Shown piece after piece: positions 1-64,000 of a stretch of DNA of 64,000 nucleotides. Where the stretch lies: assembly GCA_016212855.1 (NCBI GenBank), contig JACRDP010000029.1, positions 62,001 to 126,000 of the forward strand, given 5' to 3'. The DNA comes from Elusimicrobiota bacterium. GTDB lineage: Bacteria; Elusimicrobiota; Elusimicrobia; UBA1565; UBA9628. Every line of letters starts with the position of its first letter. Positions within the stretch are counted from its first letter, which is position 1. The notes below the pieces were generated by a model. The model saw nothing but the letters and a program-made list of their open reading frames with translations, was not told where the DNA came from and did not search any database. A program made the translations under genes and the position numbers.

Positions 1-417
1 ATCGAGCGCGCCGGACGCCGCGTAATACGCGGCGGGCGCGGTCAGGCACAGGGTCACGACGCCGGAAGCTTCGTTGAGCGCGTCGAAGCGGCGGCCGGCC
101 CGGGTGGCCGCCAGGTTCGCGGCCAGCATCGCGCCGGCGGGGATGGCGAAGAACAGAAGATTCGGGCGTCCCATCAGCGCGATGAGCGGCAGGAAGCCGG
201 CCGTCGCCGACGCGGCATACAAAGCCAGCCAGCGCAGGGCCCGGCGGTCGTCGCGGCTCGCGAGCAAAGCTTGAAGCGGAGTGCGCAGGAGGAACGCCGC
301 CAGCGCGCCGAGCGCGAACAGGCCGGCCGCGGCCGGGGAGAACCCGGGCGCGGCGGAGAATCCGATCAGAAGCGGCGCCAGGACGATGGCCCAGGCGCCG
401 TGTTCGCGGGGGAGCAT
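1..417 (-). CDS. YwiC-like membrane protein (truncated at window edge)
   Basis: Manual minus-strand translation: MLPREHGAWAIVLAPLLIGFSAAPGFSPAAAGLFALGALAAFLLRTPLQALLASRDDRRALRWLALYAASATAGFLPL...; LPREHGAWA is the YwiC-like N-terminal signature. Open to the window edge, so absent from the ORF track. Confidence 0.75.
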   Translation of the reverse strand, partial: MLPREHGAWAIVLAPLLIGFSAAPGFSPAAAGLFALGALAAFLLRTPLQALLASRDDRRALRWLALYAASATAGFLPLIALMGRPNLLFFAIPAGAMLAANLAATRAGRRFDALNEASGVVTLCLTAPAAYYAASGALD

Positions 418-429
418 AGCCTTCGGCAG

Positions 430-444
430 GCAACATTCCGGCCA
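430..444 (-). promoter_or_regulatory. sigma54 -24/-12 promoter: TGGCCG-GAATG-TTGC
   Basis: Exact 15-mer on minus strand; C of TTGC is 13 nt from the ATG of the YwiC-like CDS. Confidence 0.75.
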
Positions 445-447
445 TGC

Positions 448-462
448 TGGCCGCTTTGTTGC
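448..462 (+). promoter_or_regulatory. sigma54 -24/-12 promoter: TGGCCG-CTTTG-TTGC
   Basis: Exact 15-mer; 17 nt from C of TTGC to the nifJ ATG at 479. Confidence 0.75.
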
Positions 463-478
463 CTGGCCGAGAGAGCCT

Positions 479-4024
<3,546 letters not shown>

Positions 4025-4028
4025 GGAA

Positions 4029-5030
4029 ATGACCATGGACTTGACGACGACCTATCTCGGACTCAAGCTGCGCACGCCGCTCGTGTGCTCGGCCAGTCCG
4101 CTCTCGGAGACTTTGGACGGCATCCGCCGCCTGGAGGACGCGGGGGCTTCGGCCGTGGTTCTGAGCTCGCTGTTTGAGGAGCAACTGACGCGCGATCGCG
4201 ACGACCTGCTCGCGCACCTGAGCGCGAACACCGACGCTTTCTCCGAGGCGCAGAGCTTCTTTCCGGCCGTGGAGAATTTTCACTGGGGCCCGGAGAGCTA
4301 CCTGAACCACATCCGCAAGGCCAAGGCGGCGTCGCGTATTCCCATCATCGCCAGCCTCAACGGCACGTCGCTCGGCGGGTGGACGAGCTACGCGCGCGAC
4401 ATTCAAAGCGCCGGCGCGGACGCGCTCGAGCTCAACATCTACTGCATCCCCACCGATCCCGCCGTTCCGGGCTCCGAGGTGGAGCGCGTCCACGTCGATA
4501 TTCTGACCGCCGTGCGCTCGGCGGTGAGCATTCCGGTCGCCGTCAAGCTCGCGCCCTTTTTCAGCAACATGGCGAGCATGGCCAAGAGGCTGGACGATGC
4601 CGGTGCCGGGGCCCTCGTGCTGTTCAACCGCTTCTATCAGCCCGACTTCGACCTGGAGCGGCTCGAGGTGCGCCCCAATCTCCTGCTCAGCACGCCGCAG
4701 GCCCTGCGCCTGCCGCTGCACTGGACGGCGGTTTTGTCGGGTCGCATCAAGGCCGACCTGGCGGCGACGAGCGGCATCCACACCGCGATGGACTCGCTGA
4801 AGCTTCTGATGGCGGGCGCAACCACGACGATGCTGTGCTCGGCGCTTTATAAATTCGGCATCGAGCACATCAAAACGATCGAAGCGGATATCACGCGCTG
4901 GATGACGGAGCGCGAGTACGTCTCAGTCACGCAATTGCGGGGCAGCATGAGCCAGCGCAACTGCGCCGATCCGAGCGCCTTCGAGCGTCAGCAGTACATT
5001 CGAACTTTGACGACTTACAAGGGGCTCTGA
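4029..5030 (+). CDS. dihydroorotate dehydrogenase-like TIM-barrel protein
   Basis: MTMDLTTTYLGLKLRTPLVCSASPLSETLDGIRRLEDAGASAVVLSSLFEEQ; 4 nt after nifJ; DHOD-like fold signatures. Confidence 0.85.
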   Translation: MTMDLTTTYLGLKLRTPLVCSASPLSETLDGIRRLEDAGASAVVLSSLFEEQLTRDRDDLLAHLSANTDAFSEAQSFFPAVENFHWGPESYLNHIRKAKAASRIPIIASLNGTSLGGWTSYARDIQSAGADALELNIYCIPTDPAVPGSEVERVHVDILTAVRSAVSIPVAVKLAPFFSNMASMAKRLDDAGAGALVLFNRFYQPDFDLERLEVRPNLLLSTPQALRLPLHWTAVLSGRIKADLAATSGIHTAMDSLKLLMAGATTTMLCSALYKFGIEHIKTIEADITRWMTEREYVSVTQLRGSMSQRNCADPSAFERQQYIRTLTTYKGL

Positions 5031-5084
5031 GTCGTAATGTTGCACGCGGAATATCGCGGCGCAAGTCTCGTTTGGGGAGGGATT

Positions 5085-5567
5085 ATGCTGGCAAAAGATA
5101 TCATGCGCAAGAAGGTCGTCTCGGTGGAAAGCTGGCTGACCTTGCCGGAGCTGGCGAAGATTTTCGAGGAGAAATGCATCAGCGGCGCGCCGGTGGTCGA
5201 CGAGGTGGGGGCGATCCTCGGAGTCGTGTCCCAGACGGATCTCGTGCGCACGCGCCGCGAGGCGCCGAGCGGAATTCCCTCCTACCACCGGGAGTTCGAC
5301 GATTCGGTCCGCTCAGCCGGCCTTCACATCGAGGAGCTCGATCAAACCCGCGTGGAGCAGATCATGACGCCGGGCGCGATCGCGCTCGACGAGATGACGC
5401 CGGTCGAGAAGGTGGCCAAGGTCATGATCGACAGCCGCATACACCGGGTCCTGATCACCAAGGGGGACAAGCTCGCCGGGATCGTGACGACCATGGACTT
5501 CCTGCGCGCTTTGGTCGCGCTCGCCAAGAAGAAGCCGGCGAAGCGTCAGCGGTCGCCGGTCATATAG
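5085..5567 (+). CDS. CBS-domain pair protein
   Basis: MLAKDIMRKKVVSVESWLTLPELAKIFEEKCISGAPVVDEVGAILGVVSQTDLVR...; SD ggagg upstream. Confidence 0.85.
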   Translation: MLAKDIMRKKVVSVESWLTLPELAKIFEEKCISGAPVVDEVGAILGVVSQTDLVRTRREAPSGIPSYHREFDDSVRSAGLHIEELDQTRVEQIMTPGAIALDEMTPVEKVAKVMIDSRIHRVLITKGDKLAGIVTTMDFLRALVALAKKKPAKRQRSPVI

Positions 5568-6070
5568 TCGTTGATCGCGGCCCAGTAGAGGTCGATTTCC
5601 CGCGTCATCAGCCGGAGCTGGACGCTGGCCTGACGCGAGAGGCGGTGCAAGGTCGAACGCCCGGCGACGGCGTTGAAGGTCGGCCAGAGCTTGCGCTCCT
5701 CGTCCGTGAAGTGAAGGCGCAGCAGGCGCGCCAGACGCACGGCCGCCGCGCGCAGGGCGACCCCGTCGCCGTCCGGCTTCTGCGCGAGCAGGTCCCGGGC
5801 CTCTTCACGCAGGCGGGTCAGCACGAAATGCTGGCCTTCGATGAGCCGGCGCGCCCGCTCGCCGTCCGGGGTGCTCATCGCCGGGGCTTCGTCGAAAACC
5901 AGGTGCTCGAGCCGCTCGTGCGCCTCCAGCGCCCGGAGCAGGACGAGCAAGGTGTTGCGCGTCTCGCGGTCGGCCGCGCGCGGGTCGGGATCGACGGCGC
6001 CCCGCTCCAGGCGTCCGATGACGCGCAGCAGAAGCGCGTGCTCTTCGGCCAGCGACGTGAATACGCTCAT
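5546..6070 (-). CDS. hemerythrin HHE-domain protein
   Basis: MSVFTSLAEEHALLLRVIGRLERGAV...ALEAHERLEHLVFDE...HFTDEERKLWP: spaced H/E ligands. Confidence 0.75.
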   Translation of the reverse strand: MSVFTSLAEEHALLLRVIGRLERGAVDPDPRAADRETRNTLLVLLRALEAHERLEHLVFDEAPAMSTPDGERARRLIEGQHFVLTRLREEARDLLAQKPDGDGVALRAAAVRLARLLRLHFTDEERKLWPTFNAVAGRSTLHRLSRQASVQLRLMTREIDLYWAAINDYMTGDR

Positions 6071-7137
6071 GACGGACCTCCCGGAGCGGCGGACGGCAGA
6101 CGCAAGGTGAAGACGGCCCCGCGCCCTTCATCCGATTCGGCCTCGATCTCGCCGCCCATCGCCCGCATGGCGGCGCGGCAGAAGGTCAGGCCGAGGCCCA
6201 GGCCGTGACGCCGGCCGCCGTTGTCGCCCTGATAATAGCGGTCGAAGATGTGGGGCAGGTCACGGGCCGGGATGCCCGGGCCGTTGTCGGTAACGCGAAT
6301 GAGCACGATATTTTCAAGCAACGAAGCGTCCAGCGAGATCCGTCCGCCCTGCGGCGTGAACTTGAGGGCGTTGCCGAGGATATTGCTTAACGCGCGACGC
6401 AGCAGCTCCGGATCGGCGCGTGCAGTCAGCGTCGGGGGGGCGTTGTAGGTCAACAGCTGCCCGCCTGTGGCGGCCGCGGGCGCGTGCTCCTCGACGACGC
6501 TTCGAATCAGCGCCTCGACGCCGACGGTCCCGGAATGCACGGGCATCGCGCCGTCCTCGAGCCGGTTCGTATCGAGATAGGCGTTGATCAAAGCCTCCAG
6601 ACGGCGGCAGTTCCGCACACCGCCCTCGACGAGCGCCAAATCGTCGGCGGCCAAGGGGTGCCCGGCGCCCATGTCTTCGACGGCGCGCAACGTGCCGAGC
6701 GCGATCGTCAACGGACTGCGGAAGTCGTGGGCGAGCATCTGCCGCCACTCCTCCTTCTGCCTTCCGGCCTCGGCTTGGGCGGTGACGTCTTCGACGAGGA
6801 GAAAATGCCGGTCGTGGCTGGGAAGCCGCACCCGCATGCAGCGCACCCGCAGATCGCGGCCCGTGGGGGCGAAGCGTCCCTTGAACGTCGCCGCGTGAAC
6901 CGGGCCTCGCGGAACGCGCAGAGGACAGTTCGCGGCCTCGTCGCAACTGTGGCCTTCCAGCCCGCCGCAGAGGATGCCGCAGATCGCCTCTTGCGTGAGC
7001 GCGGCGACTTTCGGGCCGAGCAACGTGCCCGCGGCCGCATTGGCGTAGAGAAGCTTCCCGTCCGCGTCGGCCACGCAGACACCGTCCGTCAGACAATCAA
7101 ACAGAGGCTGTAAACCGTCGAGAAAGTCGGTCGCCAT
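6067..7137 (-). CDS. PAS-domain sensor histidine kinase with Cys-rich PAS
   Basis: MATDFLDGLQPLFDCLTDGVCVADADGKLLYANAAAGTLLG...AICGILCGGLEGHSCDEAANCPLRVP...LAHDFRSPLTIALGTL...DNGPGIPARDLPHIFDRYYQ. Confidence 0.9.
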   Translation of the reverse strand: MATDFLDGLQPLFDCLTDGVCVADADGKLLYANAAAGTLLGPKVAALTQEAICGILCGGLEGHSCDEAANCPLRVPRGPVHAATFKGRFAPTGRDLRVRCMRVRLPSHDRHFLLVEDVTAQAEAGRQKEEWRQMLAHDFRSPLTIALGTLRAVEDMGAGHPLAADDLALVEGGVRNCRRLEALINAYLDTNRLEDGAMPVHSGTVGVEALIRSVVEEHAPAAATGGQLLTYNAPPTLTARADPELLRRALSNILGNALKFTPQGGRISLDASLLENIVLIRVTDNGPGIPARDLPHIFDRYYQGDNGGRRHGLGLGLTFCRAAMRAMGGEIEAESDEGRGAVFTLRLPSAAPGGPS

Positions 7138-7149
7138 ACCGGCTGTGTC

Positions 7150-7164
7150 GCACCATAAAGGCCA
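7150..7164 (-). promoter_or_regulatory. degenerate sigma54-like site: TGGCCT-TTATG-GTGC
   Basis: Invariant GG and GC retained; 13 nt from the histidine kinase ATG, same spacing as other leaderless sites here. Confidence 0.45.
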
Positions 7165-7189
7165 ATAGTGACAAGCGCAGGCCGGGCGG

Positions 7190-8128
7190 CTACGAACCGC
7201 TCGGTCTAGTGCGCTGCCGGGCGAGGCCGCGGGAGGCGATGACCTCCTGGGTGCCGCAGGAGCAGTAATACACCGAAAGGGAACGCGTGTGCGCGAGGGC
7301 GAAAAGGAGAAGCTCGAGGGCGGCCACGCCGCTCTCCGCCGTCGGGCGCCAGAGAAGGTGGGGCGAATCGACCTTGAGGGGAACCTGGCCGTCTGAAACG
7401 ACTCGGTCGCGGTTCTCCGCGCAGAGAAACAGCTCATGGATGTTGAGAAAAGGCACGCCCATCGCGTCGAGTTCGAGGACCATGCGTTCGAGCTGCTTCT
7501 TGTGCTCGGGGATGACGGGAATCTCGACGGCGACCTCCTCGAAGATCCAATGGGCGCGGCGCACGGGCTCTAAGTCGTAGCCCCGGGCGGCCAAGTCGAA
7601 GCGGATCGCGTCGAGGCCCGCGCGGCGCAGTTCGAGCAAGGTGAGGTCGTCGGCCCGGTCGCCGTTGGTGTAGAGGTCCACGCGCGGAGGCCGGGGCATG
7701 GCCTTGAGCGCGCGCAATATGGCGAGAACCCGTTCCGGACGCAGCAGCGGCTCGCCGCCGGACAGACCGACGCTGCGCAAGCCGAAGCGCTCGACGATCT
7801 CCGGGGCCTCGGAGGGGTCGGAGATGGGGATGCCGTGGACGACGGTCTCGTCCACACGCGGTTTGTGGTTGAAACAGAAAAAACAGTCGCGCGTGCACAG
7901 GCCGGTGACGAGCAGGTTCGTGCCGCGCCCGGCGAGACAGGAGCGGCAGCCGGGGGGGAGGCGGCGGGTGTACAGCGTCCTCGATTCGAAGTCGCCGTTG
8001 ATGCCGGCTTGGCGAAGGCGCTCGAGTAGGATCTCGATTGTGTTCGCGCGTTCGGGCGCGGGCGCGTCGCCGGGCAAGGGCGTGCGGGCGCGGACCGCCT
8101 TGCGCGCGTGCCAGCTCAGCGGATCCAT
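7190..8128 (-). CDS. radical SAM protein
   Basis: MDPLSWHARKAVRARTPLPGD...GLCTRDCFFCFNHKP (Cx3Cx2C), GLSGGEPLLRPERV, C-terminal YYCSCGTQE. Confidence 0.85.
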   Translation of the reverse strand: MDPLSWHARKAVRARTPLPGDAPAPERANTIEILLERLRQAGINGDFESRTLYTRRLPPGCRSCLAGRGTNLLVTGLCTRDCFFCFNHKPRVDETVVHGIPISDPSEAPEIVERFGLRSVGLSGGEPLLRPERVLAILRALKAMPRPPRVDLYTNGDRADDLTLLELRRAGLDAIRFDLAARGYDLEPVRRAHWIFEEVAVEIPVIPEHKKQLERMVLELDAMGVPFLNIHELFLCAENRDRVVSDGQVPLKVDSPHLLWRPTAESGVAALELLLFALAHTRSLSVYYCSCGTQEVIASRGLARQRTRPSGS

Positions 8129-8373
8129 ATTCGAGGGAAGAAGCTGAAGTAGATGTTGGTCAATGCGCCCGCCGTGGTCAGCGCGTTGAGGCTGTAAAAC
8201 ACCGTGTCGCCCCGGGAGTACGCGTAGAGGGTCAGCGCGAAACTGCCCATGGCCGAGAGAGCCAAAAAGGAGCGGTTGACCGCGCAACGTCCGGCGCGGA
8301 TGGTCTCCAGCGATTGGGGAATCCACGCCAGGGCGAAGCAGATCAGACCGACGTAGCCTATCGAGGCGGACAT
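8116..8373 (-). CDS. SemiSWEET/PQ-loop-like small membrane protein
   Basis: MSASIGYVGLICFALAWIPQSLETIRAGRCAVNRSFLALSAMGSFALTLYAYSRGDTVFYSLNALTTAGALTNIYFSFFPR. Confidence 0.7.
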   Translation of the reverse strand: MSASIGYVGLICFALAWIPQSLETIRAGRCAVNRSFLALSAMGSFALTLYAYSRGDTVFYSLNALTTAGALTNIYFSFFPRIWIR

Positions 8374-8966
8374 GCTCCGGACTGCCGAGCAACATTCCGG
8401 CCCTTTTCCAACGGCGGATATACGGTTTCGAGGCGCGCCACAAGAGCCTCATAGCCGGCGCGCTTCACCGGACCCATGCGCTCCGCCTCGACGCGCGCGA
8501 AGTCCCTCGTCATCGTCTCCCAGTCCTCTTTCGGAATGGCGTTTAGAGCCATGGGGTAGAGGATGTTGTTCTCCTTGAAGATGTGGTGGGCCAGAAGCTG
8601 GGCGTAGCCCGACGCGGCGCTCATCGCGTCTTCGGCGGCCGAGGGCGAACCCTCTTTGAGACCCTTGGCGGCCAGACGCAAAGCCTGTACGAACTCGCGG
8701 CCTTGGCGGTGCTCGATGAGCATCATTCCCACCGGCCCGCCGTCGCGGGGGAAACCGGCGCGCTCCATGGCGGTGAAGAGATAGTCCTCTTCCTTGCCGT
8801 GATGGGTCTGATCGGCGTAGATCGCGATGAAGTCGAGCGCGGAGTCCAGATCCACGGATTCGACGCGCCCCCCATCGCTGAGACGGCGGCACATGCCTTC
8901 CAGAACGCCGAGCATGCGCAGGATGACCGTGTGATCGTCCATGAGTTCCTGGATCGCTGCTTTCAC
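8358..8966 (-). CDS. hemerythrin-domain protein
   Basis: MKAAIQELMDDHTVILRMLGVLEGMC...YADQTHHGKEEDYLFTAME...IEHRQGREF...LLAHHIFKENNILYPMA. Confidence 0.88.
   Translation of the reverse strand: MKAAIQELMDDHTVILRMLGVLEGMCRRLSDGGRVESVDLDSALDFIAIYADQTHHGKEEDYLFTAMERAGFPRDGGPVGMMLIEHRQGREFVQALRLAAKGLKEGSPSAAEDAMSAASGYAQLLAHHIFKENNILYPMALNAIPKEDWETMTRDFARVEAERMGPVKRAGYEALVARLETVYPPLEKGRNVARQSGACPPR
8389..8403 (-). promoter_or_regulatory. sigma54 promoter: GGGCCG-GAATG-TTGC (inside hemerythrin 3' end)
   Basis: Matches consensus; 16 nt from ATG of the PQ-loop gene at 8373. Confidence 0.6.
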
Positions 8967-8979
8967 ATTCTCTCCTTGC

Positions 8980-10140
8980 TTAACCGTGATGATGAAGGCT
9001 CTCGACTAAATACGGGTCCTTCTCCGGAACCGCCGGCGCCGAGGCGAAAGCCCGGTCGAAGAGAAGGACGAAGACGCCCGCCAGGCCGAGGAAGATGGGC
9101 AGGTCGAGCCAATGAAGCCGGGCCGCGCCCGAGATGGAGGGCATGATCATGACGTACAGATCGAGCCCGCGTCCCAGGCACACCGACACGCATGCCGCGA
9201 TCAAGGTCTTGTCGTCCTTCTTGGACAGGATCCGGATGAGCAGGGCGCTGGGCAGCAGAAAATTCGCCGTAAGGCTCAGCATCTGCACGGCCATCCAACC
9301 GCGGGATGATCGCAGAACGTAGTAGGCGGTCTCTTCGGGGATGTTCGCGTACCAAATCAACAGAAACTGGCAGAACCAGAGATAGGCCCAGAACACGCCG
9401 AAGCCGAACACATACTTGCCCAGGTCGTGGCGATGATGCTCGTTGAACTCCGCGAACAGGCCGCGCCGGTGCAGCAGGACCGTCAGCAGGGCGATGGTCG
9501 CGAGAACATGAACGAACGCGCCGCCGAACATGTACCAGGGGAACATCGTGCTGTACCAGTGCGGTTCAAGGGACATGATCCAGTCGATCGAAGCGAGCGT
9601 GAAGGTGACGCCGAAGACGACCATGAAGGCCGCGGACAACCGCTTGTTTTTGTGCGTGTGCGCGACGCTCCCGTCCACATCCTGCCGTCGCGAGTTCTTG
9701 ATGATGGCTCTTGCGAACGCCATCCACAGCGACAGGATCGCGGCGGCGCGCACGGCCCAGAAGGGCAGATTCAGGTAGCCGGCCTTGGCGTGAAGGATCT
9801 GATCGTGGACGGCGGCCGCATGGTGCGCCCAATGATAGAGCGAGTGCGATCCGAGCAGCAGGACCAGCATGCCCAGCGCTCCTGCGGGGAGATAGGCCGT
9901 CATCGCTTCCGGAACGCGTCGAAACAGCACGGGCCAGCCTGCCCCGACCAGGTTCTGGATGGCGATGAAGACCAGCGCCGTGACGGCGAGCATGAGGAAG
10001 TAAGTATTGCCAAGAAGAAATCCGGCCAGCGCCCGCTGCGGCGCCAGCTTGAGACCGATGAGGAAGGCGGCCGCGCCGAGAACGGCGAGAACCGTGCAGA
10101 CGGACCGGGCCTGGGGGTCCAGGAGTGATCGGCGGGTCAT
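8980..10140 (-). CDS. actF: alternative complex III subunit ActF (quinol:cytochrome c oxidoreductase membrane subunit)
   Basis: Polytopic membrane protein, SLYHWAHHAAAVHDQILHAKAGYLNLPFWAVRA...ASIDWIMSLEPHWYSTMFPWYMFGGAFV; position at end of act set. Confidence 0.88.
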   Translation of the reverse strand: MTRRSLLDPQARSVCTVLAVLGAAAFLIGLKLAPQRALAGFLLGNTYFLMLAVTALVFIAIQNLVGAGWPVLFRRVPEAMTAYLPAGALGMLVLLLGSHSLYHWAHHAAAVHDQILHAKAGYLNLPFWAVRAAAILSLWMAFARAIIKNSRRQDVDGSVAHTHKNKRLSAAFMVVFGVTFTLASIDWIMSLEPHWYSTMFPWYMFGGAFVHVLATIALLTVLLHRRGLFAEFNEHHRHDLGKYVFGFGVFWAYLWFCQFLLIWYANIPEETAYYVLRSSRGWMAVQMLSLTANFLLPSALLIRILSKKDDKTLIAACVSVCLGRGLDLYVMIMPSISGAARLHWLDLPIFLGLAGVFVLLFDRAFASAPAVPEKDPYLVESLHHHG

Positions 10141-12494
10141 TTTTTATTCTCCCAGGAGCGCATGTAGGCGACGATTTTGCGGATGTCGGCGGCGGAGAGC
10201 TCGGCCACGCCGCCGGCGCCCGCGCCGAAGGGACGCATGGCGGTGTTCGGCCGTCCCAGGGCGATGGTCGCCATCAACAGGCCGTCGTCGGCGGCATGCA
10301 GAAACTCCGGTGTGTTGAGCGAGGGCGCGTAGCCCTTGGTTCCGGTCGAAGCTTGGGCGCGCCCCTCCGCGCCGTGGCAGGCCAGGCAGTAGCGTTTGAA
10401 GAGCTCCGCGCCTTCCTGCGCCGAGCTTTCAGTCCGGTCGATGACGCGGGTCGTGTTCGGGGGATTCCTCTCCCAGGAACGTATGTAGGCGACGAGGTCC
10501 ATGACCTCTCGCTGGCTGAGCTGGGTGACATTGCCGGCCTGGCCGAAGGCGCGCATCTCCGTGCCTTGCCGGCCCATGATGATGGTCGCGGCCAAATAGC
10601 CGTTGGAGGCCGCTTTGAGGAAGCCGAGCGCATTAAGCGAGGGACCGCTGGAGCCTTCGCCCTGCTGGCCGTGGCACTTCGAACAGCCGCCCTTGCCGAG
10701 GAAAATCTCCTTGCCCGCGTCCGCCGAGGCGCCGGGGAATTCCCGGTCGAGCAGGTCGACGCGGGGTTTGGAGCCGAGTGTCCTCAGGTACGACACGACA
10801 TGGTCGATATCCGACGAATTCAAGGACATCAAGGTCCCGGCGCTGTGGCCTTCCAGGAATCCCTTCATGCCGGTTCCCTGCTTGCCCTGGGCGATCGTTC
10901 TCCAGAGGAACTCGTCCTTGGCCGAGGCGAGGAAGACCGCGTTCCCGATCTGTCCGCCGACGCCGCCGCGTCCCTCGGGACCGTGGCAGGCGATGCAGGC
11001 CTTGTCGAAGATGAGCTTGCCGAACTCGGGCTCGCCGCGGCGCGCGGGGCGATTGAGCGCGACGCTTTCGCTCTTCTGCCAGGTGCGCATGAACTTGAGC
11101 AGGTCGGCGACGTCGCGGGAGGGAAGGAAGTACCAGGCCGGCATCGCCGTGCCGGGACGTCCCTTCGAGACGGCGTTGAATAAGAACTCGTCGTCGGCCA
11201 TTCTCAGGAAAGAGTCGCTGTTCAGCCGCGAGCCGATGCCGCCCTCGCCCTGGACTCCGTGGCAGGACGCGCAGCGCGCGGAGAAGATCTTCGCGCCGAT
11301 CTCGGCCGAGGCCGCGGGCAGCAGGTCCCGGACTTCGGCCAGGCTGTGGCGGGGACGCGACCAGGAGCCGAGATAGGCGACCAGGTCGCCGATCTCTCCC
11401 GTCGAGAGATTGTAGGAGGCGGGCATGGCGGTGTGCTTGCGCCCGCTGATGACCATGTCGCGGAAGAACTGCGGGGACGCGATCGACAGGAAGCTCGGGC
11501 TGTTGAGGGTGTTGCCGATGCCGCCCTGGCCGTTGCGGCCGTGGCAAGCCGCGCAGCGTCCGCGGAAGATCGCCTCGCCGCGTTTGGGATCGGAGGCCTG
11601 CGCGAGGACCGCGGCGCGGTCGGGCGTTGCGTTGTCCCAGGTGCGCAGGTGCTTGATGATGCTGAGCATCTGCGTGCGCGTGAGCGTCTTCTCCCAGGCG
11701 GGCATCTGCGAGCCCTTGCGGCCGTGGGTGATGATGTCGATGTAGTAGTCGTCGTCCACCATGGAGAGCACGGACGGAAGGTGCAACGTGGGCACGCCGG
11801 GCACGCCGGCGCGGCCTTCGGCGCCGTGGCAGGCGGAGCAGTTCTGCGCGAACAGCTCCTTGCCGTAGGACTCGGAGACGAGGTGCAGGCGGCGGGGGTC
11901 CTCGGGAATCTCCGCCAGGGGCCCGAGCCGCGCGATCTCGGTGCGTTGGAGCTCGCGCAGATACGAGACGACGCGCCAGCGCTCGTCCATCGGCAGCTGG
12001 GCGGCGTGCGGCGGCATGTTGTTGCGGCCGTAGGTGAGAATGTGGAAGAGCTCGCCGTCGGGAAGGTCGAAGGAGGATTTTCCGGCCAGGGAGAAGGACA
12101 ACGCGGGGAATGATTTCGCGACGCCGCCGTCGCCGCGGCCTTTGGCGCCGTGGCAATGGAGGCAGTACTGCGAATAGGAGACCTTGCCGCGCTCGAGATT
12201 GTCGAGCGTGGGGGACATGGGATTTCTGAGCTCGCGGGCCGCGCGCGCGCGTTCCTCGAGAGACGGTCCATAATGGAAAGTCGTGCCGCCTCGCGGGAAG
12301 GTCCCGGCCGGCGGCGTCTGCTGTGTGAGGCCGCCCGGGAGGATCGCGTTGTCGGTCTGGGACTTGGACGCGGGGGACTTGACCATCTCGTTGAACAGCC
12401 GCAGGTGCGGCTGCGTGAGATCGCGGCGGGTGGCGAGCACCAGCGCCAGCAAAGCGCCGAGGAGCAATGCGGCGGGGATGACGAGGCGTTTCAT
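10137..12494 (-). CDS. actE: heptaheme cytochrome c (ActE position of alternative complex III)
   Basis: Start MKRLVIPAALLLGALLALVLATRRDLTQP; seven CxxCHG motifs (CLHCHG, CSACHG, CAACHG, CASCHG, CIACHG, CSKCHG, CLACHG) in tandem modules. Track start at 12854 is upstream of the real start. Confidence 0.9.
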   Translation of the reverse strand: MKRLVIPAALLLGALLALVLATRRDLTQPHLRLFNEMVKSPASKSQTDNAILPGGLTQQTPPAGTFPRGGTTFHYGPSLEERARAARELRNPMSPTLDNLERGKVSYSQYCLHCHGAKGRGDGGVAKSFPALSFSLAGKSSFDLPDGELFHILTYGRNNMPPHAAQLPMDERWRVVSYLRELQRTEIARLGPLAEIPEDPRRLHLVSESYGKELFAQNCSACHGAEGRAGVPGVPTLHLPSVLSMVDDDYYIDIITHGRKGSQMPAWEKTLTRTQMLSIIKHLRTWDNATPDRAAVLAQASDPKRGEAIFRGRCAACHGRNGQGGIGNTLNSPSFLSIASPQFFRDMVISGRKHTAMPASYNLSTGEIGDLVAYLGSWSRPRHSLAEVRDLLPAASAEIGAKIFSARCASCHGVQGEGGIGSRLNSDSFLRMADDEFLFNAVSKGRPGTAMPAWYFLPSRDVADLLKFMRTWQKSESVALNRPARRGEPEFGKLIFDKACIACHGPEGRGGVGGQIGNAVFLASAKDEFLWRTIAQGKQGTGMKGFLEGHSAGTLMSLNSSDIDHVVSYLRTLGSKPRVDLLDREFPGASADAGKEIFLGKGGCSKCHGQQGEGSSGPSLNALGFLKAASNGYLAATIIMGRQGTEMRAFGQAGNVTQLSQREVMDLVAYIRSWERNPPNTTRVIDRTESSAQEGAELFKRYCLACHGAEGRAQASTGTKGYAPSLNTPEFLHAADDGLLMATIALGRPNTAMRPFGAGAGGVAELSAADIRKIVAYMRSWENKK

Positions 12495-13006
12495 TTCGCG
12501 CCTCCCAGGACTTCCTTGACGTCGACGGCGCCGTGTTCCTTGAAGAACGCTTTCAGTTCCTGATCGGGCACGTCGTCGATGACGAGAAGAAATTTGTCGT
12601 CGGTGGCGCCGAGGGCCGTGAGGGGCGCCCGCCGGCCGGGAAGGAGATTTCGAAAGACCAGCAAGGTCGCGACCGTGCCGACGCCGGCGACGAGGACCGT
12701 GATCTCGAAGGCGATCGGAATCAGCGCGGGGGAGGCGTCGAAAGGCTTGCCGCCGATGTTCATCGGCCAATTGAAGAGCGAGACCCAATATTGGAACGAC
12801 AGGGCGAAGGTCAGGCCCGAGGCGCCCAGCGCGAGGCAGGCGCGGCTCAGCCACGAGGGCGGCAGGCTCAAGGCCTCGTCCATGCCGTGCACGGGGAACG
12901 GGGTGTAGGCGTCGCGGATGTTCATTCCCCTTCTGTGCGCCGCGCGGGCGGCCGCGAGCACGGCGTGATCGGAATCGAAGACGCCGACGAAAGTCTTAGT
13001 GGCCAT
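12491..13006 (-). CDS. actD: alternative complex III subunit ActD (DUF3341)
   Basis: [56 protein letters not shown]. Confidence 0.9.
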   Translation of the reverse strand: MATKTFVGVFDSDHAVLAAARAAHRRGMNIRDAYTPFPVHGMDEALSLPPSWLSRACLALGASGLTFALSFQYWVSLFNWPMNIGGKPFDASPALIPIAFEITVLVAGVGTVATLLVFRNLLPGRRAPLTALGATDDKFLLVIDDVPDQELKAFFKEHGAVDVKEVLGGAK

Positions 13007-14384
13007 GACGGCTCTCCTTGTCTTGATCGCTTCGCGCGTAGCTCAGCACGCCCTTAACCTCGCTGATGGCGATCATCGGCAGCAAGCGGCAGAACAACAG
13101 GAAACAAGTGAAGAACAGGCCGAAGCTGCCGATGTAGGTGCCGATCTCGACGTAGGTCGGCGAATAATCCGTCCAGCTCGAGGGCAGATAGTCGCGGTGC
13201 AGTGAGATGGTGATGATCACGAAGCGCTCGAGCCACATGCCCACGTTGATGAGAATGGAGATGAGGAAGAGCACGCGCACGTCGCGGCGGATCTTCTCGA
13301 ACCACAGCGTCTGCGGCACGAGGACGTTGCAGAAAACCATCATCCAGTAGAAGCCGGCGAACGGGCCTTTGATGCGGTTGATGAAGGCGAAACGCTCGTA
13401 GTGGTTCGAGCTGTAATAGGAGATGATCAGCTCCGTCGAGTAGGCGAGCCCGACGATCATCGAGGTCAGCAGGATCACCTTGCAGATGGCGCCGATGTGG
13501 CGCAAGGTGATGTAGCCCTCGAAGTTCATCACCTTACGGGCGATGATCATCAAAGTCAGCACCATTGCGAACCCGGAGAAGATGGCCCCGCAGACGAAGT
13601 AGGGCGGGAAGATGGTCGCGTGCCAGCCGGGGATCACCGAGGTGGCGAAGTCGAAAGAGACGATGGTGTGCACCGAGAATACCAGCGGCGTCGCCAGGCC
13701 CGCGAGCAGAAGATAGGCCATCTCATAGTGCTGCCAGGTGCGGTGCGAGCCGCTCCAGCCGAGGCTGGCGAAGCCGAAGACCTTCTTGCGCCAGCCTTCG
13801 GGCAGGCGGTCGCGCATCGTCGCCAGGTCCGGGATCAGCCCCACGAACCAGAACGTCGCTGAGATGATGAAGTAGGTGCTGATGGCGAACACGTCCCACA
13901 GCAAGGGCGAGCGGAAGTTCACCCACAACGGACCCATGGGGTTGGGGTAGGGCATGACCCAATAGGCGAGCCACGGCCGGCCCATGTGGATCAGCGGGAA
14001 GATGCCGGCGCACATCACCGCGAATATGGTCATCGCCTCCGCGGAACGGTTGATCGAGGTCCGCCACTTCTGCCGGAACAGGAACAGGATCGCCGAGATC
14101 AAGGTCCCGGCGTGGCCGATGCCGACCCAGAACACGAAGTTCGTGATGTCCCAAGACCAGCCGACGGTTTTATTGAGGCCCCAGGAGCCGATGCCCGTCC
14201 AGATCTGGCTGATCACCATCACCGCGCCGTAGGACAGCGCGCAGAGTGCTGCGGCGAAGGCCGCGTACCATGCGGGGGTGGGATGGGCGTCGAGCGGATC
14301 GCAGACGTCGCGGGTGACCTGACCGAGGTCCTTGACGCCGTCGACGAGCGGCTCGCGCAGAGCGGAGACGTGGCTGGTGGACAT
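12996..14384 (-). CDS. actC: alternative complex III subunit ActC (NrfD/PsrC family)
   Basis: NrfD-like 10-TM protein: [69 protein letters not shown]. Confidence 0.93.
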
Positions 14385-14386
14385 GA

Positions 14387-17296
14387 TTACACTCTCTTGT
14401 TGCGGACCTTAGTGAGGTAGTGCACCGAAGGCTGAACTCCCAATTCGGACAGTACGCGGTAGGACCGCTCGCTCTTGGCGAGCTTGGCGACCTTGCTCTT
14501 CGGATCGTTGAGGTCGCCGAAGACGATGGCCTCCGCGGGACAGCTCTGCGCGCAGGCGGGCTTGATGTCGCCGTCGCGCACGTTGCGGCCCTCCACCTTG
14601 GCGTCGGCCTTGGCGGTGTAGATGCGCTGGACGCAGAAGGAGCACTTCTCCATGACGCCGCGCGATCGCGCCGTGACGTCCGGATTGAGCGCCAGATTCT
14701 CGCTCAGGTCGGCGTGGGCGTAGTCGAACCAGTTGAAGCGCCGCACCTTATAGGGGCAATTATTGGCGCAGTATCGGGTCCCGACGCAGCGGTTGTAGAC
14801 CTGCATGTTGAGGCCCTCGGTCGAATGGACCGTGGCGAGAACCGGGCAGACCGTTTCGCACGGCGCGTTGCCGCAGTGCTGGCACAGCATCGGCTGGAAG
14901 GACACGTCCGGGCTGCCCTCGACGGCGTCGGGCGCTCCGGAGTAGTACCGGTCCAAGCGCAGCCAGTGCATGTCGCGGCTCTTGGCGACCTCGGCCTTGC
15001 CCACGACGGGGACATTGTTCTCCACATTGCAGGAGAGAACGCACGATGAGCAGCCGGTGCAGGAGTTGAGATCGATGGCCATGCCCCAGCGGAAGCCCGT
15101 GTACTCGTGCTCTTTCCAGAGGCTTTCCGCCTTCTCCTCTTCGGGGTTGTCGGCGCGCGGATTGAGCATGAAATCCGCCAGGACGGTCTGACGCACGAGG
15201 TCGCGTTTTTCTCCCATCAACGGATCGACGAGATGGTCGTAGGTCTGGGTTTTAGCCAGGCGTTCGAAGCGGGAGAGGAGTTCGACCGAAACGCCGTGAG
15301 AACGAGAGAGCATCATGACGTCGGCGCCGCTCGCGGGCTCGAAGTCGATCGGGAGCATTTTCTCCGTGGGAAAGTTCCCGGCCATGGGGCCGAGGACGGC
15401 GCGGCCATAGCCGAGTGCGGCGGCGACGGTGCCCGGGGCCTGGCCGGGCTGGATATGGGCGGGCAGCTCGATGCTGACGCCTCCGGCGCCGAGCTTGACG
15501 ACCCGGCCTTCGATGAGGCCCAAGCTCTTCGCGTCGACGGGCGAGAATGAGGCGACGTTGCCCCAGGTCGTTTTCGTGATCGGGTCGGGAAGCTCCTGAA
15601 GCCAAGGGTTGTTGGCCTGGCGCCCGTCGCCGAGGGGGATGCTTTGGTAGGCGATGAGTTCGTAGCCGATGCTAGGGGACCGCGGAGTTTTCAGCGTCGA
15701 TAATACCGCGGGATTGAAGGAAGTCCGTCCTGAGTCGATATCGACAGAGAGGACGCCGGCGCGCACGGCATCCTCCCAGAATTGTTCGAAGGAGCCGGCT
15801 TTCTTCACGCGCGGGAAGACGGACGCGCGCCAATGGTCGCGGATCAGTTCGTGCGCGCTCCGGCTGCGGCCGTCCCAGCGCGCGAGCGTTGCAAGCGCGT
15901 CGCGCGTGCCGCGCAGCGGCGAGATCGTCGGCTGAGACAGGCTGAGCGCGCCGCCGTGCGCGTCGTGATCGGCCCATGATTCGAGCGGGTGGTGCTCTGG
16001 GCAGACGACATTCGCGAGCTTCGTAGTCTCATCGGGGCGCCCGGCGAGACTGACGATCGTGCCGACCTTGGCGGCGGCCTTGCGGAATTCCTCGGAGCGC
16101 GGCTGGTCCTGAGCCGGGTTGCAGCCGCGCACGATCAGCACGGAAACCTCGCCGCGACTCATTTCCTCCAGCAGCGTATCGAAGGCTCCCGCCTCGCCTT
16201 CGGCGATGTGCGAGGGGTGTTCGAGGTCGGCGATCTGTTCGTAGGCGCCGAGCATTTGATTGATCCAGTTCGCGACGACCTGCGCGGCGACGTCGGGCGA
16301 ACCGCACAACACCACGGCCCGGCGGCGTTCGGCGACCATGGTCTCGGCGACCTGGAGGAGGACCGTCCGCGACACGGTGGTCGGACCGGAGGCGGGCATC
16401 GCGCCGGTCCAGTTAATTTTTTGAGCGATGAGGCGGCCGAGGGCGACCATGGTGCCGTAGCGCTCCGAGGGCTTGAGCGGCACGCGCAGGTCGGCGTTGG
16501 CTCCCGTCGGCGACATGCGCGCCTCGAATTGGCCGTGCCAGGACATGAGATTGAGTTCGGCGTCCGGCTTGCGGCGGGCCGCCCAGTCCTTGGTGAACTG
16601 CACCGGCGAGCCCCAGGTGCCGAGGAAGTCCGCGTCGAAGGAAACGATGGCCTTGGCCTTCTCGAGATGATAGGTCGGCAGGTTGGCGCGCCCGTGCGTG
16701 AGACGGTGGGCCGAGACCGACGCGAGCAAAGAGGGGTCGTCATAGACGACGTGGCGAAAAGTCGGGAAGCGAGCTCTCAGCCGCGCGATTTCGGCGCGGG
16801 CAGTGGGGCTGGCCCAGGTCGAGCTCAAAAGGCGGATGGCCTTGCCGGACGCGCGAGCCTTCTCCAGGGCGCGGATGACCTTGAGGTCGGCTTCGTCCCA
16901 ACTGCCGGGGAATCCGCCGATGCGGGGGGCGGCGTAGCGCTGGGAGTCGTAAAGATCCAGAAGCGAGGCCTGGCCGCGGGCGCACAGCCCGCCGCGCGAA
17001 ACGGGGTGCTCGGGGTTGCCCTCGAGCTTGATGGGCCGGCCGTCGCGGACCTTGGCCAGAGCGCCGCACGACGCCGGGCAGGCGCCGCAGGTCGTCGCGT
17101 ACCACACGGCTTGGCCGGGGACGCCTTCTTCCGGAGCGACGAGCGCCGGCACGACTTTTTCCGCGGGCTTCTTGAACTGGCAGCCGCCGGCGGCCAGGGC
17201 CGCGAAGCTGCCGGCCATCAACTGCAGAAAATCGCGGCGCTTGATGCCGTCGACTTTGTCTTCCGCGGCCTGCTTCCGGGCTTCTTCTTCATTCAT
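14387..17296 (-). CDS. actB: alternative complex III subunit ActB (molybdopterin-like domain plus 4Fe-4S domain)
   Basis: TTCGACPASCGALAKVRDGRPIKLEGNPEHPVSRGGLCARGQA; C-terminal ferredoxin cysteine clusters CTGCSSCVLSCNVENN, CQHCGNAPCETVCPVLAT. Confidence 0.93.
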   Translation of the reverse strand: MNEEEARKQAAEDKVDGIKRRDFLQLMAGSFAALAAGGCQFKKPAEKVVPALVAPEEGVPGQAVWYATTCGACPASCGALAKVRDGRPIKLEGNPEHPVSRGGLCARGQASLLDLYDSQRYAAPRIGGFPGSWDEADLKVIRALEKARASGKAIRLLSSTWASPTARAEIARLRARFPTFRHVVYDDPSLLASVSAHRLTHGRANLPTYHLEKAKAIVSFDADFLGTWGSPVQFTKDWAARRKPDAELNLMSWHGQFEARMSPTGANADLRVPLKPSERYGTMVALGRLIAQKINWTGAMPASGPTTVSRTVLLQVAETMVAERRRAVVLCGSPDVAAQVVANWINQMLGAYEQIADLEHPSHIAEGEAGAFDTLLEEMSRGEVSVLIVRGCNPAQDQPRSEEFRKAAAKVGTIVSLAGRPDETTKLANVVCPEHHPLESWADHDAHGGALSLSQPTISPLRGTRDALATLARWDGRSRSAHELIRDHWRASVFPRVKKAGSFEQFWEDAVRAGVLSVDIDSGRTSFNPAVLSTLKTPRSPSIGYELIAYQSIPLGDGRQANNPWLQELPDPITKTTWGNVASFSPVDAKSLGLIEGRVVKLGAGGVSIELPAHIQPGQAPGTVAAALGYGRAVLGPMAGNFPTEKMLPIDFEPASGADVMMLSRSHGVSVELLSRFERLAKTQTYDHLVDPLMGEKRDLVRQTVLADFMLNPRADNPEEEKAESLWKEHEYTGFRWGMAIDLNSCTGCSSCVLSCNVENNVPVVGKAEVAKSRDMHWLRLDRYYSGAPDAVEGSPDVSFQPMLCQHCGNAPCETVCPVLATVHSTEGLNMQVYNRCVGTRYCANNCPYKVRRFNWFDYAHADLSENLALNPDVTARSRGVMEKCSFCVQRIYTAKADAKVEGRNVRDGDIKPACAQSCPAEAIVFGDLNDPKSKVAKLAKSERSYRVLSELGVQPSVHYLTKVRNKRV

Positions 17297-17307
17297 GATA
17301 TTAATCC

Positions 17308-18378
17308 TTACCAGTGGCAGGCCGCGCAGTCGAGCGGCCCCCCGGAGCGTTTCCAGTGCGTCGGCGCGTCGGATTTAGTTTTGCGGTGGCATTCGATGCA
17401 CCAACCCATCGACAGCGAGGAGGCTTGGCGCATGACCGACATCTCCTGGACCGGGCCGTGGCATTCCTGGCATTTGATGTTGTCGGCGACATGGACGCGG
17501 TGCGAGAAGTGGGCGTAATCCGGAAGGTCGTGAACCTTATTCCACTGGATGGATTGAGGCGCGCTACTCAGGCGTGTTTCCCAGACGCTGATGAACTTCG
17601 CGATCTCCGCCGAGGGTTCGGAGGCGCCCGTCGGCTTGCGCACGGCGCCGTGGCAGTTCATGCACACCGACAAGGGCGGAACGCCGGCGACGTCGCTGCG
17701 CGTCGCTCCGTAGTGGCAGTACAGGCAGTCGATCTTCATCTTGCCGGCGTGCTGCGCGTGAGAGTAGGCGATCGGCTGTGCAGGGGCATAACCCTGCTGG
17801 TCGCCCAGAAGGCGGTAATACCGTCTCCCGCCCAGGCTCCAGTAGCCGGCTCCCGCGGCGACGGTGAGAAGAACCGCGGCGGGCACGGCGAATCCGGCTT
17901 GCCAGACCGCGACCGCGAACGCCAACATGAGCAAGGTGAGCGCGAGGCCGGGCCAGGACGCGCCGCGGCCCTCGTCCGGCGTGCGGAGCTTCGACGCCGG
18001 ATCTTGGACTTCCGGCTCCGCCTCTTCCTCGGGGCCGACGGGCCCCTTGGACGCCGCGTTGATATAGTTCAGAACGCCTTGCGCCTGCGCTTCGCTGAGG
18101 TTCGTGTTCTCCATGCGCACGCCGTTGAAGCGCGCCATCAGCTCCTTCGCCTCGTGATCGTTGTCGAGGTACTCGTTGGTCTTCGTGATGAACCCGATGA
18201 TCCAGGCCTTTTCGCGGCGCTCGGAGACGCCCTTCAGGTCGGGGCCGACGCGGTCGCCGCGGCCGACGGTGTGGCACTTCGCGCACTTAGCCTGGAATAA
18301 AGTGGCATCCTTCTGAAATTGCGAGGGGGCTTCGGCCGCGCGGGCGACAAGAGCGGTCAGGAGCAGAAGTTTAATCAT
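17308..18378 (-). CDS. actA: ActA-type multiheme cytochrome c with N-terminal monoheme domain (six CxxCH)
   Basis: MIKLLLLTALVARAAEAPSQFQKDATLFQAKCAKCHTVGRGDRVGPDLKG + CLYCH, CMNCH, CQECH, CIECH, CAACH. Confidence 0.9.
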   Translation of the reverse strand: MIKLLLLTALVARAAEAPSQFQKDATLFQAKCAKCHTVGRGDRVGPDLKGVSERREKAWIIGFITKTNEYLDNDHEAKELMARFNGVRMENTNLSEAQAQGVLNYINAASKGPVGPEEEAEPEVQDPASKLRTPDEGRGASWPGLALTLLMLAFAVAVWQAGFAVPAAVLLTVAAGAGYWSLGGRRYYRLLGDQQGYAPAQPIAYSHAQHAGKMKIDCLYCHYGATRSDVAGVPPLSVCMNCHGAVRKPTGASEPSAEIAKFISVWETRLSSAPQSIQWNKVHDLPDYAHFSHRVHVADNIKCQECHGPVQEMSVMRQASSLSMGWCIECHRKTKSDAPTHWKRSGGPLDCAACHW

Positions 18379-18986
18379 CGCATGGCCTCTATGGTGATCG
18401 CGTTGGCGGGGCAGATCTGGGCGCACTCTCCGCAGCCCGTGCAGGTGTCGGCGTTGACGACGGCGGGCAGGCCGCGCGCGCCGAGCGCGATGGCCTTGGG
18501 TTTGACCGGGCATTCCTTGACGCAGTAATCGCAGGGCTGGCCCTGGCCCATGTAGCAGGTCGCGGCGTTGACGACGGCCAGGCCGATGCGCACGGGTGCG
18601 CCCACGGCGGGTGCCACCAACGCGCCGGTTTTGCAGGCCGTGATGCACGGCAGTCCGGTGCAGAACACGCACGGATTCTGGGCCGGGAGTATGATCGGGT
18701 AGCCTTCCAGGCGTTTGCCGAACTCCGGGCCGGTCTTGCGCACGACCCACTCGGGACAGGCCTTCGCGCAGTCGTCGCAGCGCGTGCACAGCTCCAGGAA
18801 CTTATCTTCGGCGACCGCGCCGGGAGGACGCACGAACGGTTTCAAGGGCGGGGCGATCGAACGATCCTCAGCGAGAGCGAGGCCGTCGCCGAGGCTCGTG
18901 GCCAAAGACCCCGCCGTCGAAGCCAGTTCCTTGAGCATGGCTCCGAAGAAGTCCCGTCGCGAGCAGGCGTTATCGTTGAGGCTCAT
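18375..18986 (-). CDS. NapG-like Tat-secreted 4Fe-4S ferredoxin
   Basis: CSRRDFFGAMLKEL; VRPPGAVAEDKFLELCTRCDDCAKACPEW; CTGCGECAQICP. Confidence 0.85.
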   Translation of the reverse strand: MSLNDNACSRRDFFGAMLKELASTAGSLATSLGDGLALAEDRSIAPPLKPFVRPPGAVAEDKFLELCTRCDDCAKACPEWVVRKTGPEFGKRLEGYPIILPAQNPCVFCTGLPCITACKTGALVAPAVGAPVRIGLAVVNAATCYMGQGQPCDYCVKECPVKPKAIALGARGLPAVVNADTCTGCGECAQICPANAITIEAMR

Positions 18987-20867
18987 CTACATTCCCGAAA
19001 TCCGCATTTCCATCGGCTGCTTGAGCAACCACAGGCTGCCCCAGCTGAAAGCGACCATGGCGATCAGCATCGGAATCTGAACGGCGAGCACGCTCCGTCC
19101 CGCGGTGAGGCGGCGGGCGGTGCGCGCCGTGATCCAAAGGCTGTACAGGTGACCGACGAGCACGAAAAGAACTTGGATGCGCCACAGGCCTTCGAGCGAC
19201 ACGAGAGGCGTCATGGTCCAGCGGGCCGTGCCGAATACGTTCCAGCCCCGGCCGAAAGGATCCGACATCAGGGCCAGCACCTTCGGGCCTTCCATCAGAA
19301 AGTGCTCGGCGTTGTGGGCGAGGTGGTAGAACAAGGCGATGGGCAGAAGCGCGTAGGCGAAGCGCAGGGCGATGTCCCGGTACTCGACGCGCGCCCAGGC
19401 CGCCGAGACCGCGGCCAGCGCGGCGTAGATCAGCACAGGGAAAAGCAGGAACGCCGACATCAATATCGTGAACGCTCCGGTAAAGGACAGGCCGGTCGTC
19501 GCTTTCGTCGCTTCGAGCAACGCGACCCAGGTCGGGGTCATGGTCAGGCCGTGGAAGGCGGTCATCGACAGGAGGACCAACGCCAAAGCCGCTTCATCCA
19601 TCCGCGGCTTACCCTCGACGACGAGATCGGAGGCCCAGGGCCTCAAGTTCAGGGACATGCTGCCGCTCGGGCAGGTTTTAAAACACTCAGTGCACATGGT
19701 GCAGTAGGTGTTGAGCTTCATGGCGCGCGGATACTCGAAGGTCGGGCAGCCGTCGCCGAGCGCGTTGCCCTTCCAGCAATCGAGCGTCCCGCAGCCGGTG
19801 CAGGCGGACGGGGTCGCGCGGATTTCGACGCTCGAGAAAAGCGCGTAGAGCCCCGACACACGACCGACGAGGCAGGCGTAGCGGCAGAAGGACTTTCGCT
19901 CGAACAGAAAAGCGGAGGTCACGGCCATTGCGAGCATGCCCAACGCCACCCAGGCCGTCGCGCGCGGGATCAAGGTGATGCCCATGCCGAGCTCGACCCA
20001 GGTCAGCGCGAGGAAAAGCCCCACGGCAGGCCAGATGCTGCGCAGGGACTTGGGCCAGGGAAGGTTGAGGCCCAGGCTCTCGCCGCGCGGGCCCCAGAAC
20101 TTCAAGCGCTCCGCCCAGCCGGCGAGCGCGTCCCAGGGGCAGATCATGCACCAGCCCTTGCCGAGATACAGCACCGCGAAGATGAGACCTGTCCACCACA
20201 CCGTCCAGGTCAGAAGCGGAGCTATGTTCATCGCCGGGCTTTGGTTTCCGAACAGCCCGGCGGCGATGACGACGAGAAAGAGGACCGAGGTCACGACGCG
20301 GGGGAGGAAGGGGAACAGATTCGAAGCCAGAACGCGGCGCAGCGGGGACCAGGCCGTCAGGTTCCAGCGCGCCGCCATTGAGCTGCGTTCGGCGCCGCTC
20401 TCCGCGAGAAGCTCGATGACGCCGAAGGAGAGGATCAGGATCAATACGAGCGCCCATTGATACAGGCGCGTGGGCAGGCCGCGCATGGTGTGGCTCAGGC
20501 GCGGCGTCATGGAGACCTTGGCATAATCGGCGGGCTTGGTGAGAAAGGCGGTCCGGCAGTAAGTGCTGCAGAAGTGAAACAGATGACCGTCGTATACGGC
20601 TTTTTCGGCTCCGGACGCGCGTACGCTCATCCCGCAGACCGGATCGACGGCGCCCGCAGCGGCGCCGGACGCCGTCGCGGTGCGCGCCATTTCGTTGGCG
20701 TCCACATAAACCGTCGAGCCCGCGCGCCCGCGGTCGTGGCCGATGAGGCCCATGACCAGCAGGCCGAGCGCGTAGGGCAGGAGCAGCGCCGCGAGGCCCA
20801 TCCAGCCCGTTTTCTTCTTCGGGAGTTCGAGCGTCATCGGACGCGACGGCGCGGAAATGGGGTTCAA
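18987..20867 (-). CDS. YHS domain + NapH/polyferredoxin-type membrane protein
   Basis: VDPVCGMSVRASGAEKAVYDGHLFHFCSTYCRTAF (YHS), GWCMICPWDALAGW, CTMCTECFKTCPSGSMSLNLRP. Confidence 0.85.
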   Translation of the reverse strand: MNPISAPSRPMTLELPKKKTGWMGLAALLLPYALGLLVMGLIGHDRGRAGSTVYVDANEMARTATASGAAAGAVDPVCGMSVRASGAEKAVYDGHLFHFCSTYCRTAFLTKPADYAKVSMTPRLSHTMRGLPTRLYQWALVLILILSFGVIELLAESGAERSSMAARWNLTAWSPLRRVLASNLFPFLPRVVTSVLFLVVIAAGLFGNQSPAMNIAPLLTWTVWWTGLIFAVLYLGKGWCMICPWDALAGWAERLKFWGPRGESLGLNLPWPKSLRSIWPAVGLFLALTWVELGMGITLIPRATAWVALGMLAMAVTSAFLFERKSFCRYACLVGRVSGLYALFSSVEIRATPSACTGCGTLDCWKGNALGDGCPTFEYPRAMKLNTYCTMCTECFKTCPSGSMSLNLRPWASDLVVEGKPRMDEAALALVLLSMTAFHGLTMTPTWVALLEATKATTGLSFTGAFTILMSAFLLFPVLIYAALAAVSAAWARVEYRDIALRFAYALLPIALFYHLAHNAEHFLMEGPKVLALMSDPFGRGWNVFGTARWTMTPLVSLEGLWRIQVLFVLVGHLYSLWITARTARRLTAGRSVLAVQIPMLIAMVAFSWGSLWLLKQPMEMRISGM

Positions 20868-22423
20868 GCGACCCTCTCCCGCGCGGCGGCGCGCGCGCGC
20901 TTGATCTTCACGGCGCGCACGATGACGACGAGCATGATGAAGCCTCCGCCGAACAGCGCGACATCGCGCCAGGGCGAGCCCGGCTCGCCCACGACCATCG
21001 GGAAACGCAACGTCGAGGTTCCGTCGTAGCCGGGCAGGACGAGAACGACCTCATAGTTCGCGATATCGGGATAGACCACTTGGAACTTGTGCAGCCCCAT
21101 GTCCACCATGCCTTCGCGGGCGTCGGCGATCCTTTCCTGGAACCCGAATATTTTCACCTGGAAGGCTTCGAGCATCACGGGCTTTTCGTAGGGGCTGTTC
21201 GTCGCCGGATCGATCACGTAGACGTGAATCTCCGATTTCTCTCCGGGCTTGGGGTTGCCGGGATAGGCGGTCAAGGTGACCTCGAGGGGCCCGATTTTGT
21301 CGCGCAGGCGCAGCACCGGCGCCTGGGGGAAGGACTTGTCGTAGGCGTAATGCGGAATGCCGATGATGTGGTGCGCACGCGCCGGCGGCGCCAGGAAAAG
21401 CGCCAGCAGGATCAGAAGGGCGGCGTCGCTTCGGGAGAAACGAATGGAGAGGGCTCGAGTCGGGCAAACATCGATGCAGACGCCGCAAGAATCGCACTCC
21501 GCGCCCGTCTTGTCGGTCATCGGCTGGAGCTGCATCGGACACTTCTTGTCGCAGATGTCGCAGTCGATGCAGGCCGACTTCACGCGCTTAACCCGCAGTA
21601 TCCTGAAGCGTGAGAGCGCGCTGTAGAGCGCGCCACCGGGGCACAAAGTCGCGCACCAGAATCCCGGCGCCACGGCGACTTCCACGAGGGCGACCAGGCC
21701 GAGAAAAATCATGCCTCCCGAGTAGAAGCTCCAAGGGAAGGTGAACACGCCCGACTCTGCGCGGTCGAAGAGCACGGTGACGAAGGAGTGGCTTTCGCGG
21801 CTCAGGATGGCGGGAGGATAAATGTAGTGAAGCAGCGGCAGGCCGCCGATCAGGGCGATCAGGCCGGAGGCGGCGAGCAGGGCGTACTTGTTGTTCTTCG
21901 AGAAGCGGATATCGCGCACGGGGAGTTCCAGGAAGACGACGAGCGCGCGCAGCCGGCGGATCAGCGGCATCAGAAGGCCGATCGGACAGATCCAGCCGCA
22001 ATAGACGCGGCCGAGCAGAACGGTCGCTATCAGCGGGATGATCGCGCCGGCGGCGAGCACGGAAAGCAGGCTTCGCGTGGCCAGAGAGCTTTCCGTCGCG
22101 GCGAGGAGATCGGTCAACGAGACCCCGAACAAGCGCGCCGACCAGGGGACCGAGCCGACAAAGTTGTCCGCCCGGGCGATCAGGGCCTTACGGGGGCGTC
22201 TTCCCACGACGCCGCCCTCTTCTATCGGCAGTCCCAAGCGCATCAGCGCGTCGGTGCCGCGAAGGAGCAGCCCGGCGGTGCTGTTGCCCCAAAGCGAGAT
22301 CATCTTCTCGGTCTGGCGCGCCCACATGTAATGGCCGTAACGCGCCACGAAGGGGAAAAGGATGATGGACGCCAGCACAAGCGTCTGGAAAACGCGCCGC
22401 CATGGCCAGATCATGCGTTTCAT
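20864..22423 (-). CDS. napH: NapH-like polyferredoxin with C-terminal periplasmic domain
   Basis: MKRMIWPWRRVFQTLVLASIILFPFVARYGHY; GRVYCGWICPIGLLMPLIRR; CIDCDICDKKCPMQL; CDSCGVCIDVCP; then AHHIIGIPHYAYDKSFPQAPVL domain. Confidence 0.85.
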   Translation of the reverse strand: MKRMIWPWRRVFQTLVLASIILFPFVARYGHYMWARQTEKMISLWGNSTAGLLLRGTDALMRLGLPIEEGGVVGRRPRKALIARADNFVGSVPWSARLFGVSLTDLLAATESSLATRSLLSVLAAGAIIPLIATVLLGRVYCGWICPIGLLMPLIRRLRALVVFLELPVRDIRFSKNNKYALLAASGLIALIGGLPLLHYIYPPAILSRESHSFVTVLFDRAESGVFTFPWSFYSGGMIFLGLVALVEVAVAPGFWCATLCPGGALYSALSRFRILRVKRVKSACIDCDICDKKCPMQLQPMTDKTGAECDSCGVCIDVCPTRALSIRFSRSDAALLILLALFLAPPARAHHIIGIPHYAYDKSFPQAPVLRLRDKIGPLEVTLTAYPGNPKPGEKSEIHVYVIDPATNSPYEKPVMLEAFQVKIFGFQERIADAREGMVDMGLHKFQVVYPDIANYEVVLVLPGYDGTSTLRFPMVVGEPGSPWRDVALFGGGFIMLVVIVRAVKIKRARAAARERVA

Positions 22424-23040
22424 GACCAGGCCCTCGCGCTGCGCACGCGGATCGCGCGGCCGTCCTTCCGGTCCTTGACGATGCACGCTTCTTCGCATAG
22501 CCCGCAGCCCACGCAAAGTTCGTCGTTGACCGTGGGAGCGTTGTGCGCGCCCTGGGTGATGGCTTTCCCTTTAAGCGGACAGATCGTGAAGCAGGCTCCG
22601 CAGACGCCGGTGCCGTTGTGGCTGACGCACAGGCGCTTGTCCACGACGGCCGTGCCCATGCGGGCGTCGGCCATGTTCGACAGCGGTTGAAGGGCGCCCG
22701 TCGGGCAGGCCTTGCCGCAGGCCAGGCACAGGTCGCAGGCCGAAATTTCAGCGAGGATGTACGGGGTATGTGACGTTCGCCCCGCGGCTCGCGGCGCAAA
22801 GCGTATGGCGTCGGTTTCGCAGGCCTCGGCGCAGCGCTGACAGCGGATGCAACGGGCGAGAAACTCCCGCTCCTCGACGGCGCCCGGAGGGCGCAAGAGG
22901 CCGCGCCGAGCGAGATCGGGGGGCACGCACGGCGCCGACTCGCCTTCGCCGCAACGCATCAAGCCCAGCAGTCCGGCGAAGCCGGCCGCGGCGACGGAGC
23001 CTTGAACGAGCAGTTGGCGGCGGGTCAGGGGCTCAGACAT
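22420..23040 (-). CDS. napG: NapG-like ferredoxin (copy 2)
   Basis: MSEPLTRRQLLVQGSVAAAGFAGLLGL; LRPPGAVEEREFLARCIRCQRCAEACE; CVGCGLCEEAC. Confidence 0.87.
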   Translation of the reverse strand: MSEPLTRRQLLVQGSVAAAGFAGLLGLMRCGEGESAPCVPPDLARRGLLRPPGAVEEREFLARCIRCQRCAEACETDAIRFAPRAAGRTSHTPYILAEISACDLCLACGKACPTGALQPLSNMADARMGTAVVDKRLCVSHNGTGVCGACFTICPLKGKAITQGAHNAPTVNDELCVGCGLCEEACIVKDRKDGRAIRVRSARAWS

Positions 23041-23650
23041 GGGCGACCACCATGATGGCCTGGGGATAACGGATGCATGATCGCTCGCATAAGCCGCAGC
23101 CCACGCAGAAGTTCTCATCGAAGATCGGCCGTTCGCCCTGGCCCGTCTTCATCGCGGTGCCGGGGAAGGGGCACGCGCGGATGCACACGCCGCAGGTCTT
23201 GTCGTTGTAGGAGTAGCACAGGTTCTTATCGAGCTTCGCGCGACCCATGCGAACCTTGGTCGTCACCTCGGTCTTGAGCAGCTTCGTGAGCGCTCCGGTC
23301 GGGCAGACCTCGGTGCACCGGAGATAGTCGCCGCTCACCTTTTGGCACAGGTTGCAGGCCTGCTGCCGCGGGAGGACCATCGGAGTCCCATCCTCCCCGG
23401 GCCCGGGCTTGAGCGAGAACTTCTCGCCGTTGGCCGCGGTGAACATCACGATCGCCTGGCTCGGGCAGGCGTCGCCGCAGCGAGCGCACCGGATGCAACG
23501 CGACAGGAACTCGTCCTTCTCGAGCGCTCCCGGCGGGCGGATGACGCCCGTCTCGGCCGCGGCGGGACGCATGATCGCCGCACCGGCGGCCAAAGCCGCG
23601 CCGGTCACCGCCGCGTTCTTAAGAAACTCCCGCCGGCTGAGTTCTTTCAT
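23033..23650 (-). CDS. napG: NapG-like ferredoxin (copy 1)
   Basis: MKELSRREFLKNAAVTGAALAAGAAIM; IRPPGALEKDEFLSRCIRCARCGDACP; CVGCGLCERSC. Confidence 0.88.
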   Translation of the reverse strand: MKELSRREFLKNAAVTGAALAAGAAIMRPAAAETGVIRPPGALEKDEFLSRCIRCARCGDACPSQAIVMFTAANGEKFSLKPGPGEDGTPMVLPRQQACNLCQKVSGDYLRCTEVCPTGALTKLLKTEVTTKVRMGRAKLDKNLCYSYNDKTCGVCIRACPFPGTAMKTGQGERPIFDENFCVGCGLCERSCIRYPQAIMVVAHV

Positions 23651-23769
23651 GATCCCGCCGTCCTGACGGTAGCCGGGCAGGCCGGAAGCGCGAAGTTATC
23701 CCCGGCGTTTTCAACGTTGGAAGCGCGGGGGATAACCGTCGCCTTCGGGTCTGTGTGGCTCGAGGTCAT
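23647..23769 (-). CDS. possible 40-aa ORF translationally coupled to napG (ATGA overlap)
   Basis: MTSSHTDPKATVIPRASNVENAGDNFALPACPATVRTAGS*; fills the napA-napG gap; no homology recognised. Confidence 0.35.
   Translation of the reverse strand: MTSSHTDPKATVIPRASNVENAGDNFALPACPATVRTAGS
23695..23736. repeat. 42-nt near-perfect palindrome in napA-napG gap
   Basis: GTTATCCCCGGCGTTTTCAAC / GTTGGAAGCGCGGGGGATAAC: 21-bp arms, one mismatch and two possible G-U pairs. Confidence 0.85.
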
Positions 23770-23781
23770 TGCATGGCTCTC

Positions 23782-26556
23782 TTATGCGATCTTCTCCAGG
23801 CGCATCGCGATCTTCTTGTAGTCGGCCTGCCCCGACACCGGATCCCACGCGCGGGCGCTCACCGCGTTGACCAGCCACTTGTTCTTCGCGGGATCCGAGC
23901 TGTCGGCCACCGACAGATTCCACGGGCTGAACATGTAGCCCGCGGGGACCTGCGAACGGGCCGGCTTGACCATCGAGTCGGTGCCCACCGAGACGCGTCC
24001 CTCGTAGGAGCCCCGGCGCGTGACGATCCTCACGTTTTCTCCATCCTCGAGGCCCCAGCGCTGGGCGTCCTCGGGGCTGACCTCGACGTACTGCTCGGGC
24101 ACGAGCTTGAGCGTCGTCGGGCCTTGAATGGTCTTGGCCGAGTGGAAGTGCTCGTAGACGATGCCCAGGCCGAGCCAGAACGGATACTTGTTCTCCTTGG
24201 CGGCGTCGGCGAGCGTCTTGGTCGGGTCCTCGTAGAAGTCGAGGTCGGGAATTTCCGGAGGCAGGGCGTTGTCGCGGGCCTTGATGAGCAGATCCATGTT
24301 GTCCATGAGAAACGGCTGCTTCTCCGCCGCCTCGAGCATCTCCTTGTTCGAAGCACCCTGGCGCTTCTTCATGCCGACGCTCTCGCCGAAGCTCATGAGC
24401 TTGCCGCAGGTTTCCTTGAGCGTCGAGTAGTTCTGCTCGCACAGCTTCATCTTCGCCTTGCCGTTGGTGTGCGCGAAGGACCCGTAGGGCTGGCCGGCCC
24501 AGCCTTCCTGGCCGAGATAGCGCCGGGGCGTGCCGCCCTTCTTGGCGATCGCGTAGGTCGGCGCGGGCCACTGCAGGCCGCGCAGACGGCGCAGTTGCTC
24601 GTACAGGCCGACGCCGTCGCGCTTCTCGACTTCGAGCATGCCGGTGAGGTCGGCGTCAGACCCTTTCGACGCCTTCACGATGTCGCGGAAGATGTCTTCG
24701 GGGTTGTAGAACTTCTGGCCGTAGCGGTTCTTGAGGGTCTTCTTGTAGGGGAAGATCTTGTCCGCGTCGAGCCCGAGCGCTTTCGCGAGAGACTTGGACT
24801 TGTCGATGGCCAGGTCCATGTCGGGCAGGGCTTCCATGAGAGGCTGCCCCTTCTCGTTTTTGCCGACCATGACGCCGTCGCAGACGTAGAGACGCCGCTC
24901 GCTTTGGATGTAGGTGCCTCCCGTCCATTCGCCCCAGGTGATCGCCGGGAACACGACGTCGGCGTAGAGAAGGTTGGGGGCGTGGCGGTAAATATCCTGC
25001 ACGACGACGAACATCTTAGTGAGAGCCGGCCGCACCAAGGTGTTCAGATCGGGCATGTGCACGTGCGTGGTGTACATCCAGAACATGGCCTTGAGGTCGC
25101 CCTTGAGCGCGCGTTCCATCATGGGAATGACCATGGTCGGCTTCTGCTTGAAGGTGAGATCAAGACGGCCTTCGGGCAAACGCCAGGCCTCGTTGATGTG
25201 CTTGCGCCACGGCTCGTTGTCGAGCCCCTTATTGAAGGGAAGCCGGCCGGTGAGGCCGCCCATGAGGCGCTCGCTCATCGCGTTGGGCTGCCCGGTCTGG
25301 GAGTGCGAGCCGCAGCCGGGGCGCCCGAGGTTGCCCGTGAGCAGGTGCAGGTTGATAATCGAGATGGTGTTGTGCTGGCCGTGGATCATCTGGTTGTAGC
25401 CGATGCCCCAAAAGGTGAGGCAGCCGCCCTTGCCGCGCTTGCGGCCCTTGATCGAGGCCTCGGCCCAGAGCTTGCCGATGTTCTCGATCTGCTCCACGGT
25501 GACGCGGCCGCGGTCGATGGGCTTGAGCTCGGCGACGACCTGCGCGGGGGAGTATCGCGCCTTGACGCCCTCGACGTACTCGCGCCAACCGTCGACGTTC
25601 TTGTCGAGCCACTCCGGCGGCATGAGCGCCTCCGGGTACTTGGTGATGACCACATGGGCGATGGCGTTGAGATAGGAAATGTCGCCGTTGATCGTCTGGA
25701 AGTGGAAGGAGTTGCGCGGATCGATTTCCTCCAAGCCCTGAACGGTGCCGGTCCGGCGCGGATCGGAGACGAGGGTGGGGATTCCCTTTTCGCGCTTGTG
25801 GTCGGCGACGCGCCAGAACATGATCGGATGCGCCTCGCGGGCGTTGTGGCCCCAGAACGAGATGAAGTCCGCCAGCTCGATGTCGTCGTAGGAGGTCGGG
25901 GGGGTGTCGGAGCCGTAGGAATGGAAGTAGCCCGTCGCCGCCGAGGTCATGCACATGCGCGCGTTGGCCTCGATGGAGTTGGAGCCGAGCACGCCCTTCA
26001 TGAGGACGTTCTCGATCCACTGGGCCTCCATGGTGAGCTGGCCGGAGCCGTTGAGGCCGACGGCGCCGCCGCCCTGAGTCTTGACGATCTCGGCGATGCG
26101 CTTGGTGACGAGTTCCTCGGCCTCCTCGTAGCTCGCCTCGCGGTACACCGACTCGTCGTAGCGCCCCTTGGTTTCGGAGACGTGGCCGCGCAGGGGATCG
26201 CTCATGTCTTTGCGGATGAGGCACTTCTCGAGGCGGTCGCGGTAGATGGGCTCCTGCGCGTTGAGGCCCTTGATGCACATGACGCCCTTGTTGGTGGGGT
26301 GAAGCTTGTCGGGGACCATGCCGACGATGGTGTCGCCCTCGACCTGGATAAGGGCGCCGCAGCCGACGCCGCAGTAAGGGCATTGGGACTGGAGCTCCTT
26401 GCGAAACTTCCCGCCCATGACCTTGGAGACTTCGGCCGCGCTGGCGACCTCGCCTGGAAGCTGCGAGATGGCTAACGCCGCGGCGGCGGCGGCGCCGCTC
26501 GCCTTGAGGAAGTCTCTGCGCGTCAGGTCCGACTCATCCATTTTCTTCTTGTCCAT
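23782..26556 (-). CDS. napA: NapA-like periplasmic molybdopterin nitrate reductase (Tat substrate)
   Basis: DLTRRDFLKASGAAAAAAL Tat signal; CPYCGVGCGALIQVEGD...GVMCIKGLNAQEPIYRDRL; NARMCMTSAATGYFHSYGSD; FWGHNAREAHPIMFWR. Confidence 0.85.
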   Translation of the reverse strand: MDKKKMDESDLTRRDFLKASGAAAAAALAISQLPGEVASAAEVSKVMGGKFRKELQSQCPYCGVGCGALIQVEGDTIVGMVPDKLHPTNKGVMCIKGLNAQEPIYRDRLEKCLIRKDMSDPLRGHVSETKGRYDESVYREASYEEAEELVTKRIAEIVKTQGGGAVGLNGSGQLTMEAQWIENVLMKGVLGSNSIEANARMCMTSAATGYFHSYGSDTPPTSYDDIELADFISFWGHNAREAHPIMFWRVADHKREKGIPTLVSDPRRTGTVQGLEEIDPRNSFHFQTINGDISYLNAIAHVVITKYPEALMPPEWLDKNVDGWREYVEGVKARYSPAQVVAELKPIDRGRVTVEQIENIGKLWAEASIKGRKRGKGGCLTFWGIGYNQMIHGQHNTISIINLHLLTGNLGRPGCGSHSQTGQPNAMSERLMGGLTGRLPFNKGLDNEPWRKHINEAWRLPEGRLDLTFKQKPTMVIPMMERALKGDLKAMFWMYTTHVHMPDLNTLVRPALTKMFVVVQDIYRHAPNLLYADVVFPAITWGEWTGGTYIQSERRLYVCDGVMVGKNEKGQPLMEALPDMDLAIDKSKSLAKALGLDADKIFPYKKTLKNRYGQKFYNPEDIFRDIVKASKGSDADLTGMLEVEKRDGVGLYEQLRRLRGLQWPAPTYAIAKKGGTPRRYLGQEGWAGQPYGSFAHTNGKAKMKLCEQNYSTLKETCGKLMSFGESVGMKKRQGASNKEMLEAAEKQPFLMDNMDLLIKARDNALPPEIPDLDFYEDPTKTLADAAKENKYPFWLGLGIVYEHFHSAKTIQGPTTLKLVPEQYVEVSPEDAQRWGLEDGENVRIVTRRGSYEGRVSVGTDSMVKPARSQVPAGYMFSPWNLSVADSSDPAKNKWLVNAVSARAWDPVSGQADYKKIAMRLEKIA

Positions 26557-26569
26557 GAATCCCCCGAAT

Positions 26570-27817
26570 TTAAAAATTGAACGCCGCTTGGAAAAATCCC
26601 CAATCGCGATCCGCGCGAGTGGTCGTGGTCTTGACGAACGAGCCGGCGAAGAAGCGCGAGTAGCCGAACCAGAGCGTGATGACCTCGCGGAATTTTCCCT
26701 TCACATGAAGATCGAGCTCGTTGCCGATCTCCTTGCCCGCGGCCCCCGTGGCCGAGCGCGTGATCTGCGTTCCAGTCGAGTCGTACCAGGAGTCGGAGGC
26801 GTGGTGAAGGCGGAAGTGATGGAAGTCGGCCTGCACGCGCCAGTCGACCTTGGGGTCGATGGACACGCTTCCTTTGAAGTCGTGCCCGTTCTTCCAGGCG
26901 AACACATCTTGGTAGCCCTGGTAAGAGTGGCCGAAGGGATAAAGAGGGTCGAAGGTTTGCAGCTGGTTATCCGAAGGGTTTGAGTCGCCGCTGGCGAAGT
27001 CGTACTCGGCTCCGAGGCGCGGCTTGAGAGCATGGTCGAAGGTGTAGCCGCCGGTCGCGGCCAGCGCCCAGGCGCGCACGCGCTGGCCGGCGGTGCGGCC
27101 GAACTGCCAATCCGCCTCGCCGGTGTAGTCGAAGCGATCGGGCGTGCCCTTAAAGCGGGCGCCGACCGTCCGGTCGCTGCGGTTGCCCTTCGTGCCGTGC
27201 TCGTTGGTGAAGGAGTCGTCGCCCTGGTCGCGGCCGAGAATATAGGCGTCGAACTCGTGCTTGGGCACCGCCTTGCAGGTCGTGTACAAGCCCCAGAAGT
27301 TGCCGTTGCGCTTGGCGATGTTGACCTCCTTGATGACGGTCTCGAAAAGGTCCACGGTGTAATTGCTGCCGCGCCAGCGCAGGCGCGCGCCGTCCCAGGC
27401 CCGGGCGATATTGCTCCAGTCGAGCGGGCTGATCAGGCGCTGGTCGCCGTACTGCAGTTCCTGGCGTCCGGCGCGCAGGTCCAGCGGCTGGGCGAAGAGG
27501 TCGAGGACATCGACATAGCCCTGGTGCAGATCCACATTGGCCGAGTTCGCCGTCACCGAGGCCTCCGAGCCCCAGTTCCGGGAATCCTGGATTTGAATGA
27601 AGCCTTTGACGCCTTGTCCCGCGTCGACGCCGACGCCGAGGCGGGTGCGCAGCATGGTCGTGTCGTAGCCGCGGCGCTTGAGCGGCGTCGCGTAGCTTTC
27701 GATGTTCGTGGTCTCGGCGCGCGCGCGAATCTGGCCGCTGAAGGTGAACTTGGGCGGTTCGATGGCGGCCGAGGCCGAGGCGGTGATGAGAAGCAGCAGC
27801 GAGGACGAGACGATCAT
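26570..27817 (-). CDS. outer-membrane porin, alginate-export-like beta-barrel
   Basis: MIVSSSLLLLITASASAAIEPPKFTFSGQIRARAETTN...ELQYGDQRLISPLDWSNIARAWDGARLRWRG; terminal ...DWGFFQAAFNF. Confidence 0.8.
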   Translation of the reverse strand: MIVSSSLLLLITASASAAIEPPKFTFSGQIRARAETTNIESYATPLKRRGYDTTMLRTRLGVGVDAGQGVKGFIQIQDSRNWGSEASVTANSANVDLHQGYVDVLDLFAQPLDLRAGRQELQYGDQRLISPLDWSNIARAWDGARLRWRGSNYTVDLFETVIKEVNIAKRNGNFWGLYTTCKAVPKHEFDAYILGRDQGDDSFTNEHGTKGNRSDRTVGARFKGTPDRFDYTGEADWQFGRTAGQRVRAWALAATGGYTFDHALKPRLGAEYDFASGDSNPSDNQLQTFDPLYPFGHSYQGYQDVFAWKNGHDFKGSVSIDPKVDWRVQADFHHFRLHHASDSWYDSTGTQITRSATGAAGKEIGNELDLHVKGKFREVITLWFGYSRFFAGSFVKTTTTRADRDWGFFQAAFNF

Positions 27818-28269
27818 TTGATTTCTCCTTGTTCGAGTTCGAAATTGGGCGCGCCGAGGTCGGCCAGCGTGATTGCGTCCAGGCGCCGCCACAGCGAACC
27901 TTCGGCGCGGGCCACGAATTGGTGCATCGCGCAGGGCTCGGCCGCGTCGCAGTCTTTGGCCTCGATCATGCAGGGGACGGGTCCTTTCTCCAAATGCCGT
28001 GACGTGGCGACGATCTCCGAGAGAGTTATGTCGGTGGCGGGGCGTCGCAGGCGATAGCCGCCTTTGGCGCCCCGGCGGCTGTCGAGGACGCCGATATTCG
28101 CGAGGCGCTGGAGAATCTTGGACAGATAGCTCGGGGAGAGTTCCGTCATTCGGGAAATCTCTCCGACCATGTGGTACTCGCCCGCCGGTACTTTGGCGAG
28201 GTAGAGAGCGGCGCTGACGGCGTAGCGCGATGACAGCGGCAGATGGAGAAGTCGCGTATCCGGATTCAT
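27814..28269 (-). CDS. Rrf2-family regulator with three-Cys motif
   Basis: MNPDTRLLHLPLSSRYAVSAALYLAKVPAGEYHMVGEISRMTELSPSYLSKILQRLANIGVLDSRRGAKGGYRL; CMIEAKDCDAAEPC; ATGA overlap with porin. Confidence 0.9.
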   Translation of the reverse strand: MNPDTRLLHLPLSSRYAVSAALYLAKVPAGEYHMVGEISRMTELSPSYLSKILQRLANIGVLDSRRGAKGGYRLRRPATDITLSEIVATSRHLEKGPVPCMIEAKDCDAAEPCAMHQFVARAEGSLWRRLDAITLADLGAPNFELEQGEIK

Positions 28270-28283
28270 CAGTCCGTTATATT

Positions 28284-28298
28284 GCAACGGAACAGCCA
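28284..28298 (-). promoter_or_regulatory. sigma54 promoter: TGGCTG-TTCCG-TTGC
   Basis: 15 nt from the rrf2 ATG; heads the rrf2-porin-napA-act run. Confidence 0.7.
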
Positions 28299-28315
28299 AT
28301 CGCGATGGTGCGCGA

Positions 28316-29305
28316 TTAGCCGCCGATCGAGCACATGAAGCGCGGGCTTGCGTCCGGCGCCGCGAGCCGTGCGACCATGTCGTGGCTCCCGGGCTTGTTG
28401 CGGATGGCCTCACGGATAAGAGCCATGAGCGTATTCACGCCGGCGCTCGCGCGCAGAGGCGTGCGCAGGTCCACTCCTTCTTCTCCATCGAGGCAAGGGA
28501 TCAAGGTTCCGCTCGCGGAAAGTCGTACGCGGTTGCACGCGTCGCAGAAGCCGCAGCTCAAGGCGCTGATAAATCCGATCGTGCCTGAAGCACCCGGCCT
28601 GCGGTAATAGCGCGCGGGTCCGTGGCCCAGGGGACGCTCCTCCGGCGATGCCGGCGCCAGAGGCGCGGCCTGGGAGAGCATATCTCCGAGCGGGACACGG
28701 CGCTCAGCGCTGAAAAATCCGGTCTCGCCCATGGGCATGAGCTCGATGAACCGGACATGAAGCGGTTTTTTGTCGGTCAGCGCCGCGAAGGCGCCGATCT
28801 CGTCGTCATTCATCCCTTTGGCGACGACCACGTTCAGCTTGACCGGGGCCAGCCGTGCGTCCAGCGCGGCTTCGATTCCCGAGAGCACGTCGTTAAGCGC
28901 CCCGAAGCGGGCGATCTTGGCGAAGCGCGCCGGGTCGAGAGTGTCGAGGCTGATGTTGACGCGGCTTAAGCCCGCCGCCTTCAGCTCGTGCGCGAATCCT
29001 CCGAGTAGGACGCCGTTCGTGCTCAGGGAGAGATCGTTGACGCCCGCAATGCGCGAGAGCCGCCGCACCAGCCCCGGCAGACCGGGGCGCACCAGAGGTT
29101 CGCCGCCGGTGAGGCGGATCTTCGACACGCCCATGCGCGCGAAGGCGCTGACCAGCTCCACGATCTCGTCGTCGCTCAGCAGGTCGGCGCCGGGTGAAAA
29201 GCGGGGGGCGACCTCGGGCAGGCAATAGACGCAACGCAGGTTGCACCGGTCCGTGACCGAGAGGCGCAGATACTCGATCGTGCGGCCAAGGCCGTCGCTC
29301 AGCAT
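28316..29305 (-). CDS. moaA: GTP 3',8-cyclase
   Basis: YLRLSVTDRCNLRCVYCLPE; RLTGGEPLVRPGLPGLVRRL; C-terminal CGFCDACNRVRLSASGTLIPCL. Confidence 0.95.
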   Translation of the reverse strand: MLSDGLGRTIEYLRLSVTDRCNLRCVYCLPEVAPRFSPGADLLSDDEIVELVSAFARMGVSKIRLTGGEPLVRPGLPGLVRRLSRIAGVNDLSLSTNGVLLGGFAHELKAAGLSRVNISLDTLDPARFAKIARFGALNDVLSGIEAALDARLAPVKLNVVVAKGMNDDEIGAFAALTDKKPLHVRFIELMPMGETGFFSAERRVPLGDMLSQAAPLAPASPEERPLGHGPARYYRRPGASGTIGFISALSCGFCDACNRVRLSASGTLIPCLDGEEGVDLRTPLRASAGVNTLMALIREAIRNKPGSHDMVARLAAPDASPRFMCSIGG

Positions 29306-29901
29306 GACAGGCGCCCCTTGGCCCGCGCGTAATCCTCGCGCGTGTCGATGTCCATGAACGACAAGCCCTCCGGATCGACGCTCGAAATCTCCCCTTCCAG
29401 CATGAAGCGAGTTCGCAGGGAATCAAACAAGCGGGAGATCCCGAGAGCATCCTCCTCGATCGAGGCGCGGACCATGCCCACGCAGCTGCGCGCGTAGACG
29501 CCGCACAGAGGTTGCCGGCGGCCTCGCCAAACCGGGATGACGGCGTCGTAATCGGCGCGCAATTCCCAGAGCGCGGAAATGAGCGCCGGCCGCACGAAGG
29601 GCATGTCGCAGGCGACGACGAAGGCGTGGCCGGTCTCGAGACGGTGCAGGGCGGTGAACAGCCCGCCCATCGGGTGTCCTTCGTGGCAGAGGTCGGCGAT
29701 GACTTCAACCCGCTCGCTCTTGAGAAAAGCGAGCTCCGCCGCGTTTTTCGTCACGACGAGGACCTTGGGCAGGACTTCGAGGAGCGAATCGACGACCCCC
29801 CGGACCAAGGGCGCTCCGTTCCAATCGGCCAACGCTTTATTGGCGCCGAACCGGCTGCTGCGCCCGCCCGCCAGAACCACGCCGGTCAGCTCGCCGATCA
29901 T
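29299..29901 (-). CDS. mobA: molybdenum cofactor guanylyltransferase
   Basis: MIGELTGVVLAGGRSSRFGANKALADWNGAPLV. Confidence 0.92.
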   Translation of the reverse strand: MIGELTGVVLAGGRSSRFGANKALADWNGAPLVRGVVDSLLEVLPKVLVVTKNAAELAFLKSERVEVIADLCHEGHPMGGLFTALHRLETGHAFVVACDMPFVRPALISALWELRADYDAVIPVWRGRRQPLCGVYARSCVGMVRASIEEDALGISRLFDSLRTRFMLEGEISSVDPEGLSFMDIDTREDYARAKGRLSC

Positions 29902-31136
29902 TTAAGCCACCGGAACTTGAGCGCGTCGCCGCGGACGATGCGCGAGACTCCGGAGGGCGCCACCGCCAGGGCGTTGGCCCGCGACGCCATGCCGAGCATG
30001 GCCGAGCCCTGCGGACGGAGGATGGTCAGCTCGTAGCCGCCGGACGCGGGCTCGGCCCGGCAGAAGAGATATTGCCGGCGATCCTCGGGTTTGGGATAGT
30101 CATTGAGCGCGGTGCCGGTGAGGTGGTAGCTGGGATGCTTGGGCGCGTAGCCTTGGAGCGACTCGAGGGCCGGGCGCACGAATTCCTCCAGGCACACCAA
30201 CGCGGCGATGGGATTTCCGGGGAGACCGAAGGCGAGCTTGGGGCGCGCTCCGGGAGCCTCGTACACTCCGAAGAGAAGAGGCTTGCCGGGCTTGATGGCG
30301 ACCTTCCAGAAGACCTCGCGGACGCCGAGCTCGGCGAACACGGACTTGGTGCAGTCGAAATCGCCGACGGAGACGCCGCCCGAGACGACCAGAACATCGG
30401 CCTGCGCCAACGCGGAGGAGAGCACGGCACGCAGGGCGTCGGGTTTATCCGGAGCGATGCCGAGATTTTCGACAGGCACGCCCCAGCGCGACAGCGCGGC
30501 CTGGAGCGCGGGGCCGTTCGAGTTTCTAATCCGGCCCGCGGCCGGCTCATCCCGATAATCCACGAGCTCGTCGCCGGTGGCGAGCACGGCGACCCGGGGC
30601 CGCCGGATCACGGACACCTCCGTGATTCCTTGCGCGGCGAGCAAAGCGACGTCGTAGGGGCACAGCAACGCGCCCCGATCGAGCAGAAGGCTCCCTTCCT
30701 GGACATCCTCGCCGCGGACGCGCACATGGCTTCCGGACCGGGTCGCCTTCGCCATTCTGACGGCGCCGCGCGACCCGGGCTCGGTCATCTCCACCATCAC
30801 GACGCTGTCGGCGCCCCGGGGAAGAGGGGCGCCGGTCATGATGCGGACCGCTTCGCCCGTCTTGACCTCGATGCGGCCCGTCTCGCCCGCGCGGATGGTC
30901 TCGCGCACCGTCAGCTCCACGGGATGATCCGGCGAGGCGTCCTTGATGTCCGCGGCCCTCAGGGCGAAGCCGTCCATCGCCGAATTATCGAACGGGGGGA
31001 GCGCGTCGCGGGCGCGGACCTCGGCGGCAAGGACGCGATCGACGGCCTGCGCGAGCGGGACCGTTTCGGCGCCGAGCGCCGGCGCGTGGTCGAATATCAG
31101 ACGCAGCGCGGCGTCCGGGCAAAGCAGTTCCTTCAT
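29898..31136 (-). CDS. moeA: molybdopterin molybdenumtransferase
   Basis: PPFDNSAMDGFALRAADI; MTGAPLPRGADSVVMVE; VVSGGVSVGDFD; FGLPGNPIAALV. Confidence 0.95.
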   Translation of the reverse strand: MKELLCPDAALRLIFDHAPALGAETVPLAQAVDRVLAAEVRARDALPPFDNSAMDGFALRAADIKDASPDHPVELTVRETIRAGETGRIEVKTGEAVRIMTGAPLPRGADSVVMVEMTEPGSRGAVRMAKATRSGSHVRVRGEDVQEGSLLLDRGALLCPYDVALLAAQGITEVSVIRRPRVAVLATGDELVDYRDEPAAGRIRNSNGPALQAALSRWGVPVENLGIAPDKPDALRAVLSSALAQADVLVVSGGVSVGDFDCTKSVFAELGVREVFWKVAIKPGKPLLFGVYEAPGARPKLAFGLPGNPIAALVCLEEFVRPALESLQGYAPKHPSYHLTGTALNDYPKPEDRRQYLFCRAEPASGGYELTILRPQGSAMLGMASRANALAVAPSGVSRIVRGDALKFRWLK

Positions 31137-31266
31137 CGCGACACTCTCCTTTCTAATTCAGCCCCGCTGCGGCGGGCTTCGAGAGGGCGAGGCCTTTCGA
31201 CCTGCGCCCTGGCGACCGGAGAGTCGTGACTCAGCGAGTGTTAGACCGTCCGGCTCGGAGCGACTT
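31137..31266 (-). promoter_or_regulatory. structured leader of moeA, candidate Moco-type riboswitch
   Basis: 7-bp pairing ACTCTCC/GGAGAGT sequesters the SD; enclosed GNRA hairpin GGGCGcAGGUC[GAAA]GGCCUCGCCC and AGCCCGC/GCGGGGCU stem; alternative hairpin GAGTCACGACTC. Confidence 0.5.
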
Positions 31267-31440
31267 CTAGATCTTTTTGTCTTCGGCCGGCGTTTCCCCC
31301 GCGACATCCTTCAGACCGGTTTTAAAGGCGTTGAAGGACTGTCCCAATCCTCTCGCGGCCTCGGGCAGGCGCTTGGCTCCGAAAATGAGCACCGCAATCC
31401 CGAGTATGACGGCCAGTTCGGTCATTCCAATGTTGGGCAT
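31267..31440 (-). CDS. tatA: TatA/E-type twin-arginine translocase subunit (57 aa)
   Basis: Manual translation MPNIGMTELAVILGIAVLIFGAKRLPEAARGLGQSFNAFKTGLKDVAGETPAEDKKI*; classic TatA N-terminus. Below the track's size cutoff. Confidence 0.93.
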   Translation of the reverse strand: MPNIGMTELAVILGIAVLIFGAKRLPEAARGLGQSFNAFKTGLKDVAGETPAEDKKI

Positions 31441-31467
31441 CGCAGTTCTCCTGTCAGGGGAGCAAGC

Positions 31468-31482
31468 GCAACGAAACGGCCA
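31468..31482 (-). promoter_or_regulatory. sigma54 promoter: TGGCCG-TTTCG-TTGC
   Basis: 28 nt from tatA ATG, with SD AGGAG in the leader. Confidence 0.75.
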
Positions 31483-31507
31483 TCGGCAGGCGGCCGCGTC
31501 GGCTCGA

Positions 31508-32563
31508 TCAGGCGACGCGGCCCAGCCGGACCCTGAATTCGGTCCCGAAGCGCAGGGCCGACTCCACGCGGATGTCGCCGCCCATCGCCTTCATCGCCTG
31601 CTTGCAGAAGGCCAGGCCGAGGCCGTTTCCTCTGATCAGCGTATCGCCCTTGCCGCGGACCTGATGGAAGCGGTCGAACATGAACGGCAGGTCCTCGCTC
31701 GCGATTCCCGGACCGTTGTCGCGGATTCCCACGGCAACGACGCCGCCGTCGCTTTCCGTCGTCGCCGAAACGGTGATGCGCCCTTTCCCGGGGGTGAACT
31801 TGATCGCGTTGCTCATCAGATTCTGAAGCACGCGCACCAGCAGATTGCGGTCGGCCCGCACGCGCAGGCTCTCCGGCAGGACCAGGTCGATCGAGATCGA
31901 CTTGTCGGCGGCCGCGATCGCCTGCTCCTGAACGCATTCCCGGATGAGCGGCAGCAGCTCGAGAATTTCCGGTCGCGTCGGCATAAGCCCTGAATCGAGA
32001 CGCGCCACTTGGAGGAACAGCGTCAAGGTCTCGTTCATTCTCTGGCTCGTCCGCGTGCACATCCGGATGAGATTGATCTCACCCTCTTCCAGCGGCTGGC
32101 CCGGCGGAATCTCCTCGAGCGTTTTGAGCGCGCCGTAGATCGTGGTCAGGGGATTGGCCAGATCGTGGGCGATCATGTTGCGCCAGTCTTCCTTCAGCCG
32201 CTCCGCGGCCATTTCCGCCGTGGCGTCCTCGATGATCGTGAAGTGCTTTTCGATCTCCCAGGAGTCGAATAACGCCGTCGCCAGTCGCACGCAGCGCACC
32301 CGCAGATCCATGCCGCGGCAACGGCCCATGTTCAGGGCGGTTTTTTCGGTGGAGCCGGGCACCTTCAACGGACAGGCCGAGGGGTACTCGGAGTTGCCGC
32401 TGACGAAGCGCCCGCACAGCTGCTCGCAGATCGACGTGTCATGCGCCCCGGCGCCTTGCTCCAGCATGCGCGCGGCTGCGCTGTTCAGGTAAAGAGGAGT
32501 GCCCCCGGCGTCCGTGATGCAGATGCCGTCCGTCAACTCCTCGAACAACAGCTGATCGATCAT
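31508..32563 (-). CDS. PAS-domain sensor histidine kinase with Cys-rich PAS (paralog of 6067-7137)
   Basis: MIDQLLFEELTDGICITDAGGTPLYLNSAAARMLE...SICEQLCGRFVSGNSEYPSACPLKVP...MIAHDLANPLTTIYGAL...GNGLGLAFCKQAMKAMGG. Confidence 0.9.
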   Translation of the reverse strand: MIDQLLFEELTDGICITDAGGTPLYLNSAAARMLEQGAGAHDTSICEQLCGRFVSGNSEYPSACPLKVPGSTEKTALNMGRCRGMDLRVRCVRLATALFDSWEIEKHFTIIEDATAEMAAERLKEDWRNMIAHDLANPLTTIYGALKTLEEIPPGQPLEEGEINLIRMCTRTSQRMNETLTLFLQVARLDSGLMPTRPEILELLPLIRECVQEQAIAAADKSISIDLVLPESLRVRADRNLLVRVLQNLMSNAIKFTPGKGRITVSATTESDGGVVAVGIRDNGPGIASEDLPFMFDRFHQVRGKGDTLIRGNGLGLAFCKQAMKAMGGDIRVESALRFGTEFRVRLGRVA

Positions 32564-32756
32564 CCCGGCCCCCCTCGCATCGAAACGGCCGGGACTTCCA
32601 CCCGGCGAAGATCAGGGCCGCGGCCGCGTTCGCCAGGATCAGCGGCCAGTACGACCGCAGGTAGCCCGCCAACGTCGCGGCCGATTCGGGGCGCGCTTCC
32701 GACAGCCAAAAGGCGACGGCGCCGGCCGCGAGGACCACGGCTGTTTTCTTGTTCAT
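32439..32756 (-). CDS. small membrane protein overlapping the 5' end of the histidine kinase gene
   Basis: SD AAAGGAGGCGCC then MNKKTAVVLAAGAVAFWLSEARPESAATLAGYLRSYWPLILANAAAALIFAGWKSRPFRCEGG...; 125-nt out-of-frame overlap. Confidence 0.5.
   Translation of the reverse strand: MNKKTAVVLAAGAVAFWLSEARPESAATLAGYLRSYWPLILANAAAALIFAGWKSRPFRCEGGRDDRSAVVRGVDGRHLHHGRRGHSSLPEQRSRAHAGARRRGA
32577..32591 (-). promoter_or_regulatory. degenerate sigma54-like site: CGGCCG-TTTCG-ATGC
   Basis: 14 nt from histidine kinase ATG at 32563. Confidence 0.4.
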
Positions 32757-32799
32757 GGCGCCTCCTTTGACGATGAACTCCGACTCTGTCCATCGTGCC

Positions 32800-32814
32800 G
32801 CAACATCACGGCCC
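32800..32814 (-). promoter_or_regulatory. sigma54 promoter: GGGCCG-TGATG-TTGC
   Basis: Upstream of small membrane protein (ATG 32756); divergent to 32824-32838. Confidence 0.6.
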
Positions 32815-32823
32815 GCAGCCGCC

Positions 32824-32838
32824 TGGCAGTATCGTTGC
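32824..32838 (+). promoter_or_regulatory. sigma54 promoter: TGGCAG-TATCG-TTGC
   Basis: 41 nt upstream of Rrf2/cox operon ATG at 32879. Confidence 0.65.
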
Positions 32839-32878
32839 GATAGCAGGCGATCGGAGAGAATAGAGACCGGAATCATCT

Positions 32879-33361
32879 ATGAGCGAGGCTTGTTTGAATT
32901 TACATCGAGCGGGGGAGTACGCGATCGCGGCTTTGACCCGTCTGGCGCTTGAGTCGCGCGGGGCCGCGGGCGAATTCGTGTCCGTGCGCGCGCTGGCCGA
33001 GCACCAGGGCATCCCCAAGAGCTTCTTGTCCAAGATCCTCGAGCAGTGCGCACGCGCCGGGCTCATCACGGCGAAGAGCGGTTCGCGCGGGGGGGTGGCG
33101 CTCGCCCGCCCGGCCGAGGAGATCTCCCTGCTCGACATCCTCGAGGCCTGCGAGGGTTCCTACCGCCGCGCCGACTGCGTCTTTTACTCCGACCGCCGCT
33201 GCGAAGGCCCCGCCTGCGAGGTCTTCTGCCCCTTAAGGAAGCGCGAAGAGGACGTCCGCCTCTCGTTGGCGCGGACCACGGTGGCGGAGATGGCGCGCAG
33301 CCTCGAGATCCATCCGCTCAACGACGCGCCCGCCGCGCATTTCGCTCCAGGAGGACGGTAA
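32879..33361 (+). CDS. Rrf2-family regulator with Cys cluster
   Basis: MSEACLNLHRAGEYAIAALTRLALESRGAAGEFVSVRALAEHQGIPKSFLSKILEQCARAGLITAKSGSRGGVAL; CVFYSDRRCEGPACEVFC. Confidence 0.9.
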   Translation: MSEACLNLHRAGEYAIAALTRLALESRGAAGEFVSVRALAEHQGIPKSFLSKILEQCARAGLITAKSGSRGGVALARPAEEISLLDILEACEGSYRRADCVFYSDRRCEGPACEVFCPLRKREEDVRLSLARTTVAEMARSLEIHPLNDAPAAHFAPGGR

Positions 33362-33365
33362 AGAC

Positions 33366-33992
33366 ATGGACGCCGCGATCACGATGGACGCCGACTGGCG
33401 CGAAGAAGACGGGGGCCGGGTCGGGCTGTGGCTGTTCATCCTGTCCGAGATCCTGCTGTTCGGAGCCTTCCTGGCTTCTTATGTGGGCACGCGTTTGGGC
33501 AATACCGAGTGCGCGCTGGGCGTCGTCGCTTGGCCCGAGGCCGGACACCTGCCCGGCCTGGCCATGGCCGCGCTCAACACGGTCATCCTCCTGACCAGCT
33601 CCTACACCATGGTGCGCGCCATCGCCCGCGCCGAGCGCGGAGATCGCGCGGGCTTCCGCGCGAACATGATCGCCACCATCGCGCTGGGTCTGGGATTTCT
33701 CGTCGTGAAGTCGGCGGAGTACGCGCTCAAGGTCTCGCACGGCTACTATCCGGGCTCCGAGCTCGCCAAGTTGAACCCCGGGCTGTCCATCTTCCTTTCC
33801 TACTACTACGCGCTGACCTTGCTTCACGGCCTGCACATCCTCGCCGGCTTGGTGTGGAACGGCGTGGCGCTGTACGCCTCCGGCGACGCGCCGATGCCCG
33901 CCGTCGCCCGCCGGGCGGAGTACGCCGGGCTGTACTGGCACTTCGTCGACGTGGCGTGGGTGTTCCTCTTCCCGCTGCTCTACCTCATCTGA
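33366..33992 (+). CDS. coxC: cytochrome c oxidase subunit III
   Basis: GLWLFILSEILLFGAFLASYVGTR...YYYALTLLHGLHILAGLVWNGVALY...YWHFVDVAWVFLFPLLYLI. Confidence 0.93.
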   Translation: MDAAITMDADWREEDGGRVGLWLFILSEILLFGAFLASYVGTRLGNTECALGVVAWPEAGHLPGLAMAALNTVILLTSSYTMVRAIARAERGDRAGFRANMIATIALGLGFLVVKSAEYALKVSHGYYPGSELAKLNPGLSIFLSYYYALTLLHGLHILAGLVWNGVALYASGDAPMPAVARRAEYAGLYWHFVDVAWVFLFPLLYLI

Positions 33993-34005
33993 CCGGAGAT
34001 CGCTC

Positions 34006-34302
34006 ATGAACATGGAAACGACGACGCACTCCGACGACGGCCTCGACCTCGGCGTCTATCTCGCTTTGCTGGGGCTCACCGCGGCCACTCTCGCCGCGAG
34101 CCATTTCTCTCACGGCGGCCGCATCATGGCCGTCGCGCTCGCGTTGATCATCGCGTCGGTCAAGGCGAGCCTCATCGGCTTCTATTACATGGGACTGCGC
34201 CGGGAGCGCGCGATGATGTTCATCATACTCGGCATCGGCGTCGCGGCCGTGCTCATCCTGCTCGTCGGCATCCTTCCCGACATGACCTTCGGCCGGTTCT
34301 GA
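34006..34302 (+). CDS. coxD: cytochrome c oxidase subunit IV-type protein
   Basis: GVYLALLGLTAATLAASHFSHGGRIMAVALALIIASVKASLIGFYYMGLRRE. Confidence 0.85.
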   Translation: MNMETTTHSDDGLDLGVYLALLGLTAATLAASHFSHGGRIMAVALALIIASVKASLIGFYYMGLRRERAMMFIILGIGVAAVLILLVGILPDMTFGRF

Positions 34303-34868
34303 TGCGCGCTTTGATCGTCGTCGCGGCCGTGTTCTCCGGCGCCTGCGCGAAGCCCGAGCCTCTCGCGGTCTTGCCGGAGTTCGCGATGACCGCCGTGAGC
34401 GCGCGAGGGACGGCGGATTTCGGGCGCAAGGATCTGCTGGGCAAGGTGTGGATCGCGGACTTCATCTTCACGCATTGCGCGGGGCCGTGCCCGTTGCTGA
34501 GCGCGCGCTTGTCGGCGCTCGGCGAGAGGTTGCCCGCGACCGTCGGCCTGCTGTCGGTCGGCGTGGACTCCGAAGGGGACACGCCCGAGCGCCTGCGCGC
34601 GTACGCCAAGCGCTACGGGGCGCGGCCCGAGCGTTGGGTGTTCCTGCGGGGAACTCCGGCGCAAACCTATCATCTGCTGTACGCCGGCTTCCGTCTGCCG
34701 TTGTCGGTCGATCCCACCGCCACGGAGGAACAGCGCGCGGAGCACAGCACGCGTTTCGTTCTCGTGGATAAAGACGGGGCGATCCGCGGCTACTACGACG
34801 GTCTGAGCGATGCGGACAACGCCGCCCTCGCGCGCGACGCGCGGCGGCTCCTGGAGGTCGGTTCGTGA
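34302..34868 (+). CDS. SCO1/SenC copper chaperone
   Basis: GKVWIADFIFTHCAGPCPLLSARLSAL (CxxxC). Confidence 0.9.
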   Translation: MRALIVVAAVFSGACAKPEPLAVLPEFAMTAVSARGTADFGRKDLLGKVWIADFIFTHCAGPCPLLSARLSALGERLPATVGLLSVGVDSEGDTPERLRAYAKRYGARPERWVFLRGTPAQTYHLLYAGFRLPLSVDPTATEEQRAEHSTRFVLVDKDGAIRGYYDGLSDADNAALARDARRLLEVGS

Positions 34869-35572
34869 AAAATAAATCCGCCGTGCCGTTCGTCGTCCTC
34901 GTGGGCGGCCTCGTCAGCGGGGGCCTTTACGCCGTCGCCACGCGCTATCCCACCATGCCGCTGGCCGCGTCCGTGCAGGCCGGTCACGTGGATTCCGCCT
35001 GGAACGGCCTGCTCATCGTCGAGGGCGCGATCTACGCCGTGGTCATGGCCTACCTGATCTACTGCCTGATCGCCTTTCGCGCCAAGCGGCGCGAGGAGCA
35101 GGGCGAAAAGTTCGACCGCAGCCGCGGCCGCTTCGTCGAGGTCGCCTGGATCACGGGCAGCACGGCTCTGACTTTGGCGTTGGCGGCGCTCGGCGCGCAC
35201 GAGCTGCGCGCCATCATCAGCGACCCCGCGGCCGACATCGACATCGAGGTCCGCGCCTCCCAATTCAGCTGGGAGTTCTATTATCCGCAGTTCAAGACCT
35301 TCGGCGACAAGCTGTACATGGAGAAGGGCAAGCGTCACCGCATCATCCTCACCTCCAAGGATGTGATCCACGCCTTCTGGGTGCCCGAGTTCCGCATCAA
35401 GCAGGACGCCGTGCCCGGCAAGACCATCCCGATGATCATCACGCCGACGGTTATGGGCGAGTACACCCTGCTGTGCAACCAGCTCTGCGGCCGCGATCAT
35501 TACGACATGCTCGCCATCGTCTCCGTCGTCGAGCATGAGGAATTCGAGAAGAACATGAAGGCCGAATTTTGA
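34865..35572 (+). CDS. coxB: cytochrome c oxidase subunit II
   Basis: Two N-terminal TM helices; CuA motif YTLLCNQLCGRDHYDM. Confidence 0.93.
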   Translation: MKNKSAVPFVVLVGGLVSGGLYAVATRYPTMPLAASVQAGHVDSAWNGLLIVEGAIYAVVMAYLIYCLIAFRAKRREEQGEKFDRSRGRFVEVAWITGSTALTLALAALGAHELRAIISDPAADIDIEVRASQFSWEFYYPQFKTFGDKLYMEKGKRHRIILTSKDVIHAFWVPEFRIKQDAVPGKTIPMIITPTVMGEYTLLCNQLCGRDHYDMLAIVSVVEHEEFEKNMKAEF

Positions 35573-35594
35573 ACCTGAATCTGACGACGTCTCA

Positions 35595-37358
35595 TTGGAG
35601 AATGTCATGACTGAATTTTTCGCCGCCTTCGTCGCGGGCATCGCCGTCTTCGTCGCCGGCTACTTCGGACTGGCGGCGCCGCTCGGGCCTCAGGCCGCGT
35701 GCGTCCTCGGCTACCTCGCCGCCTTGTTCGTCTTTTTGGGCGTCGTGGGTGGGGCCAAGGCTCTGCGCACCTATGCCACGGGCGTCGAGCCGGACGAGAA
35801 GCACGGCGCGGCGCGCTACTTCTCCTTCGACGTGGATCACAAGGTCGTCGGCATCCAATACACGGCCGCGGCCCTCGTCATCTTTCTGGTCGGAGGAACG
35901 TTCGCCCTGCTCATGCGCCTGGAGCTGGCCAGGCACGGCCTGCAGTTTCTGACGCCCGATCAATACGTGACCGTGATGTCGCTGCACGGCATCACGATGG
36001 TCGTCGTCGCCCTCATCGCGACCGCGGGAGGCCTGGGCAATTTCATCGTGCCGCTGCAGCTCGGCGCCCGCGACATGGCCTTCCCGCGCATGAACGCGCT
36101 CAGCTTCTGGCTGCTGCCGCCGGCGGTGGTCCTGCTGCTCGCGTCGCCCTTGCTCGGCGGGCTCGACTTCGGTTGGACCGCCATCGCTCCGCTCTCCACT
36201 CAGGGCACGACCATCGGCAAGCAGATGTTCTTGCTGGCCTTCGTGACCGCCGGCTTCTCCTCGATCTTCAGCGGGGTGAACTTCCTCGCCACCGTGCTCA
36301 CCATGCGCGCCCAGGGGATGGGCTGGGCGCGCGTTCCGATCTTCACCTGGTCGGTGATCGCGAGCTCGATCATCCAGATCATGGGCACCTCGGTGGTCGC
36401 GGCGTCTTTGATCATGGTGACCTTCGACCGCGTCCTGCACACGAGCTTCTTCAATGCCGCGCTCGGCGGCAACGTCCTGCTCTACCAGCATCTGTTCTGG
36501 TACTACTCGCACCCCGCCGTGTACATCATGATCCTGCCCGCGTTCGGCGCGGTTCTGGAAATCCTGCCGGTGTACGCGCGCAAACCCTTGTTCGCCTATC
36601 ACATCGTCGCCGGCGCGCTGATCACGATCACGGCGCTGAGCTTCATCGTCTGGGCGCATCACATGTTCACCTCGGGCATGTGGATGCTTCTCAAGCTCCC
36701 GTTCATGGTCAATACCGAATTGATCTCGATACCGACCGGAGTCGTCTTTCTCGCCGCGCTGGGCACCCTGTGGCGCGCGAAGATACGGCTCGACGCGCCG
36801 ATGCTGTGGGCGTTGGCGATGATCACCAACTTCCTGATCGGCGGCCTGACCGGCATTCCGTTGGCCGACGCTCCGACGGACCTTCATCTGCACGATACCT
36901 GGTTCATCGTCGCTCACTTCCATTTCACCATCATGGGCGGGGCGGTGTTCGGCTTCTTCGCGGGCTTCCACCATTGGTTCCCGAAGATGACCGGCCGCCG
37001 GCTCAACGAGGCCTTGGCCAAGACGCAGTGCGCGCTGATGTTCATCGGCTTCAACGCCGTCTTCATCCCGCTGTTCTGGCTCGGCAACCACGGCATGCGC
37101 CGCCACGTGGCGGACTTCCCGGCGTGGATGGACCCGGTGCAGACCTTCGCCAGCTTCGCGGCGCTGCTCGTCGCCTCCTCGGCGCTCGTGTTCGCGTACA
37201 ACGTTTTCAGCTCCTCCCGCAACGGCGAACCGGCGGGGGAGAACCCCTGGGAAGCCCTCACGCTCGAGTGGAACGCGCCCTCGCCGCCGCCGCACGGCAA
37301 CTTCAAGACTCCGCCCGTCGTGACGCGCGAGCCGTACGACTACGGCGTCGTCTCTTGA
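35595..37358 (+). CDS. coxA: cytochrome c oxidase subunit I (A2-type motif YSHPAV)
   Basis: FYFSFDVDHKVVGIQYT; LHGITMV; FWYYSHPAVYIMILPAFG; HDTWFIVAHFHFTIMGG. Confidence 0.95.
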   Translation: MENVMTEFFAAFVAGIAVFVAGYFGLAAPLGPQAACVLGYLAALFVFLGVVGGAKALRTYATGVEPDEKHGAARYFSFDVDHKVVGIQYTAAALVIFLVGGTFALLMRLELARHGLQFLTPDQYVTVMSLHGITMVVVALIATAGGLGNFIVPLQLGARDMAFPRMNALSFWLLPPAVVLLLASPLLGGLDFGWTAIAPLSTQGTTIGKQMFLLAFVTAGFSSIFSGVNFLATVLTMRAQGMGWARVPIFTWSVIASSIIQIMGTSVVAASLIMVTFDRVLHTSFFNAALGGNVLLYQHLFWYYSHPAVYIMILPAFGAVLEILPVYARKPLFAYHIVAGALITITALSFIVWAHHMFTSGMWMLLKLPFMVNTELISIPTGVVFLAALGTLWRAKIRLDAPMLWALAMITNFLIGGLTGIPLADAPTDLHLHDTWFIVAHFHFTIMGGAVFGFFAGFHHWFPKMTGRRLNEALAKTQCALMFIGFNAVFIPLFWLGNHGMRRHVADFPAWMDPVQTFASFAALLVASSALVFAYNVFSSSRNGEPAGENPWEALTLEWNAPSPPPHGNFKTPPVVTREPYDYGVVS

Positions 37359-37359
37359 T

Positions 37360-37374
37360 TGGCCGAAACGTTGC
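37360..37374 (+). promoter_or_regulatory. sigma54 promoter: TGGCCG-AAACG-TTGC
   Basis: 29 nt upstream of CBS protein ATG with SD gaaggagggg. Confidence 0.7.
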
Positions 37375-37402
37375 CTGTGGAACAGCGCAGGAAGGAGGGG
37401 AT

Positions 37403-37774
37403 ATGAAGGCTCGCGACATCATGCACAAGCGGGTCATCTCCGTCCGGCCCGAGACGACGTTGGACGAACTGGCCCGGCTTCTCACCGAGAACGGCGTCAG
37501 CGGGGTGCCCGTGATCGGTCCTGAGGGGGACCTCATCGGGCTCGTGTCTCAGACCGATCTGGTCCGCCAGCCGCACGAGGGCGACACGGCCGCCGCCGTG
37601 ATGACGCCGTGGACCGTTTCGCTCGAGGAGGACGCGGACATCAAGGACGTGGCTCGCCAGATGCTGTCCAAGCAGATCCACCGTCTGGTCATCACGCGAG
37701 AGGGACGGATGTGCGGGATCATCACCTCGCTGGACCTGGTCCGCGCGCTTTTGAAGCAGGTCGAGACCAAATAG
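37403..37774 (+). CDS. CBS-domain pair protein
   Basis: MKARDIMHKRVISVRPETTLDELARLLTENGVSGVPVIGPEGDLIGLVSQTDLVR. Confidence 0.88.
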   Translation: MKARDIMHKRVISVRPETTLDELARLLTENGVSGVPVIGPEGDLIGLVSQTDLVRQPHEGDTAAAVMTPWTVSLEEDADIKDVARQMLSKQIHRLVITREGRMCGIITSLDLVRALLKQVETK

Positions 37775-37778
37775 CCCT

Positions 37779-38135
37779 TCAGGCCTCGCATTCCTGAAGC
37801 CACGCCACGATGGAACTGACGGCGAGCGGCTTTTCGAACTTGCGGTCGATCGGGGCGTTCGTCGCGTCGGTCTCGGAGAACACCGCGCTCACCATCGCCA
37901 CGCGCAGCTCCGGCCGCAAAGTCTTGGCTTGACGGGACAGCTCGAAGCCGTCCATGGGGTCCATCCTCCCGTCCGTGATCATGCAGCCGATGGGGCGCGT
38001 GAGGAGAAGGCGCAACGCCTCCGGACCGCTGCTTGCGGTCAGAATCGGATAGCCGGCGCGGCGCAAGGAGAGCCCGAGCATCGCTCTCAGCGAGGCGTCA
38101 TCGTCGACGATGAGGACCGCCGGACGGTTGTTCAT
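37779..38135 (-). CDS. response regulator receiver-domain protein
   Basis: MNNRPAVLIVDDDASLRAMLGLSLRRAGYPILTASSGPEALRLLLTRPIGCMITDGRMDPMDGFEL. Confidence 0.88.
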   Translation of the reverse strand: MNNRPAVLIVDDDASLRAMLGLSLRRAGYPILTASSGPEALRLLLTRPIGCMITDGRMDPMDGFELSRQAKTLRPELRVAMVSAVFSETDATNAPIDRKFEKPLAVSSIVAWLQECEA

Positions 38136-38149
38136 CCCGACGGATGGCC

Positions 38150-38164
38150 GCAATGAAACGGCCA
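38150..38164 (-). promoter_or_regulatory. sigma54 promoter: TGGCCG-TTTCA-TTGC
   Basis: 15 nt from response regulator ATG. Confidence 0.7.
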
Positions 38165-38170
38165 GCGGAC

Positions 38171-39526
38171 TTATTTCTTCTTGGCCGGGATGCCGTAGGA
38201 CTTGAGCTTGCGCCACAGCGTGTTGCGGGCGACGCCCAGGCGCTTGGCCGCCTCGAGCTGGTTGCCGCCGCAGTCGTCGAGGGCCTGTAAAATATGGGTC
38301 TTTTCGGCGTCTTCGAGAGTGGCTTTCGAGCCGCGTTTGCCGGCGGCCGGCGCGGCCTGCATCTCCGGCGGCAGGTCGCCCGCGGTGATGGCGGCGCCGG
38401 CGGACATGATGAGCACGCGCTCGACGACGTGCTCGAGCTCGCGCACGTTGCCGGGCCAGCGGTAGCGGCGCAGGGCGTCGGCGGCCTCGGGGGAGAACTT
38501 CACCGCTTTGCCGCCGAGCTTCTTCTTCGCCTTGCGGAGGAAATGCTCGGCCAGCGGCAGGATGTCCTCCGGGCGTTCGCGCAGGGCGGGAAGCTCGATG
38601 GGGAACACCTTGAGGCGGTAATAGAGATCTTCCCGGAATTTGCCTTCGGCCACGAGGCGTGTGAGATCCTTGTTGGTCGCGACGAGCAGGCGTCCGGACA
38701 CCTTGAAGGGATGGTTGTCGCCGACGCGGCGAATTTCACCCTCCTGCAAGGCTCTCAATAACTTGACCTGCAGGCCCGGGGTCGTCTCGCTGATCTCGTC
38801 GAGGAACAAGGTCCCGTTGTTGGCCTCTTCAAAGAGGCCGCGTTTGTTGCGGTCGGCGCCGGTGAACGCGCCGCGCACGTGGCCGAAGAGCTCGCTTTCG
38901 AGGAGCCCCTCGGGCAGGGCGCCGCAGTTGATCGCCACGAAGGCGCCGTTGCGGCGCGAGCTCTTTTCGTGCAGGGCGCGCGCGATGAGCTCCTTGCCCG
39001 TGCCGGATTCGCCCAGGATCAGGACCGTCGCCTCCGTCGTGGCGACCTTCTGCACGAGGTCGAGGACCTTGCGCATCGGCGGGCCGGAGAAGACGATGCC
39101 GTCGAAGCTGTACTTGTCCTTGACCTCCTCGCGCAGCCGCTCGACCTCGCCGACGAGGTTGCGGTGCTCGAGCGCCTTGTTGAGAACGAGGCCGAGCTCC
39201 TCGGACTCGACCGGCTTGGTCAGGTAGTCGAAGGCCCCGGCGCGCATCGCGGCGACGGCGGTGTCGATGGAGCCGTGCCCGGTCATGACCAGGACCTCGG
39301 TGCGCGGGTGGCTCGTCTTGGCGAGCGTGAGGACCTCGAGGCCGTCCATGTCGCCGAGCTTGAGATCGGTGATGACCGCGTCGTACTCGGTCGCGGAGAG
39401 CTTGGCGGCGGCTTCTTTTCCGGACTTCGCGGTTTCCACGACATGGCCGCGGCGCTTGAGGTCCATGGCGAGCATGGCGGAGAGCGAGAGATCGTCTTCG
39501 ACGATGAGAATCCGGTTTTTATCCAT
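38171..39526 (-). CDS. NtrC-family sigma54-dependent response regulator
   Basis: MDKNRILIVEDDLSLSAMLAMDLKRRG; GESGTGKELIARALHEKS; ELFGHVRGAFTGADRNKRG; C-terminal Fis-type HTH. Track start at 39823 lies inside the kinase gene. Confidence 0.95.
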   Translation of the reverse strand: MDKNRILIVEDDLSLSAMLAMDLKRRGHVVETAKSGKEAAAKLSATEYDAVITDLKLGDMDGLEVLTLAKTSHPRTEVLVMTGHGSIDTAVAAMRAGAFDYLTKPVESEELGLVLNKALEHRNLVGEVERLREEVKDKYSFDGIVFSGPPMRKVLDLVQKVATTEATVLILGESGTGKELIARALHEKSSRRNGAFVAINCGALPEGLLESELFGHVRGAFTGADRNKRGLFEEANNGTLFLDEISETTPGLQVKLLRALQEGEIRRVGDNHPFKVSGRLLVATNKDLTRLVAEGKFREDLYYRLKVFPIELPALRERPEDILPLAEHFLRKAKKKLGGKAVKFSPEAADALRRYRWPGNVRELEHVVERVLIMSAGAAITAGDLPPEMQAAPAAGKRGSKATLEDAEKTHILQALDDCGGNQLEAAKRLGVARNTLWRKLKSYGIPAKKK

Positions 39527-40611
39527 TAGTCCTCGATGCGCAGGAGAGTCACCGTGAAGGTCGTGCCGTGCCCGAGCCGGGTTTCGACGTCGATGCGGCC
39601 GCCGTGCGCCTTGACGATGCTGTCGGCGATGGCGAGGCCGAGGCCGGTGCCCTTCTGCTTGGTCGTGCGAAACGGCTTGAACAGATCGGTCCGGATGGAC
39701 TCGGGGATGCCCGGCCCGGTGTCGCCGATCGAGAACCAGGCCGCGCCCGCGCCCTTGCCCGAACGGACCGTGACGGTGCCTCGGGCTCCCATGGCCTGGA
39801 TCGCGTTGAGCAGCATGTTCCAAACTACCTGCCGCATCTGGTCCGCGTCGAAGGGGAAGGGCTCGAGGTCGTGGCCGAGGGCCAGCGACAGGCGCAGGTC
39901 GCCGGCGAGTTCCTTGTTGACGAAGGCCATCTCGGAGATCTCCTTGAGGAGCGCGTTGAGGTCGTGCTGGCCGCGGTTCAGGGGGCGGGGGCGCGCGTAG
40001 GTGAGGAAGTTGGTGAGCGTCTCGTTGAGGCGTTTGCTCTCGGTGCGCAGGACGCGGGTGACGGTGTCCTTGTCGTCGCGCGACAGGCCTTCGTCGGCCA
40101 GCTGCTGCGCCGCCATGACGATGGAGCCGAGCGGATTGCGAATCTCATGGGCGACGACGGCGGCCATCTCGCCGATGGTGGCGAGCGCTTCGGCGTGCGC
40201 GACGCGCTCCTCGAGGGCCTTTTGATCGGTCAGGTTCACGCCGTTGGAGATGTAGCCCAGAATGGCCCCGGCGTCGTCGCGCACGGCGGTGATGGTGAGG
40301 ATGAGCGGGATTTCGCGGCCGTCCTTGGCGCGGTTGATGAGTTCGCCGCGCCAATAGCCCTTCTTGGGGTCGAGGATACTGCGCCACATGCGTTGATAGA
40401 GCTCCGCGGTCGAATGACGGGAGCGCAGTATGGCCGGGGTCTTGCCGATAGCTTCGTCGCGCGAGAAGCCGTAGTGCGTGGTGAAGGCCTCGTTGATGTC
40501 GAGGATCACGCCCTTCGGGTCGCTGTAGAACATGACGTCGTTGGACCGGCGGAAGCCCGCCAGCAGCACGGTCATCAGGATCGTGTCGGAATTTTGGGGC
40601 ACGTGTTCCAT
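39526..40611 (-). CDS. PAS sensor histidine kinase, cognate to the NtrC-type regulator
   Basis: MEHVPQNSDTILMTVLLAGFRRSNDVMFYSDPKGVILDINEAFTTHYGFSRDEAIG...VVAHEIRNPLGSIVMAAQQL...DTGPGIPESIRTDLFKPFRTTKQKGTGLGLAI; TAATG overlap. Confidence 0.93.
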   Translation of the reverse strand: MEHVPQNSDTILMTVLLAGFRRSNDVMFYSDPKGVILDINEAFTTHYGFSRDEAIGKTPAILRSRHSTAELYQRMWRSILDPKKGYWRGELINRAKDGREIPLILTITAVRDDAGAILGYISNGVNLTDQKALEERVAHAEALATIGEMAAVVAHEIRNPLGSIVMAAQQLADEGLSRDDKDTVTRVLRTESKRLNETLTNFLTYARPRPLNRGQHDLNALLKEISEMAFVNKELAGDLRLSLALGHDLEPFPFDADQMRQVVWNMLLNAIQAMGARGTVTVRSGKGAGAAWFSIGDTGPGIPESIRTDLFKPFRTTKQKGTGLGLAIADSIVKAHGGRIDVETRLGHGTTFTVTLLRIED

Positions 40612-40640
40612 TTTGTAGCAAATTGCGGCATTAAACGATT

Positions 40641-40655
40641 TGGCCGTTATATTGC
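40641..40655 (+). promoter_or_regulatory. sigma54 promoter: TGGCCG-TTATA-TTGC
   Basis: 49 nt upstream of rpoN ATG. Confidence 0.65.
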
Positions 40656-40703
40656 TACGATGCCTGTCGGAACATATCAGCCAAATGTAACTTCTATAAT
40701 AAT

Positions 40704-41786
40704 ATGAAACAGTCTCAGAAGTTGTCTCTCGCCCACAGCCAGCGGCTCACCGTCATGGGACGCATGCGCATGGCCGATTGGATCGAGATGCCGGAGCGTG
40801 AATTCGCCCAGGAGATCGCCAAGCTCGAGAAGGACCCCCTGTTCCAAAAGCTGTATTTCGGGGACGGCCGCATCCCGGGCGCGTTGCGCCGGCAGCGTTG
40901 GCCGGGGGGCAAGCTCGAGGGCTCGTTCTACGAGATCGACGAGCGCACCGCCGCCGGCGCCGGCGAACGCGTCGGCGTCGAGGAATTCGCCGCGAAGCGC
41001 GGCCCGGCGCTGGCCGCGATCAAGCGCATGGGCCAAGCCGACTTCGAGCGCTACTTTCTCCACGGCGAAGACGCGCTCACGCTCGAGGAGATCGGCCGCC
41101 GCACGAAGCTCAAGCCCGAGGAGGTCCGCAGCATCCATGAGCTCGTCGTCGAGCTCGGCGCCCGCGCCGAGTTCGAGGGCAAGACCGCCGTGCCCTCCGC
41201 CGCGCCCGGCCGCCAGGCGGCCTGCTTGGCGAAGATCTCCTTCGACGGCGACGCGGCGAAGTTCGAATTCTACGCGCCGTACTGGGCCAGGGGGCTTTAT
41301 CAGATCCGTCACGATCTGCTCGACCGCTGGAAGGACGGCGGCCTGACGCCGGAGGAGCGCAAGCATCTGCCGGGCCTGCTCAAGCGCCTGGAGACCGTGA
41401 ACCTTCGCCAGAGCACCTTGTTCCGCCTGCTCGAAATGGTGGCGCAGCTTCAGTCCGATTTTCTGAAAAGCGAGCTCCCGGTGGACATTCGTCCGATCAG
41501 CCTGCGCCAGCTGGCTCGGCGTCTGGACCTGTCGCCGAGCACGGTCAGCCGCGCCTTCGCGCACCGCTCGATTCAGCTCCCCTCTCATAAAGAGCTTGCT
41601 TTGATTTCATTCGTGCCCGGACGGCGCAGCGTCCTGCGCTCGCTTCTCGCCGGCTGGCTGGGCGAGAACCTCGCCGTGACCGACGCGGCGCTCACCGAGC
41701 GGCTGAAGGCGGAGAAGGGGATTTCCATCTCCCGCCGCACGGTCAACGCCGTCCGCCACGAGCTGCACGCGACGAAAAAAAAGTAG
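40704..41786 (+). CDS. rpoN: divergent short RNA polymerase sigma54 factor
   Basis: Region I-like SLAHSQRLTVMGRMRMADWIEMPEREFAQEIAKLEKDP; core LSPSTVSRAFAHRSIQLPSHKELALISFV; RpoN-box-like ISRRTVNAVRHEL. 360 aa. Confidence 0.8.
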   Translation: MKQSQKLSLAHSQRLTVMGRMRMADWIEMPEREFAQEIAKLEKDPLFQKLYFGDGRIPGALRRQRWPGGKLEGSFYEIDERTAAGAGERVGVEEFAAKRGPALAAIKRMGQADFERYFLHGEDALTLEEIGRRTKLKPEEVRSIHELVVELGARAEFEGKTAVPSAAPGRQAACLAKISFDGDAAKFEFYAPYWARGLYQIRHDLLDRWKDGGLTPEERKHLPGLLKRLETVNLRQSTLFRLLEMVAQLQSDFLKSELPVDIRPISLRQLARRLDLSPSTVSRAFAHRSIQLPSHKELALISFVPGRRSVLRSLLAGWLGENLAVTDAALTERLKAEKGISISRRTVNAVRHELHATKKK

Positions 41787-41788
41787 CC

Positions 41789-41803
41789 TGGCCGTTTTGT
41801 TGC
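41789..41803 (+). promoter_or_regulatory. sigma54 promoter: TGGCCG-TTTTG-TTGC
   Basis: 14 nt from ATG at 41817. Confidence 0.75.
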
Positions 41804-41816
41804 CTGCATCTTAGGC

Positions 41817-43652
41817 ATGGACCTCGTTTCCGGGACCCAAGCCCTGGCGCCGTTGCGCAGCGGACAGCGCGTGCTCGTCGGCTCGGGCGCCGCGGCGCCG
41901 CAAGCGCTCATCGAGGCGCTGGCCGAGCGGGCGATCGGCCTCTCCGACGTCGAGGTCCTGCACCTGATGACTCTCGCCAAGGCGCCTTACGCCGCGCCGT
42001 CCTTCAACGGCCACGTGCGTCATAACGCGCTGTTCATCGGCGCCAACACTCGCGACGCCGTAGGCGCGGGGCTCGCGGATTACACGCCCTGCTTTCTTCA
42101 CGAGGTTCCGGGCCTTTTCCGCTCCGGGCATATTCCGCTCGACGTCGCCCTCATCCAGGTCTCGCCTCCGCGCGGCGGCGTCTGCTCGTTGGGGGTTTCC
42201 GTCGACGTGGTCAAAGCCGCGGTCGAGTCCGCCGCGTACGTCGTCGCACAGGTCAACGAGAACATGCCCTGGACGGAGGGCGACTCGACCGTCTCCGTGG
42301 ACGACATCGACGCCTTCGTGGCCGGGAACGTTCCGCTTCTCGAATTGCCGGCGCGCGACGCCACGGCGGAGGCGCTGTGGATCGGGCGCTACGTGCGCGA
42401 GCTCGTCGAAGACGGCGCGACCATCCAGGTCGGCATCGGCGCGGTGCCCGACGCGGTTCTGGCCGCGCTCGCGGGCAAAAAGGACCTCGGCGTGCATTCG
42501 GAGATGATCTCCGACGGCGTGCTCGATCTCTGGAAGGCCGGAGTCGTCACGGGCAAGAGAAAGAGTCTCCACCCCGGACGCATCGTGACCTCCTTTTGCA
42601 TGGGGAGCCGGCGCCTGTACGAGACCGTCAACGACAACCCTCACTTCCTGTTCCACCCGAGCGACTACGTCAACGATCCCGTCGTCGTCGCGAGCAATCA
42701 GAAGATGGTGTCGATCAACTCGGCCCTGCTCGTGGACCTGACCGGGCAGGTCGCCGCCGACTCCCTCGGCGGCCGGCTTTACAGCGGCGTCGGCGGCCAG
42801 GTGGACTTCGTGCGCGGGGCCGCGGCCTCGCGCGGCGGCAAGTCCATCATCGTGCTGCCCTCGACGGCGAAGGGGGGGACGGTTTCCCGTATCGCGACGA
42901 CCCTCTCTCCCGGGACCGGCGTCGTCACGACGCGCGCCGACATCGACTACGTCGTCACCGAATACGGCATCGCCAGCCTCAAGGCCAAGACGATCCGTCA
43001 GCGCGCCGTCTCGCTCATTCAAATCGCGCATCCGCGCTTCCGCGCGGCGCTCGCCGTCGAGGCGGAGAAGGCGGGCCTGCTCGACGCGGGGCACATCCTG
43101 CCTCCCGACGGCGGGCGCTACCCGATCGAGCTGCAGACGCGCCGTCGAATCGGAAAACTGGACCTGGTGTTCCGACCGCTGAGCCCCGCCGACGAACGCG
43201 CCTTAAAGGATCTGTTCTACGCGCAGTCGGAGGAGACGACCGCGTTCCGCTTCGGCACGCCCCTCTCCAGACTCTCCGAGGCGCAATTCCAGGAGCTCGT
43301 GGCCATCGATTTCCGCACGTCGATGGCGCTGGGCGCGTTCCTCTGCGAGGGGCGCCGGCGCCGTCTCGTGGGCGTGGCGCGCTATCACGCGCGCGCCGGC
43401 GAGCGCGAGGCCGAGCTGAGCGTCGCGGTGCGCGACGACTTCCAGCGCCAGGGCGTGGGCGGCGCGCTGGTGCGCGGCCTGGCGGAGATCGGCGTCGCGC
43501 GCGGCCTGGAGTCGTTCCGGTGCGAGGAGCGCGGGCCCGGCATCGTGAAGCTTCTGCGCGGCAGCTTTTCAGAAGTGCGCGAGCGGTCCGCCGCGGACGG
43601 CGTCGGCCGTTCGTGGGTCCGGCTCGCCGATCGTTTCGCGGATCGAACATAG
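41817..43652 (+). CDS. acetyl-CoA hydrolase/CoA-transferase with C-terminal GNAT domain
   Basis: VQVGIGAVPDAVLAALAGKKDLGVHSEMISDGVLDL; GGQVDFVRGAAASRGGKSIIVLPSTAKGG; C-terminal VAVRDDFQRQGVGGALVRGLAEIGVARG. Confidence 0.88.
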   Translation: MDLVSGTQALAPLRSGQRVLVGSGAAAPQALIEALAERAIGLSDVEVLHLMTLAKAPYAAPSFNGHVRHNALFIGANTRDAVGAGLADYTPCFLHEVPGLFRSGHIPLDVALIQVSPPRGGVCSLGVSVDVVKAAVESAAYVVAQVNENMPWTEGDSTVSVDDIDAFVAGNVPLLELPARDATAEALWIGRYVRELVEDGATIQVGIGAVPDAVLAALAGKKDLGVHSEMISDGVLDLWKAGVVTGKRKSLHPGRIVTSFCMGSRRLYETVNDNPHFLFHPSDYVNDPVVVASNQKMVSINSALLVDLTGQVAADSLGGRLYSGVGGQVDFVRGAAASRGGKSIIVLPSTAKGGTVSRIATTLSPGTGVVTTRADIDYVVTEYGIASLKAKTIRQRAVSLIQIAHPRFRAALAVEAEKAGLLDAGHILPPDGGRYPIELQTRRRIGKLDLVFRPLSPADERALKDLFYAQSEETTAFRFGTPLSRLSEAQFQELVAIDFRTSMALGAFLCEGRRRRLVGVARYHARAGEREAELSVAVRDDFQRQGVGGALVRGLAEIGVARGLESFRCEERGPGIVKLLRGSFSEVRERSAADGVGRSWVRLADRFADRT

Positions 43653-43667
43653 ACGCAAGGAGAGACT

Positions 43668-43790
43668 ATGGCCTTCTTACTTCCGGTCGTGGGAGCGTTC
43701 GCGGCGGTCGCCGGCATGATCGCGTTCCTTGTCTACTGCGGCGGGGAATTCGACGCCGAGGCGAAGAAGGTCGCGGATCACCGGCCCTAG
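43668..43790 (+). CDS. 40-aa single-TM protein, CcoS-like topology
   Basis: SD aaggagag; MAFLLPVVGAFAAVAGMIAFLVYCGGEFDAEAKKVADHRP*. Confidence 0.6.
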   Translation: MAFLLPVVGAFAAVAGMIAFLVYCGGEFDAEAKKVADHRP

Positions 43791-44227
43791 GCCGGACGCG
43801 CCTTTTTCAGCGAGCAGCCCGGCAGCCAGCGTCCGTCGCCGCGGACGTAGTGCTCCTTCTTCCAGACGGGCAGGCGGTGCTTGATTTCCTCGAGCACGAA
43901 GCGGCAGGCCTCGAAGGCCTCGGCGCGGTGCGCGGAGCCGGCGGCGATGGCCACGCTCGCCTCCCCGACGGCGAGCCGGCCGACGCGGTGCTCGACGGCG
44001 ACCGTCACGGGCCAGCGGCGTCGCGCCTCGGCGGCGATGCGCGCGAGCTCTTTTTCCGCCAGGGGGACGAAGCAGTCGTAGCTGACGGCCTTGACGCGCC
44101 GGCCCGCGTGAACCGCGCGCACGACGCCGACGAAGCTCGCCGACGCGCCGTGCGCGGGCGAGGCCGTCGCGCGGCATAGGCGCGCGAGGTCGAGCGGGGC
44201 CTTCGTGATCCTTGTCATCCGCCGCAT
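43787..44227 (-). CDS. moaE: molybdopterin synthase catalytic subunit
   Basis: GASASFVGVVRAVHAGRRVKAVSYDCFVPLAEKEL...HRVGRLAVGEASVAIAAGSAHRAEAFEACRFVLEEIKHRLPVWKKEHY. Confidence 0.92.
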   Translation of the reverse strand: MRRMTRITKAPLDLARLCRATASPAHGASASFVGVVRAVHAGRRVKAVSYDCFVPLAEKELARIAAEARRRWPVTVAVEHRVGRLAVGEASVAIAAGSAHRAEAFEACRFVLEEIKHRLPVWKKEHYVRGDGRWLPGCSLKKARPA

Positions 44228-44451
44228 ACGGGGGGAAGGACCGCCAGACGTCCTTTGGCGGGTACGCGGTCATTCGGGGCCAAGGTGCAGTCGGTCGCGG
44301 CGAGGACGCAGCCCGCGAGATCCTCGCCCAGGACGAGGCGCAAGGCGGCGAGCGTCTGGCGCGCGGTGGCGCGCGGCGGCAGCTCGGCGCGGACGACGGC
44401 TCCGTGACCGGCGTCGCGCAGTCGGCCGTACAACTCGATGACGCGCTTCAT
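44215..44451 (-). CDS. moaD: molybdopterin synthase sulfur carrier subunit
   Basis: MKRVIELYGRLRDAGHGAVVRAELPPRATARQTLAAL...VLPPVCGG (C-terminal GG). Confidence 0.88.
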   Translation of the reverse strand: MKRVIELYGRLRDAGHGAVVRAELPPRATARQTLAALRLVLGEDLAGCVLAATDCTLAPNDRVPAKGRLAVLPPVCGG

Positions 44452-44493
44452 CCGCGGTCGCCTCCTACGGCGATCGATGCGACCATTTCCTCG

Positions 44494-45474
44494 CTATGCT
44501 CGGTCATGGTCGCCGCCGCGGGCGATGTGCGCCGCGTGCGGCAATAGCTCCGATAGCACGGCGAGCCCGTCGCGCACGCCGCCGGGGCTTCCGGGCAGGC
44601 AGACGACGAGGCAGGTCCCGGCGAGTCCCGCCGTCGAGCGCGAGAGCGAAGCGTGCGCGAGTCGAATCGAGCCGAAGGCGCGCAGAGCCTCGCCGATCCC
44701 CGGGATGAGGCGATCGCAGGCCGCCTCGACCGCCTCGGGCGTGACGTCGCGAGGCGAGAGGCCGGTTCCGCCGGTGAGCGCCACGAGAGCGCGGCCCTTC
44801 GCGGCGGAGCGGATTTCCGCTTCGACGCGGCCGGCGTCGTCAGGGAGCAGGACCTTGCGGTCCACCGTGAAACCGAGCTCCTTCAGGCCGGCCGCCAGGG
44901 CCGGTCCGGAAACGTCCTTGCGCTGGCCGCGGCTCGCGCGGTCGCTGACCGTGATCACGCAGGCGCGGCCGAGCTTCGGAGGTTTCGCGGAGCGGGGGGC
45001 TTTCAGGTCGGAGGACTTCGGGTGGCGCCAGAAGCCGCTCTTTCCGCCCTTCTTGTATTCCAGCCGGACGTCTCCGATCTCGAGAGCGGGGTCCACCTGC
45101 TTGACGAGATCGTAAACGGCGAGCAGCGCGCCCGTCGCTCCGGCGAGCGCCTCCATCTCGACGCCGGTCTTGGCGAAGGCCGAGGCGACGCAGCGTGCGC
45201 GCACCCCGGGCAAGGACTCGTCGCACTCGAAGGAGACGCTCACGGAGTCCAGGGGAAGAGGATGGCACAGGGGAATCGTTTCGCCGGTCCGCTTGGCCGC
45301 CATGATGCCGGCGGCCTCGCCGAGTTTGAGCGCGTCGCCTTTAGGAAGCTTTCCGTCTCGCACGAGCCGGAAGGCGGCGCGGCCCATGCGCAAAATCCCG
45401 ACCGCTTCGGCGCGACGCTGCGTGGGGAGCTTGCCACCGACGTCGATCATGCGCAGGCGGGGAAGGTGAGCCAT
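44494..45474 (-). CDS. moaCB: MoaC-MoaB/Mog fusion
   Basis: N: RMIDVGGKLPTQRRAEAVG...IPLCHPLPLDSVSV; C: ACVITVSDRASRGQRKDVSGPALAAGLKELG...LTGGTGLSPRDVTPEAVE. Confidence 0.92.
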   Translation of the reverse strand: MAHLPRLRMIDVGGKLPTQRRAEAVGILRMGRAAFRLVRDGKLPKGDALKLGEAAGIMAAKRTGETIPLCHPLPLDSVSVSFECDESLPGVRARCVASAFAKTGVEMEALAGATGALLAVYDLVKQVDPALEIGDVRLEYKKGGKSGFWRHPKSSDLKAPRSAKPPKLGRACVITVSDRASRGQRKDVSGPALAAGLKELGFTVDRKVLLPDDAGRVEAEIRSAAKGRALVALTGGTGLSPRDVTPEAVEAACDRLIPGIGEALRAFGSIRLAHASLSRSTAGLAGTCLVVCLPGSPGGVRDGLAVLSELLPHAAHIARGGDHDRA

Positions 45475-45517
45475 GAGAGGATGAGTTTAGCAAACCGCCG
45501 GGGGAATTGCGTCCGGC

Positions 45518-45808
45518 CTAGGTGCGCCAGACGCGGAAGCGCCAGGTCCGCCGCTGCATGTGCTCGAGGTACTGCTTGAGAAACTCGTCGGCGGAGACGT
45601 CGCGCATGTGCTGGGCGAGGATCTCGACCGTCACGTCGTCGCCCAACTGCCAGAACCCGGCCTCGACCGGGGGCTCGCGACGCAGGCGGGCGAGCAAGAC
45701 CGTGGACTCCAGGGACGTGACGACGAGCAGGCTTTCCAGGCGCGTGCGGTTGATGAGCTCGTAGACGTGAACCCGGACGGTCTGGGAAGGCACGGGCGTG
45801 ATCGCCAT
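45518..45808 (-). CDS. hypothetical protein, about 96 aa
   Basis: MAITPVPSQTVRVHVYELINRTRLESLLVVTSLESTVLLARLRREPP...; track start at 46678 rejected because it lies antisense inside the carboxylase gene. Confidence 0.55.
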   Translation of the reverse strand: MAITPVPSQTVRVHVYELINRTRLESLLVVTSLESTVLLARLRREPPVEAGFWQLGDDVTVEILAQHMRDVSADEFLKQYLEHMQRRTWRFRVWRT

Positions 45809-45901
45809 GACCCCAGTGTGGGTCCGGCGCCCGGAAACTTCCACCAAATTCGTCCTTTTTAACCCATTTTTTACGATGACCGGAATTAGTATTATCCCAC
45901 C

Positions 45902-47500
45902 ATGATCGACGCCGACACGCCTCCGATTCAGTCCGCGGCCGACCGCGTCTCCGCGGACTTCAAGGCGAACGCCGCGCATCACGCCGGCCTGCTCAAGGAC
46001 CTCGAGGCCAGGCTCGTCCGGGCCCGGGCGGGCGGGCCGGTCAAGTCGGTCGACCTGCACCGCTCGCGGGGCAAGCTCACCGCTCGCGAGCGCGTGGAGC
46101 GCCTGCTCGACCACGGCTCTTATTGCCTCGAACTGTCGGCGCTGGCCGCGATGGGCCTCTACGACGACGAGGTCCCGGCCGCGGGCATGATCACGGGCCT
46201 GGGCGTGGTCAGCGGCCGGCTGTGCGTGATCGTCGCCAACGACGCGACGGTCAAGGGCGGCACCTACTACGCCGAAACGATCAAGAAGCACCTGCGCGCG
46301 CAGGAGGTGGCGCTCGAAAACCGCCTGCCCTGCGTGTACCTCGTGGACTCCGGCGGCGTGTTCCTCCCCAAGCAGGCCGAAGTGTTCCCGGACAAGGACC
46401 ACTTCGGGCGCATCTTCTACAACCAGGCCTGGATGTCCTCGCTCGAGATCCCGCAGATCGCGGTGGTCATGGGCATGTGCACCGCCGGCGGCGCCTACGT
46501 GCCCGCGATGGCCGACGAGTGCGTGATCGTGCGCAACCAGGGCACGATCTATCTCGGCGGCCCGCCCCTCGTTAAGGCCGCGACCGGCGAGGAGAGCACG
46601 GCGGAGGAACTCGGCGGCGGCGATATGCACTGCCGGGTTTCCGGCGTGACCGATCACCTGGCCGACAACGACGAGCACGCGCTGCAGATATGCCGCGCGA
46701 TCGTCGCCAATCTCAATGCTCCTTTATTTAATCTGGGCGAGGGCGAGTCGCCCCTCTATCCCGCCGACGATCTTTACGGGCTGGTGAATCGAGACCTCCG
46801 TCGTCCGTGCGATCCTCGAGAAGTGATCGCGCGTCTCGTGGACGGCTCCCGCTTCCACGAGTTCAAGGCCCTGTACGGCACGACGATGACCACCGGCTTC
46901 GCCAAGATCCACGGCCGGCCGGTGGGCATCCTCGCCAACCGCGGCATTCTTTTTTCAGAGGCCGCGCTCAAGGGCGCGCACTTCATCGAGCTGTGCGACC
47001 AGCGCAAGATCCCGCTTCTCTTCCTCCAGAACATCACCGGCTTCATGGTCGGCAAGGAGTTCGAGCAGGCCGGGATCATCAAGCACGGCGCCAAGCTCGT
47101 CCAGGCCGTCTCGACCGCGCGCGTGCCCAAAATAACCGTGATCGTCGGCTCCTCCAACGGCGCCGGCAACTACGCGATGTGCGGCCGCGCCTTCGGCGCG
47201 CGCTTCCTGTTCACCTGGCCGAACGCGCGCATCTCGGTGATGGGCGCCGACCAGGCCGCGACGGTCATGACCATCATCAAGCGCGCCAAGCAGGCGCTCA
47301 CGGCCGACGAAGAAGCCAAGATCCAGGCGCCGATCCGCGCCCAGTATGAGGCCGAGGGCCATCCGTATTACGGCACCGCTCGCCTGTGGGACGACGGGAT
47401 CATCGCGCCCGCCGACACGCGCCAGGTCCTCGCCATGGCGCTGGCCGCGGCCGCGCACGCGCCGATCGGCGAGCTCCATCGACCCGTGTTCCGGATGTAA
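45902..47500 (+). CDS. mccB: acyl-CoA carboxylase carboxyltransferase subunit (methylcrotonyl-CoA carboxylase beta type)
   Basis: [110 protein letters not shown]. Confidence 0.93.
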
Positions 47501-48282
47501 TGGTGGAATACCAGCACCTGAAGGTTCACGCCGGCCCCGTCACCAAGGTGACGCTCTCGCGCCCCGAGCTGCGCAACGCGATGAGCGACGAGACCTTGCG
47601 CTCGTTGACCTTGGTCTTCCGCGAGATCGCGTCCAATCCCGAGGTCCGCGCCGTGATCGTGACGGGCGGCGGCAAGGATTTCTGCGCCGGCGCCGACATC
47701 AACTGGATGAAGGCCTCGGGCAAGCTCTCTACCGAGGAGGGCAAGAAGGACGCCCGCCTGCTGGCCGACATGCTTTCGGCCGTCGACGACTGCCCCGTCC
47801 CCGTCATCGTCGCGGCGCAGGGCAACTGCTTCGGCGGCGGCATCGGCCTGCTCGCCGCCTGCGACATCGCCCTCGTCTCCGAAGACGCGAAGATGTCGTT
47901 CTCCGAGTGCCGCCTGGGCATCATGCCCGCCGTCATCTCCAGCTGGGTGCTCCCGAAAATCGGGATCGCCAACGCCCGCCGCTACTACCTGACCGCCGAG
48001 GTGTTCGGCGCGAAGGAAGCCGTGGCCATGGGCCTCGCCCACGAGGAGGTCAAGCCCGAGGAGCTGTATCTCAAGGCCGACGCGGCCGTCGCCAACATCA
48101 TGAAGTGCGGCCCCAACGCCGTGCGCACGGCCAAGGCGCTGCTGCCGCGTCTCAGGCCTCTCGGTCTCAACCAGCAGATCGGCCTGACGGTCGACACGCT
48201 CGTGCGTCTGCGCTCCTCGGCCGAAGGCCAGGAGGGCCTCGCCGCCTTCCTCGAAAAACGCGCTCCCGAATGGACGCGGTAA
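47500..48282 (+). CDS. enoyl-CoA hydratase/isomerase family (methylglutaconyl-CoA hydratase candidate)
   Basis: [94 protein letters not shown]. Confidence 0.9.
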   Translation: MVEYQHLKVHAGPVTKVTLSRPELRNAMSDETLRSLTLVFREIASNPEVRAVIVTGGGKDFCAGADINWMKASGKLSTEEGKKDARLLADMLSAVDDCPVPVIVAAQGNCFGGGIGLLAACDIALVSEDAKMSFSECRLGIMPAVISSWVLPKIGIANARRYYLTAEVFGAKEAVAMGLAHEEVKPEELYLKADAAVANIMKCGPNAVRTAKALLPRLRPLGLNQQIGLTVDTLVRLRSSAEGQEGLAAFLEKRAPEWTR

Positions 48283-49166
48283 AACCCAGGCCGACGCCGC
48301 GCCTCGTCGAGGTCGGCCCGCGCGACGGGCTGCAGAGCGAGAAGGGCGTCGTCTCCCTCGAGGCGAAGGTCGCATTCGTGGACGCGCTCTCCGAGACCGG
48401 GCTCAAGGAGATCGAGTCGGGCGCCTTCGTCAACCCGAAGTCCGTGCCGCAGATGGCGAACTCCGAGCAGGTGTTCGCGCGTATCAAGCGCAAGCCGGGC
48501 GTGATCTACTCCGCGCTCGTGCCCAACGAGATCGGCCTCGACCTGGCGCTCGCGTGCAAGGCCGACAAAATCAACGTCTTCACCGCGGCGACGGAGTCCT
48601 TCAACCAGAAGAACATCAAGGCCTCGATCAAGGAGTCCATCGAGCGCTTCAAGCCCGTCGTCCTGCGCACGCGTCAGGCGAAGCTGCCCGTGCGCGGCTA
48701 CATTTCGACCGCCTTCTGGTGCCCGTACGAGGGCCAGGTGAAGCCCGAGAAGGTCGTCGAGGTCGTCAAGATGCTCTCCGGCATCGGCGTCGCCGAGTTC
48801 TCCATCGGCGACACGATCGGCAAGGCGTCGCCCGACGAGGTCCGAAAGCTTCTGTTCCTGCTGTGCAAGGCCGTGCCCAAGGACAGCATCTACCTCCACT
48901 TCCACAACACCTTCGGCCGCGCGGTGGCCAACGCGATCGTGGCGTGGAAAACCTTCGGCATCACCGGCTTCGACTCCTCGACGGGGGGGGTCGGCGGCTG
49001 CCCTTACGCGCCCGGCGCGTCGGGCAACGTGGCCACCGAGGCGCTCGTCTCCGCGTTTAAGGCGGCGGGCTCCGATACCGGCGTCGATGAGGCGAAGCTC
49101 AAGGCCGCCGCCGTCGCCCTGTTCAAGCACCTCGGCCGCGCGCCGGGCACCCGCCCGCCCAAATAA
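48270..49166 (+). CDS. mvaB: hydroxymethylglutaryl-CoA lyase
   Basis: PRLVEVGPRDGLQSEKGVVSLEAKVAFVDALSETGLKEIESGAFV; DTIGKASPDEV; GGCPYAPGASGNVATE. Confidence 0.95.
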   Translation: MDAVKPRPTPRLVEVGPRDGLQSEKGVVSLEAKVAFVDALSETGLKEIESGAFVNPKSVPQMANSEQVFARIKRKPGVIYSALVPNEIGLDLALACKADKINVFTAATESFNQKNIKASIKESIERFKPVVLRTRQAKLPVRGYISTAFWCPYEGQVKPEKVVEVVKMLSGIGVAEFSIGDTIGKASPDEVRKLLFLLCKAVPKDSIYLHFHNTFGRAVANAIVAWKTFGITGFDSSTGGVGGCPYAPGASGNVATEALVSAFKAAGSDTGVDEAKLKAAAVALFKHLGRAPGTRPPK

Positions 49167-49209
49167 CCGCCTGCCGCAGGCAGCCCGCCGGGACCACCCA
49201 TTCTTTTAT

Positions 49210-49270
49210 GGTTCTTTGCTTTTAAGCAAATGACCCAACAACGACACGCTTTGCTTTAAAGCAAAGAACC
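49210..49270. repeat. AT-rich inverted repeat with internally palindromic arms
   Basis: GGTTCTTTGCTTTTAAGCAAA ... TTTGCTTTAAAGCAAAGAACC; 21-bp arms, 1 mismatch, 19-nt spacer. Confidence 0.85.
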
Positions 49271-49296
49271 AAACAGGGGCAGGTCTCCTGGTCTGT

Positions 49297-49331
49297 AAAA
49301 AAAGACGCCCCCGGCATTCGCCGGGGGCGTC
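49297..49331 (-). terminator. intrinsic terminator of the minus-strand CDS at 49350
   Basis: GACGCCCCCGGC-ATTC/GAAT-GCCGGGGGCGTC hairpin followed on the minus strand by TTTTTTT. Confidence 0.85.
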
Positions 49332-49349
49332 CGTTTCTGACGGTCGAGA

Positions 49350-49952
49350 TTACTGAGTCAGGCCGGCCTTCTTCATCGCGGGCGCGGAGTTGGCGGCGAT
49401 CCCGTCGATCTGCGCCTGCGACCAGGTCGAGTGGAACGGGTCCACGACGATGCGCGCGGCCTGCAGCTTCCAGACTCCGTTCTCCTTGGCGCTGACGGCG
49501 TACCAGTTGGAGTTGAAGTCGTAGGTCTTGCTCTCGCGGCCCTTCGCGCCGGCGACGTCGGTCACGAGGTGCTCCTTCGCGGTGCCGAAGGAGAACGCGT
49601 AGCCGCCGACGAAAATGCTGTCGAGGGGCTCGAGCGTCGCGGTGTACTGGCCGCGCAGCTTCGGGCCGATGCCGACGATCTCCTTCATCGTCTTCCAGTA
49701 CGTCTGGAACTCGTTGAAGCTCGTCACCTTCTGGCCGGTCGCCATCGTCGCGCTGAAGCTCGAGCCGATGTGGGGGGCGAGCTGGGTCATGTCGTCGCGG
49801 TTGACGGCGTCCTCGTAGGCGACCTTGATCTTGCGCAGCTCCGCCTTGTCGGCGTCGGTCTGCGCGAAGACGTTGTGCGCGGTGACGGCGACGAGGGTCA
49901 GGCCGAGAACGGCGCCGAGTGCGAGTGCGAAACGTTTGATCCGCTTGGTCAT
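49350..49952 (-). CDS. secreted SnoaL/NTF2-like protein
   Basis: MTKRIKRFALALGAVLGLTLVAVTAHNVFAQTDADKAELRKIKVAYEDAVNRDDMTQLAPHIGSSFSATM. Confidence 0.65.
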   Translation of the reverse strand: MTKRIKRFALALGAVLGLTLVAVTAHNVFAQTDADKAELRKIKVAYEDAVNRDDMTQLAPHIGSSFSATMATGQKVTSFNEFQTYWKTMKEIVGIGPKLRGQYTATLEPLDSIFVGGYAFSFGTAKEHLVTDVAGAKGRESKTYDFNSNWYAVSAKENGVWKLQAARIVVDPFHSTWSQAQIDGIAANSAPAMKKAGLTQ

Positions 49953-50061
49953 TCGATGAGTCCTCTCAGGTTGCGCCGTGTAAAAGCCTGGGGCAGTATA
50001 GAAGAAGGACCGGGGGCTGTCAAGTTCGTCATCTTCGGCGAGGCTCCCGACGGGGGATTTG

Positions 50062-50067
50062 GTATAA
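50062..50067 (+). promoter_or_regulatory. extended -10 TATAAT, leaderless promoter
   Basis: ggTATAATcgcccccATG; ATG at 50076. Confidence 0.6.
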
Positions 50068-50075
50068 TCGCCCCC

Positions 50076-50831
50076 ATGGAAGCGGCCCGGCCGAGGCTGA
50101 CGAGCGACGTCGTTGCCGCGGACTCGCTGGCGGCGCAAGAGACGGACCGCCTCTTTTCCCTGTATGCGGCCCATTACGACGCGGCCGACCGGGCCCGTTT
50201 CGAAGCCGACCTCGCCGCCAAGGACCACGTCATCCTCCTGCGCGACGCCGGATCCGGACGGATCAACGGCTTCTCGACGCAGAAGCTCGTCCGCGCGGGC
50301 GGCGCCCGGGCCCTGTTCTCGGGCGACACCATCATCGACCCGGCCTGCTGGGGCGAGCAGGAGCTCGTGAAGGCCTGGAGCCGCTACGCCGGCCGCCTCC
50401 TGGCCGAGGAGAACTCGCCGCTGTGGTGGCTGCTGATCTCGAAGGGCCACCGCACCTACCTTTACCTACCGCTGTTCTTCGCCGAGTATTGGCCGCGCCT
50501 CGAAGGGCCGGTTCCGGAGAACGTCGCGGCCTTGATGGGCGCCTTCGCGACGGCTAAATTCGGCGAATATTGGGATGCCTCGCGCGGCATCCTGTCCTTC
50601 CCCGAATCCATGGGCCAGCTCACGCCCGCCTTGGCCGAGGTGACGGCCGGGCGCAAGGACGATCCGCGCGTGAGCTTTTTCCTCGAGAAGAATCCCGGCT
50701 ACGCGCGCGGCGAGGAGCTCGTGTGCCTGGCCGAGATCTCGCCGGCGAACATGCGCTCGGTCGCTGCGCGCGCCCTGAAAGAAGGGCTGGCGATGGGGCC
50801 TTTGCCCAGGCAGGCCGCGTGCTCGATCTAA
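50076..50831 (+). CDS. hypothetical protein of the oxygenase operon
   Basis: MEAARPRLTSDVVAADSLAAQETDRLFSLYAAHYDAADRARFEADLAAKDHVILLRDAGSGRINGFSTQKLV; no family recognised with confidence. Confidence 0.8.
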   Translation: MEAARPRLTSDVVAADSLAAQETDRLFSLYAAHYDAADRARFEADLAAKDHVILLRDAGSGRINGFSTQKLVRAGGARALFSGDTIIDPACWGEQELVKAWSRYAGRLLAEENSPLWWLLISKGHRTYLYLPLFFAEYWPRLEGPVPENVAALMGAFATAKFGEYWDASRGILSFPESMGQLTPALAEVTAGRKDDPRVSFFLEKNPGYARGEELVCLAEISPANMRSVAARALKEGLAMGPLPRQAACSI

Positions 50832-52903
50832 TCATCCGCGGCGGGACGGTGTTCGACGGGGCGGGGAGCCCGCGCCGCCGCGCCGATGTCGGCGTGCGCG
50901 CGGGCCGCGTGGTTCGCGTCGCCGAAAGCGTCACCGAGCCCGCGGCCGAGACCGTGGACGCGACGGGCCTGTGGGTGGCGCCGGGCTTCGTGGACATCCA
51001 CACCCACTACGACGTCGAGGTCGAGATCGCCCCCGGGCTCACCGAGTCCACCCGGCACGGCGTGACGAGTGTCGTGATGGGCAACTGCAGCCTGTCGTTG
51101 ACGGTGGGCGCGCCCCAGGACCTGGCCGACATTTTCCTGCGCGTCGAGAACATCCCCGGCCCGCTCGTGCGCCGCTGGCTGAGCGAGACCGCCGGCTGGA
51201 GCGGACCCGACGAGTATTTCGAGCATCTGGCGGCTTTGCCGCTCGGCCCCAACGTCGCCGCTTTGCTCGGCCACAGCGCTCTGCGCGCTTCGGTGATGGG
51301 CCTGGAGCGCAGCCTCCGCGAATTCGCGACGCCGCGCGAGCTCGAGCGCATGGAAGACCTCGCCGCGACCGCCTTCGAGGCCGGCGCGCTCGGCATCTCG
51401 GTGGACATGGTGCCGTGGCACATGATGAGCGGCAAGTTCGCCGGACGCACCGTGCCCTCCCAGCACGCCGGCTTCACGGAGTACGCGCGTCTGGCCGAGC
51501 TGTGCCGAAGACACGACCGGGTTTTCCAGGTGACGCCCAACCCTCAAAAGCCTTGGACGATATTTTGGATATTGTGGCTCGCGATGGGAGCGTTCCGCTC
51601 ACCGTTACGAGTCACCATCCTCACCGCCCTCGACGCCGTTCACAACCGCTGGCTCTGGCGTCTCTTCCCGATCTGTTTGTTCGTTTTCAATCGAATCTTG
51701 GGCTGCAACATAAGGTTCCAGACCTTGACCGAGCCGTTCACCATGCGCGCCGACGGTCCGTTGACGCCGCTGTTCGAAGAGTTCCCGGCCGGCGTCATGC
51801 TCAACGATTTGGCCGCCTCCGACGCGCGAAAGGCCCTTTGGCGCAATCCCCGCTTCCGCGCGCAGTTCCGGCACGAATGGCTCCATCATCCCTTCCGTAC
51901 CTTCCACCGCGATCTTTCGTTGATGACCGTGATCGGAGCGCCCGATCCGTCCTTGGTCGGGAAGCACTTCGCCTTGCTCGCCGAGCGCCGCTGCTCCGAT
52001 CCCCTCGATCTCTTCATGGACCTTCTGCGCGATTACGACGTCGACCTGCGCTGGGAGGCCACCGGCGCCAACGACCGCCCCGGCCCGCGCCGCGCCTTGC
52101 TCTCGCACCCTCACATTTTGCCCGGCTTCACCGACGCCGGCGCCCACGTGCGCAACATCGGCTACTACGACGGCCCTCTCACGCTCCTCAAAGACGCCGT
52201 GCAAAGCGGCTTCATGACCCCCGAGCGCGCCATCTCCCGCTGCACCGGCGAGGCCGCCGCGTGGTTCCGTCTGGACGCGGGGCTCTTGAAAGAGGGTTCG
52301 CGCGCGAACATCATTCTTCTTGACCCCGCGCGACTGATGGATCCGCCCGCCGAGCCTCTCGAGATCGAGGACCCTCTGCTCGACGGCGCCCGCCGCATGG
52401 TCAAACGCCAGCATCCCGATCTGGTGAGACGCGTGTTCGTGAACGGGACGCTTCTCAAGCCCGTGCCGACGCTCGAGGCCGCGGCCCGCCTGCGCCGCTC
52501 GCGCCCCGACGACAGCCCCGAGCCGAGCCCGTTCGCGGAATATTGGGACGCCTTCCTCGTGAAGCATCGCGACCCGCGCAATATTTTCCTGCACTGCGTG
52601 GGCGTCGCTTTGTTCTACACCCCGCTCGCCGCGGTTCTTTTCGGAAGCAGTCCGTGGTGGCTGGCCCTGCTTCCTCTGTCCCAGCTCGCCGGCCTGCTCG
52701 GCCACGCCTTGTTCGAGCGGAGCCCGATCGATCCCTTCGACGCCGTGTTCACTTTGCGCGCCAGCTGGGCTCTCAATAAAATGTTCGTTCTGGTTCTCGC
52801 CGGCCGCTACCTCGCCCAGGCGGACCGCGCCGCCGCCCGCCTGGAAAAATGGCGCGCGAGCCGCCGGGCGCCGCGCCGCGCGCGGGAGGCCGTCCTTGCC
52901 TAG
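50819..52903 (+). CDS. amidohydrolase (N-acyl-amino-acid deacylase-like) fused to Mpo1/DUF962-like membrane domain
   Basis: GTG start; LDLIIRGGTVFDGAGSPRR...GFVDIHTHYD...LPGFTDAGAHVRNIGYYDG; C-terminal FAEYWDAFLVKHRDPRNIFLHCVGVALFYTPLA...GHALFERSPIDPFDA. Confidence 0.8.
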   Translation: MLDLIIRGGTVFDGAGSPRRRADVGVRAGRVVRVAESVTEPAAETVDATGLWVAPGFVDIHTHYDVEVEIAPGLTESTRHGVTSVVMGNCSLSLTVGAPQDLADIFLRVENIPGPLVRRWLSETAGWSGPDEYFEHLAALPLGPNVAALLGHSALRASVMGLERSLREFATPRELERMEDLAATAFEAGALGISVDMVPWHMMSGKFAGRTVPSQHAGFTEYARLAELCRRHDRVFQVTPNPQKPWTIFWILWLAMGAFRSPLRVTILTALDAVHNRWLWRLFPICLFVFNRILGCNIRFQTLTEPFTMRADGPLTPLFEEFPAGVMLNDLAASDARKALWRNPRFRAQFRHEWLHHPFRTFHRDLSLMTVIGAPDPSLVGKHFALLAERRCSDPLDLFMDLLRDYDVDLRWEATGANDRPGPRRALLSHPHILPGFTDAGAHVRNIGYYDGPLTLLKDAVQSGFMTPERAISRCTGEAAAWFRLDAGLLKEGSRANIILLDPARLMDPPAEPLEIEDPLLDGARRMVKRQHPDLVRRVFVNGTLLKPVPTLEAAARLRRSRPDDSPEPSPFAEYWDAFLVKHRDPRNIFLHCVGVALFYTPLAAVLFGSSPWWLALLPLSQLAGLLGHALFERSPIDPFDAVFTLRASWALNKMFVLVLAGRYLAQADRAAARLEKWRASRRAPRRAREAVLA

Positions 52904-53486
52904 GCGCATCGCCCTGACGGCCGCGGTGATGACCGCGATCAGCGCCGCCTACATTATTGTTAATCATATTCATCTCCGCGCACCGGTTCTCCTTCCGTTG
53001 TCTTTCGTCGACCGTGCCGTTGCGTTCTCCCCGTGGGCCATGCCGGTGTACCTGTCCCATTTTATTTTCCTGCCCATTGCCTTGCTGACCGCGCGTTCTG
53101 AATCCGTCTTCTTCCGCGGCCTCAAGGCCATGGCGATCGCGACCGCGCTCGCCTGCGTCGTCTTCGTCGCTTACCCCACGACCTTTCCGCGCGTCGAGTC
53201 CGCGGGCTTCTGGTTCGGCCTCCTCAACTTCATCGACACCCCCGCGAACTGCTTTCCGTCGCTGCACGTCGCCATGGCCGCGATCGCCGCGTGGGTCCTC
53301 CATGACGACGGCCGCCCTTGGGCCCCGGCCGCCGCCGTCTGGGCGGCCGCGATCATCGCCTCGACCGTCCTGGTCAAGCAGCACTACGCCGTCGACTCTG
53401 GAGGGGGCCTGCTTCTCGCCGCTTTATCAGCGCGCCTGGCCTCGCGGCCCGCGCCCGAACCCGTGCCCGCCGGAGAACCCGCATGA
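52896..53486 (+). CDS. PAP2-superfamily phosphatase-like membrane protein
   Basis: NCFPSLHVAMAAIAAWVL...STVLVKQHYAVDSGGG. Confidence 0.8.
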   Translation: MPRRIALTAAVMTAISAAYIIVNHIHLRAPVLLPLSFVDRAVAFSPWAMPVYLSHFIFLPIALLTARSESVFFRGLKAMAIATALACVVFVAYPTTFPRVESAGFWFGLLNFIDTPANCFPSLHVAMAAIAAWVLHDDGRPWAPAAAVWAAAIIASTVLVKQHYAVDSGGGLLLAALSARLASRPAPEPVPAGEPA

Positions 53487-54664
53487 ACTCAGCCTTGCTT
53501 CAGCGCCACTCGAAGTCCCTGCTCGACGACTCGCAGACGATGCGTAAGCTCGCTCTGAATCATTCCCGCAACAAGGCGCAGGACCACACGCGCCTGATGG
53601 ACGAGGCCGCGGCCGCCTTCAAATACGAGGACTGTCGAGACGAAATGTGGAACCCGGAGCAGTTCTCTTTGCTCCACGGCACCCCGCTGTGGGAGCAGTG
53701 CACGCCCGCCCAGCGCGTTCTGCTGAATCAACTGTACTGGGTCGCTTATTATGCGCAGATCATCTCCGCCGAGATCGCCACCATCCTCCTCAATCAAACC
53801 GCCGGCGCGGGCCTCTATACCTTGGAGGACTTCCGCCCCGTGTGCGACACGCTCGACCTGGAGACCTCGCAGGAGCGCGCGCACATCAACGCCTTCAAGA
53901 AGGTCGCCGAGGAAGTCGAGCAGAAGGTGTTCGGCGAGCGCATCTTCACCTACCCGATGCGCTCGATGTACGCGCAGACCATGGTGTTCGCCGACACGAA
54001 CCAGATCAAGGACTACTGGCGAAATCTGCAGCTGCGTTTTTACACGCAGCTGTCCGCGGGCAACGCCTTCATCGGCTGCCAATATTTCACCGTGCGCGGC
54101 ATCCGCACCCTCAACGGCAAGATCGTCCAGCACGCGCTCTCGCGCTACTACATGACGCACCCGGACCAGGACAACGCGCCGATCCCCTCGAAGATCAGCT
54201 ACTTCCACTTCATGGACGAGTCCTACCACTTCAACAGCTCGGGCATCGTCTCCCACGACGTGGTCAAGACGCTCAAGGCGCCGACCGCCTTCGAACGCTT
54301 CGTCGCCAACAAGACCTTGGCCGGCTGCCAGGAAGACCATTTCCACTTCTCCTCGGCGATCAACGGCATCTTCTGGTACGACCCGGCTTTGTTCGGCGCG
54401 ATCTACAAAGTCCTGCGCTCGCCCGCCTTCGGGCTCGACGACGGCGGCGCTCGCCTCATGCTCGAGGCCTGCTTCGCCCGCGACAACGACGGCGTCCAGG
54501 CGAGCTATCGCACGCACCGCGAAGCGGTGCACTCCTACAAGGCCTACCTGGCCGACCTTTCCCACGTCTCGGCGCACAACAAAGAGATGCGCCGGATGTC
54601 CGCGAGCGACGTTCCCGGCTACCTGGCGCGCAACCGCGCGGCCCTGGCCCGCTTCCGCCCATGA
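53483..54664 (+). CDS. AurF-like diiron oxygenase
   Basis: MNSALLQRHSKSLLDDSQTMRKLALNHSRNKAQ...ETSQERAHINAFKKVAEEVE...FHFMDESYHFNSS...QEDHFHFSSAING: helical E/H ligand pattern. Confidence 0.65.
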   Translation: MNSALLQRHSKSLLDDSQTMRKLALNHSRNKAQDHTRLMDEAAAAFKYEDCRDEMWNPEQFSLLHGTPLWEQCTPAQRVLLNQLYWVAYYAQIISAEIATILLNQTAGAGLYTLEDFRPVCDTLDLETSQERAHINAFKKVAEEVEQKVFGERIFTYPMRSMYAQTMVFADTNQIKDYWRNLQLRFYTQLSAGNAFIGCQYFTVRGIRTLNGKIVQHALSRYYMTHPDQDNAPIPSKISYFHFMDESYHFNSSGIVSHDVVKTLKAPTAFERFVANKTLAGCQEDHFHFSSAINGIFWYDPALFGAIYKVLRSPAFGLDDGGARLMLEACFARDNDGVQASYRTHREAVHSYKAYLADLSHVSAHNKEMRRMSASDVPGYLARNRAALARFRP

Positions 54665-54969
54665 CCGAGACCTACGAGGTCGACTTCGGCGCGCTCGGCA
54701 AGGTGGAAGGCCGCCTGCCCCACGGCGCGTGCCTGTCCGAAGTCCTGACCATCGAGAACTCGCCTCTTCTTTTCGGCTGCCGCACCGGCATCTGCGGCAC
54801 CTGCATCGCCCGCGTCGACGCCAAGGGCGGAACCTTGCCGCCGCCGACCGAGGACGAAAAAGACGTGCTCTCCCTTTTATGCCCGAACGAACCGAAGGCG
54901 CGCTTGGCCTGCCAGATCAAGCTGAGCGCCGACCTCACGATCGAACCCATCAAGCTGACCCGCGACTGA
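54661..54969 (+). CDS. plant-type 2Fe-2S ferredoxin
   Basis: LLFGCRTGICGTCIARVD...RLACQIKL (Cx4Cx2C...C). Confidence 0.92.
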   Translation: MTETYEVDFGALGKVEGRLPHGACLSEVLTIENSPLLFGCRTGICGTCIARVDAKGGTLPPPTEDEKDVLSLLCPNEPKARLACQIKLSADLTIEPIKLTRD

Positions 54970-55982
54970 GCCTCAAGCGGTTCTGGCAGGTCGCGTGCCG
55001 CTCTTCGGAGCTGCGCGCGGACCGCCCTTTGCCGGCCGTGGTCTTCGGCGAGCATCTCGCGCTGTACCGCGGCCCGGACGGCGCGCCCGTCGCCGCGCAG
55101 GACCGCTGCCTGCATCGCGCGGGCATGCTGTCGAAAGGCGCGGTGCGAGACGGCTGTCTCGAATGCCCCTATCACGGCTGGACCTACGGCTCGCAGGGCA
55201 AGCTCGAGCGGGTTCCGTCGATGGGCGACGCCTCCGCTCCGGGCGGACGGCGCCTGCCCGGCCCCGAGGCGCTCGAGCGCGACGGCTACGTGTACGTCCG
55301 CTTCGAACTCGGCCCCGAGAACTTCGAGCCTTTCCGTATGCCGCATTGGGGGGAGAAGGGCTGGGGGCATGTCCGGCTGACGAATGTTTTCAAGAACGAC
55401 GTGACGAACTGCGTGGAGAACTTCGTGGATATTCCGCACACATCCTTCGTTCACCGCGGTTTATTCCGGTCCCCGAAGCGTCAGAAGCTCACGGCTTCGG
55501 TTGAACGCGCAAACGGCTCCGTGGTGACTCGCTATCACGGCGAGACGGATAATTTGGGGATCTACTCGTGGTTCCTGAACCCGAGCGGTCGGGAGATTTC
55601 GCATGTGGATTCGTTTCACATGCCGAACGTGACGTGCGTGGAATACGAGTTCGGTCCCCGGCGCCGGTTCGTGATCACCTCCCAATCCGTTCCCGCCGAA
55701 GGCGGGAAAACGACGGTGCACACCGATTTGGCCTACGATTACGGAATCTGGAACTGGATCGCGGGCCCGTTGGTCCGGCGCGCCGGCCAGGCCGTCATCG
55801 ATCAAGATTTGGAAATCCTCGCCGCTCAGCAGGAAGTGATGCGCCGCACGCCGGGAGAATTCTCCCACTCGCCCGCGGACGTCATCCATGTGATGATCGA
55901 ATCCGTCCGCCGCGATCTCGAGGCGGGGCGTGACCCGCGGCGGTTGCCCGGCATGTCCCAGGAGATAGAATTTTGGGTTTAG
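54966..55982 (+). CDS. Rieske 2Fe-2S oxygenase (CTG start proposed)
   Basis: LSLKRFWQVACRSSELRADRPLPAVVFGEHLALYRGPDG...CLHRAGMLSKGAVRDGCLECPYHGWTY; no ATG/GTG/TTG at the expected N-terminus. Confidence 0.85.
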   Translation: MSLKRFWQVACRSSELRADRPLPAVVFGEHLALYRGPDGAPVAAQDRCLHRAGMLSKGAVRDGCLECPYHGWTYGSQGKLERVPSMGDASAPGGRRLPGPEALERDGYVYVRFELGPENFEPFRMPHWGEKGWGHVRLTNVFKNDVTNCVENFVDIPHTSFVHRGLFRSPKRQKLTASVERANGSVVTRYHGETDNLGIYSWFLNPSGREISHVDSFHMPNVTCVEYEFGPRRRFVITSQSVPAEGGKTTVHTDLAYDYGIWNWIAGPLVRRAGQAVIDQDLEILAAQQEVMRRTPGEFSHSPADVIHVMIESVRRDLEAGRDPRRLPGMSQEIEFWV

Positions 55983-56689
55983 GCGCCGCCAGCCGTCACG
56001 TCGCAGGGCCTGCTATCCTCAAGGATAGTCGTCCTTCGGACGTCCGTCCGGGTTCATCGTTCATGCGGATGCTCGATCGTACCGCCGCCGAATGGTTGAT
56101 GGATATTTCCGGTTTATTCGTACAATCCGTCGCCGTTCCCGCCGCCGCGATTTATCTTGCCTCGGTTTGTCGCGGCACAGCGCCCCGCTATTCCGGAGCG
56201 CTTCATTTTTCGTGGGCTTGGGCGTTCCTTCTCAATTTCGTCGTCGTCGATTATCTGTACTACTGGAACCATCGTCTTCTCCACGGGCCGTTGTGGCGCT
56301 GGCACGCCGCCCACCACACCGCCAAGTCCATGGACGTCCTCATCACCAGCCGCAACACGCTGTGGACCCCGATCCTGATCGTTTATATTTGGGCCAACGC
56401 CGCGTTCCTGTATCTCCTCGCCGATCCGACGCCGTATCTCGCCGCCGTCGCGGTCTCCTCGCTTTTGGACGTGTGGCGCCACAGCGGCTTCGGCCGTTTC
56501 TCCAACGGAGTTCTCATCACGCCGGCCGACCACTCCTGGCATCACGGTTCCGGCCTCCCGAACGAAAACTTCGGCGCGAATTTCGCGCTGTGGGATCGCC
56601 TGCACGGCACGTATCGTAAAGGCGAAGCCCCGAAATCTTTGGGCCTCGAGCTCGAGGACAGTTTGTGGAAGAAGCTGGTGATGCCGTGA
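55973..56689 (+). CDS. fatty acid hydroxylase/sterol desaturase superfamily protein
   Basis: DYLYYWNHRLLHGPLWRWHAAHHTAKSMDV...DHSWHHGSGLPNENFGANFALWDRLHGT. Start uncertain: TTG 55973 or ATG 56062. Confidence 0.88.
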   Translation: MGLGAASRHVAGPAILKDSRPSDVRPGSSFMRMLDRTAAEWLMDISGLFVQSVAVPAAAIYLASVCRGTAPRYSGALHFSWAWAFLLNFVVVDYLYYWNHRLLHGPLWRWHAAHHTAKSMDVLITSRNTLWTPILIVYIWANAAFLYLLADPTPYLAAVAVSSLLDVWRHSGFGRFSNGVLITPADHSWHHGSGLPNENFGANFALWDRLHGTYRKGEAPKSLGLELEDSLWKKLVMP

Positions 56690-57309
56690 CCCTTAAAAGT
56701 TATATGGCCATGCTCTTCCCCGCAATATTGTTGGCCACCATCGGATTCTCCGCCGTTAAACTGTCCGTTCTTGGAACGCTGTCCGCCGTTTATCTCTTGC
56801 CGGTTTTGGTTTACCGTTGTTTCGTCGTTCTCTATCCGTTGGAGCTCGGCCTCTCGAACATGGCGGAGAAGAAGTTCTCCCCGTGGTGGGCCAGCCATCA
56901 GATCCAGCTCCTCTACACCGCCGTTCCAGTTCTCGAAGCCGTGCTGCGCATGATCCCCGGCGCCTACAGCGCCTGGCTCCGGTTGTGGGGGAGCCGCATC
57001 GGTTCTTCCGTGTATTGGACCCCGCGCATGGAGATCCATGACCGCGGTTTATTGAATATCGGCGACAACGTGATCTTCGGCCATAAGGTTGAATTGTACG
57101 GCCACACGGTCACTCCCAAGCGCTCGCGTCTCTTGCTCTACACCGGCCTCGTCACCGTCGGCTCCGGCGCCTTCGTCGGCGCCGGCTCAAGACTCGCCCC
57201 CGGCGTCGTCATCGAGCCCGGCGCCGTCGTTCCGATTTTGACCGACCTGTACATGAACGCCCGTTTTCCCATGACCAAGGAGGAGCTCGATGCGCCGCGT
57301 CCTGCTTGA
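56686..57309 (+). CDS. membrane-associated hexapeptide-repeat acyltransferase-like protein
   Basis: GTG start in GTGA overlap; GLLNIGDNVIFGHKVELYGHTVTP...TVGSGAFVGAGSRLAPGVVIEPGAVVPILTDL. Confidence 0.75.
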   Translation: MTLKSYMAMLFPAILLATIGFSAVKLSVLGTLSAVYLLPVLVYRCFVVLYPLELGLSNMAEKKFSPWWASHQIQLLYTAVPVLEAVLRMIPGAYSAWLRLWGSRIGSSVYWTPRMEIHDRGLLNIGDNVIFGHKVELYGHTVTPKRSRLLLYTGLVTVGSGAFVGAGSRLAPGVVIEPGAVVPILTDLYMNARFPMTKEELDAPRPA

Positions 57310-58861
57310 GCTCGCCCGGGCCGCGGCCCTTCTGGCCGGCGTGAAAGAGCGCCTCGCCTTCGAGCGCGCCCTGCGCGACCCGCGCAAAGCGCAGGACGCG
57401 GTGCTTGCCCGCGTCCTGAAAAGCCTCTCCGAGACGAGCTACGGCCGCGAGCGAGGTCTGAAGCCCGAGGACGACTACGCCTCCTTCGCCGCGAAACTCC
57501 CGATCGTCGATTACGACGCGCTGAAGCCGTACGTCGAAGAGCAGAAATCGACCGAGGCCTCCATCCTGTTCGAAGGGTCCGCGCGTTTCTACGAGCGCAC
57601 CTCCGGCAGCTCCGGCGGGAGCAAGGATATCCCGTACGGCGACCGGCTGTGGTCGTCCTTCCAGCGCGCGTTCTCGCTGTGGCTCGGCGATCTTCTCCTC
57701 AACGGCCCGCGGCTCAAGACCGGCCGGTGTTGGATCTCGGTGTCGCCCTGGGCCGAGCCGGGCAAGAAAACCGCGAAGGGCGTGCGCATCGGCCTCGACG
57801 ACGACGGCGAGTACGTGAAGGGCTGGCTCGGCAAGGTCCTGCGGCTGTTCTGGACGGTCCCGAGCGCGGTCCGCCACATCTGCGACCCCGACGAGTACAA
57901 GCTCGCCGTCGCGACCTATCTGCTGGCCGACGCCGAGCTGGAGATCGTCTCGGTCTGGAACCCGACCTTGTTCCTGCTCATGCTCGACACGATCGTCGAC
58001 TCGCGCGACGTCCTGCTCAAGCGGCTCGCCCAGAGAGGGACGGGCGCCGCGCGTCTGGACGCGCTGTGTTCCGCCCTGAGCGCGCCGGCGCGCAAGGACG
58101 TGGACTGGGGCCTGGTCTGGCCGGAGCTGAAGCTGATCTCGTCCTGGGACATGGCCGAAGCCGCCCGCCCCGCCGCCGCCCTCGCCGCGCTGTTTCCGCA
58201 CGCCTCGTTCCAGGGCAAGGGCCACCTCGCCACCGAGTCACCGGTCACCATACCGTGGATCGATTCCTGCTTCTGCCTGCCGCTCGTCGATTCCGTGTTC
58301 TTCGAGTTCGCCGACGCGTCCGGAAAAATACTGCGCCTGCACGAGCTGAAGACGGGCGCCGAGTACGACCTCATCGTCACGCCCGAAGGCGGCTTCGCCC
58401 GCTACCGCCTGGGCGACCGCGTGCTCGTGACGGATCGCCACCAGGCCACGCCCGCTCTCGCGTTGGCCGGCCGCTGCGACGACGTCTGCGATCTGGCGGG
58501 GGAGAAGCTCGACGCCCGCTTCGTGACGAAGGCGCTCGACACGGTGTGCCCCGGCGCGGCGTTTAGGACCTTGGTGCCCGTCCACGAGGATGGGCGAACC
58601 GGCCGCTACGCGCTCGTGCTCGATCATGGCGCCTGCTCGCCCGAGGCGCTCGACGAGGCCCTGCGCCTGTCGCCGCTGTACGACCACGCCCGTTCGCTCG
58701 GCCAGTTGTCCGCGCCGACGGTGAGCGTTCGGCCCGACGCGGCCGAGCGCTTCGGCCGCTTCTTCGCCGCGCGCGGCGCGCGCTGGGGGGGCGTCAAGCA
58801 GAACGCCCTCGTGCGCGATCCCGAGCACGGCCGCGAGCTGGCCCGGAGCCTCGATCTATGA
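57290..58861 (+). CDS. GH3-superfamily acyl-adenylating/amido synthetase-like protein
   Basis: SFAAKLPIVDYDALKPYVE...FYERTSGSSGGSKDIPYGDRLWSSFQRAF...LHELKTGAEYDLIVTPEGGFARYRLGDRVLV. Confidence 0.8.
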   Translation: MRRVLLELARAAALLAGVKERLAFERALRDPRKAQDAVLARVLKSLSETSYGRERGLKPEDDYASFAAKLPIVDYDALKPYVEEQKSTEASILFEGSARFYERTSGSSGGSKDIPYGDRLWSSFQRAFSLWLGDLLLNGPRLKTGRCWISVSPWAEPGKKTAKGVRIGLDDDGEYVKGWLGKVLRLFWTVPSAVRHICDPDEYKLAVATYLLADAELEIVSVWNPTLFLLMLDTIVDSRDVLLKRLAQRGTGAARLDALCSALSAPARKDVDWGLVWPELKLISSWDMAEAARPAAALAALFPHASFQGKGHLATESPVTIPWIDSCFCLPLVDSVFFEFADASGKILRLHELKTGAEYDLIVTPEGGFARYRLGDRVLVTDRHQATPALALAGRCDDVCDLAGEKLDARFVTKALDTVCPGAAFRTLVPVHEDGRTGRYALVLDHGACSPEALDEALRLSPLYDHARSLGQLSAPTVSVRPDAAERFGRFFAARGARWGGVKQNALVRDPEHGRELARSLDL

Positions 58862-59733
58862 AGACTATGCAGACGGTCAAAGAGACCGGCGCGTTGCTCG
58901 GCCTGTACGTCGGCCTCGGCAGCCGCGCCCCGCGCGTGTACGACCTGCTCTCCGAGCACAATCAGCTCGGCGAGAAGACCCTTTTCTTGAACCTGGGCTA
59001 CTGGGACGGACCTCAATCCTACGACGACGGCTGCCGCCGCCTGGCCGAAGTGCTGGGCGAGGCCGCGAAGCTCGGCCCCGGCGACGATCTCGTGGACTGC
59101 GGCTACGGCTTCGGCGACCAGGATTTTTACTGGGCCGAGCGCTTCAAGCCCAAGAGCATCATCGGCCTGAACATCACCGCCTCCCAGGTCGTCCGCGCCC
59201 GCGCGCGCTGCGCCGAACGGGGACTGAGTGGCCGCGTGGACTTGCGCGAGGGCTCAGCGACCGTGATGCCGCTGAAAGACGAGACCGCTCACAAGGTGAC
59301 CGCGCTCGAAACCGCTTTCCATTACCACACGCGCGAAGACTTCTTCCGCGAGGCCTTCCGCGTCCTCAAGCCGGGCGGCCGTCTGGCGACCGCCGACATC
59401 ATTCCGAAGGCGGGACTGCGCCGCAGCCTTAAAATAGTCGTCGGCGACTGGTTCGGCCGCCGCTTCTGGCAGATTCCTTCCGCGAACATGTACGACAGCG
59501 TCGCGTACCGGCGCAAGCTCGAGGCCGCGGGCTTCGTCAATGTCAAGATCAAGAGCATCGCCGACCGCGTGTATCCCGGCTTCCGCGATTGCGCGCGCGT
59601 GCGGCTTCAGGCGCCGGAAATCCGCGAGCGCATGAACCCGCTCATCGCTTTCTTCTTCAAGGCGTCGCTCGATGAGATGGCCGGGCCCGGCGGTCCCGAC
59701 TACATCTTGGCGACGGCGGACAAACCCGCATGA
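58858..59733 (+). CDS. class I SAM-dependent methyltransferase
   Basis: LVDCGYGFGDQDFYWAERFKPKSIIGLNITASQVVRARARC...REAFRVLKPGGRLATADI. Confidence 0.92.
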   Translation: MKTMQTVKETGALLGLYVGLGSRAPRVYDLLSEHNQLGEKTLFLNLGYWDGPQSYDDGCRRLAEVLGEAAKLGPGDDLVDCGYGFGDQDFYWAERFKPKSIIGLNITASQVVRARARCAERGLSGRVDLREGSATVMPLKDETAHKVTALETAFHYHTREDFFREAFRVLKPGGRLATADIIPKAGLRRSLKIVVGDWFGRRFWQIPSANMYDSVAYRRKLEAAGFVNVKIKSIADRVYPGFRDCARVRLQAPEIRERMNPLIAFFFKASLDEMAGPGGPDYILATADKPA

Positions 59734-60752
59734 GCTACCGGATCTTCAACCGTCCCGACCGCTTCGCCGAGGGCTGGTACTGGGCGCTCGACGCCGCCGC
59801 GCTCGCGCGCGGCGGCGTCGCCAAGCTCAACTTGCTGGGCCGCGACCTCGCCTTGTACCGCGGCGAGGACGGCAAGGTCGCCGCGCTCGACGCGTTCTGC
59901 CCGCACATGGGCGCGCATCTCGGCGAGGGCAACGTCGACGGCTGCCGCCTGCGCTGCCTGTTCCACGACTGGGCCTACGAGCCCGACGGGCGCTGCTCCG
60001 ATGCGCCCGGCGCGGCCGGCGGCGTTCCGCCCTCGTCCGCCCGTACCTCGTCTTGGCCCGTGACCGAGGCCTACGGCCTGATCTGGGTGTGGACCGGGCC
60101 CGAGGCCCGGCGCCCGGCGCCGTTCGTGCCCGAGCTCGGCGACGAAGACGCGGACTGGTCGCACGGCTCCTCCTTCGTCAAGGACTGTCATCCGAACGTC
60201 GTGATGATCAACGCCATCGACGCGCATCACTTCAACACGGTCCACCACCTTCCCGTGAAGCTCGAGATGGAGCCGCGCACGCGCAACGAGAACAACATCG
60301 AGTTCGCCAATACGACGACGGTTCCGACGACGAGCCTTCTCGGCCGCCTGATCGCGCCGTTCTATCACGACGCGCTGACGTATTGGATGTCCTACTGGTA
60401 TGGGAGCACGGGCACGGTCACTTTGGGGCCGGACTTCCTGCACTTCCATATCCTCTTCGCACTTCGCGCCGCCGAAGGCGGCAAGACCGAGGGACGGACC
60501 GTGCTCGTCACCCGAAAGCGCGCGGGCCTTCACGGCTGGGCGCTGAACCGAGTCTTGCTGGCGCTCACGAACCTCGTCGGCTCCTACTTCGCGCACGGCG
60601 ACACCAAAATATTCCGCTCGATCAAGTTCGACCTGAAGACCCCGCTCGCCGCCGACCGGCCGATCCTGCGCTTCATCGAGCATCTCGAAAAACAGGCCGT
60701 GTCGCCGTGGTGCCGGCCCGTCGAGCCCGCGCGCGAACCGGCGGAGGCCTAA
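59730..60752 (+). CDS. Rieske 2Fe-2S oxygenase (second)
   Basis: LALYRGEDGKVAALDAFCPHMGAHLGEGNVDGCRLRCLFHDWAYEPDG; mononuclear iron motif NAIDAHHFNTVHH. Confidence 0.9.
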   Translation: MSYRIFNRPDRFAEGWYWALDAAALARGGVAKLNLLGRDLALYRGEDGKVAALDAFCPHMGAHLGEGNVDGCRLRCLFHDWAYEPDGRCSDAPGAAGGVPPSSARTSSWPVTEAYGLIWVWTGPEARRPAPFVPELGDEDADWSHGSSFVKDCHPNVVMINAIDAHHFNTVHHLPVKLEMEPRTRNENNIEFANTTTVPTTSLLGRLIAPFYHDALTYWMSYWYGSTGTVTLGPDFLHFHILFALRAAEGGKTEGRTVLVTRKRAGLHGWALNRVLLALTNLVGSYFAHGDTKIFRSIKFDLKTPLAADRPILRFIEHLEKQAVSPWCRPVEPAREPAEA

Positions 60753-61595
60753 GTGAAAACCGCTCTCGTGACGGGCTGTTCCTCGGGCTTCGGCAAAGGC
60801 ATCGTCGCCGGCCTGCTCGCCGACGGCTGGACCGTGATCGCCACCATGCGCGCGGCGGGCCGCCGCGCGGACCTCCTCTCCGCAGAGGCCGAGACGTACG
60901 GCGACCGGCTCCTCATTCGCGAGCTCGACATCGTCGACGCGTCTCAGCGGAAGGCCCTCGCCGTGGAATTCTCCCATCTCGACCTGCTCGTCAACAACGC
61001 GGGCTTCGGCGTGATGGGCGCGATCGAGGACCTCTCCGAAGAGCAGCTGCGCCGCCAGTTCGAGGTCAACTTCTTCGGGACCGTCTTCCTGACGCGCGAG
61101 TTCCTGCCCGCATTGCGCGTCTCCAAAGGCAAGGTCCTCATGATCTCCTCGATCCTCGGCCGCCAGTCCTTCCCGATGTCGGGCGCTTATTGCGCGAGCA
61201 AGTTCGCCTTGGAAGGGCTCTCGGAGTCCCTCGCCTACGAGCTCTCGCCTCACGGCGTGCAAGTCTGCCTCGTCGAGCCGGGGGGCTTTCGCACCAGCAT
61301 GGCCGACAACACGGTCTGGGGCGAAAAGACCGCCGATCCGGCGTCGCCGTACGCGGTTCAGAACGCGAATATGAAGCGCATGCGCGAGAAGATGATGTCC
61401 CGGCCGGGCGTTGCGCCCGGCGCCGTCGTGCGCCTCATCGTCAAGCTCGCCCGGAAGAACAAAATCCCGCGCCGCGCCCTCGTCGGCAAGGACGCCTTCG
61501 GGATGAACGCGTTCGCCTCCTTGCTTCCCGATCGCGTGGTCTCCTTCCTCTACACCCGCCTCTACGACAAGCTGCTGGCGAAGGCGCCCGCGTGA
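60753..61595 (+). CDS. short-chain dehydrogenase/reductase
   Basis: KTALVTGCSSGFGKGIVAGLLADGW; LVNNAGFGVMG; SGAYCASKFALEGLSESLAYEL. Confidence 0.93.
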   Translation: MKTALVTGCSSGFGKGIVAGLLADGWTVIATMRAAGRRADLLSAEAETYGDRLLIRELDIVDASQRKALAVEFSHLDLLVNNAGFGVMGAIEDLSEEQLRRQFEVNFFGTVFLTREFLPALRVSKGKVLMISSILGRQSFPMSGAYCASKFALEGLSESLAYELSPHGVQVCLVEPGGFRTSMADNTVWGEKTADPASPYAVQNANMKRMREKMMSRPGVAPGAVVRLIVKLARKNKIPRRALVGKDAFGMNAFASLLPDRVVSFLYTRLYDKLLAKAPA

Positions 61596-62503
61596 GCGAG
61601 CGCGTCCGCGTCCGCGCGGGCCTTTCTTTGGGCCGCCTTCCGGCGGGCCACAAGCTCAAGCCTTTGCTGGCGGCGGCCGCGTTCAAGGCGGGCGTCGAGA
61701 CGCCGCGTCTCGCCTTTCCCGACCGCGCCTGGGACGCGGCCTTTCACGGCCTCGATCGCGTGGGCGCATACCGAAAGCTTTCCTCAACCCGCCGCAAGGA
61801 CGTCCTCAAGCATTGCGCGAAGGGCCTCCTCTCCGAGTCCTGCCACATCGAGAAGCTCGGCCTCGCCTTCACCGCGAAGATGTCCTTGCTCTCGCGCACG
61901 GAAGACGAGCGTCAGCTGTACGCCCTCTTCGCCGCCGATGAGGCCCGCCACTTGAGCGAGATCTCGCGCTACCTTCCCGACGGGCCCTCCGCCGCGTCGG
62001 AGAATCCTTTTCTTCTCCTATTGGGAGAAATCATCGAGCGCGGCGATAAGCCCGGCCTCACCGCCTTGATCCAGGTCGTGCTCGAGGGCTGGGGCCTCAC
62101 GCATTACGGCTCTTTGGCCCGCGCCTGCCGCGACGAGGGCCTGCGCCGGACCTTGCGGCGAATCCTCAAAGACGAGGCGCTTCATCACGGCAGCGGCGTC
62201 GTGATCGCCTCGACCGAGCCGCTCGGCCGCTCCGAGCGGCGCGAAGTCGAAGCCTGGCTGCTGCGTCTGGCGCGCATGGTGCAGGCCGGGCCGCAGGCGG
62301 TCGTCGCCGCGCTCGGCCCGCTGTCGCGCCGGGAGCGCGAGAAGGCCTTCGCCGAGCTCTCGTGCGAGTCGCATTCCGCCGAGCGCCTGGCGCTTCTGCG
62401 CGGTCTCATCGCGTCGTGCGGGGAGACCCGCGCGATCGAGACGCTCGAGAAAGCCGGGACGCTGCGCCCGCTCGACGCGGCGGCCTGCGCGCGCCTGAGC
62501 TAA
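61592..62503 (+). CDS. ferritin-like diiron protein
   Basis: GTG start; SESCHIEKLGLAF...ADEARHLSEISRYL...EGWGLTHYGSL...LKDEALHHGSG (two E...ExxH pairs). Confidence 0.7.
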   Translation: MSERVRVRAGLSLGRLPAGHKLKPLLAAAAFKAGVETPRLAFPDRAWDAAFHGLDRVGAYRKLSSTRRKDVLKHCAKGLLSESCHIEKLGLAFTAKMSLLSRTEDERQLYALFAADEARHLSEISRYLPDGPSAASENPFLLLLGEIIERGDKPGLTALIQVVLEGWGLTHYGSLARACRDEGLRRTLRRILKDEALHHGSGVVIASTEPLGRSERREVEAWLLRLARMVQAGPQAVVAALGPLSRREREKAFAELSCESHSAERLALLRGLIASCGETRAIETLEKAGTLRPLDAAACARLS

Positions 62504-62814
62504 ATCTTTTTCGGCGGTTCGGGCTTGTCGGGAGCCAGAACGCAGCGCCCTTTGTGAGCCAGCCAATGCAACGTATTGCCGATCACGTATATCGAGCCAG
62601 AGACGACCGCCGACGCGGGTCCGACGGCGCCGATGATTGCAAGGCAGGCCCGCGGATCTCCGCCGCTGCAGTCTAGACCCAACTCGGTCGAGTCCAAGGT
62701 CAGCACCATACTGTTGACCTGGCAATCCGGATCGTAGTCGTCGGACTTTGTCGGGTAAATGACGCAGCCGGAGATGACTGCGCTCGCGGCGAGCACGGCG
62801 AATATTTTCAGCAT
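62500..62814 (-). CDS. small lipoprotein
   Basis: MLKIFAVLAASAVISGCVIYPTKSDDYDPDC (lipobox SGC). Confidence 0.7.
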   Translation of the reverse strand: MLKIFAVLAASAVISGCVIYPTKSDDYDPDCQVNSMVLTLDSTELGLDCSGGDPRACLAIIGAVGPASAVVSGSIYVIGNTLHWLAHKGRCVLAPDKPEPPKKI

Positions 62815-62845
62815 TCTACACGCCGTCCACGGATATGAGGACGAC

Positions 62846-62865
62846 AACTGTTGTCGACAACAGTT
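62846..62865. repeat. 20-bp perfect palindrome AACTGTTGTCGACAACAGTT
   Basis: Identical to its reverse complement, in the divergent intergenic region. Confidence 0.9.
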
Positions 62866-63023
62866 TTTAGGGGGCTGTCGGTGGATGCGGTGGATAGCTT
62901 GAGAATAAGAGTGGTCAGTATAGTGCGGGGATTTGGACCTTCGCAACCCCCCCCCAAAAAAACACGGCGGCGCCGGGCTGAAAGCCCTAGACAGCGGCTG
63001 GGTCCTTTGGGTAAAGTTCGCCC

Positions 63024-63989
63024 ATGAACAAACTCTCCGCCGCCCTGCTGTCCCTGGCCTTGGCCGTCCCCGCCGCCGCCGGACCGCACGGAATCCTCTG
63101 GGCCCCCGGGCAGAAGCCCGCGCAGGCCGCGGACGCGAGCGCGTCGGCCGGGCTCGTGTACTACGGCGGTCCCGTGATCGAGCACGCCAAGGTTTACGCC
63201 GTGTTCTGGGGCGAGAACGTCCCGGCCGAGACGAAGACCAAAATCGGCGGCTTCTTCGCGAACATGCTCGACAGCGTGTACATGGACTGGCTGTCCGAGT
63301 ATCACACGAGCCGCAAGGCCGTGGACGGCCGCGAGGGCACGAAGCAGACGATCGGACGCGGGACCTTCAACGGCGCGGTCACGATCACGCCGATCAACAC
63401 CTCGGCGGCGCTCAAGGACGCGGACGTGCAGAAGGAGCTGGTCGCGCAGATCGCGGCGGGCAAGCTGGCCCCCGCGGACGCGAACTCTTTGTACATGATC
63501 TACTTCCCCAAGGGCGTGAGCATCGAGATCGAAGGCGCCCGCTCGTGCTCGAGCTTCTGCGCGTACCACGAGGGCTTCATGAACGGGAACACGCCGATCT
63601 ACTACGGCATCATGCCCGTGTGCGGCGGCTTCAGCTGCGGCGCCAGCTACGACTCGATGACCTTCGTGTCCTCGCATGAGGCGATCGAGGCGATCACCGA
63701 TCCCTTCCCGACGCCCGGCAGCCACCCCGCGTACCCCCAGGCGTGGAACGACGCGAACGGCGAGGAGATCACCGACCTGTGCCAGTCGCAGAGCGCGCGT
63801 CTCACGAGCCACGGCGTGACCAGCCTCGTCTCTGGACAGTGGAAGAACTCGATCGGGGGCTGCTTCAACGGTCCCTGGCAGTCGACCGAACCCTCGGCGC
63901 GGTTCGACGCTCTCGCGGCGCGCAAGCCGAACACGGCTTTGCTGGCGGCGCTGACCTCGCGCGACCTGACCTGCTGGGAAGGGAACTAG
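63024..63989 (+). CDS. secreted protein of a putative metalloprotease-like family (SHEAIEAITDP motif)
   Basis: Signal peptide MNKLSAALLSLALAVPAAAG; AKVYAVFWGENVP; FVSSHEAIEAITDPFPTPG; NGEEITDLC. Confidence 0.65.
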   Translation: MNKLSAALLSLALAVPAAAGPHGILWAPGQKPAQAADASASAGLVYYGGPVIEHAKVYAVFWGENVPAETKTKIGGFFANMLDSVYMDWLSEYHTSRKAVDGREGTKQTIGRGTFNGAVTITPINTSAALKDADVQKELVAQIAAGKLAPADANSLYMIYFPKGVSIEIEGARSCSSFCAYHEGFMNGNTPIYYGIMPVCGGFSCGASYDSMTFVSSHEAIEAITDPFPTPGSHPAYPQAWNDANGEEITDLCQSQSARLTSHGVTSLVSGQWKNSIGGCFNGPWQSTEPSARFDALAARKPNTALLAALTSRDLTCWEGN

Positions 63990-64000
63990 TTCGTCTTACC

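Follow-up and report, generated by a model that had tools for sequence, protein, structure and literature searches.

An operon of 13 codirectional plus-strand ORFs in an Elusimicrobiota MAG, at positions 50076–62503 of a 64,000-nucleotide stretch (the window, to which all coordinates refer), raises the question of what a long series of predicted oxidative enzymes would act on and which compound it would make. The genes are tightly packed (Table 1): 10 of the 12 junctions overlap, six of them by 4 nt at ATG or GTG starts, one (g05/g06) by 4 nt at a CTG, and the remaining ones by 8, 13 and 20 nt. The g11 and g12 genes abut, and g06 and g07 are separated by 80 nt if g07 starts at the ATG at 56063. 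A candidate RNA element in this gap was rejected, as its fold z-score of −1.0 was not significant.

Pfam searches of all 13 genes confirmed PAP2, Fer2, two Rieske, FA_hydroxylase, hexapeptide, GH3, methyltransferase and SDR families as well as a fusion of an amidohydrolase with an Mpo1-like domain, and revealed no PKS/NRPS, carrier protein or scaffold synthase. The overlapping operon described in an earlier, sequence-only reading is thus real, with exact coordinates and all of the named families present, and its statement that neither PKS/NRPS nor a scaffold synthase is encoded holds. Five of the six non-heme-iron enzymes which it counted are clear, whereas the sixth is reached only by counting the Mpo1-like domain.

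Table 1. Genes of the operon, with window coordinates, predicted families and supporting matches.
Gene	Position	Strand	Predicted product	Remarks
g01	50076..50831	+	GNAT-fold N-acyltransferase	No Pfam match; unnamed in the sequence-only reading
g02	50819..52903	+	Amidohydrolase (D-aminoacylase / N-acyl-D-glutamate deacylase relative)	Fused to C-terminal Mpo1-like domain
g03	52896..53486	+	PAP2-family phosphatase/transferase	Pfam PAP2_3, 44.3 bits
g04	53483..54664	+	CylC-type ferritin-like diiron enzyme	Dimetal-halogenase homologue, Rieske-type clade
g05	54661..54969	+	2Fe-2S plant-type ferredoxin	Pfam Fer2
g06	54966..55982	+	Rieske oxygenase 1	Apparent CTG start, 4-nt CTGA overlap; Pfam Rieske and VanA_C
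g07	56063..56689	+	Fatty-acid hydroxylase / sterol desaturase superfamily	ORF open from 55973; Pfam FA_hydroxylase, E 7e-24
g08	56686..57309	+	Left-handed beta-helix (hexapeptide) acyltransferase	Weak Pfam Hexapep
g09	57290..58861	+	GH3-type acid-amido synthetase	Pfam GH3 and GH3_M above cut-off, GH3_C weak
g10	58858..59733	+	SAM methyltransferase	Pfam Methyltransf_11
g11	59730..60752	+	Rieske oxygenase 2	Pfam Rieske
g12	60753..61595	+	Short-chain dehydrogenase/reductase	Pfam adh_short
g13	61592..62503	+	Ferritin-like diiron oxidase/oxygenase	Ferritin_2 weak, below cut-off

A gene block shared by distant phyla

Neighborhood comparison revealed the same block in 34 genomes examined, which belong to Elusimicrobiota, Rokubacteria, two Myxococcota-type groups and Bdellovibrionota. 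The carriers are predators and soil-dwelling bacteria from several phyla. The genes for the CylC-like enzyme, ferredoxin, Rieske oxygenase, fatty-acid hydroxylase, hexapeptide acyltransferase and GH3 enzyme (g04 to g09) keep strictly the same order in 29 of the 32 loci that could be compared. Such conservation, with the gene order of the block retained in about 30 distant genomes, is far beyond chance. Among 33 loci, g08 is present in all, g13 in 31, g11 in 28 and g12 in 23; g01 lies near or adjoining the cluster in 28, and a third Rieske gene is found in 27, compared to two Rieske genes in the window. The PAP2 gene g03 was not found at the other loci compared, and g10 has orthologues (56–58%) only in the two other Elusimicrobiota clusters. 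Within the host phylum the cluster is very patchy (3 of 342 genomes), and it is frequent in Bdellovibrionota (26 of 290). The genes are thus conserved together in relatives, the opposite of the outcome which the sequence-only reading had named as grounds for abandoning its proposal.

Catalytic motifs are intact across the aligned homologues. These include the cysteines C40, C45, C48 and C84 of g05 and the CxH, CxxH and D155/H158/H163 residues of g06 (33 sequences each), the His boxes H100/H104, H111/H114/H115 and H187/H190/H191 of g07 (32 sequences, numbered from 55973), Y146/K150 of g12 (22 sequences), and E82/E87, E117xxH120, E165 and E195xxH198 of g13 (30 sequences). The solved structures closest to g06 are NdmA, SxtDIOX and DdmC, and g11 matched KshA (E 8e-26) and SxtDIOX/SxtT (E 2e-21 to 8e-21) in the PDB. 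PDB sequence searches gave no match for g01 (as profile), g07 and g13; the AlphaFold model of g01 (mean pLDDT 90.5) has its best Foldseek matches among the GNATs NatD and AAC(2') (E 4e-6). The g08 protein scored 40.5 bits, below cut-off, with a model for a Pls/PosA NRPS terminal domain.

The similarity of Rieske 2 to KshA and the position of a Rieske gene next to an SDR gene, as in SdmA/SdmB sterol C4-demethylation, would fit tailoring of a sterol, hopanoid or other terpenoid, one of the options raised from the sequence. SdmA is also the top NCBIfam match of both Rieske proteins, and the genome of the window harbors a squalene-hopene cyclase. However, the scores of 52.6 and 68.6 bits are far under the SdmA cut-off of 600, and of the 32 genomes with the cluster only 7 have a member of the cyclase family, which is also missing from a chromosome of 3.44 Mb that appears complete (G548). 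This makes terpenoid tailoring highly improbable. A sphingolipid pathway was considered because of an alpha-oxoamine synthase beside the cluster at one locus (L020), which looked like serine palmitoyltransferase, and was rejected: the family does not recur beside other loci, and we take this enzyme to be a 2-amino-3-ketobutyrate CoA ligase instead.

A CylC-type halogenase relative with a clade-defining glutamine

The g04 protein had been read as an AurF-like N-oxygenase, and its top Foldseek match is the diiron ferritin-like AurF/CmlI fold (probability 1.0). An AurF-type amine N-oxygenation pathway, with this shared fold and a weak Pfam AurF match in its favor, is nevertheless very unlikely: the Pfam score (21.3 bits) is below the cut-off of 29.6, g04 matched no PDB sequence, including any solved AurF chain, either alone or as a profile, and the positions of the AurF residues E196 and D135 (mapped via PMC12101540) are both Gln. 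Instead, the motifs E127xxQ130E131xxH134 and H242xxD245E246xxH249 are invariant in all 38 aligned proteins (34 Rieske-type and four FAAL/P450-type), and ExxQExxH together with HxxDExxH is diagnostic of dimetal-carboxylate (CylC/NocO) halogenases (PMC12101540, PMC12871659). By its sequence, g04 therefore belongs among the CylC halogenase relatives and not among the N-oxygenases.

When plasmids were searched with g04, the homologues retrieved were linked to FAAL/ACP or P450 genes, apart from one locus that is unannotated. With four CylC homologues from cyanobacterial plasmids, g04 shares 25–29% identity; matches from Gloeothece and Planktothrix adjoin FAAL, ACP and PKS genes (E 2e-39 and 3e-34), and one from Stanieria lies beside a sulfotransferase/P450 (E 1e-44). 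In contrast to CylC/NocO halogenases, g04 has no FAAL, ACP or PKS partner, and in our tree a long branch divides the Rieske-type clade from the FAAL-type enzymes.

The two groups also differ within the active site. At the position of NocO E252 and AurF E196 (Q216 in g04), each of the 34 Rieske-type proteins has Gln, and Glu is found in all four FAAL/P450-type proteins, in which the 30-residue spacing between this Glu and the motif Asp equals that between E252 and D282 of NocO. The eight remaining residues of the active site, among them the halogenase-specific Q130, are invariant. This Glu-to-Gln change, which defines the clade in the alignment, is new here. In NocO, E252 is essential and an E252A mutant loses activity (PMC12101540). 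Since g04 differs at this ninth residue and so lacks one of nine that proven halogenases share, we file it as a halogenase homologue rather than a proven member, and we regard halogenation by g04 as likely rather than established.

The uniform Q216 and the inactive E252A mutant also indicate that the Rieske-type clade may perform different C–H chemistry. In such a pathway of otherwise the same type, g04 would be a C–H hydroxylase, desaturase or other oxidase, and the Glu-to-Gln change would mark a shift in function inside the CylC superfamily. The deep branch and the many further oxygenases in the cluster agree with this alternative, which we regard as possible yet less probable than halogenation, since the remaining eight residues are unchanged and, once the fourth carboxylate is lost, the halide site would if anything stay accessible.

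A proposed route to an oxidized fatty-acid amide

Both g09 and g02 bear on which substrate could enter such a pathway. Matches above cut-off to PF03321 and PF23571 place g09 in the GH3 acid-amido synthetase superfamily, its ligase motifs (T104-SGS-G109/K112/P115Y116, T315E316 and R371Y372/D376) are kept across 33 sequences, and plant GH3.8 was matched in the PDB at E 1e-14. A bacterial GH3 enzyme, OlsH, converts free fatty acid and ATP to N-acyl-ornithine (PMC12493201). The g02 protein (Pfam Amidohydro_3, Amidohydro_1 and Mpo1-like; PDB 3gip at E 3e-30) has N-acyl-D-amino-acid deacylases as nearest relatives, and its fusion recurs in loci L015 (57% over 700 aa) and L072 (43% over 701 aa). The conserved ligase motifs, the OlsH precedent and the relatives of g02 argue for an amide, a reading which is weakened by the score of g09 on the OlsH model NF052613, only 24.9 bits against a cut-off of 620.

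We infer the amide product, its chlorination, the order of steps, the amine partner and all substrates, and give about even chances to a model in which the product of this carrier-protein-free cluster is a fatty-acid amide, either an N-acyl amino acid or an N-acyl amine lipid, that undergoes oxidative tailoring, with a chlorinated intermediate or product being probable. GH3 enzyme g09 would activate an acid scaffold or free fatty acid by adenylation and couple it to an amine, and g01 and g08 would attach further acyl groups. With electrons from ferredoxin g05, g04 would cleave an unactivated C–H bond and most likely place chlorine there, while the two Rieske oxygenases, the fatty-acid hydroxylase and g13 could oxygenate or desaturate further positions. 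The SDR g12 would set the alcohol/ketone state, g10 would methylate, and g02 may trim or recycle the amide. The product is thus probably a heavily oxidized, possibly chlorinated fatty-acid amide. The stepwise O2-dependent tailoring that had been suggested from the sequence is supported.

A modified membrane aminolipid resembling ornithine lipids, with g09 as lyso-lipid synthetase and g07 as an OlsE-like hydroxylase of headgroup or acyl chain, appears unlikely. OlsH and OlsE are the only NCBIfam models matched by g09 and g07, and the combination of a GH3 OlsH with an N-methyltransferase exists in a real lipid operon, the planctomycete OlsH/OlsI/OlsG pathway (PMC12493201), with which ours shares a GH3 enzyme with intact nucleotide-binding motifs and a methyltransferase. 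However, g07, like g09, scored far under the cut-off (56.5 versus 475), Pfam revealed no OlsI-type alpha/beta-hydrolase within the operon, and neither the several extra oxygenases nor the patchy distribution in Elusimicrobiota fits such a lipid.

Relation to orphan Rieske-containing clusters

The operon, which had been proposed as undescribed, is in part known: in gene content it corresponds to a cluster type reported in 2021, namely CylC-homologue clusters with two to four Rieske proteins and a sterol desaturase in cyanobacteria and some deltaproteobacteria (PMC8406957). These are orphan, and we found no product of the cluster in the literature. Both have a single CylC homologue, two to four Rieske proteins, a sterol-desaturase/fatty-acid-hydroxylase protein and acyltransferases, and lack carrier proteins and PKS; for the published carrier-free clusters, fatty-acid-derived substrates were proposed (PMC8406957). 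In contrast, the main text of that study names no GH3 protein and states that no substrate-activation protein was found. Compared to its description of the cyanobacterial loci, our clusters are set apart by near-constant GH3, GNAT, ferredoxin and ferritin-like genes and by their hosts. New here are the spread over these phyla and the full gene set with recurring GH3 and GNAT genes.

The orphan Rieske-type class was singled out in that study because carrier-free C–H halogenases are sought as biocatalysts. The GH3 gene offers a plausible substrate-activation step, and the conserved Gln sharply separates these enzymes from proven halogenases, in a way that can be tested. We tentatively suggest that a distinct dimetal-halogenase clade with Gln at the seventh-ligand position acts carrier-free on GH3-made acyl amides and yields previously unseen chlorinated, polyoxygenated amide lipids common to Bdellovibrionota and other phyla. 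A cultured predator within Bdellovibrionota appears to carry the cluster, and given its frequency in this phylum, the product could be sought directly.

Organization and conservation of the operon

The operon comprises 13 genes, encoding, in order, a GNAT-fold acyltransferase (g01), an amidohydrolase (g02), a PAP2 protein (g03), a diiron protein (g04), a ferredoxin (g05), a first Rieske protein (g06), a fatty-acid hydroxylase (g07), a hexapeptide acyltransferase (g08), a GH3 protein (g09), a methyltransferase (g10), a second Rieske protein (g11), an SDR (g12), and a ferritin-like diiron protein (g13). Overlaps are found at 10 of the 12 junctions, of 4 nt at an ATG or GTG in six cases and of 4 nt at a CTG in one; g11 and g12 abut, and g06 and g07 are spaced by 80 nt, provided that g07 starts at its conserved ATG. 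An RNA folding test of this g06/g07 gap was not significant. Apart from the assignment of g04, the families listed in the sequence-only reading were borne out by Pfam. The first gene had been left unnamed there, and its identification as a GNAT-fold acyltransferase is based on a predicted structure and fold search. The Mpo1-like domain is, as a further correction, the C-terminus of the amidohydrolase, and the same fusion is also found in two of the loci compared in other genomes (L015 and L072).

Coordinates of the operon and of associated features (window positions unless a locus or genome is named)
Feature	Position	Strand	Observation
13-gene operon	50076-62503	+	All genes on the plus strand
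Rieske 1 (g06) start	54966		Apparent CTG start overlapping the ferredoxin stop (CTGA); in orthologues the start lies near the same residue
g06/g07 gap	55983-56062		Only real intergenic gap of the operon; a pair of small hairpins, of which one has a TTCG loop
NTF2-like gene	49350-49952	-	Divergent; 200-aa protein, apparently secreted; promoter-like TTGACA-17-TATACT site upstream
Upstream genes	45902-49166	+	Carboxyltransferase, enoyl-CoA hydratase, HMG-CoA-lyase-like ORF
Sister-type cluster (genome G036)	L011:3040-15294		
Second match to the AurF family in the operon-bearing genome	G000:C10:10409-10666		Weak

Conservation analysis showed that g06, g08, and g09 are present in all 33 loci, g04 and g05 in 32 (a contig end cuts one locus), g07 and g13 in 31, and g01 and g11 in 28, with the strict order g04-g05-g06-g07-g08-g09 kept in 29 of 32 loci. 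An SDR is found in 23 of the 33 loci, a third Rieske protein in 27, and a CAT-fold acyltransferase in 13. Among the loci compared, PAP2 occurs in this locus only and the methyltransferase in Elusimicrobiota only; both are accessory genes. Catalytic motifs are kept across homologues of the ferredoxin, the Rieske proteins, the fatty-acid hydroxylase, GH3, the SDR, and the ferritin-like protein. The cluster is a genuine, conserved, orphan biosynthetic cluster.

The central diiron enzyme

The sequence-only reading had taken g04 for an AurF-like enzyme, which we correct to a CylC homologue: its score against Pfam AurF lies below the cut-off, a sequence search of the PDB matched no chain, not even when run with a profile of 38 sequences at E<=10, and the motifs ExxQExxH and HxxDExxH, which serve to recognise the dimetal (CylC/NocO) halogenase family (PMC12101540, PMC12871659), are invariant in 38 of 38 aligned proteins. 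Moreover, g04 matches cyanobacterial proteins encoded beside a fatty acyl-AMP ligase (FAAL), acyl carrier protein (ACP), and PKS (E 2e-39 and 3e-34) as well as a Stanieria protein adjoining a sulfotransferase and P450 (E 1e-44), both of which are architectures reported for CylC homologues (PMC8406957). The predicted fold of g04 is ferritin-like, with AurF and CmlI as the closest structures.

The position corresponding to E252 of the proven halogenase NocO and to E196 of AurF is occupied by Gln in all 34 Rieske-type proteins, i.e., g04 orthologues from clusters of this kind, and by Glu in all four cyanobacterial FAAL/P450-type homologues. In these four, the Glu lies 30 residues from the motif Asp, the same spacing as between E252 and D282 of NocO. 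Since a NocO E252A variant is inactive (PMC12101540) and the g04 clade carries Gln here, halogenation by g04 is not to be assumed; nevertheless, we slightly favour chlorination as its reaction, with another oxidation being nearly as probable.

Distribution and relation to known clusters

The genome carrying the operon (2.5 Mb, 73% complete) has as relatives within its order MAGs named Elusimicrobia. The g04 protein is found in three of 342 genomes of the host phylum, and also in one MAG each from Rokubacteria, Myxococcaceae, Bacteriovoracaceae, and a deltaproteobacterium. Further searches, centred on the latter three hosts, covered 197, 290, and 237 genomes of the respective phyla and detected it in 3, 26, and 5 of them, in that order. 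In the g04 tree, the Rokubacteria copy is nested within the Elusimicrobiota copies (SH-aLRT 95), indicating transfer between phyla.

The cluster adds a new variant to the Rieske-type CylC-homologue clusters; the assignment of its central enzyme is corrected here, and its active site differs in a testable way. In the cyanobacterial "Rieske-containing" clusters, a CylC homologue is encoded together with a sterol desaturase and between two and four Rieske proteins; no product is known for them, and a few deltaproteobacterial relatives fall into the same similarity cluster (PMC8406957). They were reported without a substrate-activation protein, and the words "GH3" and "auxin" are absent from the main text of that study. 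In contrast, GH3 and GNAT proteins are present here and would fill this gap, at least outside cyanobacteria.

A proposed acyl-amide pathway and neighbouring genes

We propose a carrier-free acyl-amide pathway, whose steps, order, and substrates we infer from the gene content. GH3 enzymes couple acids to amines, and g09 would accordingly form the amide, and g01 and g08 would catalyse acylations. The bacterial GH3 protein OlsH converts free fatty acid and ATP to N-acyl-ornithine (PMC12493201); by score, however, g09 is not an OlsH orthologue. C-H functionalisation would be carried out by g04 and further oxidations by the Rieske, fatty-acid-hydroxylase, and ferritin-like proteins with electrons from the ferredoxin, and the SDR and methyltransferase would provide finishing steps. 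The closest relatives of the amidohydrolase are D-aminoacylases, which fits an amide-bearing pathway. A squalene cyclase was found in only 7 of 32 genomes surveyed, arguing against sterol or hopanoid substrates.

In a genome of the same genus (G002), a GH3 gene adjoins a g01-like GNAT gene on a 2.9-kb contig (L006), hinting that the two act as a pair. The sister-type cluster L011 encodes Rieske-1-like and Rieske-2-like proteins, GH3, a GNAT-like ORF, a genuine AurF-family protein (54.5 bits), a radical-SAM/B12 protein, a fatty-acid desaturase, and a hexapeptide protein. Both L011 and L009 have a homologue of the NTF2-like protein adjoining the related cluster (32% and E 1e-21 in L011, E 1e-10 in L009). 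The upstream plus-strand genes seem to form an operon for leucine degradation and have no relation to the 13-gene cluster.
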